A stretch of 64,000 nt of DNA, taken from a bacterium (GTDB lineage: Bacteria > Bacillota > Clostridia > Lachnospirales > Lachnospiraceae). This document shows, in pieces, positions 1 through 64,000 of the stretch. The stretch is from the NCBI GenBank assembly GCA_029012425.1, contig JAQXMB010000042.1:26908-90907 (forward strand), given 5' to 3'. The position numbers were made by a program, and so were the translations under genes. The notes under the pieces are model-generated. The model was given only the letters and a program-made list of their open reading frames with translations. It did not search any database and was not told the DNA's origin. Positions within the stretch are counted from its first letter, which is position 1, and each line of letters opens with the position of its first letter.

Positions 1-926
1 CGCACCTTTGTGCGCGTCCGAAGCCGTCCAGACAGCTGTCCGAGGCACCATCCGGCTTCAAACACGCGATTCTCGATAAATGCAAACAGTGCAATCAGCC
101 ACACCCCGGATAATAATGCATCCTGCCTCTCCAAAAATTCTCCCGGAACTTTTACAAGCGATGTGAGTGTGAGCGCAGGCATTTTCAATTCCCGAAGTGT
201 CGGAATCTGAAATATTCCTGCCAAAAGCAAAAACAACGCCAGATTTACAAGAACATTCCACAGATACGCCCGTTTCCAGGCAGATACACCTTTTTCCCCA
301 TCAGAAAGTGATTCTGAAAACATGGGAACTCCAACCGTTCCCATAAATGTGCCAAAAACAATATATGAGGCCAAAAGGAACCTCCCCGGTTGAGTGGAAG
401 TGATGCCAAGCCAATGATCCGGGCACACATCAAACGCTGCGATGACAAAAAGCACAAGTACCGGGAGAATGATGAAAACAGTCAACAATTCATACATGCG
501 CCCCCTGCTCTCCACTCCACCGCAAACGCCGTAAACGCAAAGCGCACAAAGCAGTGCGAGCATAACACCTACCGGCAATGTTTTTCCTAAATATTCATAA
601 ATAATCTGTCCGCCAAGCCGCAGACCAAATGAAGCACCAAATACCGATGCCGCAAAAGCTGTCAGACAAAAAACTGCCGTGAATGTGTTCCCCATTTGCT
701 TTCTCAAGCGCTCTCCAAACGCCTCCTCGCCTTGTACCAGATACTTTGATACGCCAAACAAAAGTACATAGCCTGCCAAAGAACCGGCAATAAGCGCAAA
801 AAAACCGTCCATGCCAACTAACCCCGCTAATATTCCCGGCAACACAAGACTGCTGATTCCAAAATAGTCAAAAAATACGATTCTTCCCAACTGTCTGCCT
901 GATATTTTTTCATTTTCAATATCCAT
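1..926 (-). CDS. Spore germination protein, GerAB/endospore-germination permease family (3' end beyond window)
   Basis: My reverse translation from ATG at 926 gives an open frame to base 1 (MDIENEKISGRQLGRIVFFDYFGISSLVLPGILAGLVG...). Multi-TM, directly downstream of the GerA ORF. Absent from the ORF track because no stop lies in the window. Confidence 0.85.
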   Translation of the reverse strand, partial: MDIENEKISGRQLGRIVFFDYFGISSLVLPGILAGLVGMDGFFALIAGSLAGYVLLFGVSKYLVQGEEAFGERLRKQMGNTFTAVFCLTAFAASVFGASFGLRLGGQIIYEYLGKTLPVGVMLALLCALCVYGVCGGVESRGRMYELLTVFIILPVLVLFVIAAFDVCPDHWLGITSTQPGRFLLASYIVFGTFMGTVGVPMFSESLSDGEKGVSAWKRAYLWNVLVNLALFLLLAGIFQIPTLRELKMPALTLTSLVKVPGEFLERQDALLSGVWLIALFAFIENRVFEAGWCLGQLSGRLRTRTKV

Positions 927-943
927 GTGCCCTGCTCCTCTCG

Positions 944-2473
944 CTATTTTTTCTGCTTACCTTTTGCAGGATGCTTCCAATGAAAGCGCCTTTTTTCATT
1001 CTCTCTCGCATATACCGGACGATGCACAAGCATAAAAAGCGGAAGTCGCAAAATGCTGTCTTTTTTGCTGACACCCTGATTGGCATCTGTGGCGACGAAT
1101 GGCATCAGATACGGAACACCAAAGGAACGCAGATGTGAGAGATGAATGAGTATCGCAAGCCCCCCAAACAGATAGCCCAGGATTCCAAGCCATGCTCCCA
1201 AAAAAATAAGACCAAACTTGAGCAGGCGAAAGGCAGTTGCAAATTCCTCGCTTGGTATTGCAAATGAACAGAGTGCAGTAAAAGAGACGACAATGACGAC
1301 AACCGGGCTCGCCAGTCCCGCATCAACCGCTGCCGTGCCAATAATAAGTCCTCCGACAATACCTATCGTATTGCCCATTGTCCCGGGCAGGCGAACACCC
1401 GCCTCCCGAAGAAGTTCAAAGCTTAGTTCCATCAAAAGAAGCTCCCCCAGTGAGGAGAACGGAACTCCGACCCGCGCCTCCGCAAATGCGAGAAGTAAAC
1501 TCGTCGGGAGAAGACTTGTATGATAATTGATCACTGCCATATAAAGTCCCGGCAATGACAATGCAAAAAATGCTGCCAGGTAGCGGATGATGCGCTCCAA
1601 ACTGACAATTGCAAAGCGATTGTAATAATCATCACTTGCCTGCATAAAACTGTTGCAGTCTGTCGGAAGAATAAGTGCAAGCGGAGAATTGTCACTCAAC
1701 AATACCACGCGCCCATTCAGCAGAGCCTGAACCGCCTTATCCGGGCGTTCTGTCGTCTGAAACTGCGGAAACGGCGAATACCACTGTTTCTCCGTGAGCT
1801 GTTCAATCATTCCGGTATCCAGCACCCCGTCTATCGAAAACAGCTTGAGACGCTCTAAAACCTCATCAAGTACTTCTCTTCGAATAATGCCATCCATATA
1901 CATAATGTTTACAAGCGTATTTGTCCGCTCGCCCAGTTTTTGCTCAACATTTTTTAAATTCAACGAGCGGAGTCTTTTTCGTATCAGCGCAGTATTGGTC
2001 TTTACCGAATCTGAGAATCCTTCATTCGAACCCCTCGTAACTTTTTCTGATTCTGCCGGCTGTACACCCATCCCCGGATATCCTTCATCCGGAATTTTCA
2101 ACACTTTCGCGAGTCCGTCGACAAAAAGAATCATATCTCCTGTAAGTAATCCCTGCGCAGCATCCAGCAGATTATCAAAGGCTGCCACATCGGTCATCCC
2201 CTGTCCATTTGTCTGCAAGATTCGATAGATCTCCTCCTCATTTTTATCCGAGAGCGAAGTGAGCAGTTTCCCAATCATGGATTCCCCAAATGAAAATGTA
2301 CCGGCAACCACTTCAATATAAGCAATCATGCACCGAATCTGTCTCGATGCACCAAGCTGCATCTGTACCATTTTAATATCTGCACAGTCAGAAAAAATCT
2401 CCTCAAACACCTTTTTGTTCCGTTCAATATCCGCATGTACTTCATATTGATTCAAAATCAGCCACCTCATCAT
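944..2473 (-). CDS. Spore germination protein GerA family (GerAA/SpoVAF-like)
   Basis: 509 aa; motifs such as LREAGVRLPGTMGNTIGIVGGLIIGTAAVDAGLASPVVVIVV and MELSFELLREAG are typical of the GerA family. Confidence 0.93.
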   Translation of the reverse strand: MMRWLILNQYEVHADIERNKKVFEEIFSDCADIKMVQMQLGASRQIRCMIAYIEVVAGTFSFGESMIGKLLTSLSDKNEEEIYRILQTNGQGMTDVAAFDNLLDAAQGLLTGDMILFVDGLAKVLKIPDEGYPGMGVQPAESEKVTRGSNEGFSDSVKTNTALIRKRLRSLNLKNVEQKLGERTNTLVNIMYMDGIIRREVLDEVLERLKLFSIDGVLDTGMIEQLTEKQWYSPFPQFQTTERPDKAVQALLNGRVVLLSDNSPLALILPTDCNSFMQASDDYYNRFAIVSLERIIRYLAAFFALSLPGLYMAVINYHTSLLPTSLLLAFAEARVGVPFSSLGELLLMELSFELLREAGVRLPGTMGNTIGIVGGLIIGTAAVDAGLASPVVVIVVSFTALCSFAIPSEEFATAFRLLKFGLIFLGAWLGILGYLFGGLAILIHLSHLRSFGVPYLMPFVATDANQGVSKKDSILRLPLFMLVHRPVYARENEKRRFHWKHPAKGKQKK

Positions 2474-2569
2474 TCAAGGATAAAAAAGAATGCGCTTTGC
2501 GCAGTCTCCGTTTCACTTCGGTCGGTGCAAAACCGGTGTCCACAGGACATCGTGCACCCTTGCGGAGCA

Positions 2570-2609
2570 TTTTGTTTCATGGGAAATTCAGTGGAATTTC
2601 CTATGAAAT
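2570..2609. repeat. Small hairpin repeat, copy 1 (TTTCATGGGAAATTCAGTGGAATTTCCTATGAAAT)
   Basis: Inverted repeat; a second copy at 10996-11035 preserves the pairing with compensatory changes. Confidence 0.7.
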
Positions 2610-2615
2610 AATAAC

Positions 2616-2660
2616 AGCCCCGCCGGTGGAAAAGCTTCCACTTACGGGGCTTTCTTTTTG
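2616..2660. terminator. Rho-independent terminator-like hairpin AGCCCCG...CGGGGCT followed by TTTCTTTTTG on +
   Basis: Stem plus T-tract on +; weaker T-tract on -. Possibly bidirectional. Confidence 0.7.
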
Positions 2661-2673
2661 TTCAGCCGATCAT

Positions 2674-3093
2674 TTACTGTGCTGCGCCGGTTGCACCGTT
2701 TGCTCCGGTGCCGGTAGTTGAAGTATTACCGTTAGCGTTATTGTCCGCGCCATTCGCATTGTTGCCGTCTGTCGCGTTGTCCACGCCATCCACCACTTCA
2801 TCAGCAGCATTCTCAACGCCATCAACAACATCTCCTACTGCATCGCCAACAACACCATCGCCATTTGTGGTATCATTGACATTATTTCCGGTGTTATTGT
2901 TCATATTGTTGTCTGTCGTGTTCGGTGTATTATTTTCGGTTGTACCGGTTCCGTTTGTTCCGTTATTGGTAGTGTTCGGGTTATTGCCTGTATTATTGTT
3001 GGTATCTGTACCACAAGCAGTTGCACAAACCATTGTTCCAACTAAAGCTGCACACACCAATAACTTTCTTAAATAATTACTTCTTGCTTTCAT
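2674..3093 (-). CDS. Low-complexity Asn/Thr/Gly/Asp-rich putative lipoprotein
   Basis: MKARSNYLRKLLVCAALVGTMVCATAC lipobox-like signal followed by TDTNNNTGNNPNTTNNGTNGTGTTENN... The start at 3093 is preferred over the longer ORF call. Confidence 0.75.
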   Translation of the reverse strand: MKARSNYLRKLLVCAALVGTMVCATACGTDTNNNTGNNPNTTNNGTNGTGTTENNTPNTTDNNMNNNTGNNVNDTTNGDGVVGDAVGDVVDGVENAADEVVDGVDNATDGNNANGADNNANGNTSTTGTGANGATGAAQ

Positions 3094-3161
3094 CGTAATT
3101 CTCCTTTTCCAAAAAGATTGTTCTCTGCTAATATTCCCCTTTTCGATGAAATTATTCATAA

Positions 3162-3539
3162 CTACTTACGCATTTTCGGTTTAAATATCCATGCGGCAAT
3201 ATATGCAAAAATAAGCGCCGCACTCACACCGACCGCACAGGCTTCAAAGCCTCCCATAAATAGTCCAAGGAAGCCATCCCTGTCGATTGCTTCTTTCATT
3301 CCCTTCCACAATACATTACCAAATCCAAGAAGCGGAACCGAAGCTCCTGCTCCCGCCCAATCAACAAATGGCTGATACAATCCAATCGCGCCAAGTACAC
3401 AACCGGTGCATACGAGCAACACCATAATTCGACCCGGAAGCATCTTTGTTTTCTCCATCAGAATCTGTGTCAATGCACAGATTACTCCGCCAACCACAAA
3501 TGCCAATACATAGTCCATCATGCCGTTTCCTCCTGACAT
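3162..3539 (-). CDS. spoVAE: Stage V sporulation protein AE
   Basis: 125 aa membrane protein, VVGGVICALTQILMEKTKMLPGRIMVLLVCTGCVLGAIGLYQPFVDWAGAGASVPLLGFG; overlaps the end of spoVAD. Confidence 0.93.
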   Translation of the reverse strand: MSGGNGMMDYVLAFVVGGVICALTQILMEKTKMLPGRIMVLLVCTGCVLGAIGLYQPFVDWAGAGASVPLLGFGNVLWKGMKEAIDRDGFLGLFMGGFEACAVGVSAALIFAYIAAWIFKPKMRK

Positions 3540-4558
3540 TCAACATGTTCTAATACGATTCCATGAGCGATTCCCGGCACATTTTCCCCCTCATTAAAGC
3601 TGACCTGAGAGAGCAGTGCTCCGGTCGGAAGAAACAGGATCCTTTTGTATTCGCCACTTATGAGCTTCGGCAGATACCAGGCTCCAAGTGTTACGGCTGC
3701 GCATCCGCATCCGCTTCCTCCGGACTGGGTTCCCTGTGATTTGCTGTCAAAAATCTTCATTCCGCAATCCTCGTGGACGGATGTGATGTCAATTCCCTCA
3801 TCGCTTAAAAGCTTACAGAGAATCTCCTTTCCGACACTTCCTAAATCACCGGTTACAATACGGTCGTAATCACCGGGTTTACGGTTGAAATCTCTCAGAT
3901 GATTTTTGATCAGATCCATTGCAGCCGGAGCCATCGCAGCACCCATATTCTGCGCATCACGCACACCATAGTCAATGATTCTTCCGGTTGTAAATCCGGA
4001 TATCCTGACAGCGGTCTTTTGTGTACTGAGTACATATGCGCCGCTTCCGGTCACTGTCCAGGTTGCGGAAAGCGGTCTTTGGTTGGCATATTCCACAGGA
4101 AAACGAAACTGTTTCTCCGCACTTGCAAAATGGCTTGATGTGACAACAAGTACCTGATTCGCATATCCGCCACCCAGACACATTGAAGCCAGAGACAACC
4201 CTTCCCCAAGTGTTGAGCACGCTCCATACAGACCAAATAACGGTATTTCAAAATCCATCAGACCGAATGAGGTTGCAATATTCTGTCCCAGAAGGTCTCC
4301 TGCAAACACATATCGCATATCGGCAGGTGTACACCCGGCTTTACCGAGCGCTAGTGTCGCTGCCTCCTTTTGCATGCGGCTCTCGGACGCCTCCCATGTC
4401 TCTTCTCCGAATTTATCCGTGTCGCAGACCATGTCAAAATATTCAGCAAGCGGTCCTTCCCCTTCCATTTTTCCGACTACTGTTCCGGAGCTTTTGATAT
4501 AAACGGGATTTTCAAGCTTCACACTCTGCCTGCCGATTTGTTTATTTTTTTCCAACAT
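3518..4558 (-). CDS. spoVAD: Stage V sporulation protein AD
   Basis: 346 aa; thiolase-like fold sequence with GYANQVLVVTSSHFASAEKQFRFPVEYANQRPLSATWTVTGSGAYVLS. Confidence 0.95.
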   Translation of the reverse strand: MLEKNKQIGRQSVKLENPVYIKSSGTVVGKMEGEGPLAEYFDMVCDTDKFGEETWEASESRMQKEAATLALGKAGCTPADMRYVFAGDLLGQNIATSFGLMDFEIPLFGLYGACSTLGEGLSLASMCLGGGYANQVLVVTSSHFASAEKQFRFPVEYANQRPLSATWTVTGSGAYVLSTQKTAVRISGFTTGRIIDYGVRDAQNMGAAMAPAAMDLIKNHLRDFNRKPGDYDRIVTGDLGSVGKEILCKLLSDEGIDITSVHEDCGMKIFDSKSQGTQSGGSGCGCAAVTLGAWYLPKLISGEYKRILFLPTGALLSQVSFNEGENVPGIAHGIVLEHVECQEETA

Positions 4559-4627
4559 GCCTCACCTACTTTTCGCATCTGCATATTGGTTACAGATGCG
4601 CTTTCTTTTTCAAGTAGGATGTGCCTG

Positions 4628-4891
4628 TTATTCGTTGTTTATACGGGATTTTTTCAAGAATTCGATGATTGCATCATAATTTTTTTCATGATGCGGAAAT
4701 GTGCAATTTGAGCAGTCCTTGATACGAAGTCCGTCTTCTTTTTCCAAAAAGCGCGGCGTACCGGGACAATTTTCATATGGATTGAGTGGACAATAGCAGA
4801 ACAGACAGTTAAAATCCTCTCCCTCCATTCCCACATGACAGGGAAAATATTGACAATCTTTATTTTCAAAAAAACGATGACTATGTTCCAT
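4628..4891 (-). CDS. Cysteine-rich small domain protein
   Basis: 87 aa; HRFFENKDCQYFPCHVGMEGEDFNCLFCYCPLNPYENCPG...IKDCSNCTFPH matches the cysteine-rich small domain family as I know it. Confidence 0.8.
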   Translation of the reverse strand: MEHSHRFFENKDCQYFPCHVGMEGEDFNCLFCYCPLNPYENCPGTPRFLEKEDGLRIKDCSNCTFPHHEKNYDAIIEFLKKSRINNE

Positions 4892-4911
4892 AATGCTTCC
4901 TTACCTACCAA

Positions 4912-5448
4912 TTACAACAATACTTTCAGACCAATTAAGATTAATATGACTCCGCCTGCCAGCTCTGCGCGTGCTTTATATTTCGCACCGAAGATGCTTC
5001 CGATTTTTACACCAATTGCAGAGCAGATAAATGTGATTACGCCGATAAATGATACAGCGGGGATAATTCTCACATCAAGAAGTGCGAAGGTCACACCCAC
5101 CGCAAATGCATCTATACTTGTCGCAACGGCGAGCAAAAGCATGGATTTTACATCCATTGAGGCGTCAACTTCCTCATTATCCCTTGATTCCTTGATCATA
5201 CCAAGACCAATAAACAGTAATAAGAAGAATGCAATCCAAGGAGCATATTTATTCACAAGATCTGCGAAAAATGTTCCAAGGAAATATCCGATTGCAGGCA
5301 TCAATGCCTGAAATCCGCCAAACCATGCACCTGCAATGCACATGTGCTTCCAGTTAATTTTTCCAAGCGATAATCCTTTACAGATGGACACCGCAAATGC
5401 GTCCATCGATAATCCGACTGCTAAAATAAATAGTTCCAGTATTCCCAT
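4912..5448 (-). CDS. mntP: Manganese efflux pump MntP family
   Basis: 178 aa, SMDAFAVSICKGLSLGK... and repeated SIDAFAVGVTFALL half-motif. Confidence 0.93.
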   Translation of the reverse strand: MGILELFILAVGLSMDAFAVSICKGLSLGKINWKHMCIAGAWFGGFQALMPAIGYFLGTFFADLVNKYAPWIAFFLLLFIGLGMIKESRDNEEVDASMDVKSMLLLAVATSIDAFAVGVTFALLDVRIIPAVSFIGVITFICSAIGVKIGSIFGAKYKARAELAGGVILILIGLKVLL

Positions 5449-5478
5449 TTCTTATTCTCCTTTTTTGTATCGTTTGCT

Positions 5479-5587
5479 TTCAGTTACGGTTGGCGGTCAT
5501 GACTGTCTATTGCATTTCCCTTTCAATTACGATTGGCGGTCATGACTGTCTATTATATTTCCCTTTCAATTACGATTGGCGGTCATG
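5479..5587. repeat. 43-bp tandem direct repeat, about 2.5 units (TTTCAATTACGATTGGCGGTCATGACTGTCTATTATATTTCCC)
   Basis: GGCGGTCATG recurs at 5495, 5538 and 5581, an exact 43-bp period. The third unit runs into composite repeat copy A. Confidence 0.9.
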
Positions 5588-6081
5588 CATACACATATAG
5601 CACAGGCACGCTCTCGCTACTTGTCGCTGGCAGTGGTACATAAGTGTCCAAAATACGGACACAAAGTACCAGCCGCTCCAAAGTACCTGTTTCCTATATG
5701 TGTATCGCATTCCCTATCCACGCTACGAAAAGCTTAACAAAATATACGCTAAGCGCTGCCATGAAGGTTCCTGCCGATGCCACTGTTTATGCTGTCGGCA
5801 AGGTTCATGACAGTTCCCGTCAGCTGCGACTTTTGGCTGGCGTAGTGCGAGCGAATCGTAAGTGTTCCGCCTATCATAACTGAAAGCCGAAGACTATGTG
5901 TTCGAAGGACACATCGAGTCGAGGCTGAAGGAACAGCGAGACACCGTCAGGCAATCGGAGCAGTCTGACGGCGACACTGTCATGTCCGAAGCCGGCTCGG
6001 TTACCGACAGTTCCCATCAGCTGCGACTTTTGGCTGGCGCAGTGCGAGCGAATCGTAAGTGTTTCGCCTATCATAGCTGAA
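5581..6081. repeat. Composite structured intergenic repeat, copy A
   Basis: Shares long near-identical stretches with 25845-26283 (same strand) and 59715-59927 (opposite strand). Contains large inverted repeats and no plausible gene. Confidence 0.9.
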
Positions 6082-6132
6082 GAGACCGCGAGACACCGTC
6101 AGGCAATCGCAATAACCTGACGATGACACTGC

Positions 6133-6230
6133 CGCAGAGACGAGATGCGCCCTGCGAATCTCGCTCTGATTAGCGGTCGTCAAATCTCCGCTTGCACAAG
6201 TGCAGCGTCCATTTTCCTCGTCGCCATAAC
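6133..6230. repeat. Second structured repeat module, copy 1 (GAGACGAGATGCG...CTCGTCGCCATAAC)
   Basis: Nearly identical to 44679-44777. Confidence 0.88.
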
Positions 6231-6465
6231 ACAAAAAGAGACCTATGGATTGCGCATTCGCCATCCACAAGTCTCATCGTTTCATGCAATACCAGATGCT
6301 CATCACATCATTCTGTTGATACCGCCACACGCCTCGCGTGCCGACTACTCCCTCGTAAACTTTGCTAAGTATATCACAGCGCCTATAGCATGACAAGAGC
6401 ATTTTGCAAGATTGCGGTAGTTTTTTTCATATGCTATACTTAGCATGCAAAAAGGAGGATCTATC

Positions 6466-7623
6466 ATGTCTGATTTACATACAAGCCTTACAGCAATCAT
6501 GGATGCTGCACCGGAGAAAATTGTGCTGAGCAAACCGTCATCCAAAGATGCCGCTTACCGCAAGGTAACAGTCGAAAAAAAACAGGATTATTACCAGATT
6601 GCCCGCTATACCGAAAAACAGGTGTTTCACGAAAATGTAACTGCCACCGGCCTTATTTCTTATTTGGAACAAGTCATGGGGCAGTCCTATTTGCAACTCA
6701 ACGCCTGGGCAAAATCCTCCGAACATCAGCTTCTGATTTCAAAAAAGGGAACTGTGACCTACAAAAAGAAGCTGATTATCCCTGAAAAAAGCAAACAGGA
6801 AGCATCTCCTGCATCCCATAACCGCAAGAAAAACTATTTACTTGAAGAAGGCACCGACATTCCTCCGCTCGTAGACATGGGCGTATTCACAAAAGAGGGC
6901 AAGGTTGTCCGGTCCATGTATGACAAATTCCGCCAGATCAATCGTTTTATCGAGCTGATTGATGATGCGGTCAGCAATGTGGACAAACCTTGTTGGCACA
7001 TTATCGACTTTGGATGCGGAAAGTCTTATCTGACTTTCATCTTATATTACTATTTTACTGAAATAAAAAAGCAGTCTGTTGAAATTGTCGGCTTAGATTT
7101 AAAAGCAGATGTCATTGAAAAATGTAACGCGGCTGCAAAAAAATACGGTTATGATTCCCTTCATTTTGAAATAGGCGATATCAACGGCTATGACGCACCG
7201 TTTACGGTTGATATGGTTATCACTCTTCACGCTTGCGACACCGCTACCGATTATGCCTTGTACAATGCCATCCAATGGAACGCCGATATGATTTTTAGTG
7301 TTCCCTGCTGCCAGCATGAGTTAAACAAGGAAATGTATACCGACGAATATGCGCTGTTCTGCCGCTACGGAATCATCAGGGAGCGCTTTGCCGCACTCAC
7401 AACAGATGCCATCCGTGGTAACCTGTTAACCGCCTTTGGCTATAAAACACAGCTATTGGAGTTTGTTGATTTAAGCCACACGCCAAAAAATATATTAATC
7501 CGCGCAGTAAAGAATCCATCCATGTCAAAAAAACAAAAGCAGGTCCAACTTGACGAGGTTACAGCAGTCATGGATATGCTCCATATAACGCCTACTTTAT
7601 ACCGGCTTTTAGTCGAAAAATAA
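6466..7623 (+). CDS. SAM-dependent methyltransferase (Methyltransf_32-like)
   Basis: WHIIDFGCGKSYLTFILYYYF...VGLDLKADVIEKC...SVPCCQHELN; RBS AAAGGAGG before ATG at 6466. Confidence 0.85.
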   Translation: MSDLHTSLTAIMDAAPEKIVLSKPSSKDAAYRKVTVEKKQDYYQIARYTEKQVFHENVTATGLISYLEQVMGQSYLQLNAWAKSSEHQLLISKKGTVTYKKKLIIPEKSKQEASPASHNRKKNYLLEEGTDIPPLVDMGVFTKEGKVVRSMYDKFRQINRFIELIDDAVSNVDKPCWHIIDFGCGKSYLTFILYYYFTEIKKQSVEIVGLDLKADVIEKCNAAAKKYGYDSLHFEIGDINGYDAPFTVDMVITLHACDTATDYALYNAIQWNADMIFSVPCCQHELNKEMYTDEYALFCRYGIIRERFAALTTDAIRGNLLTAFGYKTQLLEFVDLSHTPKNILIRAVKNPSMSKKQKQVQLDEVTAVMDMLHITPTLYRLLVEK

Positions 7624-7683
7624 TAACCAAAAATCCTTTGATTTTTTTAGTAAGTTGGTGCATTGACCGGTCATTTTCTCCAT

Positions 7684-7697
7684 GTTAAAATTTTAAC
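7684..7697. promoter_or_regulatory. Rex-type operator GTTAA-AATT-TTAAC upstream of alcohol dehydrogenase
   Basis: Perfect GTTAANNNNTTAAC palindrome about 85 bp before the adh ATG. Confidence 0.7.
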
Positions 7698-7782
7698 TAA
7701 GACGGAAAGCATTGTGGAGAAGGCAATACCATCGATAGACTTTCACGGCTTAAAATATTATACATTATGGGAGGATTTACCA

Positions 7783-9000
7783 ATGGCAAGATTTACTTTA
7801 CCGAGAGATTTGTATCACGGAAAGGGTTCCTTGGAGGCATTAAAGACCTTCGAAGGAAAAAAGGCAATGATCTGCGTGGGTGGCGGATCAATGAAGCGTT
7901 TCGGTTTTTTGGATCGCGCAATTGAATATTTGAAGGAAGCAGGCATGGAGGTTGAGGTTTTTGAAGGTATTGAGCCCGACCCGTCTGTTGAAACAGTTAT
8001 GAAGGGTGCTGACGCAATGCTCAAGTTTGAGCCTGATTGGATCATCGCGATGGGTGGCGGTTCTCCAATCGATGCTGCGAAAGCAATGTGGATTAAATAT
8101 GAGTATCCCGATGTTACCTTCGAGGATATGTGCAAGGTATTCGGACTTCCGAAGCTTCGTACCAAAGCTCACTTCTGTGCTATTTCTTCTACATCAGGAA
8201 CTGCAACTGAGGTTACTGCATTCTCTATCATTACTAATTATCAGGATCGTATCAAATATCCGATCGCTGACTTCGAGATCACTCCCGATGTTGCAATCGT
8301 TGATCCTGATTTAGCAGAGACCATGCCTCAGAAGCTGGTGGCTCACACCGGTATGGACGCTATGACTCATGCAGTGGAAGCTTATGTTTCTACCGCAAAC
8401 TGCGATTACACAGATCCGTTAGCAATCCATGCGATTGAGATGATTCAGGCTGATTTAGTTGATTCATACAATGGCGATATGGCTGCAAGAGCTCGTATGC
8501 ACAATGCACAGTGTCTCGCCGGCATGTCATTCTCTAACGCTTTACTTGGTATCGTTCATTCAATGGCTCACAAGACCGGTGCTGCTTTTGAAGATTTCGG
8601 TGCACACATTATTCACGGCGCTGCAAACGCTATGTATCTTCCGAAGGTTGTTGCATTCAATGCTAAGGATGAGACCGCTAAGAAGCGTTACGGCGTAATC
8701 GCTGATTACATGAAGCTCGGCGGAGCAAACGATGATGAGAAGGTTGAACTCTTAATCAAGTATCTGCGCAAGATGAATGATGATTTGAATATCCCTCACT
8801 GCATCAAGAACTACGGCGCAGACAGCTTCCCTACCGAGAACGGATTTGTTCCCGAGGAAGTATTCCTTGAGAGACTGCCTGATATCGCTGCAAATGCAAT
8901 TCTCGATGCATGTACAGGTTCTAACCCTCGTATTCCTACTCAGGAAGAGATGGAGAAGCTGCTTAAATGCTGCTACTACGATACAGAGATTGATTTCTAG
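7783..9000 (+). CDS. Iron-containing alcohol dehydrogenase
   Basis: MARFTLPRDLYHGKGSLEALKTFEGKKAMICVGGGSMKRFG...GIVHSMAHKTGAAF...HGAANAMYLPKV; GGGAGG RBS before ATG 7783. The ORF track start at 7663 is probably too early. Confidence 0.95.
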   Translation: MARFTLPRDLYHGKGSLEALKTFEGKKAMICVGGGSMKRFGFLDRAIEYLKEAGMEVEVFEGIEPDPSVETVMKGADAMLKFEPDWIIAMGGGSPIDAAKAMWIKYEYPDVTFEDMCKVFGLPKLRTKAHFCAISSTSGTATEVTAFSIITNYQDRIKYPIADFEITPDVAIVDPDLAETMPQKLVAHTGMDAMTHAVEAYVSTANCDYTDPLAIHAIEMIQADLVDSYNGDMAARARMHNAQCLAGMSFSNALLGIVHSMAHKTGAAFEDFGAHIIHGAANAMYLPKVVAFNAKDETAKKRYGVIADYMKLGGANDDEKVELLIKYLRKMNDDLNIPHCIKNYGADSFPTENGFVPEEVFLERLPDIAANAILDACTGSNPRIPTQEEMEKLLKCCYYDTEIDF

Positions 9001-9009
9001 TCTTCTATA

Positions 9010-9053
9010 TGATAAAAAGCTTCGTTGCCAACCGGCAGCGAAGCTTTTTTAAG
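9010..9053 (+). terminator. Rho-independent terminator after adh
   Basis: AAGCTTCGTTGCCAACCGGCAGCGAAGCTTTTTTAAGTTTT. Confidence 0.85.
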
Positions 9054-9078
9054 TTTTCTCACTATGAAATTTTAACAA

Positions 9079-9723
9079 TTAATCTTCCTCTTGCGATGTA
9101 ATCTCCTGCATCATATGAATCCGATAACATGCATCCTCACAGATGAAACGACCATGTTCCATGATATAACTTGCCTGTAAATCTCCGTAGATACTCTGCT
9201 CTCCGTACTCGTTTACAAGGATACAGAATGCTCCGACCTCGGATCTTGAACATCCGTCGAGATCTAAAATTAATACATACTTGCCCTCATACATATATAA
9301 TGTACTTGGAATCTTCTCGGCGCTTTGCAATAACTGGCAGAACTGATACAGTCTTCCGGCTGTAGAAAAGGTTACCTGAACCAGTTTTAAGGGCGTATTT
9401 TCATCCGGTATCGGATTTTGAGCCTCCGACATTCCGGCCATCACTTCTGACGATTCCGCTTCCTCCCAGGAATCAAGCTCCTCCTCCTCAACATTGCGGA
9501 AAATCAGCTCCAAATTTCCATTTAAAAACATTCCTTCCACAGACATTGGTCCGGTCTTTTCGAAACCGGTCTCTTCCTGTCCTTCCTGCATCAGATATTC
9601 AAAAAACTCATATGTTTTATCGGATTTTTTCAACAGGTCGCTGATTTCCAATCCGTTGGCACGGATCTCATCCATCGAAACACTGCACCGAAGTTCATTA
9701 TCACTCACTTTTCGAAAATTCAC
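9079..9723 (-). CDS. mecA: Adaptor protein MecA family (paralog 1)
   Basis: MNFRKVSDNELRCSVSMDEIRANGLEISDLLKKSDKTYEFFEYLMQEG; acidic middle, C-terminal YEGKYVLILDLDG. Confidence 0.85.
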   Translation of the reverse strand: MNFRKVSDNELRCSVSMDEIRANGLEISDLLKKSDKTYEFFEYLMQEGQEETGFEKTGPMSVEGMFLNGNLELIFRNVEEEELDSWEEAESSEVMAGMSEAQNPIPDENTPLKLVQVTFSTAGRLYQFCQLLQSAEKIPSTLYMYEGKYVLILDLDGCSRSEVGAFCILVNEYGEQSIYGDLQASYIMEHGRFICEDACYRIHMMQEITSQEED

Positions 9724-10084
9724 GCGACCACCTCTCTTCTAATTTCTTCTTATATTTTATCATACGCATTTTTCCCCATTTCGTCAATATCCATACACTT
9801 TTCCGGCTTTTTTCAGAATGCAAGGCAACATAAAACGCCAATGCATCTGCATCGGCGTTGTTAAAAAGGGGAGAGTTATGAAAAATTGAAAAAGTTACTC
9901 GTGTGTATCACTTGTTGTGATGGTTATAGTATATCCACTGCCTATGAACAAATTTTGTCGCTGAAATTAATATTATGTGAACAATGCATTTACAATTTGT
10001 TCACAAATAATATGAAGGCGCACAGACCAAAACTTTGTTCCCCTGCAACTACACCATTCAGTTGACTGAATATTTGGAAATAAT

Positions 10085-10939
10085 TTACAATTTTCCCTCG
10101 CAAAACTGTCGAATTATATGTCTTGTCAGACTGTTGTAATCCTCTGTTTTCGGGATCTCATCTGCACGAAGCCAGGTTGCAACAGCCAGCTCCTGCTCAT
10201 CTCTATGTATCGTATCATCCTCGCCATCCAGCCACGCAGTATATCCAATCATCAGATTTCCAACAAATCCCCACGGTTGCGAACCGAAATATTTGATATC
10301 GCGAATTTTCAGTCCCGTCTCTTCCATTACTTCCCTTGCAGCTGCCTCTTCCAGTGTCTCGCCAACTTCCACAAAGCCCGCAACAAGTGCATAGAATCGA
10401 TTTAATCCGCCGACATACTTTGTTACAAGAAGCTTGTCCTTGTTTCGGACAGCAACAACAACAGCCGGTGCAAGCTTCGGATATACCCGGTTATTACAGG
10501 CTTTACAGCGCATCATCCGCTCCTTACCGTCATGCTCCATCGGCTGACCACAGCATCCACAAAAGCGATTTTGCGCATACCATTGCTGCAGATGTTGTGC
10601 CGTCATTCCTACAAACGCTTCATAGCGCGGCTGCATCCGGCGCATCATGTAACGATTGTCCTCCCAGGAGCTTTCAGGGAGTGTTTCAATCCTGCTTTTT
10701 TCTTCCGGAGTTAACAAAAAATAATCCGTGCGAACTTCGTCTTCAATCGCAAACAAATAGGTCAGCTTCTGTTCTCCAATGGATTTCTCAATTTCGTGGT
10801 AATACGGATAACGGTCTGATCCGTTTTCATGGACAATCAAAAACTGTTGTTCACAGACGCATACGATTTCGCTGCACGGCGAAGGTATTCGATTTTCATA
10901 GGTATTTTTAAATCTTTTAGGTGCAATTTCCTGCAACAT
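10085..10939 (-). CDS. nudC: NAD(+) diphosphatase, Nudix family with Zn ribbon
   Basis: FCGCCGQPMEHDGKERMMRCKACNNRVYPKLAPAVVVAV; Nudix box GFVEVGETLEEAAAREVMEETG. Confidence 0.93.
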   Translation of the reverse strand: MLQEIAPKRFKNTYENRIPSPCSEIVCVCEQQFLIVHENGSDRYPYYHEIEKSIGEQKLTYLFAIEDEVRTDYFLLTPEEKSRIETLPESSWEDNRYMMRRMQPRYEAFVGMTAQHLQQWYAQNRFCGCCGQPMEHDGKERMMRCKACNNRVYPKLAPAVVVAVRNKDKLLVTKYVGGLNRFYALVAGFVEVGETLEEAAAREVMEETGLKIRDIKYFGSQPWGFVGNLMIGYTAWLDGEDDTIHRDEQELAVATWLRADEIPKTEDYNSLTRHIIRQFCEGKL

Positions 10940-10995
10940 AATGATTCCTCCTGTATTTGTATTTTATACACAACATTTATGGAAGTGGGCGTTCC

Positions 10996-11035
10996 TTTTG
11001 TTTCATGGGAAATCCATCGGATTTTCCTATAAAAT
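10996..11035. repeat. Small hairpin repeat, copy 2 (TTTCATGGGAAATCCATCGGATTTTCCTATAAAAT)
   Basis: Homologous to 2570-2609 with preserved pairing. Confidence 0.7.
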
Positions 11036-11073
11036 GAAAGAGCGGCAGAGAGTGCTCCCTGCCGCAAATTCTT

Positions 11074-12447
11074 TTATTCATTTGAAAGCGGTTTTATTAC
11101 ACGCTTAAAGGTCAGATGCAGACAGATACTTGAAATCAGAAGCGACATGCCCTCTGCAATCGGAAAGCTCCACCAGATTAAATCTAATCCACCAATCTGC
11201 GCCAAAATATATGCCGCGGGAAGCAAAACAATCAGCTGACGGGCAACGGATACATACAAACTGTACATCCCGTTTCCGACTGCCTGGAACACCGCTCCGC
11301 ACACGATGCAGAACCATGCCATCAAAAAGTGGACTGCTATGATACGAAGTGCCGGAACACCTATCTGAAGCATATTCTCAGATGCATCAAACAGCCAGAT
11401 CAGTAACTTGTCCGGTATTGTCTCGAACACGATAAACCCAAGGAGCGTTGAGCAGAATGCTACAAGCCATCCCCACTTGATACTTCGAATCATACGCTTT
11501 TTCTTCTTTGCTCCATAATTGTAGGCAACAATCGGAATCAGACCATTATTCAGTCCGAATACCGGCATAAAGAAGAAACTTTGAAGCTTGAAATATACGC
11601 CAAAAACCGCAGCTCCGGTTGCTGATAAGCCTACTAAAATGAGGTTCATTCCATAGGTCATGACCGAACCAATCGACTGCATGACAATTGAAGGGACACC
11701 TACCTTATAGATGATACCGATAATCTCTCGATTTGGTCTGAACCCCTTAAACGACATATGTACATCGGCGTTATGCTTCTGGTTATAAATCATCGCCACG
11801 AATCCGGCAATAATCTGTCCGACAACAGTTGCCACAGCAGCTCCCGCAACGCCCATTTTCGGCATTCCAAGCAGACCAAAAATTAAGATCGGATCCAAAA
11901 TGATATTAATAATTGCACCGATCATCTGCGAAACCATGGTAAAGAAGGTTCTTCCGGTCGCCTGTAAGATTCGCTCAAAAATGAACTGCATATACAGACC
12001 AAAAGAAGCTACCATTACAATTGTCAGATACTGTACTCCCATCGTCATGATTTCTTCCGGAGCACCCTTCACCTGACTTGCATAGAACGGGCGGACCGCT
12101 ACAATACCGATGATTGCAGATACAAGATAGCTGATCAGATACAAAAACACACCATTTTCTGCTGTCTGATTTGCACGCTTAAAATTTTTCTCACCCAGCG
12201 ACTTAGATAAAAGAGAATTCACACCGACACCGGTTCCTCCGGCAATCGCAATCAACAGCATCTGAAGCGGAAATGCCAGCGAAACAGCTGTCAGTGCATT
12301 CTCACTGATTCTTGATACGAAGGAGCTGTCGACAATGTTGTACATCGCCTGCACGAGCATGGATAGCATCATCGGCAATGACATATTCATCAATAACTTG
12401 CCTTCCGGCATGACTCCCATCTTGTTTTCTTGTCTCAATTCTTCCAC
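11074..12447 (-). CDS. MATE family efflux transporter
   Basis: 457 aa multi-TM; MMLSMLVQAMYNIVDSSFVSRISENALTAVSLAFPLQMLLIAIAGGTGVGVNSLLSKSLGEK. Confidence 0.95.
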   Translation of the reverse strand: MEELRQENKMGVMPEGKLLMNMSLPMMLSMLVQAMYNIVDSSFVSRISENALTAVSLAFPLQMLLIAIAGGTGVGVNSLLSKSLGEKNFKRANQTAENGVFLYLISYLVSAIIGIVAVRPFYASQVKGAPEEIMTMGVQYLTIVMVASFGLYMQFIFERILQATGRTFFTMVSQMIGAIINIILDPILIFGLLGMPKMGVAGAAVATVVGQIIAGFVAMIYNQKHNADVHMSFKGFRPNREIIGIIYKVGVPSIVMQSIGSVMTYGMNLILVGLSATGAAVFGVYFKLQSFFFMPVFGLNNGLIPIVAYNYGAKKKKRMIRSIKWGWLVAFCSTLLGFIVFETIPDKLLIWLFDASENMLQIGVPALRIIAVHFLMAWFCIVCGAVFQAVGNGMYSLYVSVARQLIVLLPAAYILAQIGGLDLIWWSFPIAEGMSLLISSICLHLTFKRVIKPLSNE

Positions 12448-12557
12448 AATAATTCCTCCCTGCTACTTCCTGCAGTATGATTCAACCCTTTTTTCAAACA
12501 CTTTATCATACCATGAAACAGGGGAAGATGCAAGTGGACTCTGTGATTTACAACCAG

Positions 12558-13220
12558 CTACTCAAGGACTGCCGCCAAATCAGAAATCGATTTTTCACCC
12601 ATAAGTGTTTTCTCATCGTTAATAACAACCATCGGCACGCGCTCAATCTTATACTTTTCGACAAGATCCGGATATAGATTCGCATCAATCATAGTAGCCG
12701 TGAGCTTCGGACTCATAGCAGCAAGATGCTGTGCTCCGATAACGGTTGCAGCACAGTGATGACATGCCAAAGAGACAAATACTTTTATCTCGGAATTCTT
12801 TTTCAGCTTCCCGATCTTCTTCTGACTCCACTTATCGACCTCCTGGCCGGGGCCTGCCGCATTATAGCAGCCAAGAATAAACGAATTCATTTCCTTGCCA
12901 CCCGGAACGCCAAAAAAAGCGACTCCTATGTATTCACCATTCTTATAAAATCCCATGGCAGGTGTGCGGCCTTCGGGATCAAAATCAGCCTCTGTCGAAG
13001 GATTTTCTCCCTTATCGTAAATCGAGACACGAATATGCTCACCCAGAGTTTCTACATCAAACAAGAGTGAAATTAACTCTTTACTCTTTTCCTCCGCCGG
13101 ATCTACAACGGCAACAATCTCTAAATCCTCGGTGAGCTTCTCAAAAACGCCCTTAATCTGAAGACGCAATTCATCATCCAACAAATTACTTGTCCTCGGA
13201 GCATCTGAATAATTTCCCAT
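12558..13220 (-). CDS. Thioredoxin-fold protein resembling the N-terminal (NTD) region of AhpF / protein disulfide oxidoreductase
   Basis: Start MGNYSDAPRTSNLLDD at 13220; internal VSLACHHCAATVIGAQHLAAMSPKLTATMIDANLYPDLVEKYKIERVPMVVIND. Confidence 0.85.
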   Translation of the reverse strand: MGNYSDAPRTSNLLDDELRLQIKGVFEKLTEDLEIVAVVDPAEEKSKELISLLFDVETLGEHIRVSIYDKGENPSTEADFDPEGRTPAMGFYKNGEYIGVAFFGVPGGKEMNSFILGCYNAAGPGQEVDKWSQKKIGKLKKNSEIKVFVSLACHHCAATVIGAQHLAAMSPKLTATMIDANLYPDLVEKYKIERVPMVVINDEKTLMGEKSISDLAAVLE

Positions 13221-13246
13221 GAGTACCTCCTTTATCGTATGTGTGA

Positions 13247-13810
13247 CTACAGCATTCCTACAAGATCCAGACTCGGCTTTAATGTCTCTGCACCGGGTTT
13301 CCATTTTGCAGGACATACCTGATCGCCATGTTCACGGACAAACTGTGCTGCCTGTAATTTTCGGAGCAGCTCTTCCGCATTTCGCCCGATTCCCATATTG
13401 TGAATCTCATATGCCTGAATCACACCATCAGGGTCAACAATAAAGGTACCGCGCAGAGCCTGTCCGGCATCCTCCACCAAAACATCGAACTGACGAGACA
13501 GATTCCATGCTGCATCTGAGAGCATCGGATACTTTATTTTTTTGATGGTATCAGAAGCATCTGCCCATGCTTTATGTACAAAATGGCTGTCTGTTGAAAC
13601 AGAATAAATCTCGCATCCGGCTTCCTTGAATTCCTCGTAATGATCTGCTAAATCCCCAAGCTCGGTCGGACATACAAAAGTAAAATCAGCCGGATAAAAG
13701 AAGAATATCTTCCAACTTCCTTTTGCCGACTGGTCGGTCACTGTAATAAACTCTCCATTCTGATAAGCCTCCACCCGGAAGGGCTCAATTTTTTTCTCAA
13801 TGTAACTCAT
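13247..13810 (-). CDS. ahpC: Alkyl hydroperoxide reductase C (2-Cys peroxiredoxin)
   Basis: FFFYPADFTFVCPTELGDLADHYEEF...FIVDPDGVIQAYEIHNMGIGRNAEELLRKLQAAQFV..VCPAKWKPG. Confidence 0.96.
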   Translation of the reverse strand: MSYIEKKIEPFRVEAYQNGEFITVTDQSAKGSWKIFFFYPADFTFVCPTELGDLADHYEEFKEAGCEIYSVSTDSHFVHKAWADASDTIKKIKYPMLSDAAWNLSRQFDVLVEDAGQALRGTFIVDPDGVIQAYEIHNMGIGRNAEELLRKLQAAQFVREHGDQVCPAKWKPGAETLKPSLDLVGML

Positions 13811-14003
13811 ATGCTTCTCCTTTCTAATAACCTGATACTTATATAATCTTACAGAATATAAAATAAATCAATGATAATTTGTCTATCTTTTTTATCATTT
13901 TATTTATTTTGTCTATTTTTCTTTATGTGATACTTTGCTATAATTTTTATAGATAGAACGCGGGGGTTCTAGCATTTAATTCAAACACAGGAGGGTACTT
14001 ATT

Positions 14004-14195
14004 ATGGCAAAAGATGGATTAGGCATCACCAACATGAACGGTGATACAACCGATGAGAACAAGACATGCGGACTTCAGGATATGAACTGTCTGGCTGGTC
14101 AGGAAGTAAAAGAGCATAGCTTAAACAACATGAACGGTGATTCCGGTGATGACGACAAGAGTTGTGGTCTTCAGGATATGAACTGTGTTCAGTAA
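14004..14195 (+). CDS. 63-aa protein of unknown function with a duplicated NMNGD..D..K.CGLQDMNC motif
   Basis: RBS AGGAGGG before ATG; two near-identical 20-aa blocks; followed by a terminator at 14217-14242. Confidence 0.85.
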   Translation: MAKDGLGITNMNGDTTDENKTCGLQDMNCLAGQEVKEHSLNNMNGDSGDDDKSCGLQDMNCVQ

Positions 14196-14216
14196 TTTCA
14201 TTTTTGAATAGTCAAA

Positions 14217-14242
14217 AAGAACCACTTTTGTGGTTCTTTTTC
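14217..14242 (+). terminator. Terminator AAGAACCACTTTTGTGGTTCTTTTTCTTT
   Basis: Perfect stem plus T-tract. Confidence 0.9.
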
Positions 14243-14269
14243 TTTCTATTCGCGCTTTCTTTGCTATTT

Positions 14270-14743
14270 CTACAGACAAGTCCAGATATAATAGATCACT
14301 CCAAGTATCCAGCTCGTAAAAATTCCATATAATATGACAGGTCCACAGATTGTAAAAATCTTGGCGCCGCATCCAAAGACATTTCCCTCGCTTCCGCGAA
14401 ATTCAATTGCCGGTGCAGCCACAGAGTTTGCAAATCCGGTAATCGGTACAAGTGCACCCGCTCCACCCCATTTTGCAAAGGTCGGATAAATATTCAGACC
14501 CGTTAGGAGTACGCTTAACAATACGAGTATGAGTGTACACCACATGGGTGCCATCTCTTCATCTGCTCCACATGACTTTGCAATTGCGATGATTGCTTGT
14601 CCAATCGTACAGATAACGCCTCCCACGATAAATGCCTTCAGCATGTTTCCACCCAGACTGTAGGTCGGTGTCACCTGCTTGACATATTCATTATACTCCT
14701 GCTGCTGTCTAAGCTTCTGCTCCGGAATCCGATCCTGTTTCAT
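14270..14743 (-). CDS. spoVAC: Stage V sporulation protein AC
   Basis: 157 aa; AFIVGGVICTIGQAI...LTGLNIYPTFAKWGGAGALVPITGFANSVAAPAIEFRGSEGNVFGCGAKIF. Confidence 0.95.
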   Translation of the reverse strand: MKQDRIPEQKLRQQQEYNEYVKQVTPTYSLGGNMLKAFIVGGVICTIGQAIIAIAKSCGADEEMAPMWCTLILVLLSVLLTGLNIYPTFAKWGGAGALVPITGFANSVAAPAIEFRGSEGNVFGCGAKIFTICGPVILYGIFTSWILGVIYYIWTCL

Positions 14744-15083
14744 ATGACATTACTCCTTTTTCTATTGCCGATTGGCTCATGTTTTCCACATAAGCATATG
14801 TTTTTTTCACATTTTTATTCTTTGGTGTTAACATTTTGTCACTGTCCTCCGATATATGTTTCATCTGATACATATATGTGCACAGAAAACAGTATCTATT
14901 CAAAGTCAGGATATTTTCAAAAATACTTTACTCTGAATAGTTGCAAAGAGAATAACAGGATGAACCACGGACGGCAAATGGATTTGAAAAAGGGAGTTTT
15001 TCTGATTCTTCGCTGTCTTTTATTTTGTTTTGTAGGGAAACAATTCATCATAAACAGGTGTCCTTGAAAAAAGGAGCATTGTT

Positions 15084-16169
15084 ATGATCATTCAATCTGG
15101 TAATGTTGGAATGAGCGCAAAAAGAAGCTATTATTCACACTCATATTCCAATCAGTCTCTTCAGGTGTGGGGAAAAGGCTCTGCGCTCATCTCTCCCACC
15201 TTAGCCGGTATCACAACGGCCACGGACAAACAAAAAAATGCCTCGCAGAGTTCTTCTGCAAAGCATGCAATTTATGGCGATGGCAATAACAGCAATGATT
15301 TTTTCACAGAGCTGCAGAATCGTTACAAACCGAGTCAAAAGGTCAGCCGCCCCTTACGCACAGGGTCTTCGGATTCACTCAAGGACTTGCAAAAGATACG
15401 CCAGCGCACATTAAGCTATATTCTGGATTTACTGTTCTCAAAGGAGCGGCGATGGGATTATAGCAGCGCACAAAATCTCCCAAGTGACAGCACAGAAAAC
15501 AACTTTGGCGGTCAGTATACAGCCGAATTCTATTATGAGGAAAATGAGAATGTCAGTTTCTCCACGGAAGGTATGGTAAAGACCTCGGACGGCAAAGAAA
15601 TCAGCTTTCAGCTCGACCTGACACTGAGCAGATCGTTTGTACAGTACTCTCGTGAGGCAATTGATTTTGGTGCACCCCGCATGATGGATCCGCTTGTTAT
15701 CAATCTGGATTCACCGTCTGCCAATGTAAGCGATCAGAAATTCTATTTTGATCTCGACGGTGATGGTCACGAGGAATCTATTTCTTCACTTGGTGCAGGA
15801 AGCGGTTTTCTTGCTTTGGACAAAAACGGAGATGGTATCATTAATGATGGAAGTGAATTATTCGGAACCAAAAGCGGCAATGGCTTTGAGGATTTATCTG
15901 CATTTGATCTTGATAAAAACGGATGGATCGATGAAGCAGATGATATCTTCGACAAGCTTCTCGTCTGGACGAAGGATGAAAATGGCAACGACAAGCTGAT
16001 TGATCTTAAAAAAGCAGGTGTGGGCGCCATCTATCTCGGAGCTGCCGACACGCAGTTTTCTTTAAACGACACCGGCAACAGAACGAATGCCTTGATTCAA
16101 AAAAGCGGTATTTTTCTGTACGAAAGCGGGCGCTCAGGCACGATACAGCAGGTGGATTTAGCCACCTGA
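15084..16169 (+). CDS. Protein with EF-hand/dockerin-like Ca2+-binding loops
   Basis: FDLDGDGHEE, LDKNGDGIINDGSELFG, DLDKNGWIDEADD and KDENGND loops in the C-terminal half. Confidence 0.75.
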   Translation: MIIQSGNVGMSAKRSYYSHSYSNQSLQVWGKGSALISPTLAGITTATDKQKNASQSSSAKHAIYGDGNNSNDFFTELQNRYKPSQKVSRPLRTGSSDSLKDLQKIRQRTLSYILDLLFSKERRWDYSSAQNLPSDSTENNFGGQYTAEFYYEENENVSFSTEGMVKTSDGKEISFQLDLTLSRSFVQYSREAIDFGAPRMMDPLVINLDSPSANVSDQKFYFDLDGDGHEESISSLGAGSGFLALDKNGDGIINDGSELFGTKSGNGFEDLSAFDLDKNGWIDEADDIFDKLLVWTKDENGNDKLIDLKKAGVGAIYLGAADTQFSLNDTGNRTNALIQKSGIFLYESGRSGTIQQVDLAT

Positions 16170-16175
16170 GAGGCG

Positions 16176-16496
16176 TTATCTCGTCCACATCCGCTGTTCG
16201 TTAAGACCCATCTGCAGAAGTTCTGCCATCTGTTCGTCATAACGATCAACATTCGGATGATAATAGCGAAGCATATGCTTTAAATGCACTTCTCTGGCAT
16301 CCGTCGGCTCATAGGAAGCAAGTAACTCCTGCACAAGTGTACCGAGTGCATCCGGTTTTATATCAGCCGGAATCTCCCGCTCAAGAATTTTACCGAGCAG
16401 GCCACTCGCATAATAGAACTCATAATTTCCGGTCATCACGGAAGCCTGCAGGCTACATTTGATTACAATGCTTTCTCTGGCTAATTCAACATGCAT
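16176..16496 (-). CDS. Hypothetical protein (about 106 aa)
   Basis: Start MHVELARESIVIKCSLQASVMTGNYEFYYASG at 16496, with a plausible TTGAAA-N18-TATACT promoter upstream. Confidence 0.65.
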   Translation of the reverse strand: MHVELARESIVIKCSLQASVMTGNYEFYYASGLLGKILEREIPADIKPDALGTLVQELLASYEPTDAREVHLKHMLRYYHPNVDRYDEQMAELLQMGLNEQRMWTR

Positions 16497-16502
16497 AAGA
16501 AT

Positions 16503-16550
16503 ACCCCCTGTCTTACACCAAGTATAGCACAGGGGGTTTTGTTTTTTCAA
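16503..16550 (+). terminator. Terminator-like hairpin CCCCCTGT...ACAGGGGGTTTTGTTTTTT
   Basis: 8-bp GC-rich stem plus T-tract on the + strand; overlaps the minus-strand promoter of the 16176-16496 ORF. Confidence 0.75.
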
Positions 16551-16978
16551 TCCGGTGTCAGGCCATGACAAAAATACCATAGTGCACCGCAAGTTTTTCC
16601 TAATGCCATCAGCGCAACAAACCATGACATTCCAAAGCGTATTTTCGTTCTCATAAACAGGATTGGAAAAATGGAAAGCACCTCTGCAAGTGCCGCAGAT
16701 ACACAGCCAACATACATCCCGCACAAGACTCCCCATGCAATGACAAACCAGCTGCCCGATGGCAGAGGTAACGCAGGGTATTGGGAAAACAGCCCTCCGC
16801 ATATCAATCCGGCGATAATCAGGTACTCATACAGCGACAGAAGCCGCATCGTATGGCTCGTTCCAATCATCCTGGGAAATACACCGATCTTCATTAAAAA
16901 AGCCACAACGCCCCCGGAAATTGCGCTTCCTGATGCAATTCCTATCAGGCACATGCATATCCAGCTCCATACATTCAA
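16547..16978 (-). CDS. spoVAB: Stage V sporulation protein AB
   Basis: 143 aa; GIASGSAISGGVVAFLMKIGVFPRMIGTSHTMRLLSLYE; downstream of the SpoVAA-like ORF. Confidence 0.85.
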   Translation of the reverse strand: MNVWSWICMCLIGIASGSAISGGVVAFLMKIGVFPRMIGTSHTMRLLSLYEYLIIAGLICGGLFSQYPALPLPSGSWFVIAWGVLCGMYVGCVSAALAEVLSIFPILFMRTKIRFGMSWFVALMALGKTCGALWYFCHGLTPD

Positions 16979-17319
16979 GACTGCTGCTTCTCCTTTTCTT
17001 TGATCCGTTCAATCGTGTCCTCAACATCCTGCTCATATTTGCTCATTTCCACCTGAAGCGGTGTCGGATCTGTCTCCTTTTTCTTCAAACTGAAATGATT
17101 GAAGAAAATAAGGATTCCAAGCGAAAGCCCAATCGAATACCCAATTTCCAATCCTCCAATACTCTCCGGTGCTTTCCCTAACGATTGCTCATAAATCTGT
17201 GCAAACAGATTCACAATTCCGATATCATTATGAAACGCCATGATAGAAAATCCCGAACCGAAAAAAATTACAATCCCCACAAGTATTGCTTTGATAATTG
17301 TCCAGAGATTTCTATCCAT
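16975..17319 (-). CDS. spoVAA: Stage V sporulation protein AA, C-terminal-type only (114 aa)
   Basis: FFGSGFSIMAFHNDIG...SIGLSLGILIFFNHFSLKKKETDPTPLQVEMSKYEQDVEDTI resembles the C-terminal half of SpoVAA; the N-terminal domain is absent. Confidence 0.8.
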   Translation of the reverse strand: MDRNLWTIIKAILVGIVIFFGSGFSIMAFHNDIGIVNLFAQIYEQSLGKAPESIGGLEIGYSIGLSLGILIFFNHFSLKKKETDPTPLQVEMSKYEQDVEDTIERIKEKEKQQS

Positions 17320-17467
17320 TGCAGTCAGATTCTTTCATATTTTTGACCAGTTCTACACCATGTTGTCTCTGATAGCTTTGCTGTTTTCCCGTATAGTACT
17401 GGATTCCAAACCAGATGATGAGTACCAGAATGACAGCCAGAATAACCCGATAAATAAATTTTGCCAT
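17312..17467 (-). CDS. 51-aa single-TM protein overlapping the spoVAA start
   Basis: MAKFIYRVILAVILVLIIWFGIQYYTGKQQSYQRQHGVELVKNMKESDCNG*; GAGGGAG RBS; stop overlaps the spoVAA ATG (ATGGATAG). Below the ORF-track size cut-off. Confidence 0.65.
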   Translation of the reverse strand: MAKFIYRVILAVILVLIIWFGIQYYTGKQQSYQRQHGVELVKNMKESDCNG

Positions 17468-17521
17468 ATTCACACTCCCTCGTATTTCATTTCTTTGGAG
17501 TTAGTGTGTGAATATGGCAAA
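17460..17521. other. Perfect 16-bp inverted repeat with 30-nt loop covering the start codon of the 51-aa ORF
   Basis: TTTGCCATATTCACAC (17460-17475) / GTGTGAATATGGCAAA (17506-17521). Confidence 0.9.
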
Positions 17522-17548
17522 TTATTATTCGCTCTATTAATTTCTTTT

Positions 17549-18163
17549 TTATGCTACATTCTTGTTAACAGCTAACATCGCACGGGAGATTGCACTTCCT
17601 ACGATAAAGCAAAGCAGCGCCTCTATCAGGCCGTTTACTCCAACAAAAGCCATTACAAACATGAACGGGTTTGCCGCACCAAGCGCACTCACAAATCCCT
17701 GAATGTAATCTGTCTGATAGAAGAAAATTACGATACAACTCATAAAGAATAATGTATTCAACAGTGGACAGCAAAGATTTGCAATCATAAGACTTACCGC
17801 ATCTTTTGTGCATATCTTTTTCAACAAAGCATAAATCAGTCCTGTCAACCATCCCATCAGCGTACGGGCTACGACACATGTAACAAAAGTTCCAACCGGA
17901 TTAATCTGAAGAAGCATCGCTCCAAATGGACTCATTCCAAAGCACTGCATAAAACTTGTAATACCAAATACAGCACCAAGAATCGCTCCTCCTACAGGAC
18001 CCATAAGAACCGAACCCACAGCAACAGGCACAACGATCAAAGTAATCTCAAGACCGAGTGTGCGAATATATCCAATCGGAGTAAACGCAAGAATAAAAAT
18101 AATGGCTACGAACATCGCCATCTCAACCATTGCCACGGTTCTCTGTCTCCGCTCATTTCTCAT
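17549..18163 (-). CDS. ECF transporter S component (possibly pantothenate-type)
   Basis: GPVGGAILGAVFGITSFMQCFGMSPFGAMLLQINPVGTFVTCVVARTLMGWLTGLIY; start at 18163 with GGAGTT RBS. Confidence 0.8.
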   Translation of the reverse strand: MRNERRQRTVAMVEMAMFVAIIFILAFTPIGYIRTLGLEITLIVVPVAVGSVLMGPVGGAILGAVFGITSFMQCFGMSPFGAMLLQINPVGTFVTCVVARTLMGWLTGLIYALLKKICTKDAVSLMIANLCCPLLNTLFFMSCIVIFFYQTDYIQGFVSALGAANPFMFVMAFVGVNGLIEALLCFIVGSAISRAMLAVNKNVA

Positions 18164-18182
18164 AAAAAATAACTCCTTTAAT

Positions 18183-18232
18183 CTGCAAAAATTCCCGACA
18201 GACAACAAAAAGCTGCTGCCTGCCGGGATTTT
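18183..18232 (-). terminator. Terminator after etfA
   Basis: Minus strand CCCGGCAG...CTGTCGGGAATTTTTG. Confidence 0.7.
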
Positions 18233-18267
18233 ACACCTCAAAAATACTATGTATTTCGAACTGTCAA

Positions 18268-19311
18268 TTATTTAGCGTTTGCTTTGATTGCCTCAGTAAG
18301 TGCAGGAACAATCTTATTCAGATCTCCTACGATACCGTAGTCAGCTACATCAAAGATCGGAGCATCTGCATCCTTATTAATTGCAACAATAAGGTCAGAC
18401 TCTTCCATACCGGCTACATGCTGGATTGCTCCGGAAATACCGATTGCAAAGTAGACATTCGGACGAACAGTCTTTCCGGTCTGTCCTACCTGATAATCAG
18501 GTGCTAACCAACCGTTCTCAACAACTGCACGCGAGCAGCTTACCATTCCGCCCAATGCATCTGCTAAATCCTGAAGCATCTTGAAGTTCTCAGCACTTCC
18601 AACTCCACGACCACCGGATACAAGGATCTTTGCATCCATGATGTTCTCAACCTGACCAACCGCCTTAACAACTTCCGTGATTTCTACATATCTGTTGTTC
18701 GGAGTAAATCCGGGATTGTACTCAATAACATTTGCCTTTGCACCTGCAATTGGATCAATCTTCTGCATAACACCGGGACGAACAGTTGCCATCTGAGGTC
18801 TGTTATCCGGGCAAGCGATGGTAGCAATCGTGTTTCCGCCAAATGCAGGACGGGTCATAAGTAACTGATTGTGCTTCTGCTCGTCTTCTTTTCCGGGAGC
18901 AGCTACTAACGGGAAGTCACCGATCTCAAGAACTGTACAGTCTGCTGTCAAACCGGTTGCAACTCTTGCAGATACAGTAGGTCCAAGATCACGACCAATA
19001 GCGGTTGCACCAACCAGCATAATCTCCGGCTTGTACTCATTGATTACGGAAGCAAGTGCGTGAGCGTAAGGCTCGGTTCTGTATGTCTCTAACTCGGGAT
19101 CATCTACAACGATTACCTTGTCTGCGCCGTACTCAGCGAGCTTATCACACAAGTTCTTTACATTAGATCCCAAAAGTACTGCTGTAACATCTGTTCCTAA
19201 ATCTGCAGCCAGCTCCTTAGCTTTTCCAAGCAGCTCGAAAGCAATGGAACTAATCTCATTGTCTACCTGCTGTGCGTAGATATATACGCCCTTATATTCT
19301 TCTAAACCCAT
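18268..19311 (-). CDS. etfA: Electron transfer flavoprotein subunit alpha
   Basis: LVSGGRGVGSAENFKMLQDLADALGGMVSCSRAVVENGWLAPDYQVGQTGKTVRPNVYFAIGISGAIQH. Confidence 0.97.
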   Translation of the reverse strand: MGLEEYKGVYIYAQQVDNEISSIAFELLGKAKELAADLGTDVTAVLLGSNVKNLCDKLAEYGADKVIVVDDPELETYRTEPYAHALASVINEYKPEIMLVGATAIGRDLGPTVSARVATGLTADCTVLEIGDFPLVAAPGKEDEQKHNQLLMTRPAFGGNTIATIACPDNRPQMATVRPGVMQKIDPIAGAKANVIEYNPGFTPNNRYVEITEVVKAVGQVENIMDAKILVSGGRGVGSAENFKMLQDLADALGGMVSCSRAVVENGWLAPDYQVGQTGKTVRPNVYFAIGISGAIQHVAGMEESDLIVAINKDADAPIFDVADYGIVGDLNKIVPALTEAIKANAK

Positions 19312-19337
19312 TTTTTTCACCACTTTTCTTTATAATA

Positions 19338-20120
19338 TTAGATAATGTGTTTCTCGGTTAACTTGCTCATGATGTAGTTTACTGACTCGGTAGGATCTAA
19401 AGCAACCTTCTCGCCTGCACCCTTGCGAACCTTGTCAGAAGCCTTCGCAATCTTGGTGGGAGATCCTTTAAGTCCTAAGTTTGAATCATCAACATCCTTT
19501 AAGTCTGCTCTGCCCCATACGGTTACTTCTTTGTCATATGCATCGAAAATTCCGCCGGGTGTCATATATCTGGGAACATTAAGCTCTGATAATGCTGTGA
19601 TTAAGCAGGGCATCTGAGCCTTAACCATATGATATCTGTCTTCATACTGACGCTTAACAACTACGCTGTCACCCTCGACCTTGATATCTGCTGCATATGA
19701 GATAACAGGTAACTGAAGATGCTCTGCAATCTGCGGTCCTACCTGAGCGGTATCACCGTCGATTGCCTGACGACCGGTAATGATTAAATCATAATCGATA
19801 TTTCTGAGTGCGCCTGCGATTGTTGTTGATGTCGCCCATGTATCAGCTCCACCAAGTACACGATCGGTAACAAGAATTGCATTGTCTGCGCCCATAGCCA
19901 TTGCCTCACGAAGTACATCGTCAGCCTTGGGAAGACCCATAGTAAGTACAGTTACTTCTGCGCCGGTCTGCTCTTTAATTCTTAATGCTGCCTCTAATCC
20001 GGCTTTGTCATCCGGATTCATGATTGCAAGCATAGCTGCTCTATCAAGTGTTCCATCAGGGTTAAACTTAACGCCGCCCTTGGTATCAGGAACCTGTTTA
20101 ATACATACTACGATTTTCAT
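19338..20120 (-). CDS. etfB: Electron transfer flavoprotein subunit beta
   Basis: MKIVVCIKQVPDTKGGVKFNPDGTLDR...DLIITGRQAIDGDTAQVGPQIAEHL. Confidence 0.97.
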   Translation of the reverse strand: MKIVVCIKQVPDTKGGVKFNPDGTLDRAAMLAIMNPDDKAGLEAALRIKEQTGAEVTVLTMGLPKADDVLREAMAMGADNAILVTDRVLGGADTWATSTTIAGALRNIDYDLIITGRQAIDGDTAQVGPQIAEHLQLPVISYAADIKVEGDSVVVKRQYEDRYHMVKAQMPCLITALSELNVPRYMTPGGIFDAYDKEVTVWGRADLKDVDDSNLGLKGSPTKIAKASDKVRKGAGEKVALDPTESVNYIMSKLTEKHII

Positions 20121-20161
20121 GTATTTTTTCTCCTTTTATTATTTATTATGGCGGATTACGA

Positions 20162-21316
20162 CTATTTAAGAAGTGCACCAGAGATAACCATACGCTGAAC
20201 TTCTGATGTTCCCTCATAGATCTCAGTGATCTTAGCATCACGCATCATTCGTTCTACATCGTACTCTCTGATATATCCGTATCCTCCAAAGAGCTGTACA
20301 CACTCGGTTGTAACAGCCATTGCAGTCTCAGCAGCAAACAACTTAGCCTTTGCAGCTTCTACTGAATAAACCTTCTGGGTTGCCTTAGCCATAGCAGCCT
20401 TGTAAACCAAAAGCTGGGCAGCTTCAACTCTTGCAGCCATATCTGCAAGCTTAAACTGTGTATTCTGCTGTGCAGCGATTGCACGACCAAACTGCTTTCT
20501 CTCCTTGGTATATTCAATGGTGCGCTCTAATGCGCCCTCAGCGATACCAAGTGCCTGAGCAGCGATACCGATACGACCACCATCCAGAGTATGCATTGCA
20601 ATCGGGAATCCCTTTCCTTCGGGTCCAAGCAAAGCATCCTTAGGGATTCTGCAATCTTCGAAAATTAACTCGTAGGTTGAAGATCCACGGATACCCATCT
20701 TCTTCTCCTTGGTTCCGAATGAGAATCCGGGAGCGCCCTTCTCAACGATGAATGCAGAGAAGTTTTTCTTCTTTCTTCCGCGCTTGTCCACAGTAATACT
20801 TGTGATAGCGATTACGATATAAACATCTGCAACCTTACCGTTGGTGATGAAGCACTTAGAGCCGTTAAGAACCCACTCATCTCCATCCAATACAGCCTTC
20901 GTCTGTGCTCCCTGCGCATCAGTACCTGCACCGGGCTCGGTAAGTGCGAAAGCTCCAAGTAACTCACCTTTTGCAAGGGGAGCAACATATTTCTGCTTCT
21001 GCTCTTCCGTACCATAGGTCATAATCGGATCGATGCAAAGTGAGGTATGTGCAGAAACGATAACACCAGTCGTACCACAAACCTTTGATAACTCCTCTAC
21101 GCACATTACATATGTAAGGGGATCACATCCCTGTCCGCCGTACTCCTTCGGTACAGGAATTCCTAAAAATCCATATTTAGCCATCTTTGCAACAGTCTCA
21201 GCGGGGAAAGCTTCTGTCTCGTCAGTCTCCTGCGCAAGGGGCTTTACTTCTGTCTCGGCAAACTCTCTGAATAAAGAGCGGGCCATTTCATGCTTTTTAT
21301 CTAAAGAAAAGTCCAT
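20162..21316 (-). CDS. bcd: Butyryl-CoA dehydrogenase (acyl-CoA dehydrogenase family)
   Basis: [33 protein letters not shown]...[14 protein letters not shown]...[34 protein letters not shown]; in the thl-hbd-bcd-etfBA cluster. Confidence 0.96.
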
Positions 21317-21495
21317 GATTTACACTCCTTTTTTGATTATTAATTGAATAAATAAAATAGCTATTCAGGCATTATCTCGATTACGCTAAAGCTCCATCTC
21401 GATAATGATTCACACCAAAGAAATCGCCACACATGTATTCATTCATACAGGTATGCTTCCTACATGATGTGCCGATTGCTCTGGCTTTGAATCGT

Positions 21496-22368
21496 TTAGA
21501 TAGCATCAACGGGTGTCTTCGTACGATCTGCGTTGTAAACATAGAATCCTTTTCCGCTCTTAGCACCCAGATTTCCACCGCGAACCATCTTACGAATTAA
21601 CGGACATGCGCGATACTTGCTGTCTCCGGTCTCATTGTAAAGTACATCCATGATTGCAAGGCAGATATCCAAACCAATGAAATCTCCTAACTCAAGGGGG
21701 CCCATGGGATGGTTTGCGCCAAGCTTCATAGCTGCATCGATACCTGCGATGTCAGATACACCTTCCATCTTAATGAAAGCTGCCTCATTAATCATCGGAA
21801 TAAGGATACGGTTAACTACGAATCCTGCTGCCTCGTTAACCTGAACTGCAGTCTTTCCGATTTCAGCAGAGATCTTCTTGATTGCGTCAACGGTCTCTAC
21901 GGGTGTATTTACACCGGCGATAACCTCAACCAGCTTCATGCGATCAGCAGGGTTGAAGAAATGCATTCCGATCATCGGACGGGTAAGTCCGTTTCCAATC
22001 TCAGTGATTGAAAGGCTTGATGTATTAGAAGCGAAGATACACTCCGGCTTTGCAATCTTGTCAAGCTCTGCAAAAGTTGTCTTCTTAACTTCCATATTCT
22101 CAAAAGCTGCCTCAACGATCAAATCGCAGTCTGCACAAAGGTCTTCCTTTAAGCCGGGAGTAATCTTTGCAAGAATTGCATCTACAGCTTCCTGAGTCAT
22201 TTTTCCTTTTTCAACAAGTCTTGCATATCCTTTTGCAATCTTGTCTTTTCCGCCCTGTGCCCACTCCTGCTTGATATCACACAGTGCAACTTCATAGCCG
22301 TCAACCATAGCAAATGCCTTAGCAATGCCCTGTCCCATAGTTCCGGCACCAATTACGCCTACCTTCAT
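21496..22368 (-). CDS. hbd: 3-hydroxybutyryl-CoA dehydrogenase
   Basis: MKVGVIGAGTMGQGIAKAFA...GMHFFNPADRMKLVEVI...NHPMGPLELGDFIGLD. Confidence 0.97.
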   Translation of the reverse strand: MKVGVIGAGTMGQGIAKAFAMVDGYEVALCDIKQEWAQGGKDKIAKGYARLVEKGKMTQEAVDAILAKITPGLKEDLCADCDLIVEAAFENMEVKKTTFAELDKIAKPECIFASNTSSLSITEIGNGLTRPMIGMHFFNPADRMKLVEVIAGVNTPVETVDAIKKISAEIGKTAVQVNEAAGFVVNRILIPMINEAAFIKMEGVSDIAGIDAAMKLGANHPMGPLELGDFIGLDICLAIMDVLYNETGDSKYRACPLIRKMVRGGNLGAKSGKGFYVYNADRTKTPVDAI

Positions 22369-22568
22369 TTGATAGATCCTCCTTATTATATGTATATATT
22401 TTAGTTTTGTAAGAATCCACGGATTGCATTATGCTTCGCATTTCCGCAATCCTATGGACACTCGTAATCCGCCTTATCAGGCTACTTACTCGTGTCCATG
22501 AATGTTTCTAATGTTCAGATAACAACGCGAATAAATTCTCGTGTTATCTGCTCATTGAAACCGGATTC

Positions 22569-23762
22569 TTACTGCTCATACTTCTCAACGATTGTAGAGC
22601 ATCCCATTCCACCACCGATACACAGTGTAGCAAGACCCTTCTTAGCCTCAGGTCTCTTCTGCATCTCGTGTAACAATGTAACAAGGATACGACAACCGGA
22701 TGCACCAACCGGATGTCCGAGTGCGATAGCACCACCGTTAACATTTACCTTGCTCATATCGAAGTTCAGATCTCTTGCAACTGCGATAGACTGTGCAGCG
22801 AATGCCTCGTTTGCCTCAACAAGGTCCATATCCTCAATGGTAAGACCGGTCTTAGCAAATACCTTTCTGGTAGATGCAACAGGACCAACACCCATAATCT
22901 CGGGCTCAACTCCGCCAAGAGCTCCGCCTACCCATGTAGCCATAGGAGTGATTCCCAATTCTTTTGCCTTCTCTTCGCTCATAACAACAACTGCTGCAGC
23001 ACCGTCGTTGATTCCTGAAGCGTTACCAGCGGTAACAAGTCCACCCTGCTTTCCTGAGCAGCACTTCAAGTTGCCAAGGCTCTCAGCGGTTGTTCCGGGA
23101 CGAGGTCCCTCATCCTTAACAAAGTCAACGATTTCTTTCTTAACCTTAACAGGTACGGGAACGATCTCATCATCAAACTTGCCGGCTGCGATAGCTGCTT
23201 CGCACTTCTGCTGGCTGTTTGCAGAGAACTCATCTAACTCCTCACGGGTAATGCCATATTTATCACAAACATTCTCAGCAGTAATCATCATGTGATACTG
23301 GTTAAAGGCGTCTGTCAATGCATCGTTAACCATTGTATCAATGATTGTAGCATTGTTCATACGATATCCAAAACGAGCCTTTGTCATAGCGTAAGGAGCC
23401 ATTGACATATTCTCCATACCACCTGCTACAACGATATCAGACTGGCCTGCAAGAATCTGAGCAGCTGCCTCATTTACACACTTCAGACCAGAGCCGCATA
23501 CAACATTCAAGGTAACTGCGGGAACCTCAATCGGTAAACCGGCCTTGATAGAAGCCTGACGAGCTACATTCTGTCCCTGAGCTGCCTGAATTACACATCC
23601 CATTAATACTTCGTCAACCTGCTCAGGCTTAACACCTGCTCTCTTGATTGCCTCTTTGATTACGATTGCACCTAACTCTGCTGCAGGGGTGTTGCTTAAT
23701 GCACCACCCATTTTGCCGATTGCAGTACGGCAAGCTGATGCGATTACTACTTTGTTTGCCAT
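22569..23762 (-). CDS. thlA: Acetyl-CoA C-acetyltransferase (thiolase)
   Basis: [18 protein letters not shown]...[16 protein letters not shown]...[25 protein letters not shown]...CIGGGMG. Confidence 0.97.
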
Positions 23763-23791
23763 TTTTTCGTTCTCCTTTTCTTAATTATGCT

Positions 23792-23805
23792 GTTAATTTT
23801 TTAAC
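23792..23805. promoter_or_regulatory. Rex-type operator GTTAA-TTTT-TTAAC upstream of thl
   Basis: Perfect GTTAANNNNTTAAC palindrome (extended TTGTTAAAAAATTAACAG on -) about 30 bp from the thl ATG. Confidence 0.75.
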
Positions 23806-24001
23806 AATCTTTCAGAAAAAATAAATGCTCTTTCGAGCTTCTGTAGGTAGATTGTACCATGAACCTGTGTCCTTTGCAACTGAAATCTGGAAAGATTTCA
23901 TAAAAAAGAGCTATATTTTGTCAAATCATACAAACTGTCAATCACATTGTCATTTATGGGTATCTGTGCTACAATTCTATCATTGAGGGGGAACTGAAAC
24001 T

Positions 24002-25201
24002 ATGAAATTTTATAAACCTGAACAGCTGCGTGAGGGGATGCGCCTGGCGAAACCGGTCTACAACCGACAGGGTGTTCTTCTTTATGAGCGTGGCGATATA
24101 CTGACATCAAACATGATCAGTAATATTCTGCACTTCGGGCTGCTTGGTGTTCTCATTCTTGACCCGGATGAGACCCTGACTCCTGTCAGTGCCACAGAGC
24201 AAAAAATTGAGATGCTTCAGACAAGCTGCATGTTCCGCCTGCGGGATTGCCTGATTGCAATCAGCAAAGGACATAAACCTCAGGATCTTCATCCTTTAGT
24301 TGAACACATCTGCAGTCAGATCTGTTCCATCCGCGGGCGTCTAAGCTTTTCACAAACGCTTCGAAGCAGCGAGGATTACAATTATAAGCATGCCGTATGC
24401 ACAGCCATGCTCTGTGCAATGATTGCAAGAAATCTGGATTACCCGACAGAATCCATGCATGATCTCGTGTCGGCAGCCCTTCTTTCCGATTTTGGATACC
24501 TGTATGTTCCTAAAAATATATTGGAGAAAAAGGAGTCCTCGTTTACCCGTATTGATCTTGTAACGATGGATCAGTACCGCGAAAAGGCGCTTCATCTGCT
24601 TCAGCAGCAAAGCAATCCGTATGCACTTGGGGAGGATACCTTTACGATATTAAATCAGTTCTTGGGAGTACAGCGAAAGGAGAATCCTCATCTGAACACT
24701 TCCATGTGGCTGCTCTCCACGAGAATTCTTATGGTGGCAGATAAATATGACCGCATGACCGCCATGAGCTTAAACCATAGTCCGAAATCATTGCTGGCTG
24801 CGCTCAGACATCTGCGAGCAATGGATGGAATTTATGATTCGATTGTTGTTGATGCGCTCTCTGACTCGCTTGTCATCTTAAGTGTCGGTCAAAGTGTTAC
24901 ACTGAGCAATCAGAGTCTTGCAACCGTCCTCTCCGTCAATGAAGAGGATCCGTTATATCCGCAGGTTCTCGATGCAGGCAACAATAAGGTATATGATCTT
25001 GGAAGCCCGAAGCTTCGCGATATCATAGAAATCACAGACATCGCAACAACCGTTGATCGGCGATATGTATGCGATGAGCAGACGCTCAGGCACTTTGTCC
25101 CGGATTCCAGACTTCAGGCAACCACCCGGCGTATCCGTATGCGCCTCGAAAAAGCAAAACAACGCGAGCGCGCAAGAAAACATAAACAAAGCCCACAGTA
25201 A
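24002..25201 (+). CDS. Degenerate HD-GYP-like domain protein (399 aa)
   Basis: N-terminal KPEQLREGMRLAKPVYNRQGVLLYERGDILT, then YNYKHAVCTAMLCAMIARNL...LLSDFGYLYVPKNIL, i.e. HD-GYP-like but with the HD and GYP residues replaced. Confidence 0.7.
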   Translation: MKFYKPEQLREGMRLAKPVYNRQGVLLYERGDILTSNMISNILHFGLLGVLILDPDETLTPVSATEQKIEMLQTSCMFRLRDCLIAISKGHKPQDLHPLVEHICSQICSIRGRLSFSQTLRSSEDYNYKHAVCTAMLCAMIARNLDYPTESMHDLVSAALLSDFGYLYVPKNILEKKESSFTRIDLVTMDQYREKALHLLQQQSNPYALGEDTFTILNQFLGVQRKENPHLNTSMWLLSTRILMVADKYDRMTAMSLNHSPKSLLAALRHLRAMDGIYDSIVVDALSDSLVILSVGQSVTLSNQSLATVLSVNEEDPLYPQVLDAGNNKVYDLGSPKLRDIIEITDIATTVDRRYVCDEQTLRHFVPDSRLQATTRRIRMRLEKAKQRERARKHKQSPQ

Positions 25202-25222
25202 TAAATACCGTGGGCTTTATTC
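25192..25222 (+). terminator. Terminator GCCCAC...GTGGGCTTTATT
   Basis: Stem-loop and T-rich tail after the 24002 ORF. Confidence 0.8.
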
Positions 25223-25224
25223 AT

Positions 25225-25788
25225 TTACGATGATAACTTATTACTCATCTTTTCCGGTTGAACCAATTGTTCCCATTCATTTCTTGTGATTGCATACGCA
25301 TAGGAAATCGTATTCTTCGGGTCCGGATATTCCTTCACTTTCTTCATACCGTTGGCAATTGCTGTCGCATATGATCCGACATTTGTATATTTCATATAGG
25401 AAAAAATCATGTCGTAATCCGTGTTTTCAAACACCCAGTCGCGGCAGGCTCTTGCCGCTTCTTTTCCCAAGCCTCTTCTCCAGTATTTTTTATGGATATG
25501 GTATCCGATTTCCGGAAGCATCTCCCCGTCAATATTCTGAATGGAAATCCCACAGTCCCCGATAAACTCGCCGCTCTCCTTAAGCACGACCGCCCAGAGT
25601 CCGAAGCCGTATTTCTCGTAGTTGTCAAGATTCCAGATAATCCAATTTCGAGTTTTTTCTTCATCAAAAGGCGCCGGATAGTGCTGCATCGTCTCTTCGT
25701 CCGACATGATCTCATAAAGTGCATCAAAATCTTCCAATGAATAGTTTCTGAGCAGCAACCGCTCTGTTTCAATTATGTAGTCACTCAT
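25225..25788 (-). CDS. GNAT family N-acetyltransferase (RimJ/RimL-like)
   Basis: IIETERLLLRNYSLEDFDALYEIMSDEETMQHYP...EIGYHIHKKYWRRGLGKEAARACRDW. Confidence 0.93.
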   Translation of the reverse strand: MSDYIIETERLLLRNYSLEDFDALYEIMSDEETMQHYPAPFDEEKTRNWIIWNLDNYEKYGFGLWAVVLKESGEFIGDCGISIQNIDGEMLPEIGYHIHKKYWRRGLGKEAARACRDWVFENTDYDMIFSYMKYTNVGSYATAIANGMKKVKEYPDPKNTISYAYAITRNEWEQLVQPEKMSNKLSS

Positions 25789-25844
25789 TTCTATATTATT
25801 ATTCTCCTTCTTTCCTATCGTACCCCATCAACTTACTTTTTGGG

Positions 25845-26284
25845 GTCATGCGTACACATATAGCGCAGGCACGCTCGCGCTACTTGTCGCTGGCAGTGGT
25901 ACATAAGCGCCCAAAATACGGACGCAAAGTACCAGCCGCTCCAAAGTACCTGCTGGATATATGTGTATCGCATTCCCTGTCCACGCTACGAAAAGCTTGA
26001 CAAGGTCAGTGCCCGCGCTTCCATGAAGATTACTGCCAATGCCATTATTTACGCTGCCGGCAAGGTTTATGGCAGTTCCCATCAGCAGCGACATTTGTCT
26101 GGCGCAGCGCGAGCGTATCGTAAATGTTCCGCCTGGCATATCTGAAAGCCGAAGACTATTTGTGCGTAGGACAAATCGAGTCGAGGCTGAAGGAACAGTG
26201 AGACACCGACAGGCAACCGGAGCAGGTGATGGGATGCTGCCATGATATTGCCGGCAAGGTTTGTGGCAGTTCCCATCAGGTACT
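25845..26284. repeat. Composite structured intergenic repeat, copy B
   Basis: Collinear with copy A (5581 onward): GGTCATGCGTACACATATAGCGCAGGCACGCTCGCGCTACTTGTCGCTGGCAGTGGTACATAAG... Confidence 0.9.
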
Positions 26285-27226
26285 CTATGAAAAGCTCATC
26301 GGCGTAAAGCGAAGTCCGCACACCGTCTGTTCCCCATCCGTTGCCTGAAATCCAAGATGCTCATATACTTTGACTGCATACGGAGAAGAATTAACCGTAA
26401 ACTCCTGCTTATCATATTCTTTTCGCATCGTCTCAAACAGTGCACGACCAATTCCCCGTTTGTGATAAGTAGCCTTCACAAAAAATCCTGCAACATGCTG
26501 TGGCGCTCTTATGCTGATTGTTCCGACAAGTGCATCACCATCGAATGCACCGTAAAAGATAATCTTCTTGTTTCTCTCCTCATCATCTAAGCTCTTTCGA
26601 AATTCTGCAATGCCTTCCTGCGAGTACTCCGGTGCCTCAAACTCCAGAAATACTTCCCATGACAGCTCTAATGCAGCAGGGATTTCCTCCGGATAAAGAC
26701 GGCGAACAGTAATGCCGGCTTCCTGTCGGGTCTTTGCATACAATGCCATATCAAGCACCTGTCCGTTCTTGTATACATTGTTTTTCATAATTCCTTCAAA
26801 CGCAAATCCCGCTTTTTCAAGCACACGCCTGGACGGTGCATTATACGCGTACGGTTCTGCATAAATGCGAAGAATGTCGCTCTCGGCAAACACTTTTTCG
26901 CACAGTAATTCGACTGCCTGTGTCATCAGTCCCCTGCCCCAATATTCCTCTGCAATATAGTATCCCAGCTCCGCTGTGCGGGCATGGACATTGGACTGTC
27001 GAAACGCAGCGATACTTCCGATTGCGGTTCCGTCAAGATCAATCGCATATGCAAAGGTTTCCTTCGGGTCAGCCGCAAGCATTTGATTGATAAAAGCAAG
27101 CGCATCCTCCTCGGTAAACGGATACGGCAAACCATCACGCAGATTATTTTGTATTTTTCGATTTGATAATGCAGCTGTCATTGCTTTTGCATCTGACGCC
27201 TCCCATTTTCGGATTGAAAGCTTCAT
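26285..27226 (-). CDS. Tandem (two-domain) GNAT acetyltransferase
   Basis: N-terminal LGYYIAEEYWGRGLMTQAVELLCEKVF and C-terminal GFFVKATYHKRGIGRALFETMRKEYDK acetyl-CoA motifs. Confidence 0.9.
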   Translation of the reverse strand: MKLSIRKWEASDAKAMTAALSNRKIQNNLRDGLPYPFTEEDALAFINQMLAADPKETFAYAIDLDGTAIGSIAAFRQSNVHARTAELGYYIAEEYWGRGLMTQAVELLCEKVFAESDILRIYAEPYAYNAPSRRVLEKAGFAFEGIMKNNVYKNGQVLDMALYAKTRQEAGITVRRLYPEEIPAALELSWEVFLEFEAPEYSQEGIAEFRKSLDDEERNKKIIFYGAFDGDALVGTISIRAPQHVAGFFVKATYHKRGIGRALFETMRKEYDKQEFTVNSSPYAVKVYEHLGFQATDGEQTVCGLRFTPMSFS

Positions 27227-27434
27227 CCTCTCTACCTCCTGTCAATGAATCACCAGTCTTCAAGGCTCCATTTCTCACTTTTCCTGCACCGAAATAATAT
27301 CTATCAGATGATCGGTTCTTATCCCCACTCCCTGAAAAGTAATAGACCCATTATAGTCATCACCGAATATTGTGTCAATATAAAGTTAATATTTTTTCAC
27401 CCTTCGATTATGTCCACAGGAAACCTAACAACTG

Positions 27435-27506
27435 TCACACGATTCCTTTTCATCTGTATTGATTTACAAATGAAACTACGCTACAGATGAAAAAAGGAAT
27501 CTGTGA
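27435..27506. repeat. Long imperfect hairpin TCACA-c-GATTCCTTTTCATCTGTA / TACAGATGAAAAAAGGAATC-TGTGA
   Basis: About 23 bp of near-complementary arms, small bulges, about 23-nt loop. Confidence 0.85.
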
Positions 27507-27529
27507 TCAAAAATATGAATCGAATGAAA

Positions 27530-28897
27530 TCAGGGAATTGGAATTGAAAAAGAAACGGTCGTTCCGGCTCCGACAACGCTGTCGCACTCAATGCGACCAT
27601 CGTGCTGCTCTACGATATACCTGGAAATATTAAGTCCAAGCCCGGAGCCCGGAATATTCTGGGTTCTCGCCTTATTTCCACGGTAAAACAAATCAAACAC
27701 AAACGGCAGATCCGTCGCCTCAATTCCCTTTCCGTTGTCACGGATGCTCACAATCAGGATTTTATCCTCATATCCCGGATTCAATATTTCAAACGAGACA
27801 TGAATTGAAAGCTTCTCCCCGCCATACTTTACCGCATTGCTCACAATGTTTTGCACCACCTGCGCAATCCGGTCTGTGTCAATATCGATGAGCACCTTGG
27901 GCGGCGTATCGTAAGTAAACTGATAGTGTTGCTGCATTGCCTCCTGCTTATACTCGTTCATCAGGTTGCCAAAAAAGCTGTCTGCAAAAACCTCCTGCTT
28001 ATGAATGGACAGTTGATTCATCTGTGCCTTGGAATGCTCAAGTATATCCTCTGTCAGCTTGTTCAAAAGCTTCGCCTTATTCAGCGCATGCTCTGCTGTT
28101 TCATGAATCTTCTCCGGCGTTGTGACCACATCGTAGAGGATTTGCTCCAGATATCCGGTAATAATCGCAATCGGAGTCTTCAAATCATGCGAAATACTTG
28201 CATACAGTGCGCGCTCCTTTTCACTGGTTCGCTGCTGGCACATCTCACGGTCTCTGATGTCATCACGCATCTTCTCAAAATCATGACAGAGTGTTCCGAT
28301 TTCTCCGCTGTAGTCATAGCTGACACCTGCATCCAGATCGCCGCTTAATATATGCCTCGTAGATTGATGCAGCTCGCCAATCGGCTCCCAGATATCCTTT
28401 TTCATCATCCTTCCGATGCGAAGTCGCATGACAAAAATAAGAAGCAGCCAGACAAATGCCGGGGCAGCTTCCATGCCAAAAACAGTTAACAGTTTTTTCT
28501 GACGCTCCTTTGACGGATCCACAAGCAGCATACCTTTGACCTGATCTTCGTTTACAACCGGAGTGCTATAATATCTGCTGCTTCCAATCGTGCTCAAATC
28601 GGCTATCTCAGCTTGTGAATAATCATCCATCGTTGTGTACAACACTCTGCCGTCAATGTCAAAAATACAGTAGGGAAAATCTGCCATGGGCAGACTTTCA
28701 ACATCTACTGTATCTTCCTTCCATTCCTGTCGCAACGCGACCAAAAAACGGTTCATCTGTACTCGTACATCCCGCTCGTCTGCGGTATAGCTGATGTGAT
28801 AGTACGCCACAAAAAGTAGGTGCCCCATCAAAAATACGGTAAAGATCATGCTGATTGCTTCATTGATAAAGAGTTTTTTTCGAATTACATCTCCCAT
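27530..28897 (-). CDS. Sensor histidine kinase
   Basis: HAMP-like region then ALYASISHDLKTPIAIITGYLEQIL...NAVKYGG...DNGKGIEATDLPFVFDLFYRGNKARTQNIPGSGLGLNISRYIVEQHDG. Confidence 0.95.
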   Translation of the reverse strand: MGDVIRKKLFINEAISMIFTVFLMGHLLFVAYYHISYTADERDVRVQMNRFLVALRQEWKEDTVDVESLPMADFPYCIFDIDGRVLYTTMDDYSQAEIADLSTIGSSRYYSTPVVNEDQVKGMLLVDPSKERQKKLLTVFGMEAAPAFVWLLLIFVMRLRIGRMMKKDIWEPIGELHQSTRHILSGDLDAGVSYDYSGEIGTLCHDFEKMRDDIRDREMCQQRTSEKERALYASISHDLKTPIAIITGYLEQILYDVVTTPEKIHETAEHALNKAKLLNKLTEDILEHSKAQMNQLSIHKQEVFADSFFGNLMNEYKQEAMQQHYQFTYDTPPKVLIDIDTDRIAQVVQNIVSNAVKYGGEKLSIHVSFEILNPGYEDKILIVSIRDNGKGIEATDLPFVFDLFYRGNKARTQNIPGSGLGLNISRYIVEQHDGRIECDSVVGAGTTVSFSIPIP

Positions 28898-29571
28898 TTA
28901 TATCCTGCTCCCCAGACCGTTTTTATGTAGCAGGCACCGGCGCCTACCATCTTCTCACGGATTCTTCCGATGTATACGGTAATCGTATTCTCATCAATAT
29001 ACTCTGCACATCCCCACACCGCATCGAGCAGCTGGCCTTTCGAAAACACGCGCGAAGGATGAGATGCCAGATAATCCAACAGTTGAAATTCGCGCGTTGT
29101 AAGTTCGATTTCCTTTCCGCACACCCAGACTCTGTAAGAGAGTCTGTCAATCTCCACCTCACCGACAACAATCCGTTTGTCCTCATCCTTGGGCTTTGAA
29201 AAAGAAGTATAACGGCGGATATGAGATTTGATTCTTGCAAGAAGCTCCGGCATCGAAAATGGCTTCTCGATATAATCGTCCGCACCGATTCCCAGTGACA
29301 GCATCTTGTCCATCTCGCTGTTTTTCGCTGAGACAATCATAATCGGCGCCACCGATTTGGTGCGCACCACGCGACATACCTCAAAACCGTCTGCCTTCGG
29401 CAGCATGAGGTCTAACAGTATCAATGTCGGGTTCGTCTCCTCGGCAAGACGAATTCCCTCCTCACCGTCAGATGCGACGATTACCTCATAGCCTTCCTTC
29501 CGCAGAAAACCGACCGTGATTTCCTGTAGCTCGGTATCATCTTCAATTAACAGAATTCTCTCACCCGCCAT
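28885..29571 (-). CDS. OmpR/PhoB-family response regulator
   Basis: ILLIEDDTELQEITVGFLRKEGYEV...LILLDLMLPKADG...ELTTREFQLLDYLASHPSRVFSKGQLLDAVWG. Confidence 0.96.
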   Translation of the reverse strand: MAGERILLIEDDTELQEITVGFLRKEGYEVIVASDGEEGIRLAEETNPTLILLDLMLPKADGFEVCRVVRTKSVAPIMIVSAKNSEMDKMLSLGIGADDYIEKPFSMPELLARIKSHIRRYTSFSKPKDEDKRIVVGEVEIDRLSYRVWVCGKEIELTTREFQLLDYLASHPSRVFSKGQLLDAVWGCAEYIDENTITVYIGRIREKMVGAGACYIKTVWGAGYKWEM

Positions 29572-29582
29572 GCTGCTCCTCC

Positions 29583-30338
29583 TTACCAGTTATGCTCCTT
29601 TAAGAAGGTATAAACTGTATTTTCTCTCTCCTTCTTTGCCTCTTCTGTATAACGGCCAAGGTTCAAATCTCCGACAATTCTTCCATCCTCTAAGTACAAA
29701 AGTCTAGTTGCTCTGGCTGCTGCCTTAAGGTCATGCGTTACCATGACAATTGACTGCCCCTTGGCATTCAGTTCTGTGAGCACATCCAGCACCTGTTTTC
29801 CCATCGAAGAATTCAATGCTCCGGTCGGCTCATCTCCGAAAATCACACCGGCTCCGGTAATCAGTGCTCTTGCGATTGCAACGCGCTGCTTCATTCCACC
29901 GGAAATTTCTGCCGGATACTTCTGCGCAACATCGCTAAGACCCATCTGTTCTAAGAGCTCTCTCGTCTTTTGATTTACCTCTTCCTTAGGTGCCGTACCG
30001 TAACCACAGTAAGCGATATTCTCAAACACATTCAAATCCGAGAGCAGATTCATGCTCTGGAAAATGAACGAAATCTTGTTTTTTCTGATTTGTGCCGCTC
30101 TCTTCTCGCTGATTCCGGCAATGTTTTCACCGTATAACAGCACTTCTCCGGAGGTCGGCGCATCCATCGTTGAAAGCGAATACAACAGTGTTGATTTACC
30201 GCTTCCGCTACTTCCCATTATAATCGTAAAATCCCCCTCGTAAATAGATATATTGATATTTTTCAACACATTGTTCGCATTTTTTCCTACGACAAAGCTC
30301 TTGCACAAATCCTTGGTTTCAATAATTGTTTTTTTCAT
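29583..30338 (-). CDS. ABC transporter ATP-binding protein (MacB/LolD-like)
   Basis: IIMGSSGSGKSTLLYSLSTMDAPTSGEV...EISGGMKQRVAIARALI...GDEPTGALNSSMG. Confidence 0.95.
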   Translation of the reverse strand: MKKTIIETKDLCKSFVVGKNANNVLKNINISIYEGDFTIIMGSSGSGKSTLLYSLSTMDAPTSGEVLLYGENIAGISEKRAAQIRKNKISFIFQSMNLLSDLNVFENIAYCGYGTAPKEEVNQKTRELLEQMGLSDVAQKYPAEISGGMKQRVAIARALITGAGVIFGDEPTGALNSSMGKQVLDVLTELNAKGQSIVMVTHDLKAAARATRLLYLEDGRIVGDLNLGRYTEEAKKERENTVYTFLKEHNW

Positions 30339-30430
30339 TTTTCTGCTCCAATCTGCCCATATCTGTGGGCAATCCATTTCTTATCCGTATCAATTCAGGT
30401 CTCCGTCCCGATTCCGTTCATTTGATACGA

Positions 30431-32728
30431 TTATTCTTCCATCAGTTCCACAGGTTTAATTTTTCTAATCGACTGTAGCATCACAAGCGCGATCAGCATC
30501 AGTACCACATAGGTTACACCGCCAACGGTTGCCGGCAGCCAGAATGGCTTTCGAATATAAAACACGCCGCACGCCAATGAGAATAGAATCGGTGAGAGTA
30601 TTTCATTTAATATCACCGTAATGATCATTGCAATCGCATACTGAATGGTAAGGCTTACAAGACTTTCCCGAATGATATAGCCGGTCGTAAATCCCATTGC
30701 TTTCTGGATACCGTATTTTCTTCTGTTTTCCTTTATCTGTGTGTGAATCAGGTTCACAATATTTAAGATACTAAACGCTGCAAATGCCGCAAACAGTACG
30801 ACGCAGATTGGATTGGCAATCTCTCCTACCGTATCGCCCTCCCGCTCCACGAAATTGAAGTCCGTAAACATCAGACTTCCGGGAACTGCTTTTTCAAACT
30901 CTGCAGCGAAGGTATCATAGTCAATGCCATCCTTCAAAAATACGAGTATTGTCTGGTAATCCACATGATATCCAAGCTCCTCGAAATCTTCATCCAAAAG
31001 ATAGAAGCTTGCGCCACCTTTCATCATTGCGCTGTAGCTTCCGACGATCAGACACCTGATTTGTTTGTCACCGTTGCTGACTTTGATATAATCCCCAACC
31101 TTTTTATCGACCTCCGATAAAAACTGCTCGGATGCTGCTATCTCATGTCGTTCTAAACAGATGCGCCCCTTGGTAAACGGAACCGTCTCATAGCGCTCCT
31201 CTGTAAAATTATCATAGATCATCGGATGCGCTTCCTCACTACTCCACTCGGTTCCTTCAATTTCCATTCCGCTACACTCAGGATCTAACTCAAGCTGCAC
31301 ATAATCAACTACATCGTCAGAATTCTGAATATAGGAAAGTGCATCCTCGTTACCCATTGTCTTAATCATACAATCATATTCGGGAAGATTCTCCCAGATG
31401 GTGCGATCCTCGGCGTAATTCGCCAACGTCAGCGCCACCTCCCCGGCCATCACATCAATGTAGACAGAGACGGTAAGAATCATAATAATGAGTAAGCTCA
31501 TTCCTTTGCGCTTCCACATACCGTTGATTGCCATCGATACGCTTGAAGCTGCACTCGGAATCAAAGACTTGCTAAGCTTCTCCTCAGAAGATAACATCTG
31601 CAGATTCATTGCCTGAATCGGGGAGATTGTACGAATCTTTTTTAATTCTCCGGAAACATTCAACCAAAGCACAACACATATAAACACAACAGCCGCCATA
31701 CCGATGAAAGTTGTGTATTCGGTCAGCACAAATGCTTTGTTTCCGCCCAATACGACTTTTCCAAGATAATCTGCCAGCGGTCTTGCCAAAAACATTCCCG
31801 GAATCATGCCAATCACGCCTGATACCATATATGCTGATAAATAAATCTTCTTAATCTCATCGTTGTCTCTTCCAAGCGCCTTGTAAATTCCAATCATCTG
31901 ATATTCTTTTGCAATCGTTGCCCGAACCAGATAACGGAATACGATAACAGAAACCGCAAGTATGATTAGAGCTGCAACCACTCCGACTCCGCCAAAGATT
32001 CCGGTAAGAATCGATAAGCACATCTTTAAGGTTGCGCGGTCAATCATAAACATCTTGGCTGCAGTAAATTCATCCGGCAAAATCTCCTGAAACTCCTTTA
32101 AGGAAATATCGGTATCATCCACATAGAGATCTAATGCGTATCCGTCTGTTCCATCGATTTCCTCTAAGGTCCTGTCGTTGAAATAATACGGATAGTTGTC
32201 AATAAATCCGGAACTGCAAATTGCCGAGTTTACAATTGCACTGATTTTATAGGTTTTTCCGGTTCCAATCTTGAATGAATCGCCAACCTTCATATCATAG
32301 GCCTTTGCACAAATATTGGTGATCCATACCTCACCGTCTTCCGGTGCCTTCTTCTCTTCTCCATCCATCACAGAGATGGCATAATCAACCTTGTCGATAT
32401 CCTCTATTGCATATGCAAAGGAACCTTCATTCGGTATCTTTTCGCCTTCACAATAAAAGGCATCCGTTAAGTACTTGGCATTTCGCTTCTGCATTTTGGT
32501 AATAACCGAAGATGCCACCTCATCATTTTCGATGAGCTCCTCACAATCCTCGCGCGCCGATACGGTAAAAGCCATCGGACAATTGTCCGCACTGTAATAG
32601 CTTTCTACAAACCGCTGCGTCTCAAGTGTGAACGATACACACGCTGTCAAAATCATTGCCGCCATCATTGTAAGCAGCATGATAATGAAAAACTGGGTTT
32701 TTCTCATTACAATCTTTCTAAACCACAT
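30431..32728 (-). CDS. ABC transporter permease, FtsX family (765 aa)
   Basis: Two FtsX-like membrane units (YQMIGIYKALGRDNDEIKKIYL; RRKYGIQKAMGFTTGYIIRESL). Confidence 0.9.
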   Translation of the reverse strand: MWFRKIVMRKTQFFIIMLLTMMAAMILTACVSFTLETQRFVESYYSADNCPMAFTVSAREDCEELIENDEVASSVITKMQKRNAKYLTDAFYCEGEKIPNEGSFAYAIEDIDKVDYAISVMDGEEKKAPEDGEVWITNICAKAYDMKVGDSFKIGTGKTYKISAIVNSAICSSGFIDNYPYYFNDRTLEEIDGTDGYALDLYVDDTDISLKEFQEILPDEFTAAKMFMIDRATLKMCLSILTGIFGGVGVVAALIILAVSVIVFRYLVRATIAKEYQMIGIYKALGRDNDEIKKIYLSAYMVSGVIGMIPGMFLARPLADYLGKVVLGGNKAFVLTEYTTFIGMAAVVFICVVLWLNVSGELKKIRTISPIQAMNLQMLSSEEKLSKSLIPSAASSVSMAINGMWKRKGMSLLIIMILTVSVYIDVMAGEVALTLANYAEDRTIWENLPEYDCMIKTMGNEDALSYIQNSDDVVDYVQLELDPECSGMEIEGTEWSSEEAHPMIYDNFTEERYETVPFTKGRICLERHEIAASEQFLSEVDKKVGDYIKVSNGDKQIRCLIVGSYSAMMKGGASFYLLDEDFEELGYHVDYQTILVFLKDGIDYDTFAAEFEKAVPGSLMFTDFNFVEREGDTVGEIANPICVVLFAAFAAFSILNIVNLIHTQIKENRRKYGIQKAMGFTTGYIIRESLVSLTIQYAIAMIITVILNEILSPILFSLACGVFYIRKPFWLPATVGGVTYVVLMLIALVMLQSIRKIKPVELMEE

Positions 32729-32754
32729 TTCTGTTCTCCTCCTTTATTATTCAA

Positions 32755-32776
32755 GAACGCCTATGCGTTCTTGCTG
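32755..32776. promoter_or_regulatory. Palindrome CAAGAACGC-CTAT-GCGTTCTTG ahead of the ABC/TCS operon
   Basis: 9-bp perfect arms just upstream of the permease RBS. Confidence 0.6.
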
Positions 32777-32882
32777 CGGAATGCGCGTCAGCTTGTCTGA
32801 CATCTTCGCTTCCCATTCCTGTAATCCTAGGATAACAGACCCATCTAACACAAAAATATCACAAATATAAACAAATAATAAC

Positions 32883-32914
32883 AAAAAAGGAAGCAAATCA
32901 TCTGCTTCCCTTTC
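32883..32914 (-). terminator. Terminator after mnmA
   Basis: Minus strand GGAAGCAGATGATTTGCTTCCTTTTTTG. Confidence 0.85.
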
Positions 32915-32917
32915 TAA

Positions 32918-33997
32918 CTATTCAATAATTGTTCCGCCGCCGACAACAAGCTCGCCGTCGTAAAGAACTGCTGCCTGGCCGGTTGTGATTGCCCTCTGTG
33001 GCTCATCAAAAACGAGCTTCACCGTTCCATCCGGCTGAACAAAAGCAGTTGCCGCTGCTTCCTTGGCACGGTAGCGTGTTTTTGCGGTAACCCGCACCGG
33101 CTCGGTTGGCTCATCGTATGCAATCCAGTTGAAATCCTTTACGATACATGTATCTGAAAAAATTGCCGCCTCCTGTGTGAGCACGACCTCATTCGTATCC
33201 ATACATTTTCTGCACACATAAAGCGGTGCCGGAAGAGACAGGCCCAAGCCCTTTCTCTGCCCGATAGTATAGCGGATGATTCCCTTGTGTTGTCCCAGAC
33301 AATTGCCGTTTTCGTCCACAAAATCTCCGGGCGGATAACACTTTCCGGTGTAGCGTTCCATAAATGCTGCATAATCCCCATCCGGCACAAAGCAGATATC
33401 CTGGCTATCGTGCTTTTTTGCATTGACAAAGCCATATTCATCAGCCACGGCACGCACCTCATCCTTGGATGAAAAATCTCCGAGCGGAAACCTGGTGTGA
33501 GAAAGCTGCTCCTGCGATAAAAAGGCGAGCACATAGCTTTGATCCTTCGCTGTATTCACTGCCTTTTTCAGAAGCCAGCGCCCGGTCTTTGTATCCTGCT
33601 CGACTCTTGCATAATGTCCGGTTGCAATCACATCGCACGCCAATTCCTTTGCCCTCTGATAGAGCCTGTCAAACTTCATATAGCGATTACAATCAATGCA
33701 GGGATTGGGGGTATCTCCTGCCTCATATGCAGCAACAAACCGGTCGATGACCTCACTTGCAAAGGCATCCTTAAAATTCAGCACATAATAGGGCATACCC
33801 AGGCGCTCACATACTTTTCTCGCATCATCGGTATCGCGCTGTGCACAACAACTGTTTTCTTTTGGCTCACCAATCGTCTCATTCTCATAGAGCTTCATGG
33901 TAACGCCCATACATTCATATCCGTTTTTCATCATAAGTGCGGCGCAGACAGAACTGTCTACCCCGCCACTCATTGCAACTAATGCTTTTTCCATCAT
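32918..33997 (-). CDS. mnmA: tRNA 2-thiouridine(34) synthase MnmA
   Basis: KALVAMSGGVDSSVCAALMMKNGYECMGVTMKLY...NPCIDCNRYMKF...IRYTIGQRKGLGL. Confidence 0.97.
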   Translation of the reverse strand: MMEKALVAMSGGVDSSVCAALMMKNGYECMGVTMKLYENETIGEPKENSCCAQRDTDDARKVCERLGMPYYVLNFKDAFASEVIDRFVAAYEAGDTPNPCIDCNRYMKFDRLYQRAKELACDVIATGHYARVEQDTKTGRWLLKKAVNTAKDQSYVLAFLSQEQLSHTRFPLGDFSSKDEVRAVADEYGFVNAKKHDSQDICFVPDGDYAAFMERYTGKCYPPGDFVDENGNCLGQHKGIIRYTIGQRKGLGLSLPAPLYVCRKCMDTNEVVLTQEAAIFSDTCIVKDFNWIAYDEPTEPVRVTAKTRYRAKEAAATAFVQPDGTVKLVFDEPQRAITTGQAAVLYDGELVVGGGTIIE

Positions 33998-34018
33998 TTT
34001 CTCTTACTTTATATACTA

Positions 34019-35125
34019 TTATATCGTTGCGATATCGATTACCGTCAGTTCCTGTCCGCCGTTCTCAAGAGAAGATGCAAGCGCATTGGCTGTATCAAGA
34101 GAAGTGATAACATTTACTCCGGTCTCGATTGCCGTACGGCGAATTAAAAATCCGTCGCGGTTTTTATCACGGCCCTGTGTCGGTGTGTTGATGACAAGAT
34201 CAATCTTATGACCGAGCAAAAGATCCATAACGGTCGGCGACTCCTGTGAGAGCTTGTTGACCTTGCGGGCTGCAACGCCCTGCTCTTTTAAGTAATCTGC
34301 CGTATGTCTCGTCGCATAGATCTTATAGCCGAGTGCCTCAAAGCGCTTGGCAACCTCCGCTGCCTCGGGCTGATCCGCACGCTTAACGGTAATTATCATC
34401 TGCTTGTGCTTCGGAAGCTCCACACCGGCTCCAAGGAATGCCTTATACAATGCCTCATCAAAGTCTTTCGCAATTCCGAGACACTCTCCGGTCGACTTCA
34501 TCTCAGGTCCAAGTGAAATCTCCGCACCGCGAATTTTCTCAAACGAGAATACCGGCATCTTGATTGCATAGTACTCTGCTGCCGGTTGGAGGCCCGGCTT
34601 GTAGCCAAGCTCGGTAATCTTTTTGCCAAGAATCACCTCGGTCGCTAAATCCACAATCGGGATTCCCGTCACCTTACTGATATAAGGCACGGTACGGGAA
34701 GATCTCGGGTTTACCTCGATAACATATACTTCCTCGTCAACAGCGATAAACTGAATATTGATCAGGCCCTTCACATGCAATGCCTTGGCAAGTCTTCTCG
34801 AATATTCTGCAATGGTCTCCTTAACCGTGTCACTGACTGTCGGAGCCGGATAGACGGAAATACTGTCTCCCGAGTGAACTCCGGTTCGCTCGATATGCTC
34901 CATGATACCGGGAATCAGAATATCGGTTCCGTCACATACGGCATCCACCTCAAGCTCTTTTCCCATCAGATACTTGTCAACGAGAATCGGGTGATCCTGC
35001 TCAATGCGGTTGATAATCTCCATGAACTCTTCGATTTCTTCATCCGAGTAAGCAATCTGCATACCCTGTCCGCCAAGTACATAGGAAGGACGAACTAACA
35101 CCGGATAGCCAAGGCGGTTTGCCAC
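34019..35125 (-). CDS. carB: Carbamoyl-phosphate synthase large subunit, C-terminal fragment (after in-frame amber)
   Basis: VANRLGYPVLVRPSYVLGGQGMQIAYSDEEIEEF... in the same frame as the upstream fragment; possible GTG start at 35125 with AGGAGG SD. Confidence 0.93.
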   Translation of the reverse strand: MANRLGYPVLVRPSYVLGGQGMQIAYSDEEIEEFMEIINRIEQDHPILVDKYLMGKELEVDAVCDGTDILIPGIMEHIERTGVHSGDSISVYPAPTVSDTVKETIAEYSRRLAKALHVKGLINIQFIAVDEEVYVIEVNPRSSRTVPYISKVTGIPIVDLATEVILGKKITELGYKPGLQPAAEYYAIKMPVFSFEKIRGAEISLGPEMKSTGECLGIAKDFDEALYKAFLGAGVELPKHKQMIITVKRADQPEAAEVAKRFEALGYKIYATRHTADYLKEQGVAARKVNKLSQESPTVMDLLLGHKIDLVINTPTQGRDKNRDGFLIRRTAIETGVNVITSLDTANALASSLENGGQELTVIDIATI

Positions 35126-35137
35126 TTCCTTTGCCTC

Positions 35138-37222
35138 CTATGCGGTGAATACCGTTCCGCCGGCAGCTCTTGGAATGTCGGTTTCCTGCAAAATCTGATC
35201 AAACAACTCACGATCCTCTGCCGCATCGACATCTTCGGGTGCTGTTCCAAGAATCGGAACGCCCATCTTCTGAAGACTTTCCGTCAGCTTAATTGCCGTC
35301 TGTCCGCCGAACTGTACGACAGCGCCGTCCGGCTTTTCGATATTTACAACATTCTCCACATCCTCCGGGGTCAGTGGCTCAAAATACAGCTTATCTGCAA
35401 TGTCAAAGTCCGTACTCACCGTTTCAGGGTTATTGTTGATTATGATTGTTTCATAGCCTGCTTTTGCAAACGCCCAGGTTGCATGCACACTACAGTAGTC
35501 AAACTCGACACCCTGTCCGATACGGATCGGACCGGAACCAAGGACAAGCACTTTCTTTTTCGAGTGATCCTGTCTGTAATCAGCTGCTTCATCCTCACTT
35601 CCGAATACGGAGTAGTAGTAAGGAGTTTCTGCCTCAAACTCTGCCGCACAGGTATCAACCATCTTAAACGCTGCACAGATGCCGTTGTCATAACGCATCT
35701 TTTTGATCTCATCCTCGCTTTTTCCGGTTAGGCGCGCAATGACATTGTCCGGGAACTCAATGCGCTTTGCCTCAGCAAGCAGTTCCACGGTTAATTCTTC
35801 TTTCTTCAAGCGTTCTTCCATCTCCACGAGGATCGCAATCTTATCAATAAACCACTCATCCACCTGCGTGATATCATGAATCGTTCGATAATTGATACCT
35901 TTTCGGATGGCTTCTGCAATCAGATATATTCTCTGATCGTCAACGATTTTCATGCGCTGCATTAATTCCTGCTCACTGAGCATAGAAAAATCGTAAGACA
36001 TCAGACTGTCCACATGCTGCTCCAACGAGCGGATTGCCTTCATCAGCGCACCCTCAAAGTTATTGCAGATACTCATAACCTCTCCGGTCGCCTTCATCTG
36101 CGTGGTCAGCGTGTGTTTTGCTGTGATGAATTTGTCAAACGGGAGACGCGGAATTTTTACCACACAGTAATCGAGTACCGGCTCAAAGCTTGCGTAAGTC
36201 TTTCCGGTGATTGCATTTTTAATCTCATCGAGTGTGTAGCCGAGTGCAATTTTAGCTGCAACCTTGGCAATCGGATATCCGGTTGCTTTCGACGCAAGCG
36301 CGGAAGAACGACTGACACGGGGATTCACCTCGATAACACAATACTCAAAAGAATCCGGCTTTAACGCATACTGCACATTACATCCACCTGTGATATTCAG
36401 CTCGGTGATAATATTCAGCGCAGAAGTACGAAGCATCTGATATTCCTTATCACCCAATGTCTGAGAGGGTGCAACGACAATGGAATCTCCGGTATGCACA
36501 CCGACCGGATCGATATTTTCCATATTACATACAGTAATACAGTTACCTGCCGCGTCACGCATTACCTCATACTCAATTTCCTTCCAGCCTGCGATGCAGC
36601 GTTCCACAAGAACCTGACCGACACGACTTAAGCGAAGTCCGTTTGAGAGAATATCGATCAGTTCCGTCTCATTGTGGGCGATTCCACCACCGCTTCCTCC
36701 GAGCGTATATGCCGGACGAAGTACGACCGGGTATCCGATCGTATTGGTAAATTTAATTCCATCCTCCACATTCTCAACAACCAGAGAAGCGGCTACCGGC
36801 TCACCAATCTTTTCCATTGCCTCCTTGAATGCCTGACGATCTTCGGCTTTTCGAATCGTCTCCGCGGTCGTTCCGATCAGCTTTACTCCATGTGTCTCAA
36901 GAAATCCTGACTCAGCAAGCTCCATTCCAAGATTTAATCCTGCCTGTCCGCCAAGCGTCGGAAGCACACCGTCAGGTTTTTCTTTGATAATGATCTGTTC
37001 GAGTACTTTGGCTGTCAGTGGCTCAATATATACCTGATCCGCAATATTTTTATCGGTCATAATGGTTGCCGGATTTGAGTTCACCAGACAAACCTCGATT
37101 CCCTCTTCTTTTAACGAGCGACACGCCTGTGTTCCCGCATAGTCAAACTCAGCCGCCTGTCCAATGACGATGGGGCCGGAACCGATCACAAGTACTTTTT
37201 TGATTGCTTCATTCTTCGGCAT
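35138..37222 (-). CDS. carB: Carbamoyl-phosphate synthase large subunit, N-terminal fragment ending at TAG 35138-35140
   Basis: [41 protein letters not shown]...; ends GGTVFTA* where homologs continue without a break. Confidence 0.95.
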
Positions 37223-38295
37223 TAGTTCTCTCCTCCCATCATTTCAATAAATCGATCAAATAAATACGAGCTGTCCTGCGGTCCGGGACATGCTTCCGGA
37301 TGGAACTGCACCGTGAAAATGTTCTTACCCGTATAGGCAAGTCCCTCATTCGTTCCATCATTGACATTGATAAATGCCGGTGTCGCAATATCCGGCTTCA
37401 GTGTATCGGTATCAACAACATATCCGTGATTCTGCGATGAGATGTAGACCCGGCCGGTTGCCAGATCCTTCACCGGATGATTTCCGCCACGGTGTCCGTA
37501 TTTTAAGCGCTTCGTATCCGCACCGGTAGCGAGTGCCATCAGCTGATGACCAAGACAGATTGCAAAAATCGGAATGTCTGAGGCATAAAGCTTCTTCACT
37601 TCCTCGATAATAGCGATGCAGCTCTTCGGATCTCCCGGTCCGTTTGAAAGCATGATTCCATCCGGTTTGGACGCCAAAATTTCTTCTGCTGATGTGTGTG
37701 CCGGGTAGATGGTCACTTCGCAGCCTCTCTTGTTCAGTGACTTTGCAATATTGTTCTTTGCACCGAAATCAAGTAATGCAACGCGCTTTCCGTTTCCTTT
37801 TAACACACTCTTTTCACTGCAGGTTACCTCATCGACTACATTTCCTACCGTAAATTCCTTCAGTCGCGGAATAATCTCATCCAGTTTGTAGTTTTCATTC
37901 GTTGTGATCATTCCGTTCATGGTTCCCTTTTCGCGAAGGATTTTGGTCAATGCGCGGGTATCTATTCCTGCAATTCCAGGAATATCATGTTTTTTTAAGA
38001 AATCCTGAATGGTTCCCTCACAGCGGAAATTACTGGGCATTCTTGATAACTCCCGAACAATATATCCTTTCAGATACGGACGCTTTGATTCCATGTCCGC
38101 AAACTTTATTCCATAGTTTCCGATTAACGGATAGGTCATTGCAACTGCCTGTCCTGCGTAAGACGGATCGGTTAACACCTCGAGATATCCGGTCATCGAT
38201 GTGTTGAATACAATTTCACTGATAACCTCCCGTTCTGAGCCAATGCTCGTTCCTGTAAACACATGTCCATCCTCAAGTATGAGAAATGCTTTCAT
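37222..38295 (-). CDS. carA: Carbamoyl-phosphate synthase small subunit
   Basis: [43 protein letters not shown]...[31 protein letters not shown]. Confidence 0.97.
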
Positions 38296-38373
38296 CTATC
38301 TATCCTTCCTATTCCAATATTTTTTCTACAGAACCTGTCACCGCTGCTTCTTTCGGATGCGTGGCGACTCAAA

Positions 38374-38403
38374 AAATGCTGTACCGGGTCAAAGCCGGTA
38401 CAG
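38374..38403 (-). terminator. Terminator after serS
   Basis: Minus strand GCTGTACCGGCTTTGACCCGGTACAGCATTTTTTG. Confidence 0.85.
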
Positions 38404-38416
38404 CAACATCGCTCGT

Positions 38417-39706
38417 TTAATGCTTCGGCTCCAACTTGGTCTTACCGCCCATATAAGGCTGTAAGACGGTAGGAATATTAACACTGCCATCTGCATTCAA
38501 ATTATTTTCAAGAAATGCAATTAACATTCTCGGTGGTGCAACCACGGTATTGTTTAAAGTGTGGGCAAAATACTTATTGCCATCCTTGTCCTTGACACGA
38601 ATCTTCAATCGTCTCGCCTGTGCATCTGAAAGGTTTGAACAGCTTCCAACCTCGAAATATTTCTGCTGTCTGGGAGACCACGCCTCCACATCACAGGACT
38701 TCACTTTGAGGTCGGCAAGATCACCGGAACAACATTCCAGTGTACGAACCGGTATATCAAGACTTCTGAATAAGTCAACCGTATTCTGCCAAAGCTGATC
38801 ATACCAATATTTTGACTCTTCAGGCTTACATACAACGATCATTTCCTGCTTCTCAAACTGATGAATACGATACACACCACGCTCTTCAATTCCATGCGCG
38901 CCCTTCTCCTTGCGGAAACAAGGGGAATAGCTTGTCAGCGTATAAGGAAGCTTCTCCTCCTCGTTGATCGTATCGATAAATTTACCGATCATGGAATGCT
39001 CTGATGTTCCGATCAGATAAAGGTCTTCACCCTCAATCTTGTACATCATGGCATCCATCTCTTCAAAACTCATAACACCGGTAACAACACTGCTGCGGAT
39101 CATATAGGGAGGAATGCAATAGGTAAATCCGCGATCAATCATGAAGTCTCTTGCGTATGAGATGACCGCTGAATGAAGTCTTGCAATATCTCCCATCAAA
39201 TAGTAGAATCCGTTACCTGCCACCTTGCCTGCAGCGTCAAGATCAATACCGTCAAAACGCTCCATAATCTCTGTATGATAGGGCACCTCAAAATCAGGAA
39301 CGATGGGTTCCCCGTATTTCTGAATCTCTACATTATGAGAATCATCGGGTCCAATCGGAACAGAAGGGTCAATGATATTCGGAATCGACATCATATCCTT
39401 TAACAGCTGCTCTGATAAACTCTTCTCTAACTCTTCAAGCTCTGCCAGACGCGCTGCATTTGCAGCCACCTGTGCCTTAACTGCCTCTGCTTCCTCTTTC
39501 TTTCCTTCCTTCATCAGACCACCAATCTGCTTGGAAAGCGTATTTCTCTGTGCGCGTAAATCATCAGCTTCCTGTTTTGCAGCTCTTGATTTTGCATCTA
39601 AATCGATAACCTCATCAACGAGCGGAAGCTTCTTATCCTGAAATTTCTTTTTGATATTCTCCCGAACCACATCCGGGTTTTCTCTCAAAAACTTAATGTC
39701 GATCAT
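38417..39706 (-). CDS. serS: Serine--tRNA ligase
   Basis: MIDIKFLRENPDVVRENIKKKF...FRKEKGAHGIEERGVYRIHQFEKQEM. Confidence 0.97.
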   Translation of the reverse strand: MIDIKFLRENPDVVRENIKKKFQDKKLPLVDEVIDLDAKSRAAKQEADDLRAQRNTLSKQIGGLMKEGKKEEAEAVKAQVAANAARLAELEELEKSLSEQLLKDMMSIPNIIDPSVPIGPDDSHNVEIQKYGEPIVPDFEVPYHTEIMERFDGIDLDAAGKVAGNGFYYLMGDIARLHSAVISYARDFMIDRGFTYCIPPYMIRSSVVTGVMSFEEMDAMMYKIEGEDLYLIGTSEHSMIGKFIDTINEEEKLPYTLTSYSPCFRKEKGAHGIEERGVYRIHQFEKQEMIVVCKPEESKYWYDQLWQNTVDLFRSLDIPVRTLECCSGDLADLKVKSCDVEAWSPRQQKYFEVGSCSNLSDAQARRLKIRVKDKDGNKYFAHTLNNTVVAPPRMLIAFLENNLNADGSVNIPTVLQPYMGGKTKLEPKH

Positions 39707-39729
39707 TACTACAAACCTCTACTTTTATT

Positions 39730-40971
39730 CTAATCTAACGGATACTTGTCTGTAAGCTCTTTTACAATTGCCTTAGCAGCAGGAATTGCGCTCTCTTTTT
39801 CTTTGATAAGCATTGCAATTGCCTCTGCAATCTTGTCCATATCCGCCGTATTCATGCCGCGGCTGGTAACAGAAGGTGTACCGATACGGATACCACTTGT
39901 TACAAAAGGCTTCTGTGGATCATTGGGAATGGTATTCTTGTTGGCAGTGATATTTGCCTCATCCATGAGCTTCTCAACCTCTTTTCCGGTCAATCCGAAC
40001 GGGGTGAGGTCGATCAACATCAGGTGGTTGTCCGTTCCATCTGATACAATCTTGATTCCTCTTGACTGAAGTCCCTTGCAAAGTGCCTGCGCATTGTCAA
40101 TGATACCCTGCTGATACTCTTTGAAGGAAGGCTGTAATGCTTCCTGGAAGCAAACTGCCTTTGCAGCAATCACATGCATCAGGGGACCACCCTGTGTTCC
40201 GGGGAAGATTGCTTTGTTGAATTTATACTTATCTGCCGTCTCCTGCTTTCCGCACAGAATCATACCACCTCTGGGTCCACGCAGTGTCTTATGTGTGGTT
40301 GTGGTCACAACATCGGCATAAGGAATCGGGCTCGGATGAAGTCCTGCTGCAACAAGTCCTGCGATGTGTGCCATATCCACAAACAGGATTGCTCCTACTT
40401 CGTCTGCAACTTCACGGAATTTCTTGAAGTCAATCGTGCGGGCATATGCAGATGCACCTGCGATAATCATCTTGGGTTTGCACTCAAGTGCAATTGCGCG
40501 CACATTCTCATAATCGATGACACCGTCATCATTTACACCAGAAGGGACAATATTGAAATATGTTCCGGAGAAGTTCACCGGGCTTCCGTGTGTCAGATGT
40601 CCGCCATGATCAAGGTTCATACCCATGACCGTATCACCGGGCTGTAAGCATGCGAACTGAACTGCCATATTTGCCTGTGCACCTGAATGAGGCTGTACAT
40701 TAACATACTCCGCGCCAAACAGTTTCTTTGCACGCTCTCTTGCAAGCTCCTCAACGACATCCACACACTCGCATCCGCCGTAATATCTGTGTGCCGGATA
40801 TCCTTCTGCATATTTATTGGTTAATACACTTCCCATTGCCGACATTACTGCATGGCTTACCCAGTTTTCTGAAGCGATCAACTCGATATGACTGTTCTGT
40901 CTATCACTCTCTGCCTGAATCGCAGCAGCGATCTCAGGATCCACTGCTTTAATATCATCCATTGTATACAT
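39730..40971 (-). CDS. glyA: Serine hydroxymethyltransferase
   Basis: [47 protein letters not shown]...[18 protein letters not shown]. Confidence 0.97.
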
Positions 40972-41111
40972 GTTTCAATCTCCCTTTCGTTTCAAAAATC
41001 TTTAGCTACTAGTATACCCCAATCTGTCCCTTGTTGTAAAGGACGGAACGCTTCGGAGTATGAAAAAGATTAGAAAAAAAGGACAACCGGATAACGATTG
41101 TCCTTTTTAAA

Positions 41112-43265
41112 TTATTTTTTCTTCTTACCTGATCCCATCAGCTTCATATCAAACCAGAGGTTTGTTGAAATACATACAGAAGAGAACAGACCGGCAATAA
41201 TACCTACCATCAGAGGCATTGAGAAATCCTTAATGGAAGCCACGCCCATGATATACAATAACAATACCATTACGAAGGTAGTTACTGAAGTATTGATAGA
41301 ACGAGCCAGAGTCTGTGTCACGCTTCGGTCAGCGACCTCAGACAGTTCTTCCTTCGACATTCTCGCACGATTGTGAATATTCTCACGCACACGGTCAAAT
41401 ACAACGATGGTATCGTTGATTGAATAACCGAGAATCGTCAGCATAACTGCAATAAAGGTCGATCCGACTGAAATACGCAGCAATGCATAGCTTGCAAGTA
41501 CAAGCAGGATATCGTGGATCAAAGCGATGACCGATGCAGTTGCAAAACGGAAATCGTGGAAACGAACTGCAATGTAAAGCATAATCAGGATCACGGCGAT
41601 AATTACAGCGGTAACCGCATCGCTGGTCATCTCAGAACTGATGATTGAACTGATGGACTGTGATGAAATCGTATTCTCATCTACACCATACTTGTCAACA
41701 AACACTTTATTGAAGGCTTCTCTTTCTTCAAGATTAAGATTTCTTGTCTTGAAGATTACGCCGTTGCTGTCTGCAACCTTCTGAACAAATACATCAGAGT
41801 CCCCGGTGATATCCATAACAAGGGGAACCATCTCAGCATCAATCTGCTCAAGCGTATATGCCTCGTTGAAATATACGGTATTAGAGGTTCCTCCTACGAA
41901 CTCTAAGCTGTAATTAAGGTTCTTCTCTCCATTCGCAGTATGGATGCCCATTCCGATAAATCCGGAAGCAATACCGATAATTGCGATGACATAGAATACC
42001 GCGCGATACTTTGTAAAGTTAATTGTCTTGCGCTCTTTTGCACGGCCATAGAACTTCGCATCCGAAACCCCGACGCCATAGAATGCATACATCACATATC
42101 TGGTAATAAACAGTGCGGTAAACAGTGAAACAATAATACCGATCGCCAATGTATAAGCAAAGCCCTTGACGGTTCCGGAACCCTTCCATGCAAGGATGGC
42201 AGCAACGATAAGTGTTGTTACATTACCATCAATGATCGCTGACTGTGCCTTTTTGAAACCATCACGCATTGCGTTAAATACAGACTTCCCTGATGCAATT
42301 TCCTCACGGATACGACCGTAAATAACGACATTCGCATCAACCGCCATACCAATACCGAGGATGATACCTGCAATACCGGGCAGTGTAAGCGTAATATCAA
42401 ACCAATACAATACTGCAATTGTAAGTGTAGAATAGATGATAAGTGCAATCGATGCAGCCACACCTGCCATCCAGTAGTAAGCAATCATGAATACCATAAT
42501 CAGTGCAAGACCGATTGCTGCTGCTTTGAGTGCAGAACTCATCGCTGCACTACCAAGCTGTGCACCAACAACCTGTGACTCCAATTCCTCAAGCTCTAAG
42601 GAAAGAGAACCGATACGAATCTGTGATGCAAGGATAGAAGCTGCATCATAGCTCTCCATGCCTGTAATCTGTGCGGTACCGCCGGAAATCTGAGACTGTA
42701 CGACAGGATTACTGATGATCTGTCCATCATATACGATCGGAAGCGTCTTTCCGATGTTCTCTCCGGTCACCTCAGAGAAGGTTTCTGCTGCAGTGTCGCT
42801 CAAAACGAGGTCTACACAGAAAGAATTGTTACCCATATCATCCTTATAAGTTCCTGCCTGTGCATCTACGACATCATCACCGGTCATAAATACATTGCCT
42901 TCTGAATCGCAGAACTGTAAAGAACCGGGTTTTCCGAGATCCTCCAAAATATCATTTGCGTCAGTAACACCGGGAATCTCGATACAGATACGGTCATCTC
43001 CGTTCTGATAAACAGTTGCCTCGGTACTGTATGACTCAATACGCCTCTGAAGCTTGTAAATGGTATCGCTCATCTGTTCAGCAGTAGCATCCTTGTCCAC
43101 TACTTCATATGTAATGCTGACACCACCTGCCAGATCAAGACCTAAGGTAATGTTCTGTCCCTCGCCCTTGCCTGTGCTGGAAAGAATGATCGATGCGTAA
43201 TAGCCAAGTGCTACAACAACAGCCAGAATGACTGCCAGAATTGCTACGCTCTTGTTCTTTTTCAT
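41112..43265 (-). CDS. secDF: Fused protein translocase subunit SecDF
   Basis: 717 aa; LGLDLAGGVSITYEV and later SLEFVGGTSNTVYFN SecF-like half, GYSINDTIVVFDRVREN. Confidence 0.95.
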   Translation of the reverse strand: MKKNKSVAILAVILAVVVALGYYASIILSSTGKGEGQNITLGLDLAGGVSITYEVVDKDATAEQMSDTIYKLQRRIESYSTEATVYQNGDDRICIEIPGVTDANDILEDLGKPGSLQFCDSEGNVFMTGDDVVDAQAGTYKDDMGNNSFCVDLVLSDTAAETFSEVTGENIGKTLPIVYDGQIISNPVVQSQISGGTAQITGMESYDAASILASQIRIGSLSLELEELESQVVGAQLGSAAMSSALKAAAIGLALIMVFMIAYYWMAGVAASIALIIYSTLTIAVLYWFDITLTLPGIAGIILGIGMAVDANVVIYGRIREEIASGKSVFNAMRDGFKKAQSAIIDGNVTTLIVAAILAWKGSGTVKGFAYTLAIGIIVSLFTALFITRYVMYAFYGVGVSDAKFYGRAKERKTINFTKYRAVFYVIAIIGIASGFIGMGIHTANGEKNLNYSLEFVGGTSNTVYFNEAYTLEQIDAEMVPLVMDITGDSDVFVQKVADSNGVIFKTRNLNLEEREAFNKVFVDKYGVDENTISSQSISSIISSEMTSDAVTAVIIAVILIMLYIAVRFHDFRFATASVIALIHDILLVLASYALLRISVGSTFIAVMLTILGYSINDTIVVFDRVRENIHNRARMSKEELSEVADRSVTQTLARSINTSVTTFVMVLLLYIMGVASIKDFSMPLMVGIIAGLFSSVCISTNLWFDMKLMGSGKKKK

Positions 43266-43284
43266 GACTTGTTTCCTCTCTTTT

Positions 43285-44646
43285 TTAATCTTCTTGCGCG
43301 AGTGCTGCCTTGATCATAATCGCACACTCCACGCGCTTTTTCTGCAGTGCACATCCGATGTCATATGCATCGTGAATGCTGCCATGGAAATTGTAGGAAT
43401 TGGCAGCACAGCCGCCGCTGCAGTAAAATCTTGCAAAACAATTTCTGCACTTTTCCTTGGAATAAACATTACAGCTTTTGAACTCGTCACAAATCTGCGG
43501 ATGCTTAATTCCTTCAAATACATTTCCAAGATAAAACTTTTCATTGCCAACAAACTGATGGCAAGGATAGAGGTCACCCCAGGGTGTAACTGCCAAATAC
43601 TCCGTACCTGAACCGCAACCCGACAAGCGTTTTGCCACGCAAGGGCCTCCCTCCAAATCTATCATAAAATGGAAAAAATTAAAATCCTCTCCAGTTTTAT
43701 GTCTGCGAATCATCTCCTTGGCGAGTGCATCATACTCGTCAAACAACGCCAGCAAATCCTCCTCCCGGATTGCATAGTCGGCTGTATCCGGCGCGACAAC
43801 CGGCTCTACAGAAATCTGCTTAAATCCCAAATCTGCCATATGCAATACATCTTTTGCAAAATCGAGATTGTGATGTGTGAAGGTTCCTCTCACATAGTAG
43901 CGCTCCTGATTTCTGCTGTCAGCGAATTTCTGATATTTCGGAACGACCAGATCATAGCTTCCGGAGCCATTAGGGAACGGACGCATTCTGTCATGTACCT
44001 CCGGTCTTCCGTCAATGCTCAGTACGACATTATCCATCTCACGGTTTGCGAACTCCATGATATCATCATTCAATAGTACGCCGTTTGTTGTGAGCGTAAA
44101 ACGGAATTTCTTATTGAATTCCTCTTCCTTGCTTCTTCCATACGCGACCAGATCTTTTACAACCTGGAAATTAAGTGTCGGCTCTCCGCCAAAAAAATCT
44201 ACTTCTAAGTTTCTTCGATTTCCTGATCCTGCAATCAGAAAGTCTAATGCTGCCTTGCCTACCTCATATGTCATCAGCTCTCGTTTTCCATGATACTCGC
44301 CCTCTTCTGCAAAACAGTACTTGCAGGCAAGATTACAGTCATGCGCAATGTGAAGGCAAAGCGCTTTGACAACGGTGGGGCGGTTTTTACCGAGCTCCTG
44401 TATATAATCCTCGTAGCCATCCGGTGTGAATAACTCTTTCGCATCAATCAGCTCTTTTACCTCGTCAAGAGCTTCCTTCAGCTCCGAGACATCATAGGTT
44501 TTACCAAGCTTGTCCACAATTTCTTCCGGTGTATGCGATTCGTAGAGTGCGATCACATCATACATGATCTGATCGACCACATGGATTGCCCCGCTGTTCA
44601 CATCCAGCACAATATTGTAGCCATTGTTCTGATACTGGTGAACCAC
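43285..44646 (-). CDS. scfB: Radical SAM SCIFF peptide maturase
   Basis: LCLHIAHDCNLACKYCFAEEGEYHGKRELMTYEVGK...DFFGGEPTLNF and C-terminal SPASM Cys cluster; precursor peptide adjacent. Confidence 0.95.
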   Translation of the reverse strand: MVHQYQNNGYNIVLDVNSGAIHVVDQIMYDVIALYESHTPEEIVDKLGKTYDVSELKEALDEVKELIDAKELFTPDGYEDYIQELGKNRPTVVKALCLHIAHDCNLACKYCFAEEGEYHGKRELMTYEVGKAALDFLIAGSGNRRNLEVDFFGGEPTLNFQVVKDLVAYGRSKEEEFNKKFRFTLTTNGVLLNDDIMEFANREMDNVVLSIDGRPEVHDRMRPFPNGSGSYDLVVPKYQKFADSRNQERYYVRGTFTHHNLDFAKDVLHMADLGFKQISVEPVVAPDTADYAIREEDLLALFDEYDALAKEMIRRHKTGEDFNFFHFMIDLEGGPCVAKRLSGCGSGTEYLAVTPWGDLYPCHQFVGNEKFYLGNVFEGIKHPQICDEFKSCNVYSKEKCRNCFARFYCSGGCAANSYNFHGSIHDAYDIGCALQKKRVECAIMIKAALAQED

Positions 44647-44678
44647 TGCGTGTTCCTCCCTTTCCTATTTCCCTTTAC

Positions 44679-44777
44679 GCACAGAGACGAGATACGCACT
44701 GCGAATCTCGCTCTGATTTGCGCTCGTTAAACATCCGCTTGCACAAGTGCAGCGTCCATGTTCCTCGTCGCCATAAC
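44679..44777. repeat. Second structured repeat module, copy 2
   Basis: Nearly identical to 6133-6230; lies between scfA and scfB. Confidence 0.88.
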
Positions 44778-44847
44778 AAATGACCGCTTGCAATGCAAAC
44801 GGTCGTCTGTACTTATTGTACTCATTCATTTCTATGCAAAATAATTA

Positions 44848-44991
44848 TTATTTGCACTGCTCGCAGGTCTGATTTCCTACGGTACAAGAAGTCTTGCAAG
44901 CTGACTGACAAGAGGTCTGGCACTCACCGCAGCCGCCTTTTTTAACTGTGTTCTGAAGCTTTCTTGTATTCAAAGTCTTTACATGTTTCAT
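44848..44991 (-). CDS. scfA: SCIFF ranthipeptide precursor (47 aa, seven Cys)
   Basis: MKHVKTLNTRKLQNTVKKGGCGECQTSCQSACKTSCTVGNQTCEQCK*; RBS AAAGGAG. Not in ORF track (too short). Confidence 0.96.
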   Translation of the reverse strand: MKHVKTLNTRKLQNTVKKGGCGECQTSCQSACKTSCTVGNQTCEQCK

Positions 44992-45105
44992 AATAATTCG
45001 CTCCTTTCAGCAATACCTAGGACGCATTATAGCACACCTCATGCACCAGTGCAAGTCTGAAATATCCGATAACACACTGTAATATTGCCTGTTTTGGCAG
45101 TTTTT

Positions 45106-45480
45106 TCAACTGAGCATTCCACCGGCGGTCGAAGACAACAGACACAGCGCCAGCGTCGAAAACAGATGTACCGGGTCACTTCCGATTCCCCGGTGTAAAA
45201 GAAGTCCAACGAGAAACAGAATCAAATAGTAAAGCCCTCCGATCAACATTCCCCACAAATACTTTTTCACGCCGGCATATCTGCCGATAAAAAAGCCGCC
45301 CAGAAATCCTGCGATGACATAGATTGCGATAATCGCGCCATTCATCACCGCCTCGGACAGATTGCTTTTATACATGATAAATGCCAGCAGCAGAAGCAAA
45401 ATCCCCGTAATCACATACATGGCAACCAGATCAATCAGTATCGGTAACAGTATCTGTACTCTGCCTCCTCTTTGTTCCAT
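45106..45480 (-). CDS. TIGR04086-family membrane protein
   Basis: 124 aa, four TM-like segments, GFLGGFFIGRYAGVKKYLWGMLIGGLYYLILFLVG; typical SCIFF neighbourhood. Confidence 0.8.
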   Translation of the reverse strand: MEQRGGRVQILLPILIDLVAMYVITGILLLLLAFIMYKSNLSEAVMNGAIIAIYVIAGFLGGFFIGRYAGVKKYLWGMLIGGLYYLILFLVGLLLHRGIGSDPVHLFSTLALCLLSSTAGGMLS

Positions 45481-45565
45481 AGTATCCCTCCATCATTCCT
45501 CTGAATCTTGATACTATATAATATGTCCACAGCATACATAATAGAACTATGCCGTATATCCACCG

Positions 45566-46453
45566 TTAATTGTCAAGCGAACGCGCATAGCGAATCATCC
45601 GCTTTCCGTCAACGAATATCTCGCCGTAATTTGTAAATCCAAGCTTTTGCAGCAGACAAAAGCTTGCGCTGTTTCCCGGTTCTACAAAACAGTTCAGCAT
45701 CTCGTAAGCAAGATGTTCGCGTGCGAATTCAATGAGATAACTGCACACCTCCGTCGCGTAACCTTGTCGCTGCCACGGCACACCAATCACATAGCCAAGC
45801 TCCAACACATTTTCATCGCCAAGATCTCTATGCGCAAACCCTGCGCGTCCGATCAGCTTACCATCCGCTTTATCCGTCACCAGCCATACCCCGTAACCAT
45901 AGAAGTGATACATGGCGCGAATGTACTTACGGGTATAATCGAGTTCCTCCTCCCAGTCGTACAGATTTTCCGTATAATCAGTTATTCCCGGCTGTGCATA
46001 CAGCTCAAAGAGGTCCGGCAGATCATCTTCTGTCATCTCACGAAGAATACACCGGTCTGTCACACCGGTAATCCATGGTTTCCCCTGTGCCCGCTTCATG
46101 ATACGGTCTAAAAACTGAACGGTTACCTCCTCAAAGCCAAGGACAATCATATCCGCTCCGAAATCGACCTCACGATAGCCGATTGTAGCCATCGGGGAAT
46201 TCTTTGCAAGTGTAAGCAGCTTGTTTGAACCGGCAAGAAGAAGTGTATCTGACAATGCAATTTCTCTTTTTTGCAATTCCTGCTCCAGCACAAAACGCGT
46301 GCACGCAGTCAGCTTGTCACAATCAACTGTGACAATCTTCCACGCTTTCAATTCATCCAGCAATTGTAGCAGTGCCGTGTCATCTGCTGCCTCAAATCGA
46401 CTGTAGACAACGGCTTTTAACGATATGATTTTTTGAAAAAGAGATTCGTTCAT
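45566..46453 (-). CDS. GNAT acetyltransferase with N-terminal HAD-remnant-like domain
   Basis: CILREMTEDDLPDLFELYAQPGITDYTENLYDWEEELDYTRKYIRAMYHFYGYGVW...LGYVIGVPWQRQGYATEVCSYLIEFA. Confidence 0.88.
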   Translation of the reverse strand: MNESLFQKIISLKAVVYSRFEAADDTALLQLLDELKAWKIVTVDCDKLTACTRFVLEQELQKREIALSDTLLLAGSNKLLTLAKNSPMATIGYREVDFGADMIVLGFEEVTVQFLDRIMKRAQGKPWITGVTDRCILREMTEDDLPDLFELYAQPGITDYTENLYDWEEELDYTRKYIRAMYHFYGYGVWLVTDKADGKLIGRAGFAHRDLGDENVLELGYVIGVPWQRQGYATEVCSYLIEFAREHLAYEMLNCFVEPGNSASFCLLQKLGFTNYGEIFVDGKRMIRYARSLDN

Positions 46454-46604
46454 CTTTACTTTTCACCCTATATTCTATACAATAATACTGCTCGGAAGCA
46501 GATTCCGGCCAAGTTTATTCATATCATAAAAAGTATCTGTTCAAAACAGGTCGGAGCAAAACTGTGAAGATATTGAACAGTTACGAAGAAAGGAAGCTAC
46601 TATT

Positions 46605-47126
46605 ATGGCACAAAACCCTATCGTAACAATCGAAATGGCAAACGGCGATATCATGAAAGCTGAGCTTTATCCCGAGATTGCCCCCAATACAGTTAACAAT
46701 TTTATCAGCTTAATTCAGAAAGGCTACTATGACGGTGTGATTTTCCACCGTGTCATCCCCGGATTTATGATTCAGGGTGGTGATCCGGACGGAACCGGAA
46801 TGGGCGGTCCCGGATATCAGATCAAGGGGGAATTCTCACACAACGGTTTTAAAAACGACCTCAAGCACACCCCCGGTGTTCTTTCTATGGCTCGCACCAT
46901 GATTCCCGATTCCGCAGGAAGCCAGTTCTTCATCATGCACGCTCCCAGCCCTCATCTTGACGGTGAGTATGCTGCTTTCGGAAAGCTGATTGAAGGTCTT
47001 GAGGTTGTTGACAAGATTGCCAATGTCAGAACCGAGTACTCTGACCGTCCGAGGGAAGAGCAGAAACTGAACACCGTTACGGTTGATACCTTTGGTGTTG
47101 ATTATCCTGAGCCCGAAAAGTGCTGA
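46605..47126 (+). CDS. Peptidyl-prolyl cis-trans isomerase, cyclophilin type
   Basis: VIFHRVIPGFMIQGGDPDGTGMGGPGYQIKGEF...GSQFFIMHAPSPHLDGEYAAFGKLIEG. Confidence 0.96.
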   Translation: MAQNPIVTIEMANGDIMKAELYPEIAPNTVNNFISLIQKGYYDGVIFHRVIPGFMIQGGDPDGTGMGGPGYQIKGEFSHNGFKNDLKHTPGVLSMARTMIPDSAGSQFFIMHAPSPHLDGEYAAFGKLIEGLEVVDKIANVRTEYSDRPREEQKLNTVTVDTFGVDYPEPEKC

Positions 47127-47139
47127 TCCGGTTTTTAAA

Positions 47140-47176
47140 AAAAGAGTTTCGCGTAATGGCGAAACTCTTTTTTAGT
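47140..47176. terminator. Bidirectional terminator AAAAAAAGAGTTTCGCGTAATGGCGAAACTCTTTTTT
   Basis: Symmetric stem with A/T tracts between convergent genes. Confidence 0.9.
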
Positions 47177-47180
47177 TGCA

Positions 47181-49658
47181 TCAATTTAAAAATGCTTCCG
47201 GTTTAACAGTGATCTTATCCAATTTCCAGATGTCATCCACATACTCCTGAATCGTACGGTCAGATGAGAATTTTCCTGCGTGAGCCACATTTAAAATTGC
47301 CTTCTTTGCCCATGCTTTTTCATCTGTATACATCTCAGAAATTTTCTTCTGTGCTGCCTCGTAAGATCGGAAATCAGCCAGCGTGAAGTAGGTATCTGCA
47401 TACTGCGTACACTGTGTATTCAAAAGTGAATTGTACAGGTCACGGAACAGTTCGGTATCGTTCTGTGAATAGAAGCCGTTAATGAGCTGCATCAGCACCT
47501 GACGAATCTGCGGATCGTTGTTGAAAATCTGCATCGGATTGTAATCTCTTGCCTTCTCATGTGCAATTACCTCATCTGCACTCATACCGAAAATAACGAT
47601 ATTGTCTTCGCCGACTTCCTCAACCATCTCAACATTTGCGCCATCCATCGTGCCGATTGTGATCGCTCCGTTTAACATGTACTTCATGTTACCGGTTCCG
47701 GATGCCTCTTTACTTGCTGTTGAAATCTGCTCAGAAACATCTGCTCCTGCAGTGATGATCTCTGCATTCGATACACAGTAATCCTCGATAAATACTACTT
47801 TTATCTTGCCATGAATACTTGCATCGTTGTTAATGACATTGGCCACATTGTTAATCAGCTTAATTGTAAGCTTTGCATTCTTATATCCGGCTGCTGCCTT
47901 CGCACCGAAGATAAAGGTTCTCGGATGGAACTCCATCTCAGGATGCTCCTTTATCTCGTTGTACAGATACATCACATGGAGAATGTTCATCAACTGTCTC
48001 TTGTACTCATGAAGACGCTTGGTCTGGCAATCGAAAATCGAACGGGGATCAACCTCTAGACCGTTGTGCTCCTTGATATATGCTGCAAGACGAAGCTTGT
48101 TCTGATACTTGATATTCATAAACTCAGCCTGTGCCTTCTCATCATCCGCATAGACCGCAAGCTTCTCAAGGTGACTAAGGTCGGTAATCCAGTCGTTTCC
48201 GATATGACCGGTAATCCAGTTTGCGAGAAGCGGATTTGCATGAAGCAGGAAGCGTCTCTGTGTAATACCGTTTGTCTTGTTATTAAACTTCTCAGGGAAG
48301 AGCTGATAGAACTCTTTTAATTCCTGATTTTTCAAAATCTCGGTGTGAAGCTTTGCAACACCGTTTACGGAATAGCCGGCTGCAATTGCAAGATGTGCCA
48401 TTTTTACCATGCCATCGTAAACGATTGCCATCTTCTGCACCTTCTGCTGATCGCCGGGGAAGCTCGCCTGAATCTGTAAAATAAAGCGGCGGTTAATCTC
48501 CTCAACAATCTGATAAATTCTCGGAAGCAGACGGGAGAAGATCTCGATGGGCCATTTCTCAAGCGCCTCTGCCATAATGGTATGGTTGGTATATGCGCAG
48601 GTCGCAGTTGTGATCTTCCAAGCCTCGTTCCACTCTAAGTTGTAATCATCAAGCAGGATTCTCATAAGCTCTGCCACCGCTACGGTCGGATGCGTGTCAT
48701 TCATCTGAATCGTAACCTTCTTCGGCAGATCATGAATATCATCGTGTGTCTTCATGAATTTTGCAATTGCGCGCTGAACGCTTGCCGATACAAAGAAGTA
48801 CTGCTGGCGCAGGCGAAGCTCCTTGCCCTGTACATGATTATCGTTCGGATAAAGCACCTCTACCAGATTTCTCGCAAGGTTTTCCTGCTCAACTGCCTTT
48901 CTGTAATCTCCCTTGTCAAACGAATCGAGCTGGAAGCACTCAACCGGCTCCGCATCCCAGATCATTAATGTATTTACAACATTATTGTTGTAGCCGATGA
49001 TAGGCATATCATAAGGAACTGCCAGTACGGACTGATAATTCTCATGGATAAAACGGGTTCTTCCGGTTGCCTGATCCATCTCAGCACGCACATAGCCGCC
49101 AAATTTTACGGTGAATGCATGCTCCGGTCTGCGAAGCTCGAACGGATAACCGTTCTTTAACCAGTTATCGGGTTCTTCCACCTGATAGCCGTCCTTGATT
49201 TTCTGACGGAACATACCATAGCGATAACGGATACCGCATCCGTATGCCGGATAGCCGAGCGTTGAAAGAGACTCCATAAAGCATGCTGCCAGTCTTCCGA
49301 GTCCTCCGTTACCAAGTGCAGGGTCACGCTCCTGATCCTCAATGACATTCAAATCAAGACCGATCTCCTCAAGCGCTTCCTTCACCTGATCATAAGCTGT
49401 CAGATTGATCAGGTTGTTGCCGAGTGCACGGCCAACCAGAAACTCCATGGACATATAGTAAACCATCTTGGGATCTGTCTCGTCCATCGTCTTCTGTGTT
49501 GCGAGCCACTGGTCAATAATGACATCCTTTGTCACATAGCTGACAGCCTGAAAGATTTCCTGCTTTGTTGCCTCGTCAATGCTTTTGCGAAACTGACTTT
49601 TTACCGCATCCTTTACGGCCTTGATGAAAGTCTCCTTGTCAAACATCTTGTTTGTCAT
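47181..49658 (-). CDS. glgP: Glycogen/starch/alpha-glucan phosphorylase
   Basis: NGGLGRLAACFMESLSTLGYPAYGCGIRYRYGMFRQ...EASGTGNMKYMLNGAITIGTMDGANVEM. Confidence 0.97.
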   Translation of the reverse strand: MTNKMFDKETFIKAVKDAVKSQFRKSIDEATKQEIFQAVSYVTKDVIIDQWLATQKTMDETDPKMVYYMSMEFLVGRALGNNLINLTAYDQVKEALEEIGLDLNVIEDQERDPALGNGGLGRLAACFMESLSTLGYPAYGCGIRYRYGMFRQKIKDGYQVEEPDNWLKNGYPFELRRPEHAFTVKFGGYVRAEMDQATGRTRFIHENYQSVLAVPYDMPIIGYNNNVVNTLMIWDAEPVECFQLDSFDKGDYRKAVEQENLARNLVEVLYPNDNHVQGKELRLRQQYFFVSASVQRAIAKFMKTHDDIHDLPKKVTIQMNDTHPTVAVAELMRILLDDYNLEWNEAWKITTATCAYTNHTIMAEALEKWPIEIFSRLLPRIYQIVEEINRRFILQIQASFPGDQQKVQKMAIVYDGMVKMAHLAIAAGYSVNGVAKLHTEILKNQELKEFYQLFPEKFNNKTNGITQRRFLLHANPLLANWITGHIGNDWITDLSHLEKLAVYADDEKAQAEFMNIKYQNKLRLAAYIKEHNGLEVDPRSIFDCQTKRLHEYKRQLMNILHVMYLYNEIKEHPEMEFHPRTFIFGAKAAAGYKNAKLTIKLINNVANVINNDASIHGKIKVVFIEDYCVSNAEIITAGADVSEQISTASKEASGTGNMKYMLNGAITIGTMDGANVEMVEEVGEDNIVIFGMSADEVIAHEKARDYNPMQIFNNDPQIRQVLMQLINGFYSQNDTELFRDLYNSLLNTQCTQYADTYFTLADFRSYEAAQKKISEMYTDEKAWAKKAILNVAHAGKFSSDRTIQEYVDDIWKLDKITVKPEAFLN

Positions 49659-49709
49659 GCGTGTTCCTCCTATTTTCTCTCTAAACCCCGTATTTCCCCC
49701 AACAATATC

Positions 49710-52700
49710 CTACTGTTTTTTCACGCTGAGAGTAACCTTCTCACCATTAATATTCCACTCTTTTTCATACCCGTCAACACTTCCGGCAGAAATATTGTCT
49801 GCAAGTACTTCACCGCAGATTGCTACTCCGTCAGCTGCAAAAATATCTGCAAGTCTGCCTTCTGCCACATAACCGATTGCGATGCGGTCCATCACCTCGA
49901 ATCCGGCCTCTTTACGCATGGTCTGAATCTTACTGATGATTTCTCGCACAAATCCCTCACGGATCAACTCCTCGGAAAGCTTGGTATCAAGAACAACAGT
50001 TACTGTATTATCGCCCTCTGTCTGATAGCCCTCCATCTGCGTCATTGTAATTAACAGATCTTCTTCAAGAAGCACAACTTCGCTTGAAATCTCATCCAGC
50101 GTCAGCGCGCCCTTGCTCCGAAGCTCTGCCATCGCAGCATTTCCATCAAGACTTGCAAGTGCTTTTTGAATCTGTCCAAGATATTTTCCATATTTCGGTC
50201 CAACGGTACGAAGCTGCGGCTTGAAGGTATAATCCGTATACTTGCTCACATCATCCGTAAAGGTAACCTTCTTTACATTCAACTCATCCTCAATAATCTC
50301 GGTGTAGAACTCGGGCAGGCTTTCGGGTGCTTTCACATACATCATTCCAATCGGCTGACGATTCTTGATGTTCGCAGAGTTACGGCAGGCGCGACCCATA
50401 ACAACAATCTTTAATACAGCCTCCATATTCTTCTCAAGCTCGCCGTCAATCCATGCCTCATTTGCAGCCGGGAAGTCACACAGATGAACACTCTCGGGTG
50501 CCGATGCATCCAGTGAGCATACAAGATTACGGTAAATATCCTCTGCCATGAAAGGAATCATCGGAGCCGCTGTCTTTGCGACAGTCACAAGTGCGGTATA
50601 AAGTGTCATGTAAGCATTGATCTTATCCTGCTCCATGCCCTTTGCCCAGAAACGCTCACGGCTGCGACGCACATACCAGTTACTCATCTCATCCACAAAT
50701 TCATCGAGTGCACGAGCTGCCTCGGGAATCCGATAATTGTTCAGATTGTCATCAACTGTTTTAACCAATGTATTGAGCTTCGACAACAGCCATCTGTCCA
50801 TAACGGAAAGCTTCTCATAGTCCAATGTATATTTTGTTGCGTCAAAGTTATCAATATTCGCATACAGTACGAAGAACGCATAAGTATTCCACAGGGTTCC
50901 CATGAACTTACGCTGTCCCTCCTGAACTGCCTTGCCGTGGAAACGGTTCGGAAGCCAGGGTGCACTGTTAATATAGAAATACCAACGGATGGCATCCGCA
51001 CCGTAAGTCTCCAAAGCCTCGAACGGGTCAACCGCATTTCCTTTTGACTTACTCATCTTCTGGCCGTTCTCATCCTGTACATGTCCAAGAACGATGACAT
51101 TCTCATACGGTGCCTTGTTGAACAATAAGGTTGACTCTGCCATCAGCGAGTAGAACCATCCGCGCGTCTGATCCACTGCCTCAGAGATGAACTGTGCAGG
51201 GAACTGCTGCTCGAATAAATCCTTGTTCTCGAACGGATAATGATGCTGTGCAAAAGGCATTGCACCTGAATCAAACCAGCAGTCAATCACCTCGGGCACA
51301 CGATGCATCAACTTGCCACAGCAGGGACAGGGAATCTCCACCTCATCAATATAAGGGCGATGAAGCTCAATCTTGTCTGCATCCTCTCTTTTGCTGAGCT
51401 CCTTCAATTCCTGTCTGCTTCCTACGGAAAGCTGGTGACCGCAGTCCTCACACTCCCAGATATTAAGCGGTGTTCCCCAGTAACGGTTACGGGAAATACC
51501 CCAATCCTGAATGTTCTCCAGCCAGTTTCCGAAACGACCCTCACCGATGGACTCCGGAATCCAGTTTACGGTATGGTTGTTTGCTACCAAATCATCACGA
51601 ACCTCCGTCATCTTGATGAACCATGACTCGCGAGCATAGTAGATCAGGGGAGTGTCACAACGCCAGCAGTGCGGATACTCATGCTCGAACTTCGGTGCAT
51701 CAAATAACAGGCCCTTATCCTCCAGATCCTGTAAAACCATAGGGTCTGCCTTTTTAACAAATACGCCGGCATACGGTGTGTTGTCCGTCAACTCTCCCTT
51801 TTCGTTTACAAGCTGTACAAACGGAAGATCGTAGTTTCGGCCGACATTCGCATCATCCTCACCAAATGCAGGTGCGATGTGTACAATTCCGGTACCATCT
51901 GTCATTGTTACATAGCTGTCACAGGTGATGAAATGTGCTTTTTTATGCTGTTTTGCAATCATCTCGTTTGCAAAATCAAATAACGGCTCATACTCCTTGC
52001 GCTCTAAATCGATTCCCTTGTAGGTCTCAAGCACTTCGTACGCCTTCTGGCCTTCCTCAGCAGCAAGGGAACCAAGCACCTTATCGAGCAGCGCTTCTGC
52101 CATATAATAGGTAAATCCATCAACTGCCTTTACCTTGCAGTAGGTCTCGTCCGGGTTCACGCAGAGAGCCACATTACTGGGAAGTGTCCAGGGTGTGGTT
52201 GTCCATGCCAGGAAATATGCATCCTCTCCGACAACCTTGAAACGAACAACTGCCGAGCGCTCTTTTACGGTCTTATACCCCTGAGCAACCTCCTGTGAAG
52301 AAAGCGGAGTTCCGCAACGCGGGCAGTAAGGAACAATCTTGAAACCTTTGTACAAAAGCTTCTTGTCCCAGATTTCTTTTAACGCCCACCACTCAGACTC
52401 AATAAAGTTGTCATCGTAGGTTACATACGGGTCATCCATATCTGCCCAGAAACCGACCGTACCTGAGAAATCCTCCCACATACCTTTATATTTCCACACA
52501 GATTCTTTACACTTCTTGATGAAGGGCTCCATTCCGTACTCTTCAATCTGCTCCTTACCATTTAAACCAAGCAGCTTTTCCACCTCAAGCTCAACCGGAA
52601 GACCATGGGTATCCCAGCCGGCCTTACGAGGAACATAGTATCCCTTCATCGTGCGATAACGGGGAATCATATCCTTGATTACACGGGTCAGCACATGACC

Positions 52701-52868
52701 GATGTGGGGCTTTCCGTTTGCAGTCGGAGGTCCGTCATAAAAAGTATAGGTAGGGCCTTCCTTGCGATTTTCCATACTTTTTTGGAAGATATTATTTTCT
52801 TCCCAGAATTTCTCAGTTGCTTTTTCTCTGTCTACGAAATTCATATTCGTATCAACTTTATTGTACAT
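49710..52868 (-). CDS. ileS: Isoleucine--tRNA ligase
   Basis: YDGPPTANGKPHIGHVLTRVIKDM...GQKMSKSKGNAVDPF. Confidence 0.97.
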   Translation of the reverse strand: MYNKVDTNMNFVDREKATEKFWEENNIFQKSMENRKEGPTYTFYDGPPTANGKPHIGHVLTRVIKDMIPRYRTMKGYYVPRKAGWDTHGLPVELEVEKLLGLNGKEQIEEYGMEPFIKKCKESVWKYKGMWEDFSGTVGFWADMDDPYVTYDDNFIESEWWALKEIWDKKLLYKGFKIVPYCPRCGTPLSSQEVAQGYKTVKERSAVVRFKVVGEDAYFLAWTTTPWTLPSNVALCVNPDETYCKVKAVDGFTYYMAEALLDKVLGSLAAEEGQKAYEVLETYKGIDLERKEYEPLFDFANEMIAKQHKKAHFITCDSYVTMTDGTGIVHIAPAFGEDDANVGRNYDLPFVQLVNEKGELTDNTPYAGVFVKKADPMVLQDLEDKGLLFDAPKFEHEYPHCWRCDTPLIYYARESWFIKMTEVRDDLVANNHTVNWIPESIGEGRFGNWLENIQDWGISRNRYWGTPLNIWECEDCGHQLSVGSRQELKELSKREDADKIELHRPYIDEVEIPCPCCGKLMHRVPEVIDCWFDSGAMPFAQHHYPFENKDLFEQQFPAQFISEAVDQTRGWFYSLMAESTLLFNKAPYENVIVLGHVQDENGQKMSKSKGNAVDPFEALETYGADAIRWYFYINSAPWLPNRFHGKAVQEGQRKFMGTLWNTYAFFVLYANIDNFDATKYTLDYEKLSVMDRWLLSKLNTLVKTVDDNLNNYRIPEAARALDEFVDEMSNWYVRRSRERFWAKGMEQDKINAYMTLYTALVTVAKTAAPMIPFMAEDIYRNLVCSLDASAPESVHLCDFPAANEAWIDGELEKNMEAVLKIVVMGRACRNSANIKNRQPIGMMYVKAPESLPEFYTEIIEDELNVKKVTFTDDVSKYTDYTFKPQLRTVGPKYGKYLGQIQKALASLDGNAAMAELRSKGALTLDEISSEVVLLEEDLLITMTQMEGYQTEGDNTVTVVLDTKLSEELIREGFVREIISKIQTMRKEAGFEVMDRIAIGYVAEGRLADIFAADGVAICGEVLADNISAGSVDGYEKEWNINGEKVTLSVKKQ

Positions 52869-52894
52869 TCTAATCTCCTTTCCTTTTTTAAGGG

Positions 52895-53165
52895 AATAAA
52901 AAAGCTCTTATCCGTAAAAGGACAAGAGCCGTTATGCTTTGTGATACCACCTGTTACAGGATACTCCGGTCACCCGTTCATATCCGCTTCCCATAACGGA
53001 GGAAATCCGTCAGAATCTACTTGCCATCCGGCGTTCAATCTGCTACTCAGAAGTGATCTTCAGATAACGCCTACTCATACCGGTTTCCACCATCCCCGGC
53101 TCTCTGTAACTTTTAGCGTTTCCTACTGTCTTCGTCAATGTATTTGTTCATTCAAGTTTTGCGTA
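52895..53165 (-). ncRNA. T-box leader (tRNA-Ile responsive) upstream of ileS
   Basis: T-box motif AACAGGTGGTATCAC (52941-52955), terminator at about 52897-52930, Stem I with GAAGATCACTTCTGAG (ATC at 53055-53057 as likely specifier). Confidence 0.93.
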
Positions 53166-53201
53166 GATAGTATAATGCTTTGCATTCGTGGTTGTCAAGA
53201 G

Positions 53202-53600
53202 CTACAGATCATTTTCACCCTGTAACTGCGGAATGCTTTCCGACTCCCAAGGAAGGTTTTCCATCCCCGGAACGCTATCCATATAGAATTCCTCCGGAAG
53301 CTCCATAAAGGGATTATCCAAAAGAAGATTTGTGCTGAAGGATGAGCCGGCAACAAACAATACTACGACGCAGATCAGTGTAATTGCCAAAGAAATCGCA
53401 GCTGTGACAATTCCGCCAATCGCCGTACCACCTGCACCCGTTCTTCGGTTCAGGTGAATAACACCAAAGACAATAGCGATAATCGCAAGCGGAATATTGA
53501 TACAGGTGCACGATAAAACTAACGACAAAATGCCAAGCACCAGCGAAGCAATACCAAATCCATTGCCTTTCGGCGGTTCATTATAATAATAATCGTCCAT
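53202..53600 (-). CDS. DUF4190-type membrane protein
   Basis: NGFGIASLVLGILSLVLSCTCINIPLAIIAIVFGVIHLNRR. Confidence 0.8.
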   Translation of the reverse strand: MDDYYYNEPPKGNGFGIASLVLGILSLVLSCTCINIPLAIIAIVFGVIHLNRRTGAGGTAIGGIVTAAISLAITLICVVVLFVAGSSFSTNLLLDNPFMELPEEFYMDSVPGMENLPWESESIPQLQGENDL

Positions 53601-53619
53601 GTAAATTCTCCTTTTTCCG

Positions 53620-54636
53620 TTAATTGAAGCCTACAATCATCTGCGCAATCTTATATGCGGCAATTGAAATTTTTCGGCCGCCTTTCCCGGGTAAATTCAT
53701 CGTGTTACCCATGATGCCGTTTCTCAGATGATGGAACAAACGAATGTCGTAGTTTTTTATGTACTTCCACAAATCGCGCTTTTTCTGCAGATTTTCCTCG
53801 GTTCCCGAGCGAAGCAGCAACACCGTAGAAATAACGGTAATAATCTCAAGATAATTGAACATATACTTGCGCAGACGCTTGTTCGAGAGCTTCCACAGAT
53901 CATAATCCTCAATCATGATCTTGTTCACGCGAATCTGTTGATCAATACGACTAATCATCACATTCTCATTCACCGACTGGTCACCGCGGCCAATGTAGTA
54001 ATGATACATATCCACATCCATGTAGTACATCTTCTTCACATGCGGAAGCGGATGATAGACATAGATGTTATCCACATAAAATGTATGCTTGGGCAGCTCT
54101 AATCCGCATTTTGTAAGTACTCCGGTGCGGTAAATGACGGAGTGCATCAGCAGGTAATGCCCCTTCGTCAGCATCTTCACATCGCTCCAGCCAAACACCC
54201 TGTCTGTCGGGAACATCGTTGTATAACGCATCACTTTCTTATGACGGGCACCATCCTTGTCATATACAAAGTTGGCGATAAACATATCCACCATCTCATT
54301 GCCCGCAACAAGCTTTCGAAGCTGATCCAGCACTGCAAGGAAAGCGTCCTCATCCACCCAGTCATCACTGTCTACAACCTTATAATACAGTCCGGTTGCA
54401 TTCTGAATACCTGTGTTTACCGCAGAACCATGTCCCCCATTTTCCTGATGAATCGCACGCACGATAGACGGATAACGCTTCTCATAAGAATCTGCAATCT
54501 CCGGGGTTGCATCCTTCGATCCATCATCAACAATAATAATCTCAATGTCCTCACCGCCAACGAGCAGTGATTTAATACATTTTTCCATATAGTCCTGCGA
54601 GTTGAAGCAGGGAATTGCAATTGTAAGTAATTTCAT
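53620..54636 (-). CDS. Glycosyltransferase family 2
   Basis: LTIAIPCFNSQDYMEKCIKSLLVGGEDIEIIIVDDGSKDATPEIADSYEKRYP...VVDSDDWVDEDAF. Confidence 0.94.
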   Translation of the reverse strand: MKLLTIAIPCFNSQDYMEKCIKSLLVGGEDIEIIIVDDGSKDATPEIADSYEKRYPSIVRAIHQENGGHGSAVNTGIQNATGLYYKVVDSDDWVDEDAFLAVLDQLRKLVAGNEMVDMFIANFVYDKDGARHKKVMRYTTMFPTDRVFGWSDVKMLTKGHYLLMHSVIYRTGVLTKCGLELPKHTFYVDNIYVYHPLPHVKKMYYMDVDMYHYYIGRGDQSVNENVMISRIDQQIRVNKIMIEDYDLWKLSNKRLRKYMFNYLEIITVISTVLLLRSGTEENLQKKRDLWKYIKNYDIRLFHHLRNGIMGNTMNLPGKGGRKISIAAYKIAQMIVGFN

Positions 54637-54638
54637 CT

Positions 54639-55829
54639 CTATTTCTCCATAATACGATTCGCCAAATCAAGCGCCCGGCGTGCCATAACATCCATATTGT
54701 AATACTTGTACTCTGCCAATCTTCCAAGCAGATAGAATTTCGGTAAATTTACAGTCAGCGCACGATATTTCTCATAGAGTGCTTCGTTTTCGCTGTTCAA
54801 GATCGCATAGTAGGGAATCTCTCCCTCTTTGCCACTATAGGCAAACGGGTACTCGCGCACAATCGTTGTACCATCGCAGTCCGTTTGTCCGGTAAGATAT
54901 TTAAACTCCGTGATTCGGGTAAAATCCTCACTCACCGTATAGTTTACCACAGAATGTCCCTGAAAGTCATTCTGATTTAGATGTTCAAACGCAAAGCGAA
55001 GCGAGCGATACGGCAATCTTCCAAATCTACAGTCAAACAGCTCATCCAATGCGCCGGTATAAATGACATCCCCGTTAAATTCTTCTCCGTCAAGAAAAAT
55101 CTCAGTCTCACCAAAGCGCAGTCTGTTTTTCGCATTCGTATTTAACTCCACGGCAATGTTCTCATGGTCTAACATTCGCTCAAACATCGATGTGAATCCA
55201 TTGGTCGGAACTCCCTGATATTGATCCTGAAAATAGCGATTATCATAGGAAATCAACACCGGAACACGCCCTGTCACCTCAGGAGAAATCTCATCCGGCG
55301 TCTGTCCCCACTGCTTCATGGTATAACGCAAAAAAACATTTTCATATACAAATGTTGCAATCGCAGCAATATCCTCATCAGGATTTTTCTTAAGCTCCAT
55401 AATCGGTACTCTTGCGCCCATCCCATATGCTTCCACCAGTTTTTTTTCAAGCTCTTGCGCATGGAGCTCATCGTAAATCATATGTAAAGTATTCAAATTG
55501 AACGGAATCGGAAGAAGGATATCGTTTACGCGTGCGACAACCTGATGTCCCCGCGGATACATATACCAATCGCAAAAGCGCGACAAATACTCATAAACAC
55601 CTTCATCATTTGTATGGAAAATATGCGGTCCGTAGGTGTGAATCAGCACGCCTGCGGCATCAGGTTCGTCATAACAGTTCCCCCCAATGTGGTCGCGCGC
55701 CTCCAAAAGAAGCACACGCTTCCCTGCCACCTCAGCAAGTTGTCTGGCCACAACACTTCCTGCTATTCCTGCTCCGATTACAATACTGTCATAATTCATA
55801 AATCGTTCCTCATCATTATTGATCAACAT
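54639..55829 (-). CDS. glf: UDP-galactopyranose mutase
   Basis: YDSIVIGAGIAGSVVARQLAEVAGKRVLLLEARDHIGGNCYDE...YGPHIFHTNDEGVYEYLSRF. Confidence 0.95.
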   Translation of the reverse strand: MLINNDEERFMNYDSIVIGAGIAGSVVARQLAEVAGKRVLLLEARDHIGGNCYDEPDAAGVLIHTYGPHIFHTNDEGVYEYLSRFCDWYMYPRGHQVVARVNDILLPIPFNLNTLHMIYDELHAQELEKKLVEAYGMGARVPIMELKKNPDEDIAAIATFVYENVFLRYTMKQWGQTPDEISPEVTGRVPVLISYDNRYFQDQYQGVPTNGFTSMFERMLDHENIAVELNTNAKNRLRFGETEIFLDGEEFNGDVIYTGALDELFDCRFGRLPYRSLRFAFEHLNQNDFQGHSVVNYTVSEDFTRITEFKYLTGQTDCDGTTIVREYPFAYSGKEGEIPYYAILNSENEALYEKYRALTVNLPKFYLLGRLAEYKYYNMDVMARRALDLANRIMEK

Positions 55830-56146
55830 TTATTCTTCTACTACCAGTGTTTTTCAGTATACACTTTTTAACTTACAAAATCTATACAAAAGTATCAACT
55901 CATCCGCTACATTCTTGGTTTTTCTCATATTTTGTCTGTAAATTGTTAAAAATGAACTCATTTTTCTAACTGTTAACAAAATGTTTACAAACCACTCATA
56001 ACCATGACATATTTCCTATGTAGGATATAACCATAGAAAACAACAAAGACGAAAAAACTTCCCAATTTTCTTTTTCATAATGTTAAAGGGCGATGAAACA
56101 GTTCATCGCCCTCCTCTTTTGTCTAACGATCTTTTCAATAAAACCA

Positions 56147-57232
56147 CTACTCTTCCAAAAACTTTTCCTGTCCGATTCGAATGTTCATATAGCGCGAATA
56201 GCTGGCATACGCTGCGGGTATCGGATATTTTTTCTCCGATTCCGATGGCTCAACAAACAGGAATTGTTCTTCATTGTCCGGTGTCTCCACTAATATGGCA
56301 TAACCGGTCATACGCCACTCTACATGCGAAAAAATATGCTTTGCCGGGGCAAGCGGCTGAATACGAACAGGCGATAGTCCCTGTTCCTTCAAAAAAGATA
56401 GCACCTGCGCCTTCTCTTGATGCCCCTCCATATAGGGAAACTCATACATACCGGCAAGCAATCCGCGGTCCGGGCGCTTCCAAAGTAGTACCCGAACCCC
56501 GTCCCTCACGACCAAAATGGTTTTCTCTTCGATAGATCTTGGTGCAGCCTTACTTTTAACCGGAAGCTTTTGAATAGTTCCGTGCATTCTTGCGAGACAT
56601 AACGCCTGCCACGGACATTCCTCACACAAGGGCTCCCCATTTGGTGCGCAGACCGTTGCACCAAGCTCCATCATCGCCTGGGTAAACATCCCTGCTTTTT
56701 CCTCCGGAATAATGGGGCGAAGCGCCAGCTCCACCTTCGTCTTCACAGACTGCTTTGTGATATCCGAATCATCTTCCGTCGCACGCATGATGATTCGAAG
56801 CACATTTCCATCGACCGCAGCTGCCGGTCGGTTATAGGCAATCGAAGAAATTGCAGCTGCCGTATAGTGTCCGATTCCCTTGAGCTTTAGAAGTTCCTCA
56901 TATTCAGCCGGAATGATACCGCCATAATCATTTACGATTGTCTGTGCCGCGATTTGCATATTGCGTACACGATTGTAATAACCCAACCCTTCCCATAGCT
57001 TTAAGAGTCGGTCCATCTCACATTCCGCCAATGCGTATACATCCGGAAGTTCCTTCATAAACCGGGCATAGAACGGCTTTACCGCTTCCACACGCGTCTG
57101 CTGCAGCATGATTTCCGACACCCATACATGATACGGCGTCGGTTCCTCGCGCCACGGAAGCACGCGTGCATGCGACGGATACCACTTCAGCAGCGGCTCC
57201 ACAAGCTGTGATAAATCGTATGTGTCCAGCAT
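56147..57232 (-). CDS. mutY: A/G-specific adenine glycosylase
   Basis: VLPWREEPTPYHVWVSEIMLQQTRVEAVKPFYARFM...CEECPWQALCLA. Confidence 0.96.
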   Translation of the reverse strand: MLDTYDLSQLVEPLLKWYPSHARVLPWREEPTPYHVWVSEIMLQQTRVEAVKPFYARFMKELPDVYALAECEMDRLLKLWEGLGYYNRVRNMQIAAQTIVNDYGGIIPAEYEELLKLKGIGHYTAAAISSIAYNRPAAAVDGNVLRIIMRATEDDSDITKQSVKTKVELALRPIIPEEKAGMFTQAMMELGATVCAPNGEPLCEECPWQALCLARMHGTIQKLPVKSKAAPRSIEEKTILVVRDGVRVLLWKRPDRGLLAGMYEFPYMEGHQEKAQVLSFLKEQGLSPVRIQPLAPAKHIFSHVEWRMTGYAILVETPDNEEQFLFVEPSESEKKYPIPAAYASYSRYMNIRIGQEKFLEE

Positions 57233-57247
57233 ATCGCTCTCCTCAAA

Positions 57248-57276
57248 AAAAGCTGTGGCAAATGCCACAGCTTTTT
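57248..57276 (-). terminator. Terminator after crt
   Basis: Minus strand AAAAGCTGTGGCATTTGCCACAGCTTTTTTTG. Confidence 0.9.
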
Positions 57277-57299
57277 GCTCAAACTCACTTTACCTATAA

Positions 57300-58112
57300 C
57301 TACTTATTCTGGAAAGGAACCACCTTTAATTTCTTCTCAGGATCCTTCTCTAAGAAGTTGCCCATACCTGCCTTCTGATCTTCTGTCTCAAAGCAGCTTC
57401 CGAACAGCTTCTCCTCGATGACAATTGCATCATCCATCGCTGCGTCAAGTCCATCATTGATTGCTTTCTTGCAGGCACGAACAGCAATCGGAGCATTTGC
57501 GGCAATGATAGAAGCAAGCTTCTTTGCAGCGGGCATCAGCTCCTCAGCGGGATATACATTGTTTACAAGACCGATTCTGTAAGCCTCATCTGCCTTGATA
57601 TTGCGCGCGCCGTAAATCATCTCTTTTGCCTTGCCAACGCCAACGATTCTGGCAAGTCTCTGGGTTCCGCCGAATCCGGGAGTAATTCCAAGGCCAACCT
57701 CAGGCTGTCCAAAAATTGCATTTTCAGAACAGATACGGATATCACAGCTCATAGCAATCTCGCATCCTCCGCCAAGTGCAAAACCATTGATTGCACAGAT
57801 AACGGGAACAGGTAATGTCTCCAATCTGCGGAATACATCATTACCCTTCTTTCCAAATGCCTCTCCCTCTTCCTTGGTCAGGGTGCTCATTTCCCCAATG
57901 TCAGCACCTGCAACGAAAGACTTGAATGCATCACCCTTCTTATCGGGACCACCGGTCAGAATCACGGCTCTGATGTCTGCATTGGATTCGATCTCAGTTA
58001 ATGCTGCGTCGATCTCCTCTAATGTCTCGCTGTTGAGTGCGTTCAAAGCAGCAGGTCTGGAAATTGTCAAAACCGCAATCGCACCATCAATTTCTAACTG
58101 TAAATTGTTCAT
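57300..58112 (-). CDS. crt: Enoyl-CoA hydratase/crotonase
   Basis: AVLTISRPAALNALNSETLEEIDAAL...GFALGGGCEIAMSCDIRICSENAIFGQPEVGLGITPGFGGTQRLARIVG. Confidence 0.95.
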   Translation of the reverse strand: MNNLQLEIDGAIAVLTISRPAALNALNSETLEEIDAALTEIESNADIRAVILTGGPDKKGDAFKSFVAGADIGEMSTLTKEEGEAFGKKGNDVFRRLETLPVPVICAINGFALGGGCEIAMSCDIRICSENAIFGQPEVGLGITPGFGGTQRLARIVGVGKAKEMIYGARNIKADEAYRIGLVNNVYPAEELMPAAKKLASIIAANAPIAVRACKKAINDGLDAAMDDAIVIEEKLFGSCFETEDQKAGMGNFLEKDPEKKLKVVPFQNK

Positions 58113-58211
58113 TGATTTACCCTCCTAAAATTCGTATCATCACGACAGTAACCTTTCCTCTCAGTTACCGTACAAATGTTATCCTTAATGTACCATTTTG
58201 TGAAAGAATTG

Positions 58212-58883
58212 TCAATGTTGCAACAAGCTCTGCATCTGACGAATTGCGTGATCTGTCAAAATCTCAGTCCCATGCTCGATTATGTATGCTACCTGCGATG
58301 CTTTTGCACTTGCAGCTGCCATAAATTCTGTCGAAGTTGACATGATGCGACACAACTGCTTCTCATCCAGCTCACCCCGTTCAAGAATCAGACAGTAGTT
58401 TCCCTCATAGCGGTACAATTTTGTATTGATTCCAAGTTCTTCTTCGATATCAAGCGGCACGCTTGCACAGAACGACTCAAAATCTTTCATCTGTGTAAAT
58501 TCCAGAACATAGGCCTTTCGCTTTTCTACCAATGCAGGTTCTGCCTCCTGCATCCGTTCCTGTGTTTTCTGCTCCACCGCCCCGGTAAGTGAACTCATCG
58601 CAGCGCGAAGTCCCTCGAGAAGATCCATAATATTTCCCGGCTGTTTTTCTGAGAAAGTAAGCGCAAGTGTGTTTTCCGGCAGAACCGCTACCTGAATGGT
58701 CATCGGTCCGCCCTGCACCTTAAATCCCACTTCCTCTTCAGCGAGCGAAATCATCTTGCGCAAAAACTCTTCGGTTTTACCGTCGTTTGCAAGAAAATCA
58801 TCCAAATTCAACCCGTTCTCCTGCAGCTCTTCCTGTGTAATGATGCAGCGAACGGTATCTGTACTTATCCGTTTAAATCTCAT
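58212..58883 (-). CDS. mecA: Adaptor protein MecA family (paralog 2)
   Basis: MRFKRISTDTVRCIITQEELQENGLNLDDFLANDGKTEEFLRKMISLAEEEVGF; C-terminal YEGNYCLILERG. Confidence 0.85.
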   Translation of the reverse strand: MRFKRISTDTVRCIITQEELQENGLNLDDFLANDGKTEEFLRKMISLAEEEVGFKVQGGPMTIQVAVLPENTLALTFSEKQPGNIMDLLEGLRAAMSSLTGAVEQKTQERMQEAEPALVEKRKAYVLEFTQMKDFESFCASVPLDIEEELGINTKLYRYEGNYCLILERGELDEKQLCRIMSTSTEFMAAASAKASQVAYIIEHGTEILTDHAIRQMQSLLQH

Positions 58884-59008
58884 TCGTACTCACTTCCTTA
58901 GCGAATCCTGTCCGTTGTACATGCCATGCACGATTCAGACCCATCGTGTTTACCCATATAGTATCATATTATTTCTAAGATTGCATCTGTAAAGTACACC
59001 CATTCCTG

Positions 59009-59632
59009 TTATTCGTCAATCTTCATCTCGCCTGCATTCTCAATTTTGTCGTAAATCAGTGAATCCATAAGTGCCCAGATTTCTTCTCGTCCCTGCTTGG
59101 TCTGTGCGGAAAAAGGAATTACAATATCCTCTTTTTTCAGCCCCAGACCTTCTCTGACCTGTTTGACTGCCTTCGCCACCTGAGAGCGTTTCAGCTTATC
59201 CAGCTTGGTCGCAATAATGACCGGCTGATAGCCCTGATACACAATCCAATCATACATCTGTTTATCATTGGCACCGGGGGTATGTCGAATATCTATCAGA
59301 AGAAAAACGGCACGAAGCTGTTTACTTTTGTGCAGATAGTTTTCAATCATCTTTCCCCAGCGCGCACGCTCTGCCTCCGAGACTTTCGCATATCCGTATC
59401 CCGGCAGATCAACCAGATACATCTCCTTATTGATGTTGTAAAAATTGATGGTCTGCGTCTTACCCGGCGATGATGATGTCCGGGCAAGTGCCTTTCGATT
59501 CATCAACGCATTGATGAGCGATGACTTTCCAACATTCGATTTTCCGGCAAATGCAAGTTCCGGAAGTGTGTTGTCCGGTATTTTGCTTGTCACGCCGCAG
59601 ACTGTCTCAAGACTTACTTCTTTAATTACCAT
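59009..59632 (-). CDS. engB: Ribosome biogenesis GTP-binding protein YihA/YsxC/EngB
   Basis: LPELAFAGKSNVGKSSLINALMNRKALARTSSSPGKTQTINFYNI...DLPGYGYAKVSE. Confidence 0.96.
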   Translation of the reverse strand: MVIKEVSLETVCGVTSKIPDNTLPELAFAGKSNVGKSSLINALMNRKALARTSSSPGKTQTINFYNINKEMYLVDLPGYGYAKVSEAERARWGKMIENYLHKSKQLRAVFLLIDIRHTPGANDKQMYDWIVYQGYQPVIIATKLDKLKRSQVAKAVKQVREGLGLKKEDIVIPFSAQTKQGREEIWALMDSLIYDKIENAGEMKIDE

Positions 59633-59659
59633 ATTATTTCTCCTATATGATATGTGATT

Positions 59660-60025
59660 ACCAAACCGTTCTATTTATGCTGTCACAGTGGAAGCCGGCA
59701 GAGTCTGTGGCAGTTCGGTAGGTTCCTAATCGCACACATAGTCTTCGGCTTTCAGCTATGATAGGTGAAACACTTACACTTCGCTCGCACTGCGCCAGAC
59801 AAATGTCGCCGCTGACGGGAACTGCCACGAACCTTGCCGGCAGTGTAAATAGTGACACCGACAGTATCCCCTTTATGGCAGCTCGTAGCGTGGATAGGGA
59901 ATGCGATATATGTGTACGCATGACCGCGCCCAGTAGCCTGATGGGGCAGACACCGGCAGGCAACCGGAGCAGTCTGATGGTGACACTGCCACAGACGATG
60001 CCGGCAAGGTTACCGGCATTATTCC
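59660..60025. repeat. Composite structured intergenic repeat, copy C (rearranged; core on - strand, tail module on + strand)
   Basis: Reverse complement of 59715-59927 aligns to copies A/B but lacks the large internal hairpin; 59951-59995 (GACACCGGCAGGCAACCGGAGCAGTCTGATGGTGACACTG) aligns in the opposite orientation. Confidence 0.85.
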
Positions 60026-60032
60026 ATACGAT

Positions 60033-60064
60033 AAAAAGGAGCCCGTCAACAATCAACAGGCTCC
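60033..60064 (-). terminator. Terminator after clpX
   Basis: Minus strand GGGAGCCTGTTGATTGTTGACGGGCTCCTTTTT. Confidence 0.85.
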
Positions 60065-60070
60065 CAACTC

Positions 60071-61313
60071 TTACGCACCTTTGCGCTCAATCTCAGGCTC
60101 GTTCGTTCCCTCAACCGCACCCTTAGTGATCGTACAAGCTACGATGGATTCATCCGAAGGAATCTCAAACATCAGATCCTCAAGTGTGTGCTCCATGATT
60201 GCACGAAGACCTCTTGCGCCGGTTTTTCGCTCCAATGATTTATCCGCAATTGCCTCCACAGCATCATCATTGAAATAAAGCTCAACACCATCTAACTCAA
60301 ACAGTTTTTTATACTGCTTGATTAGCGAATTCTTCGGCTCTTTTAAGATGCGTACCAACGCATCCTTGTCTAACGAATCCAGCGATACAGTTACCGGCAC
60401 ACGGCCGACAAACTCGGGAATCAGTCCAAACTTCACAAAATCCTGCGGCAATACCTGACGGAACAGTGCTCCGGTATTCTTCTCATTCTTCTCACGGATT
60501 TGTGCATTAAATCCGATTGATTTTGCATCCATACGGGTCTCGATAATCTTTTCCAAACCATCAAAAGCGCCGCCACAGATGAAAAGAATATTCGTCGTAT
60601 CAATCTGAATCAACTCCTGCTGAGGATGCTTTCTGCCTCCCTGCGGGGGAACGCTTGCCTGCGTACCCTCGAGAATCTTCAGCAGTGCCTGCTGTACACC
60701 CTCACCGGATACATCGCGGGTGATTGATACATTTTCTGATTTTTTCGTAATTTTATCGATCTCATCGATATAAATAATTCCACACTGGGCACGCTCGATA
60801 TCATAATCAGCAGCCTGAATCAGTTTGAGAAGAATGTTCTCAACATCCTCTCCCACATATCCTGCCTCTGTCAAGGTGGTTGCATCTGCAATTGCAAACG
60901 GAACATTTAAGATACGCGCCAATGTCTGTGCCAGAAGCGTTTTTCCGGAACCGGTGGACCCAAGCATCAAAATGTTACTCTTCTGAAGCTCCACATCAAT
61001 CTCCTGCTCACAGGTTATCCGTTTGTAATGATTATATACCGCAACAGAGAGCACTTTTTTTGCCTCATCCTGTCCGATGACATATTCATCCAAAAATTCT
61101 TTTAGCTTTTTGGGTTTCTGAAGATTGATTTCAAACGCGGGCTTTACCTGCTCTTCATCCTCTTCAAATTCCTCCTCGATGATCTCACTGCAAATATCTA
61201 CACACTCATCGCAGATGTAGGCTCCACCGGGGCCTGCAATCAGCTTGCGCACCTGTTCCTGTGTCTTACCGCAGAAATTACAGCGAATTTTATCATTATT
61301 TTTGCCAGTCACT
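60071..61313 (-). CDS. clpX: ATP-dependent protease ATP-binding subunit ClpX
   Basis: (V)[40 protein letters not shown]...[47 protein letters not shown]; likely GTG start at 61313. Confidence 0.97.
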
Positions 61314-61325
61314 TCGTTCTCCTTA

Positions 61326-61913
61326 TTATGCCTCATGGCTCTTGATAATACTGTCAATCAGACCATAAGCTACTGCTTCCTCAGCAGTCATGTAATTATC
61401 ACGCTCGGTATCAGCCGCTACCTTCTCATAGGTCTGTCCGGTATTCGCAGCAAGCAGCTCATTCATTTTTTTCTTTGTCTTAATAATATTCTCTGCGGCA
61501 ATCTGAATCTCGGTTGCCTGTCCCTTTGCTCCACCGGAAGGCTGATGAATCATAATCTCTGCATTCGGAAGTGCATAGCGCTTGCCCTTTGCTCCTCCTG
61601 CAAGAAGAAATGCACCCATTGACGCAGCCATTCCGATACAAATGGTTGAAACATCACACTTAATGTAATTCATCGTATCATAAATTGCCATACCCGCTGT
61701 TATGACGCCACCGGGAGAATTGATGTATAAATGGATATCCTTGCCCGGATCCTCAGACTCTAAAAAGAGCAGCTGAGCTACGATCAAACTTGCGGTTGTC
61801 TCGTTTACTTCCTCACCAAGAAAAATAATACGCTCCTTCAACAAGCGGGAATAAATATCATAAGAGCGCTCTCCTCTGCTTGTCTGCTCAATGACATAAG
61901 GTACTAAACTCAT
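61326..61913 (-). CDS. clpP: ATP-dependent Clp protease proteolytic subunit
   Basis: [36 protein letters not shown]...[37 protein letters not shown]. Confidence 0.98.
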
Positions 61914-61959
61914 AAACATGACCTCCTTTTAACAAACGTTATATTATTTGTAACGAACA

Positions 61960-61992
61960 AAACAGACTGACCCTGTCAGGTCAGCCTGTCAT
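61960..61992 (-). terminator. Terminator after tig
   Basis: Minus strand GGCTGACCTGACAGGGTCAGTCTGTTTTG. Confidence 0.75.
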
Positions 61993-62000
61993 CCTTTGTA

Positions 62001-63326
62001 TTATTCAGCGTCTGCGTTTTCTGTCTTGGATTTCGCTTTTGCTCTTTCCTTCACATTCGCCATAATGAATTCCACTGCCTTATTTACAGCGATATCATCC
62101 TTCATGGATTTCATCTCGGCCTCACCCAAATATGATTTCACCTGCTCTGCTTCCATACCATAGTTGGCTGCCATCTGTTCGATCTCTTTCTCGAGCTCGT
62201 CGTCAGAAACCTCAATGTTCTCTTCCTTAACAATCTGCTCTAATACCAGACGGCTCTGAATGTTCTTAACAGCGTCCGGACGAACCTGCTCAGCAAGCTT
62301 CTCCTTGGTAGCTCCGGTGAACTGCATGTACTGCTCCATGGAAAGACCCTGCATAGCGATTCTCTGTGCAAACTCATTAATCATTCGTTCTACCTGAGCA
62401 TCAATCATCGCCTCAGGGATATCCATTTTAGACTTATCAATAATCTTCTGGATTGCTTCGTCTTCCTGAGTTCCCTTCGCAGCCTTTACCTTGCGATCGG
62501 TAAGTGTCTTCTTAACTTCCTCGCGATACTCAGCAACTGTATCTGCCTCAGATACATCCTGTACAAACTCATCGTTTAACTCAGGAACTTCTTTTGCGCT
62601 GATTGCCTTTACTTTTACCTTGAACAAAGCAGGCTTTCCTGCAAGCTCGGGTGCATGGTACTCCTCAGGGAAAGTCACATTGACATCCACATCATCGCCG
62701 ATATTCTTGCCAATCAGCTGCTCCTCGAAGGTATCGATGAATGAGTGAGAACCGATTACCAAATCGTAATCCTCTCCTTTTCCTCCTTCGAATGCAACAC
62801 CGTCAACAGATCCGTCAAAATCAATCTTAACGGTATCACCATCAACAACTGCGCGATCTGTAACAGTTACAGTTCTTGCATTGTTCTCAAGCTGTGTCTT
62901 GATTTCAGTGTCAATTTCCTCATCACTTACGCTTGTGTCTATTCTTGTAACGGTTACACCGTTGTACTTTCCTAATGTTACCTCCGGTTTCTTAGCAACC
63001 TCTGCGGTAAAGATGAACGGCTTACCCTTCTCTAACTGGACGATGTCGATGCTCGGCTGTGATACGATATCTACACCACACTCATCAACAGCTGCGGGAT
63101 AATGAAGCTGGAGCATGATATTTGCAGCTTCCTCATAGAATACCTCGGGACCATACATCTTCTCAATCATTGCCTGAGGAACCTTTCCCTTGCGGAATCC
63201 AGGGATTGAAATTTTGCCCTTCTGTTGATTGTAAGCAGATTTCATTGCAGAATCTACAGCCTCAACAGGCACTTCAATGGTCAGCTTGACCATATTCTTT
63301 CCTAAATCTTCTACCTGTACACTCAT
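62001..63326 (-). CDS. tig: Trigger factor
   Basis: VQVEDLGKNMVKLTIEVPVEAVDSAMKSAYNQQKGKISIPGFRKGKVPQAMIEKMYG. Confidence 0.97.
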   Translation of the reverse strand: MSVQVEDLGKNMVKLTIEVPVEAVDSAMKSAYNQQKGKISIPGFRKGKVPQAMIEKMYGPEVFYEEAANIMLQLHYPAAVDECGVDIVSQPSIDIVQLEKGKPFIFTAEVAKKPEVTLGKYNGVTVTRIDTSVSDEEIDTEIKTQLENNARTVTVTDRAVVDGDTVKIDFDGSVDGVAFEGGKGEDYDLVIGSHSFIDTFEEQLIGKNIGDDVDVNVTFPEEYHAPELAGKPALFKVKVKAISAKEVPELNDEFVQDVSEADTVAEYREEVKKTLTDRKVKAAKGTQEDEAIQKIIDKSKMDIPEAMIDAQVERMINEFAQRIAMQGLSMEQYMQFTGATKEKLAEQVRPDAVKNIQSRLVLEQIVKEENIEVSDDELEKEIEQMAANYGMEAEQVKSYLGEAEMKSMKDDIAVNKAVEFIMANVKERAKAKSKTENADAE

Positions 63327-63474
63327 CGTACTTTTCCTCCTTAATATATAAAAGCGTTGTATATTTCCTGCAAAAGGGCATAACAACGCCTATGCAGTCA
63401 TTTATGAAGTATAGCATAGGATTTTACAAAATGCCAGCAATATTTGTAAAAAGTCCAAAAAATGACTAAAAAAA

Positions 63475-63505
63475 TAGCACCTCAATCGCTTGAGGTGCTA
63501 CGCCG
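63475..63505 (-). terminator. Terminator after SASP gene
   Basis: Minus strand GCACCTCAAGCGATTGAGGTGCTATTTTTTTAG. Confidence 0.9.
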
Positions 63506-63510
63506 GAAAG

Positions 63511-63723
63511 CTATTTCATCTGCTCTTCCTGCTTTTTGATCATCTTTCTGACCATCTCTCCACCGATTGAACCAGCTTCACGAGATGAGAGGTCTCCGTT
63601 GTATCCGTCCTTTAACTGAACGCCCAGCTCGCTTGCAACCTCTTCCTTGAAACGCTTCATTGCGTCCTTAGCCTCGGGTACTGCCATCTGGTTTGTACCG
63701 GTCTGTGAGTTATTACTTGCCAT
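63511..63723 (-). CDS. Alpha/beta-type small acid-soluble spore protein
   Basis: MASNNSQTGTNQMAVPEAKDAMKRFKEEVASELGVQLKDGYNGDLSSREAGSIGGEMVRKMIKKQEEQ. Confidence 0.95.
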   Translation of the reverse strand: MASNNSQTGTNQMAVPEAKDAMKRFKEEVASELGVQLKDGYNGDLSSREAGSIGGEMVRKMIKKQEEQMK

Positions 63724-63821
63724 GGTTGTTTCCTCCATATACTTGTGCTTTTGAGTTTTCACTCTAATGCTAGTGTTTCCGCCACCTCACAAAATATAAT
63801 AGGAAATATGTGCCACCTTCG

Positions 63822-64000
63822 TTAATTGCAGACAGGCTGTTTTCTGAGCACAAGATACGATATCACAACCAATACAGCACTGATTACAATAATAGAAATT
63901 GGAAGCGCACTCGGAACCGCATTTTCAAATGCATCTTCAATACTTCTGATGATGCGCCCAACCGCTGTATTCTCATGATGTCTCGAATACTCCATCGGTT
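63822..64000 (-). CDS. C-terminus of an unidentified membrane protein (5' end beyond window)
   Basis: Open frame to window edge ending ...PSALPISIIVISAVLVVISYLVLRKQPVCN*; not in the ORF track. Confidence 0.55.
   Translation of the reverse strand, partial: PMEYSRHHENTAVGRIIRSIEDAFENAVPSALPISIIVISAVLVVISYLVLRKQPVCN

What the first reader, a model, noticed from the sequence alone, without database searches (positions are those of the whole stretch)
5581..6081. Composite, gene-free structured repeat family in intergenic regions (copies at about 5.6, 25.9 and 59.8 kb)
Copies A (5581-6081), B (25845-26284) and C (59660-60025, mostly inverted) share long stretches such as GGTCATGC(A/G)TACACATATA, CGCATTCCCTxTCCACGCTACGA, CAGTTCCC(G/A)TCAGC and CTGAAAGCCGAAGACTAT(G/T)TGT. 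They sit between unrelated genes, encode no transposase and have no convincing ORF. Each is built from inverted-repeat modules in different combinations. This could be a MITE-like element, a structured RNA or a recombination substrate. I do not recognise it as a named family.
Basis: partly seen in the sequence, partly recalled or inferred. Interest (0 to 1): 0.85.

Follow-up and report, generated by a model that had tools for sequence, protein, structure and literature searches.

The report
Hairpin-tipped palindromic mobile repeats
The three look-alike gene-free stretches are worn, patchwork copies of a small hopping DNA hairpin found in dozens of copies in about 40% of sampled genera of the gut-bacterium family Lachnospiraceae; its tip is strictly conserved while its long arms change together on both sides, and no catalogue or paper I searched describes it.

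Summary
In detail: copies A, B and C are three of about 22 places in this genome (34 alignments). Each is built from two modules. M1 is a palindrome around a 98-nt hairpin core; M2 is genus-specific. A covariance model of the core matches 62 of 150 Lachnospiraceae genera, often in more than 20 copies, and no genome outside the family in a class-wide sample. Pairing is strongly conserved (93% of cells paired, 339 double changes against 95 in shuffles). No Rfam family matches.

In relatives the core sits at the tip of a roughly 200-bp near-perfect palindrome. Its 17-bp terminal repeats match those of an IS1182-like insertion sequence, and 10-13 bp target duplications flank it. One orthologous locus shows filled, empty and footprint-like states. 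So it is a MITE-like, non-autonomous element.

Two features are unusual: the core outlives changes of ends and arms, and arms change on both sides together without strand-specific wobble pairs, pointing to DNA-level maintenance. Orientation to genes is not consistent, so a general RNA role is not supported, though M2 and the 3'-UTR bias in Coprococcus catus keep it open. Copies A-C lack intact ends and no matching transposase was found in the genus: probably relics.

The parts
5477..5605 (+). Three 43-nt direct repeats (CTTTCAGTTACGGTTGGCGGTCATG...); the third runs into the left arm of M1
   Evidence: family D7
5581..5729 (+). Copy A, module M1: palindrome GGTCATGCATACACATATAG...CTATATGTGTATCGCATTCCC around the conserved core
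   Evidence: 86-88% identical to M1 in the closest genus members
5595..5692 (-). Conserved hairpin core of M1 in copy A (model R1)
   Evidence: 112.7 bits, E 3.2e-29 (window sequence is in the training set)
5790..6005 (+). Copy A, module M2 (extended hairpin, genus-specific); model R2 at 5817-5971
   Evidence: 183 bits (training member)
5985..6131 (+). Second, internally deleted M2 unit in copy A (R2 at 6014-6123)
   Evidence: 84.4 bits
25844..25992 (+). Copy B, module M1
   Evidence: 89% to copy A
25858..25955 (-). Conserved hairpin core of M1 in copy B (model R1)
   Evidence: 109.2 bits
26050..26279 (+). Copy B, module M2 (R2 at 26079-26232) plus a repeated 31-nt stretch at 26249-26279
   Evidence: 166.8 bits
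59658..59869 (-). Copy C, M2 in inverted orientation with a replaced tip and 3' half (R2 at 59658-59818)
   Evidence: 34.6 bits
59883..59932 (-). Copy C, M1 remnant without core: GGTCATGCGTACACATATA|TCGCATTCCCTATCCACGCTACGA
   Evidence: (I6, I7)
59948..60018 (+). Copy C, 3' part of an M2 unit (AGACACCGGCAGGCAACCGGAGCAG...)
   Evidence: (D9): 82% to copy A

Best explanation
The repeats are members of a Lachnospiraceae-wide superfamily of non-autonomous, palindromic, MITE-like elements. An intact unit is about 200-310 bp: a 17-bp terminal inverted repeat, long complementary arms, and a 98-nt apical core that folds into a branched hairpin with a small GNRA-like side hairpin. Shown in relatives: the ends equal those of an IS1182-like insertion sequence, 10-13 bp target duplications flank intact copies, and one locus has filled, empty and footprint-like states among congeners. 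Inferred: an IS1182-type transposase moves the unit in trans by cut-and-paste. Inferred: the arms stay complementary because replication across the palindrome switches template and copies one arm from the other, which fits the equal numbers of G-U and A-C mismatches and the turnover of both arms together. Inferred: the core is kept because the hairpin form of the DNA is needed, for example for recognition by a transposase or host factor, or to make a long palindrome tolerable. In this genome the family has gained a second hairpin module (M2), and units have been chained, truncated and had tips swapped at short matching sequences, giving the composites A, B and C. These lack intact ends and no such transposase was found in the genus, so they are probably immobile relics.
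For: Terminal repeat TAGGYNNTTGCGAAACT with 11-13 bp target duplications: L067 TTAAATATCGA, L050 CAATTATGATAA, L045 GTTCTCATTCTA, L046 12 of 12. L504, L498 and L502 carry core, ends and perfect 10-bp duplications in two further genera. IS of 1745 bp with a 505-aa frame, the same ends and duplication AATTCTATATTG (L129), and L137 with ATAGATTTATT. Filled and empty orthologous site with doubled target in L293. Core covariation: 93.1% paired, covariation score 0.597 against 0.207 shuffled, sliding destroys it. Arms: G-U 91 against A-C 85. Orthologous copies in two species: core 86-99% identical while both arms are 38-63% identical, with pairing high within species and near zero between species (L426/L439, L434/L443). 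Tip swaps and chained units in own copies. No related transposase in 10 genus genomes.
Against: Copies A-C have no recognisable terminal repeats or target duplications; in this genome end-like sequences appear only at three other copies. Families in other genera (C. catus, G070, G139 and others) have different ends and no detectable target duplications, so IS1182-type mobilisation is shown only for part of the superfamily. No movement was observed directly. The transposase is below NCBIfam's IS1182 cut-off (75.7 against 270 bits). What the core does is not shown.
Confidence: 0.68

Rival explanations
1. The core (and M2) is a structured RNA element, for example a 3'-UTR stabiliser, terminator or processing site, that has been spread by insertion and is kept for its RNA function.
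For: Strong covariation. In G034 (C. catus), G070 and some others the element sits 45-110 nt after a stop codon with the same strand as sense: 29 copies against 2 mirrored in my count over. G034 arms often carry a T-run after the hairpin (13 of 26). M2 shows G-U 60 against A-C 18.
Against: In 63 copies from many genera orientation is not consistent (stop near the 3' side 22, near the 5' side 12, starts 19 and 15). Core and arm mismatches are strand-symmetric. T-runs are not significantly enriched overall (19 against 16 of 72). Wobble intermediates are rare at covarying pairs.
Confidence: 0.2
2. The palindromes are REP/BIME-like elements moved as single-stranded hairpins by a Y1 (RAYT or IS200/IS605) transposase, with the core as the recognised hairpin.
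For: Conserved asymmetric hairpin tip, intergenic location, high copy number, inverted pairs and composites.
Against: Target duplications and terminal inverted repeats shared with a DDE-type IS are not expected from Y1 transposition. No link to a Y1 transposase was tested.
Confidence: 0.05
3. Elements spread by inverted-repeat-replacing transposition, as described for IS1272: palindromes replace other palindromes, so arms are inherited from the target or donor and modules nest.
For: IS1272 of the IS1182 family replaces inverted repeats (PMC5678879). Both arms swapped at the same locus between species. No target duplications in several families. Nested tips in own copies.
Against: The IS found here and many elements make 10-13 bp duplications, which the IR-replacing model does not predict. 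The core stays while the arms change, whereas whole-element replacement would also exchange the core for another copy's.
Confidence: 0.07

Closest known systems
MITEs of prokaryotes (e.g. QMITE2 of Coxiella burnetii, reviewed in PMC10969869)
   Same: Short, non-coding, terminal inverted repeats, target duplications, transcript or DNA able to form a stable hairpin, parent IS
   Different: Here an internal hairpin core is conserved with covariation across many genera and several kinds of ends, while the arms turn over
IS1182 family (IS1272)
   Same: Parent IS has a DUF772 transposase most similar to IS1182 models; the family has a known link with palindromic targets (PMC5678879)
   Different: Transposase scores far below the IS1182 cut-off; makes 11-12 bp target duplications, unlike the newly inserted IS1272 copies
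MRSC-65-2 motif (mobile/repeat sequence candidate, PMC11109978)
   Same: Single long covarying stem, dozens of copies per genome, likely mobile, may act as DNA
   Different: MRSC-65-2 is described as occurring in diverse phyla with a UYCCGG repeat; this one was found only in one family and its consensus does not contain that repeat
BOX elements of Streptococcus pneumoniae (from my own knowledge)
   Same: Modular, intergenic, palindromic, composite units
   Different: Different sequence and host family; no homology tested or expected

Membership tests
MITE | Short, no coding capacity | tested here: met
   Elements of 62-386 bp; no convincing ORF in A-C
MITE | Terminal inverted repeats | tested here: met
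   Met in relatives; not recognisable in window copies A-C
MITE | Target-site duplication | tested here: met
   10-13 bp in intact relatives; not found in other-end families
MITE | Parent IS with the same ends | tested here: met
   L129, L137, L132 in other genera; none in own genus
MITE | Mobility (presence/absence at orthologous sites) | tested here: met
   L290 filled, L294 empty, L293 footprint-like
IS1182 family (parent IS) | Transposase above NCBIfam NF033551 cut-off | tested here: not met
   75.7 bits against 270; DUF772 above the Pfam cut-off
IS1182 family (parent IS) | Insertion into palindromic targets | not tested
   Only one empty site was examined and it was not assessed for palindromes
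Any Rfam family | Covariance model match | tested here: not met
   None at gathering score for the repeats; only weak unrelated hits at E up to 5
MRSC-65-2 | UYCCGG repeat in a long stem | tested here: not met
   Not in the core consensus of alignment A1, by inspection; the published model itself was not run
REP/BIME with RAYT | GTAG/CGTC foot and associated Y1 transposase | not tested
   No search for Y1 transposases was made

The most novel reading that the evidence does not exclude
The core is a transferable hairpin tip that persists as an entity of its own: it passes between unrelated palindromes while both arms are rebuilt around it, so the unit of inheritance is the tip and not the transposon ends. 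This would be a mobile-element life style not described before.
Probability: 0.2. Interest if true: 0.8.

Novelty: new variant of a known kind. Interest (0 to 1): 0.6.

Why it matters
A high-copy, structured palindromic element in about 40% of sampled Lachnospiraceae genera would be one of the commonest mobile repeats of a dominant gut family, yet it is absent from Rfam and from the papers searched. It helps explain why such genomes break into contigs at intergenic repeats. It also offers a natural experiment on how long palindromes stay perfect: the arms evolve in concert with few wobble intermediates, so covariation here need not mean RNA function, a caution for RNA discovery pipelines.

Tried and rejected
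Rfam at gathering and permissive thresholds: nothing relevant. Terminator reading: T-runs not enriched on one strand overall, weak in C. catus. Universal 3'-UTR sense orientation: strong in some genomes but not in a broad sample. Choosing the RNA strand by G-U against A-C: symmetric in arms and core, so my first preference for the GNRA strand was dropped. Target duplications at palindrome ends of families with other ends: not found apart from two doubtful cases. Congeners of C. catus for empty sites: none held. An apparent gain in G208 against G361 (L449/L448) was not a clean insertion. Hairpin pair with about 1 kb between (L437) as a possible larger transposon: the interval holds an ordinary host gene. 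M2 as a family-wide motif: only the own genus.

Full report
What was checked. In the own genome (a fragmented assembly, 172 contigs) the 551-nt query gives 34 alignments in about 22 places. Printing all own copies shows two modules. M1 (window 5581-5729, 25844-25992) is a palindrome, GGTCATGCRTACACATATAG ... CTATATGTGTATCGCATTCCC. M2 (for example 5790-6005) begins with TGCCGGCAAGGTT...GGCAGTTCCC and contains CTGAAAGCCGAAGACTATGTGT. Copy C has M2 and the outer M1 arms but no M1 core.

The core. M1 aligned across the genus, and its core across other genera. In complete relatives M1 lies at the tip of a 201-208 nt near-perfect hairpin. A model of 98 positions built from 24 sequences has 15 of 24 pairs with compensatory double changes. 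On 65 distinct sequences found with that model, 93.1% of cells pair, 21 of 24 pairs have a change on both sides, and the covariation score is 0.597 against 0.207 in shuffles and at most 0.11 when slid. That alignment was fitted to the structure, so the counts lean towards it; the independent MAFFT alignment A1 shows the same pattern. Rfam has no counterpart.

Distribution. With one genome per genus, 62 of 150 Lachnospiraceae genera match at E up to 0.001. In a class-wide sample only 5 of 196 genomes match, all in the same family. A pattern scan of named genomes lists Coprococcus catus, Roseburia porci, Ruminococcus turbiniformis and Anaerocolumna sp. MB42-C2 among cultured hosts.

Ends and parent. 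The genus elements end in TAGGYNNTTGCGAAACT / AGTTTCGCAANNRCCTA and are flanked by 11-13 bp duplications. Searching these ends across the family led to insertion sequences with the same ends and duplications: L129, 1745 bp, AATTCTATATTG on both sides, and L137, ATAGATTTATT. Their transposase has a DUF772 domain and is nearest to IS1182 models but far below that model's cut-off. It is not found in any of the ten genus genomes. Elements with core, ends and perfect 10-bp duplications occur in two further genera (L504; L498 and L502). One locus is filled in G006, with orthologous sequence in G001 and G009 also spanning the element. It lacks the element in the other genus members with a match on both sides; the alignment shows this for G003, G002, G008 and G000. 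G008 has a doubled target, TTTAAATATC-CTTAAATATC, which looks like an excision footprint.

How the arms behave. In 87 copies the arms beyond the core average 32 aligned pairs, 87% Watson-Crick, with 91 G-U and 85 A-C mismatches. The core is similarly balanced once the fixed G-U closing pair and one unpaired-like column are left out, about 44 against 35. Selection on one RNA strand should favour G-U. Covarying pairs show few wobble intermediates, for example U-A 33, C-G 29, U-G 1. In two congeneric species with ten orthologous copies, the core is 70-100% identical. At two loci both arms have become unrelated (54/63% and 44/38%) yet pair well within each species and not between species. Template switching across inverted repeats is a known way to make and keep perfect stems (PMC8794818). 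Replacement of palindromes by IS1272-type transposition is an alternative (PMC5678879).

Genes around the elements. In C. catus, G070 and some others most copies follow a stop codon closely in one orientation (29 against 2 by my count over; G034 alone about 15 against 0). This does not hold in a broad sample of 63 copies, and T-runs do not mark one strand overall (for C. catus). Open reading frames, not trained gene calls, were used, so distances are approximate. In G070 two hairpins with a spacer of about 195 nt form one repeated composite unit, so composites are not unique to the window's genome.

Module M2. Its model finds 20 copies in the own genome and none in 149 other genera; single copies were seen in G001 and G008. 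M2 has more G-U than A-C pairs (60 against 18), so an RNA role for M2 is less excluded than for the core. M2 also occurs next to end-like sequences (L022, L016, L023).

The window copies. A, B and C have no intact ends. Copy C lies between engB and clpX; most genus members have about 2.4-3 kb there, consistent with a lon gene that I did not verify, and G002 has 65 bp with a terminator-like hairpin. The composites are best read as decayed and recombined units.

Prior reports. Searches of the paper library by topic and by core sequence found no description. Supplementary files and ISfinder could not be consulted, so an earlier unnamed listing, for example among the 250 mobile/repeat candidates counted in PMC11109978, cannot be excluded.

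Noticed in passing
window 22412-22569 (-): Clostridiales-1 RNA (RF01699), 101 bits, full length
   Followed up: no
window 6135-6231 and 44682-44778: A different 97-nt hairpin-rich repeat, 92% identical between the two places; 6135-6231 directly abuts copy A
   Followed up: partly
window 59632-60071: engB and clpX are close together here and in G002, while most genus members have 2.4-3 kb between them, consistent with a lon gene missing in these two
   Followed up: partly
L183, L261, L263 (G070): Two different hairpins with a spacer of about 195 nt are repeated as one composite unit
   Followed up: partly
L020-L024 regions and own contigs C90, C86 (L003, L022): M2 tips replaced by a further hairpin (GGAACCTACCGAACTGCCACTGGCAGTTCGCCACGGATGCATGGCAACA), also seen in M1 left arms of C44, C146 and C2
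   Followed up: partly
L309, L351, L354, L355, L363, L379: Core-bearing contigs labelled Muribaculum, Gastranaerophilales or Bacteroidales from one NALB_ series of metagenome bins; labels probably wrong or bins mixed
   Followed up: no
L117/L512 (G099): 509-nt element with exact IS1182-like ends, content not examined
   Followed up: no

Follow-up and report, generated by a model that had tools for sequence, protein, structure and literature searches.

In a 64,000-nucleotide stretch of DNA from a Lachnospiraceae bacterium (contig JAQXMB010000042.1, positions 26,908 to 90,907 of the forward strand; hereinafter, the window), we identified a genuine gene for a 63-amino acid protein that consists of four 16-residue units, belongs to a family in which cysteines flank a unit on both sides or not at all, and is linked to ahpC in three genera. 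Members with such cysteine pairs are hereinafter called C-type, and those in which Tyr or Phe and Gly or Ala occupy these positions, Y-type. The gene neighborhoods and the covariation of residues lead us to propose, tentatively and with a probability of about 0.4, that the C-type protein serves a split AhpC/AhpF system as a multi-dithiol partner.

A small gene under purifying selection

The open reading frame was found at 14004-14195 with exactly the 63-residue sequence given in the initial annotation, within a draft genome of 2.53 Mb in 172 contigs that is ~88% complete. The ribosome-binding site and the terminator that had been assigned to the gene were both recovered: GGAGGG is located eight bases 5' of the ATG, and the gene is followed by a 12-bp stem with T-runs flanking both sides, one such structure being observed against 0.1 expected from shuffled sequences. 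The features of the region are as follows.

12558..13220, minus strand: ahpFN, a stand-alone AhpF N-domain-like gene, two thioredoxin folds, CHHC (TIGR03143 match confined to positions 343-553 of 555)
13247..13810, minus strand: ahpC, two-Cys peroxiredoxin (FVCPTE ... DQVCPAKW), divergent neighbor (TIGR03137 equivalog, 303.9 bits)
13811..14003, no strand: divergent intergenic region between the peptide gene and ahpC (genus alignment)
13991..13996, plus strand: Shine-Dalgarno sequence GGAGGG (sequence)
14004..14195, plus strand: 63-aa four-unit tandem-repeat protein, C-type (open reading frame; orthologues; dN/dS 0.03-0.20)
14019..14042, plus strand: unit 1 core L-GITNMN-G, residues 6-13 (16-residue period)
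14067..14090, plus strand: unit 2 core C-GLQDMN-C, residues 22-29 (16-residue period)
14115..14138, plus strand: unit 3 core H-SLNNMN-G, residues 38-45 (16-residue period)
14163..14186, plus strand: unit 4 core C-GLQDMN-C, residues 54-61 (16-residue period)
14214..14241, plus strand: terminator-like stem-loop, common to the convergent peptide and spoVAC genes (stem-loop scan)

Comparison with five congeners gives approximately 9, 10 and 32 differences at the first, second and third codon positions, respectively, and dN/dS is 0.03-0.20 for the congener pairs with unsaturated dS, indicating that the open reading frame encodes a protein under purifying selection. Upstream of it, AGGAGGG is kept across congeners in the alignment, with variable edges in G299 and at locus L034, and the intergenic region contains blocks conserved in the genus, including TTTTATCATTTT and TTGTCTAT. 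An operator for PerR or another regulator was considered here and rejected: the blocks are conserved, but no known box was assigned to them. A scan for consensus promoters gave no excess over chance, and no Rfam match was found within 12400-15200. The TAGAAC-gcgggg-GTTCTA hairpin that had been placed in the 5' UTR is present at 13954-13971 but is species-specific; because the aligned orthologues lack it and it folds no better than shuffled sequences (z -0.93), we do not consider it a supported regulatory element. Elsewhere in the window, there are dispersed repeats (5561-6131, 25824-26241 and 59933-59988; 6135-6231 and 44682-44778) that are 71-92% identical and apparently intergenic.

Repeat organization and two types of units

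The four units of the window protein follow an exact 16-residue period and share the core X-[GS][LI]x[ND]MN-X', with C-x6-C in units 2 and 4 only and, accordingly, four cysteines in total. The initial annotation had described two near-identical blocks of 20 residues, each with C-x6-C. Such a duplication is indeed discernible at the DNA level as a 68-nt direct repeat with 79% identity and 96-nt spacing, but each 32-residue copy comprises two 16-residue units, so that the C-x6-C motifs belong to two of four 16-residue units rather than to two 20-residue blocks.

Alignment of eleven members, all from draft genomes, shows that in a C-type unit X and X' are both Cys, position 5 is usually Asp and the linkers are acidic, whereas in a Y-type unit X is Tyr or Phe, X' is Gly or Ala and position 5 is usually Asn; [ND]MN is kept in both. 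In G281, the unit L-GLNNMN-G is followed by three copies of C-GLNDMN-C, and in G202 the units are T-GWANLN-G, C-AITDMN-C, C-GITDMN-C and C-SITNMN-C, with a period of 16 in each case. The same period is seen in G271 (L-SINNMN-G, Y-GLNNMN-G, Y-RLNNIN-G and Y-SIDNMC-G) and in the G734 member, albeit with a 3-residue deletion and one worn unit, and all four units of G299 are Y-type (Y-SITNMN-A, F-SLQNMN-G, Y-TLTNMN-G and Y-SLTDMN-G). Among 25 distinct units, Cys is found at both X and X' in 6, at neither in 19 and in a mixed state in none (Fisher p 5.6e-6), and at position 5 five of the 6 units with Cys have Asp, as against Asn in 18 of the 19 without (p 6.5e-4), although these p-values overstate the evidence given that units of one protein or of sister species are kin. 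The all-or-none pairing of the cysteines implies that the ends of the loop touch each other or act jointly. The net charge differs as well, from -7 to -15 in the C-type and from -1 to +3 in the Y-type. Inspection revealed neither a signal peptide nor a leader, the repeats starting at residue 5-10 in all members, and AlphaFold yielded no fold (two low-confidence models with mean pLDDT of 53.8 and 49.3).

Conceivably, the protein is a repeat scaffold or multivalent binder in which each 16-residue unit is a linear motif or a turn that can be closed either by Cys-Cys or by Tyr-Gly, with no redox involved. The exact period, which holds even between members at 22-35% identity, the existence of the Y-type without cysteines, the [ND]MN signature common to both types and the low-confidence models, which fit a flexible chain, are all compatible with such a role; we nevertheless consider it unlikely as the full explanation, and it leaves unaccounted for why the Cys pairs track AhpC and the stand-alone AhpF N-domain (see below). 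Since Y-type relatives lack Cys pairs, the repeat must also serve a thiol-independent role. This role of the 16-residue repeat, probably in binding or as a scaffold, would be the older one, with the Cys pairs representing an AhpC-linked specialization.

Distribution

The peptide is present in 7 of the 10 genomes of the genus and, outside it, in three further Lachnospiraceae genera and one other family of Clostridia. A profile search of a 397-genome sample of the family retrieved only two congeners, G202, G281 and G271, together with one weak match (E 0.001) within a 708-residue open frame; a nucleotide pattern spanning two neighboring units recovered the same genomes plus chance matches, and a class-wide pattern search added G734, which belongs to a different family. 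Weak profile matches with E > 0.001, which were partly inspected, were judged not to be relatives. The gene of G271 is part of an arsR-acr3-Y-type peptide-arsD-arsA-arsC-like operon (L035:8070-12416), apparently inside an integrative element, and the Y-type gene of G734 precedes an HD-GYP gene and a pair of EncFtn and encapsulin genes (L052:9463-12221).

The statement of the initial annotation that the protein belongs to no known family stands. The window protein showed no match to Pfam or NCBIfam at E<=0.1 and no meaningful match in PHROG, PADLOC or PDB sequences, its relatives gave weak, chance-level matches only, and literature searches turned up no description of the family. We looked for a match to a characterized family and for lack of conservation in relatives, either of which had been named as contradicting the annotation, and saw neither, the peptide being conserved in relatives. 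A phage or plasmid origin was also rejected: tblastn searches of plasmids and phages returned nothing or unrelated FtsK-type chance matches, viral contigs scanned with profiles and patterns gave nothing beyond chance matches, and a match of the G299 member alone to phrog_10701 (E 4e-4, 15 residues) did not hold up. To judge from these searches, the peptide is a rare, undescribed bacterial repeat protein outside the catalogued families.

Linkage to ahpC

The divergent neighbor had been correctly recognized as ahpC (304 bits against the TIGR03137 cut-off of 272 bits, which was used for all AhpC calls). AhpC is encoded in all eight C-type genomes, and was detected in none of the three Y-type genomes and none of the three congeners in which the peptide was not found, G299 and G300 being incomplete drafts. 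With the family background rate of 56 of 299 genomes, the probability that AhpC is found in all three C-type genera by chance is ~0.006; as the link may go back to a single ancestral module, the eight genomes should not be counted as independent events.

In six species of the genus, the peptide gene is the divergent neighbor of ahpC. The G202 locus reads ahpC, ahpFN, glpP, glpK, glpF, a GlpO/GlpA-like FAD protein, a second FAD reductase, a DUF1667-like gene and the peptide gene (glpP, glpF and DUF1667 being named by inspection). The same array, from ahpC to DUF1667, reaches the end of contig C34 in G281, and the peptide follows on C19, the last 55 bases of C34 exactly matching the first 55 of C19; a tandem duplication of ~100 bp lies at this assembly break (end of L163, start of L036), between the DUF1667-like and peptide genes. 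In G299, which belongs to the same genus as the window, the orthologous site beside spoVAC is devoid of ahpC-ahpFN and the peptide is entirely Y-type. No peptide was found within 1.5 kb of 28 further Lachnospiraceae ahpC loci. In phylogenetic analysis, the AhpCs from C-type genomes comprised a single clade (89/79; 90% of bootstrap trees), to which two loci with a fused AhpF are sister.

The gene on the other side is the SpoVAC-like gene at 14270-14743 (minus strand), which scores below the TIGR02838 cut-off and has no adjacent spoVAD or spoVAEb; another spoVA-like pair seems to be present at 3162-4558. A sporulation or spore-coat role suggested by this neighbor, which is convergent in the window, G150, G302, G305, G306 and G299, is very improbable. 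The peptide gene and spoVAC converge and have no promoter in common, and spoVAC is located elsewhere in G281, G271 and G734, was not found in G202 and is displaced by ~4.5 kb in G303, where the ahpC link is retained. We rejected a spore function on these grounds: the synteny with spoVAC breaks while the link with ahpC persists in the C-type genomes.

A split AhpF

A typical AhpF consists of a thioredoxin reductase (TrxR)-like FAD/NAD(P)H domain fused to an N-domain with two thioredoxin folds, and the N-domain carries electrons between the TrxR-like domain and AhpC (PMC8945050). The ahpFN gene of the window is missing the FAD/NAD(P)H domain. At all readable C-type loci (that of G303 is cut at the contig end), the gene after ahpC encodes the AhpF N-domain alone, with 217-241 aa and CHHC, whereas at the other Lachnospiraceae ahpC loci nearly all readable next genes encode a fused flavoprotein of at least 390 aa; the association of the C-type peptide with the stand-alone N-domain is exclusive. 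In the C-type genomes, positions ~331-553 of TIGR03143 are matched beside ahpC and positions ~1-317 by a separate gene elsewhere. None of the ten genomes encodes a whole TIGR03143 protein, and most of the ten have a separate, unlinked TrxR-like gene of ~310 aa. A profile search detected no AhpF N-domain in G299, G304, G271 and G734. The single AhpC clade and the split AhpF point to one inherited module in which the peptide was kept nearby while the gene order was altered. In this module, the reductase domain of AhpF apparently was either lost or absent from the outset.

Possible functions of the C-type protein

Under the proposed reading, the C-type protein would be a small, cytoplasmic, flexible multi-dithiol protein in which each C-GLxDMN-C unit toggles between the dithiol form and a disulfide within the unit that closes a short loop. 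The peptide would hand electrons to AhpC and to the reductase-less AhpF N-domain, or else take oxidation from both, and a thioredoxin-type reductase with a gene elsewhere would return it to the reduced state; disulfide cycling, electron transfer and its direction are what we infer for the C-type peptide. A more specific and rather doubtful possibility is that an AhpC with a free N-domain and an unlinked reductase relies on the peptide as its dedicated electron carrier or thiol reservoir, and that the presence of AhpC determines which of two interchangeable closures, Tyr-Gly or Cys-Cys, is used. Genetic linkage to ahpC, as expected of a thiol reductant, is observed in three genera, but the thioredoxin or AhpD fold with CxxC is not (no profile match, C-x6-C, low-confidence models), and the peptide is therefore not a member of the AhpF N-domain or AhpD families. 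The usual thiol carriers use C-x2-C, so the C-x6-C of the peptide counts against a role as a thiol partner, as do the lack of a fold in the AlphaFold models and the fact that most AhpC-bearing Lachnospiraceae do without the peptide. Acidic linkers and an Asp within the loop can be expected to shift the thiol pKa upward and would fit a metal site at least equally well.

Metal binding is the nearest rival to the thiol-partner reading, possible even if not likely: the C-x3-D-x2-C loops and acidic linkers would hold soft or Fenton-active Fe, Cu, Zn or As, limiting peroxide damage beside AhpC. Consistent with this are the Asp at position 5 in 5 of 6 Cys units as compared to 1 of the 19 others, the acidity of the C-type, the placement of the G271 gene between acr3 and arsD in an arsenic operon, and the location of the G734 gene ~1.4 kb from the encapsulin/EncFtn pair. 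However, the arsenic- and encapsulin-associated relatives are precisely those without Cys pairs, the window protein has only four cysteines, and neither Pfam and NCBIfam nor further profile searches gave a match to a metallothionein or metallochaperone family.

The initial annotation also offered the protein as a candidate RiPP precursor, which did not fare well. In such a ranthipeptide-like scheme, which is weakly supported and in our estimate quite improbable, a radical-SAM enzyme would crosslink the Cys-x3-Asp of the C-type units. C-GLQ-D (twice in the window protein), C-GLN-D, C-GLT-D and C-AIT-D match the CX3D motif, which is the one used by PapB (PMC9413430). Five of the six distinct Cys units have the Asp, the Cys and Asp co-vary, and the repeats resemble multiple cores. 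On the other side, the repeat cores begin at residue 5-10 in every member (residue 6 in the window protein), which leaves no leader; the second Cys of the pair plays no part in CX3D; and the units are conserved rather than diversified. Conserved neighbors were checked for maturases as the annotation had advised: neither inspection nor partial profile scans revealed a radical-SAM, YcaO, ATP-grasp, lanthionine synthetase or dedicated exporter gene beside loci L035, L036, L037, L038, L052, L053 and L163, and a SPASM search of the window genome (G000), G202 and G281 showed that the only SPASM type common to these three C-type genera is SCIFF-like, the window copy of which has its own substrate.

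That maturase, named by inspection from a SPASM match, is encoded at 43285-44646 (minus strand), and the SCIFF peptide MKHVKTLNTRKLQNTVKKGGCGECQTSCQSACKTSCTVGNQTCEQCK, likewise named by inspection, at 44848-44991 (minus strand) of the same window. Elsewhere in the window genome (L161, contig C20), adjacent radical-SAM genes of 451 and 313 aa are accompanied by a small opposite-strand open reading frame that ends in DDWNWTNSGWNNW and reaches the end of the fetched stretch, a possible aromatic-rich RiPP cluster.

In gut anaerobes, AhpF and a small number of substitutes are known to supply AhpC with electrons. The joint occurrence of an uncatalogued repeat protein and an AhpF N-domain devoid of the reductase suggests an additional component. 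The switch between Cys-Cys and Tyr-Gly, tracking the gain and loss of AhpC, amounts to a natural experiment that predicts which members need thiols. Should the protein bind metal instead, it would be a new peroxide-linked metal peptide.

Comparison with known systems

Like bacterial metallothioneins and other Cys-rich metal-binding peptides, the C-type protein is small and acidic and has paired cysteines; it differs from them in the low number of cysteines, the regular 16-residue repeat, the lack of a profile match and the existence of Cys-less relatives. With PapA/freyrasin and other CX3D ranthipeptide precursors it shares small size and repeated Cys-x3-Asp, but it has neither a leader nor a linked radical-SAM/SPASM maturase, a second Cys follows three residues past the Asp, and some relatives have no Cys pair. 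The SCIFF peptide, with six cysteines in forty-five residues, is also a small Cys-containing peptide of Clostridia, yet it is unrelated in sequence to the repeat peptide and is served by its own maturase. The AhpF N-terminal domain, AhpD and the AhpF-AhpC system resemble the peptide in being encoded with AhpC, in the dithiol groups and in the expected, for the peptide, action on the AhpC redox cycle. Unlike these proteins, the peptide has no thioredoxin or AhpD fold and no CxxC, being built instead of 16-residue repeats, and because the AhpF N-domain is separately encoded next door, the peptide would be an addition to this system rather than a substitute for one of its parts.
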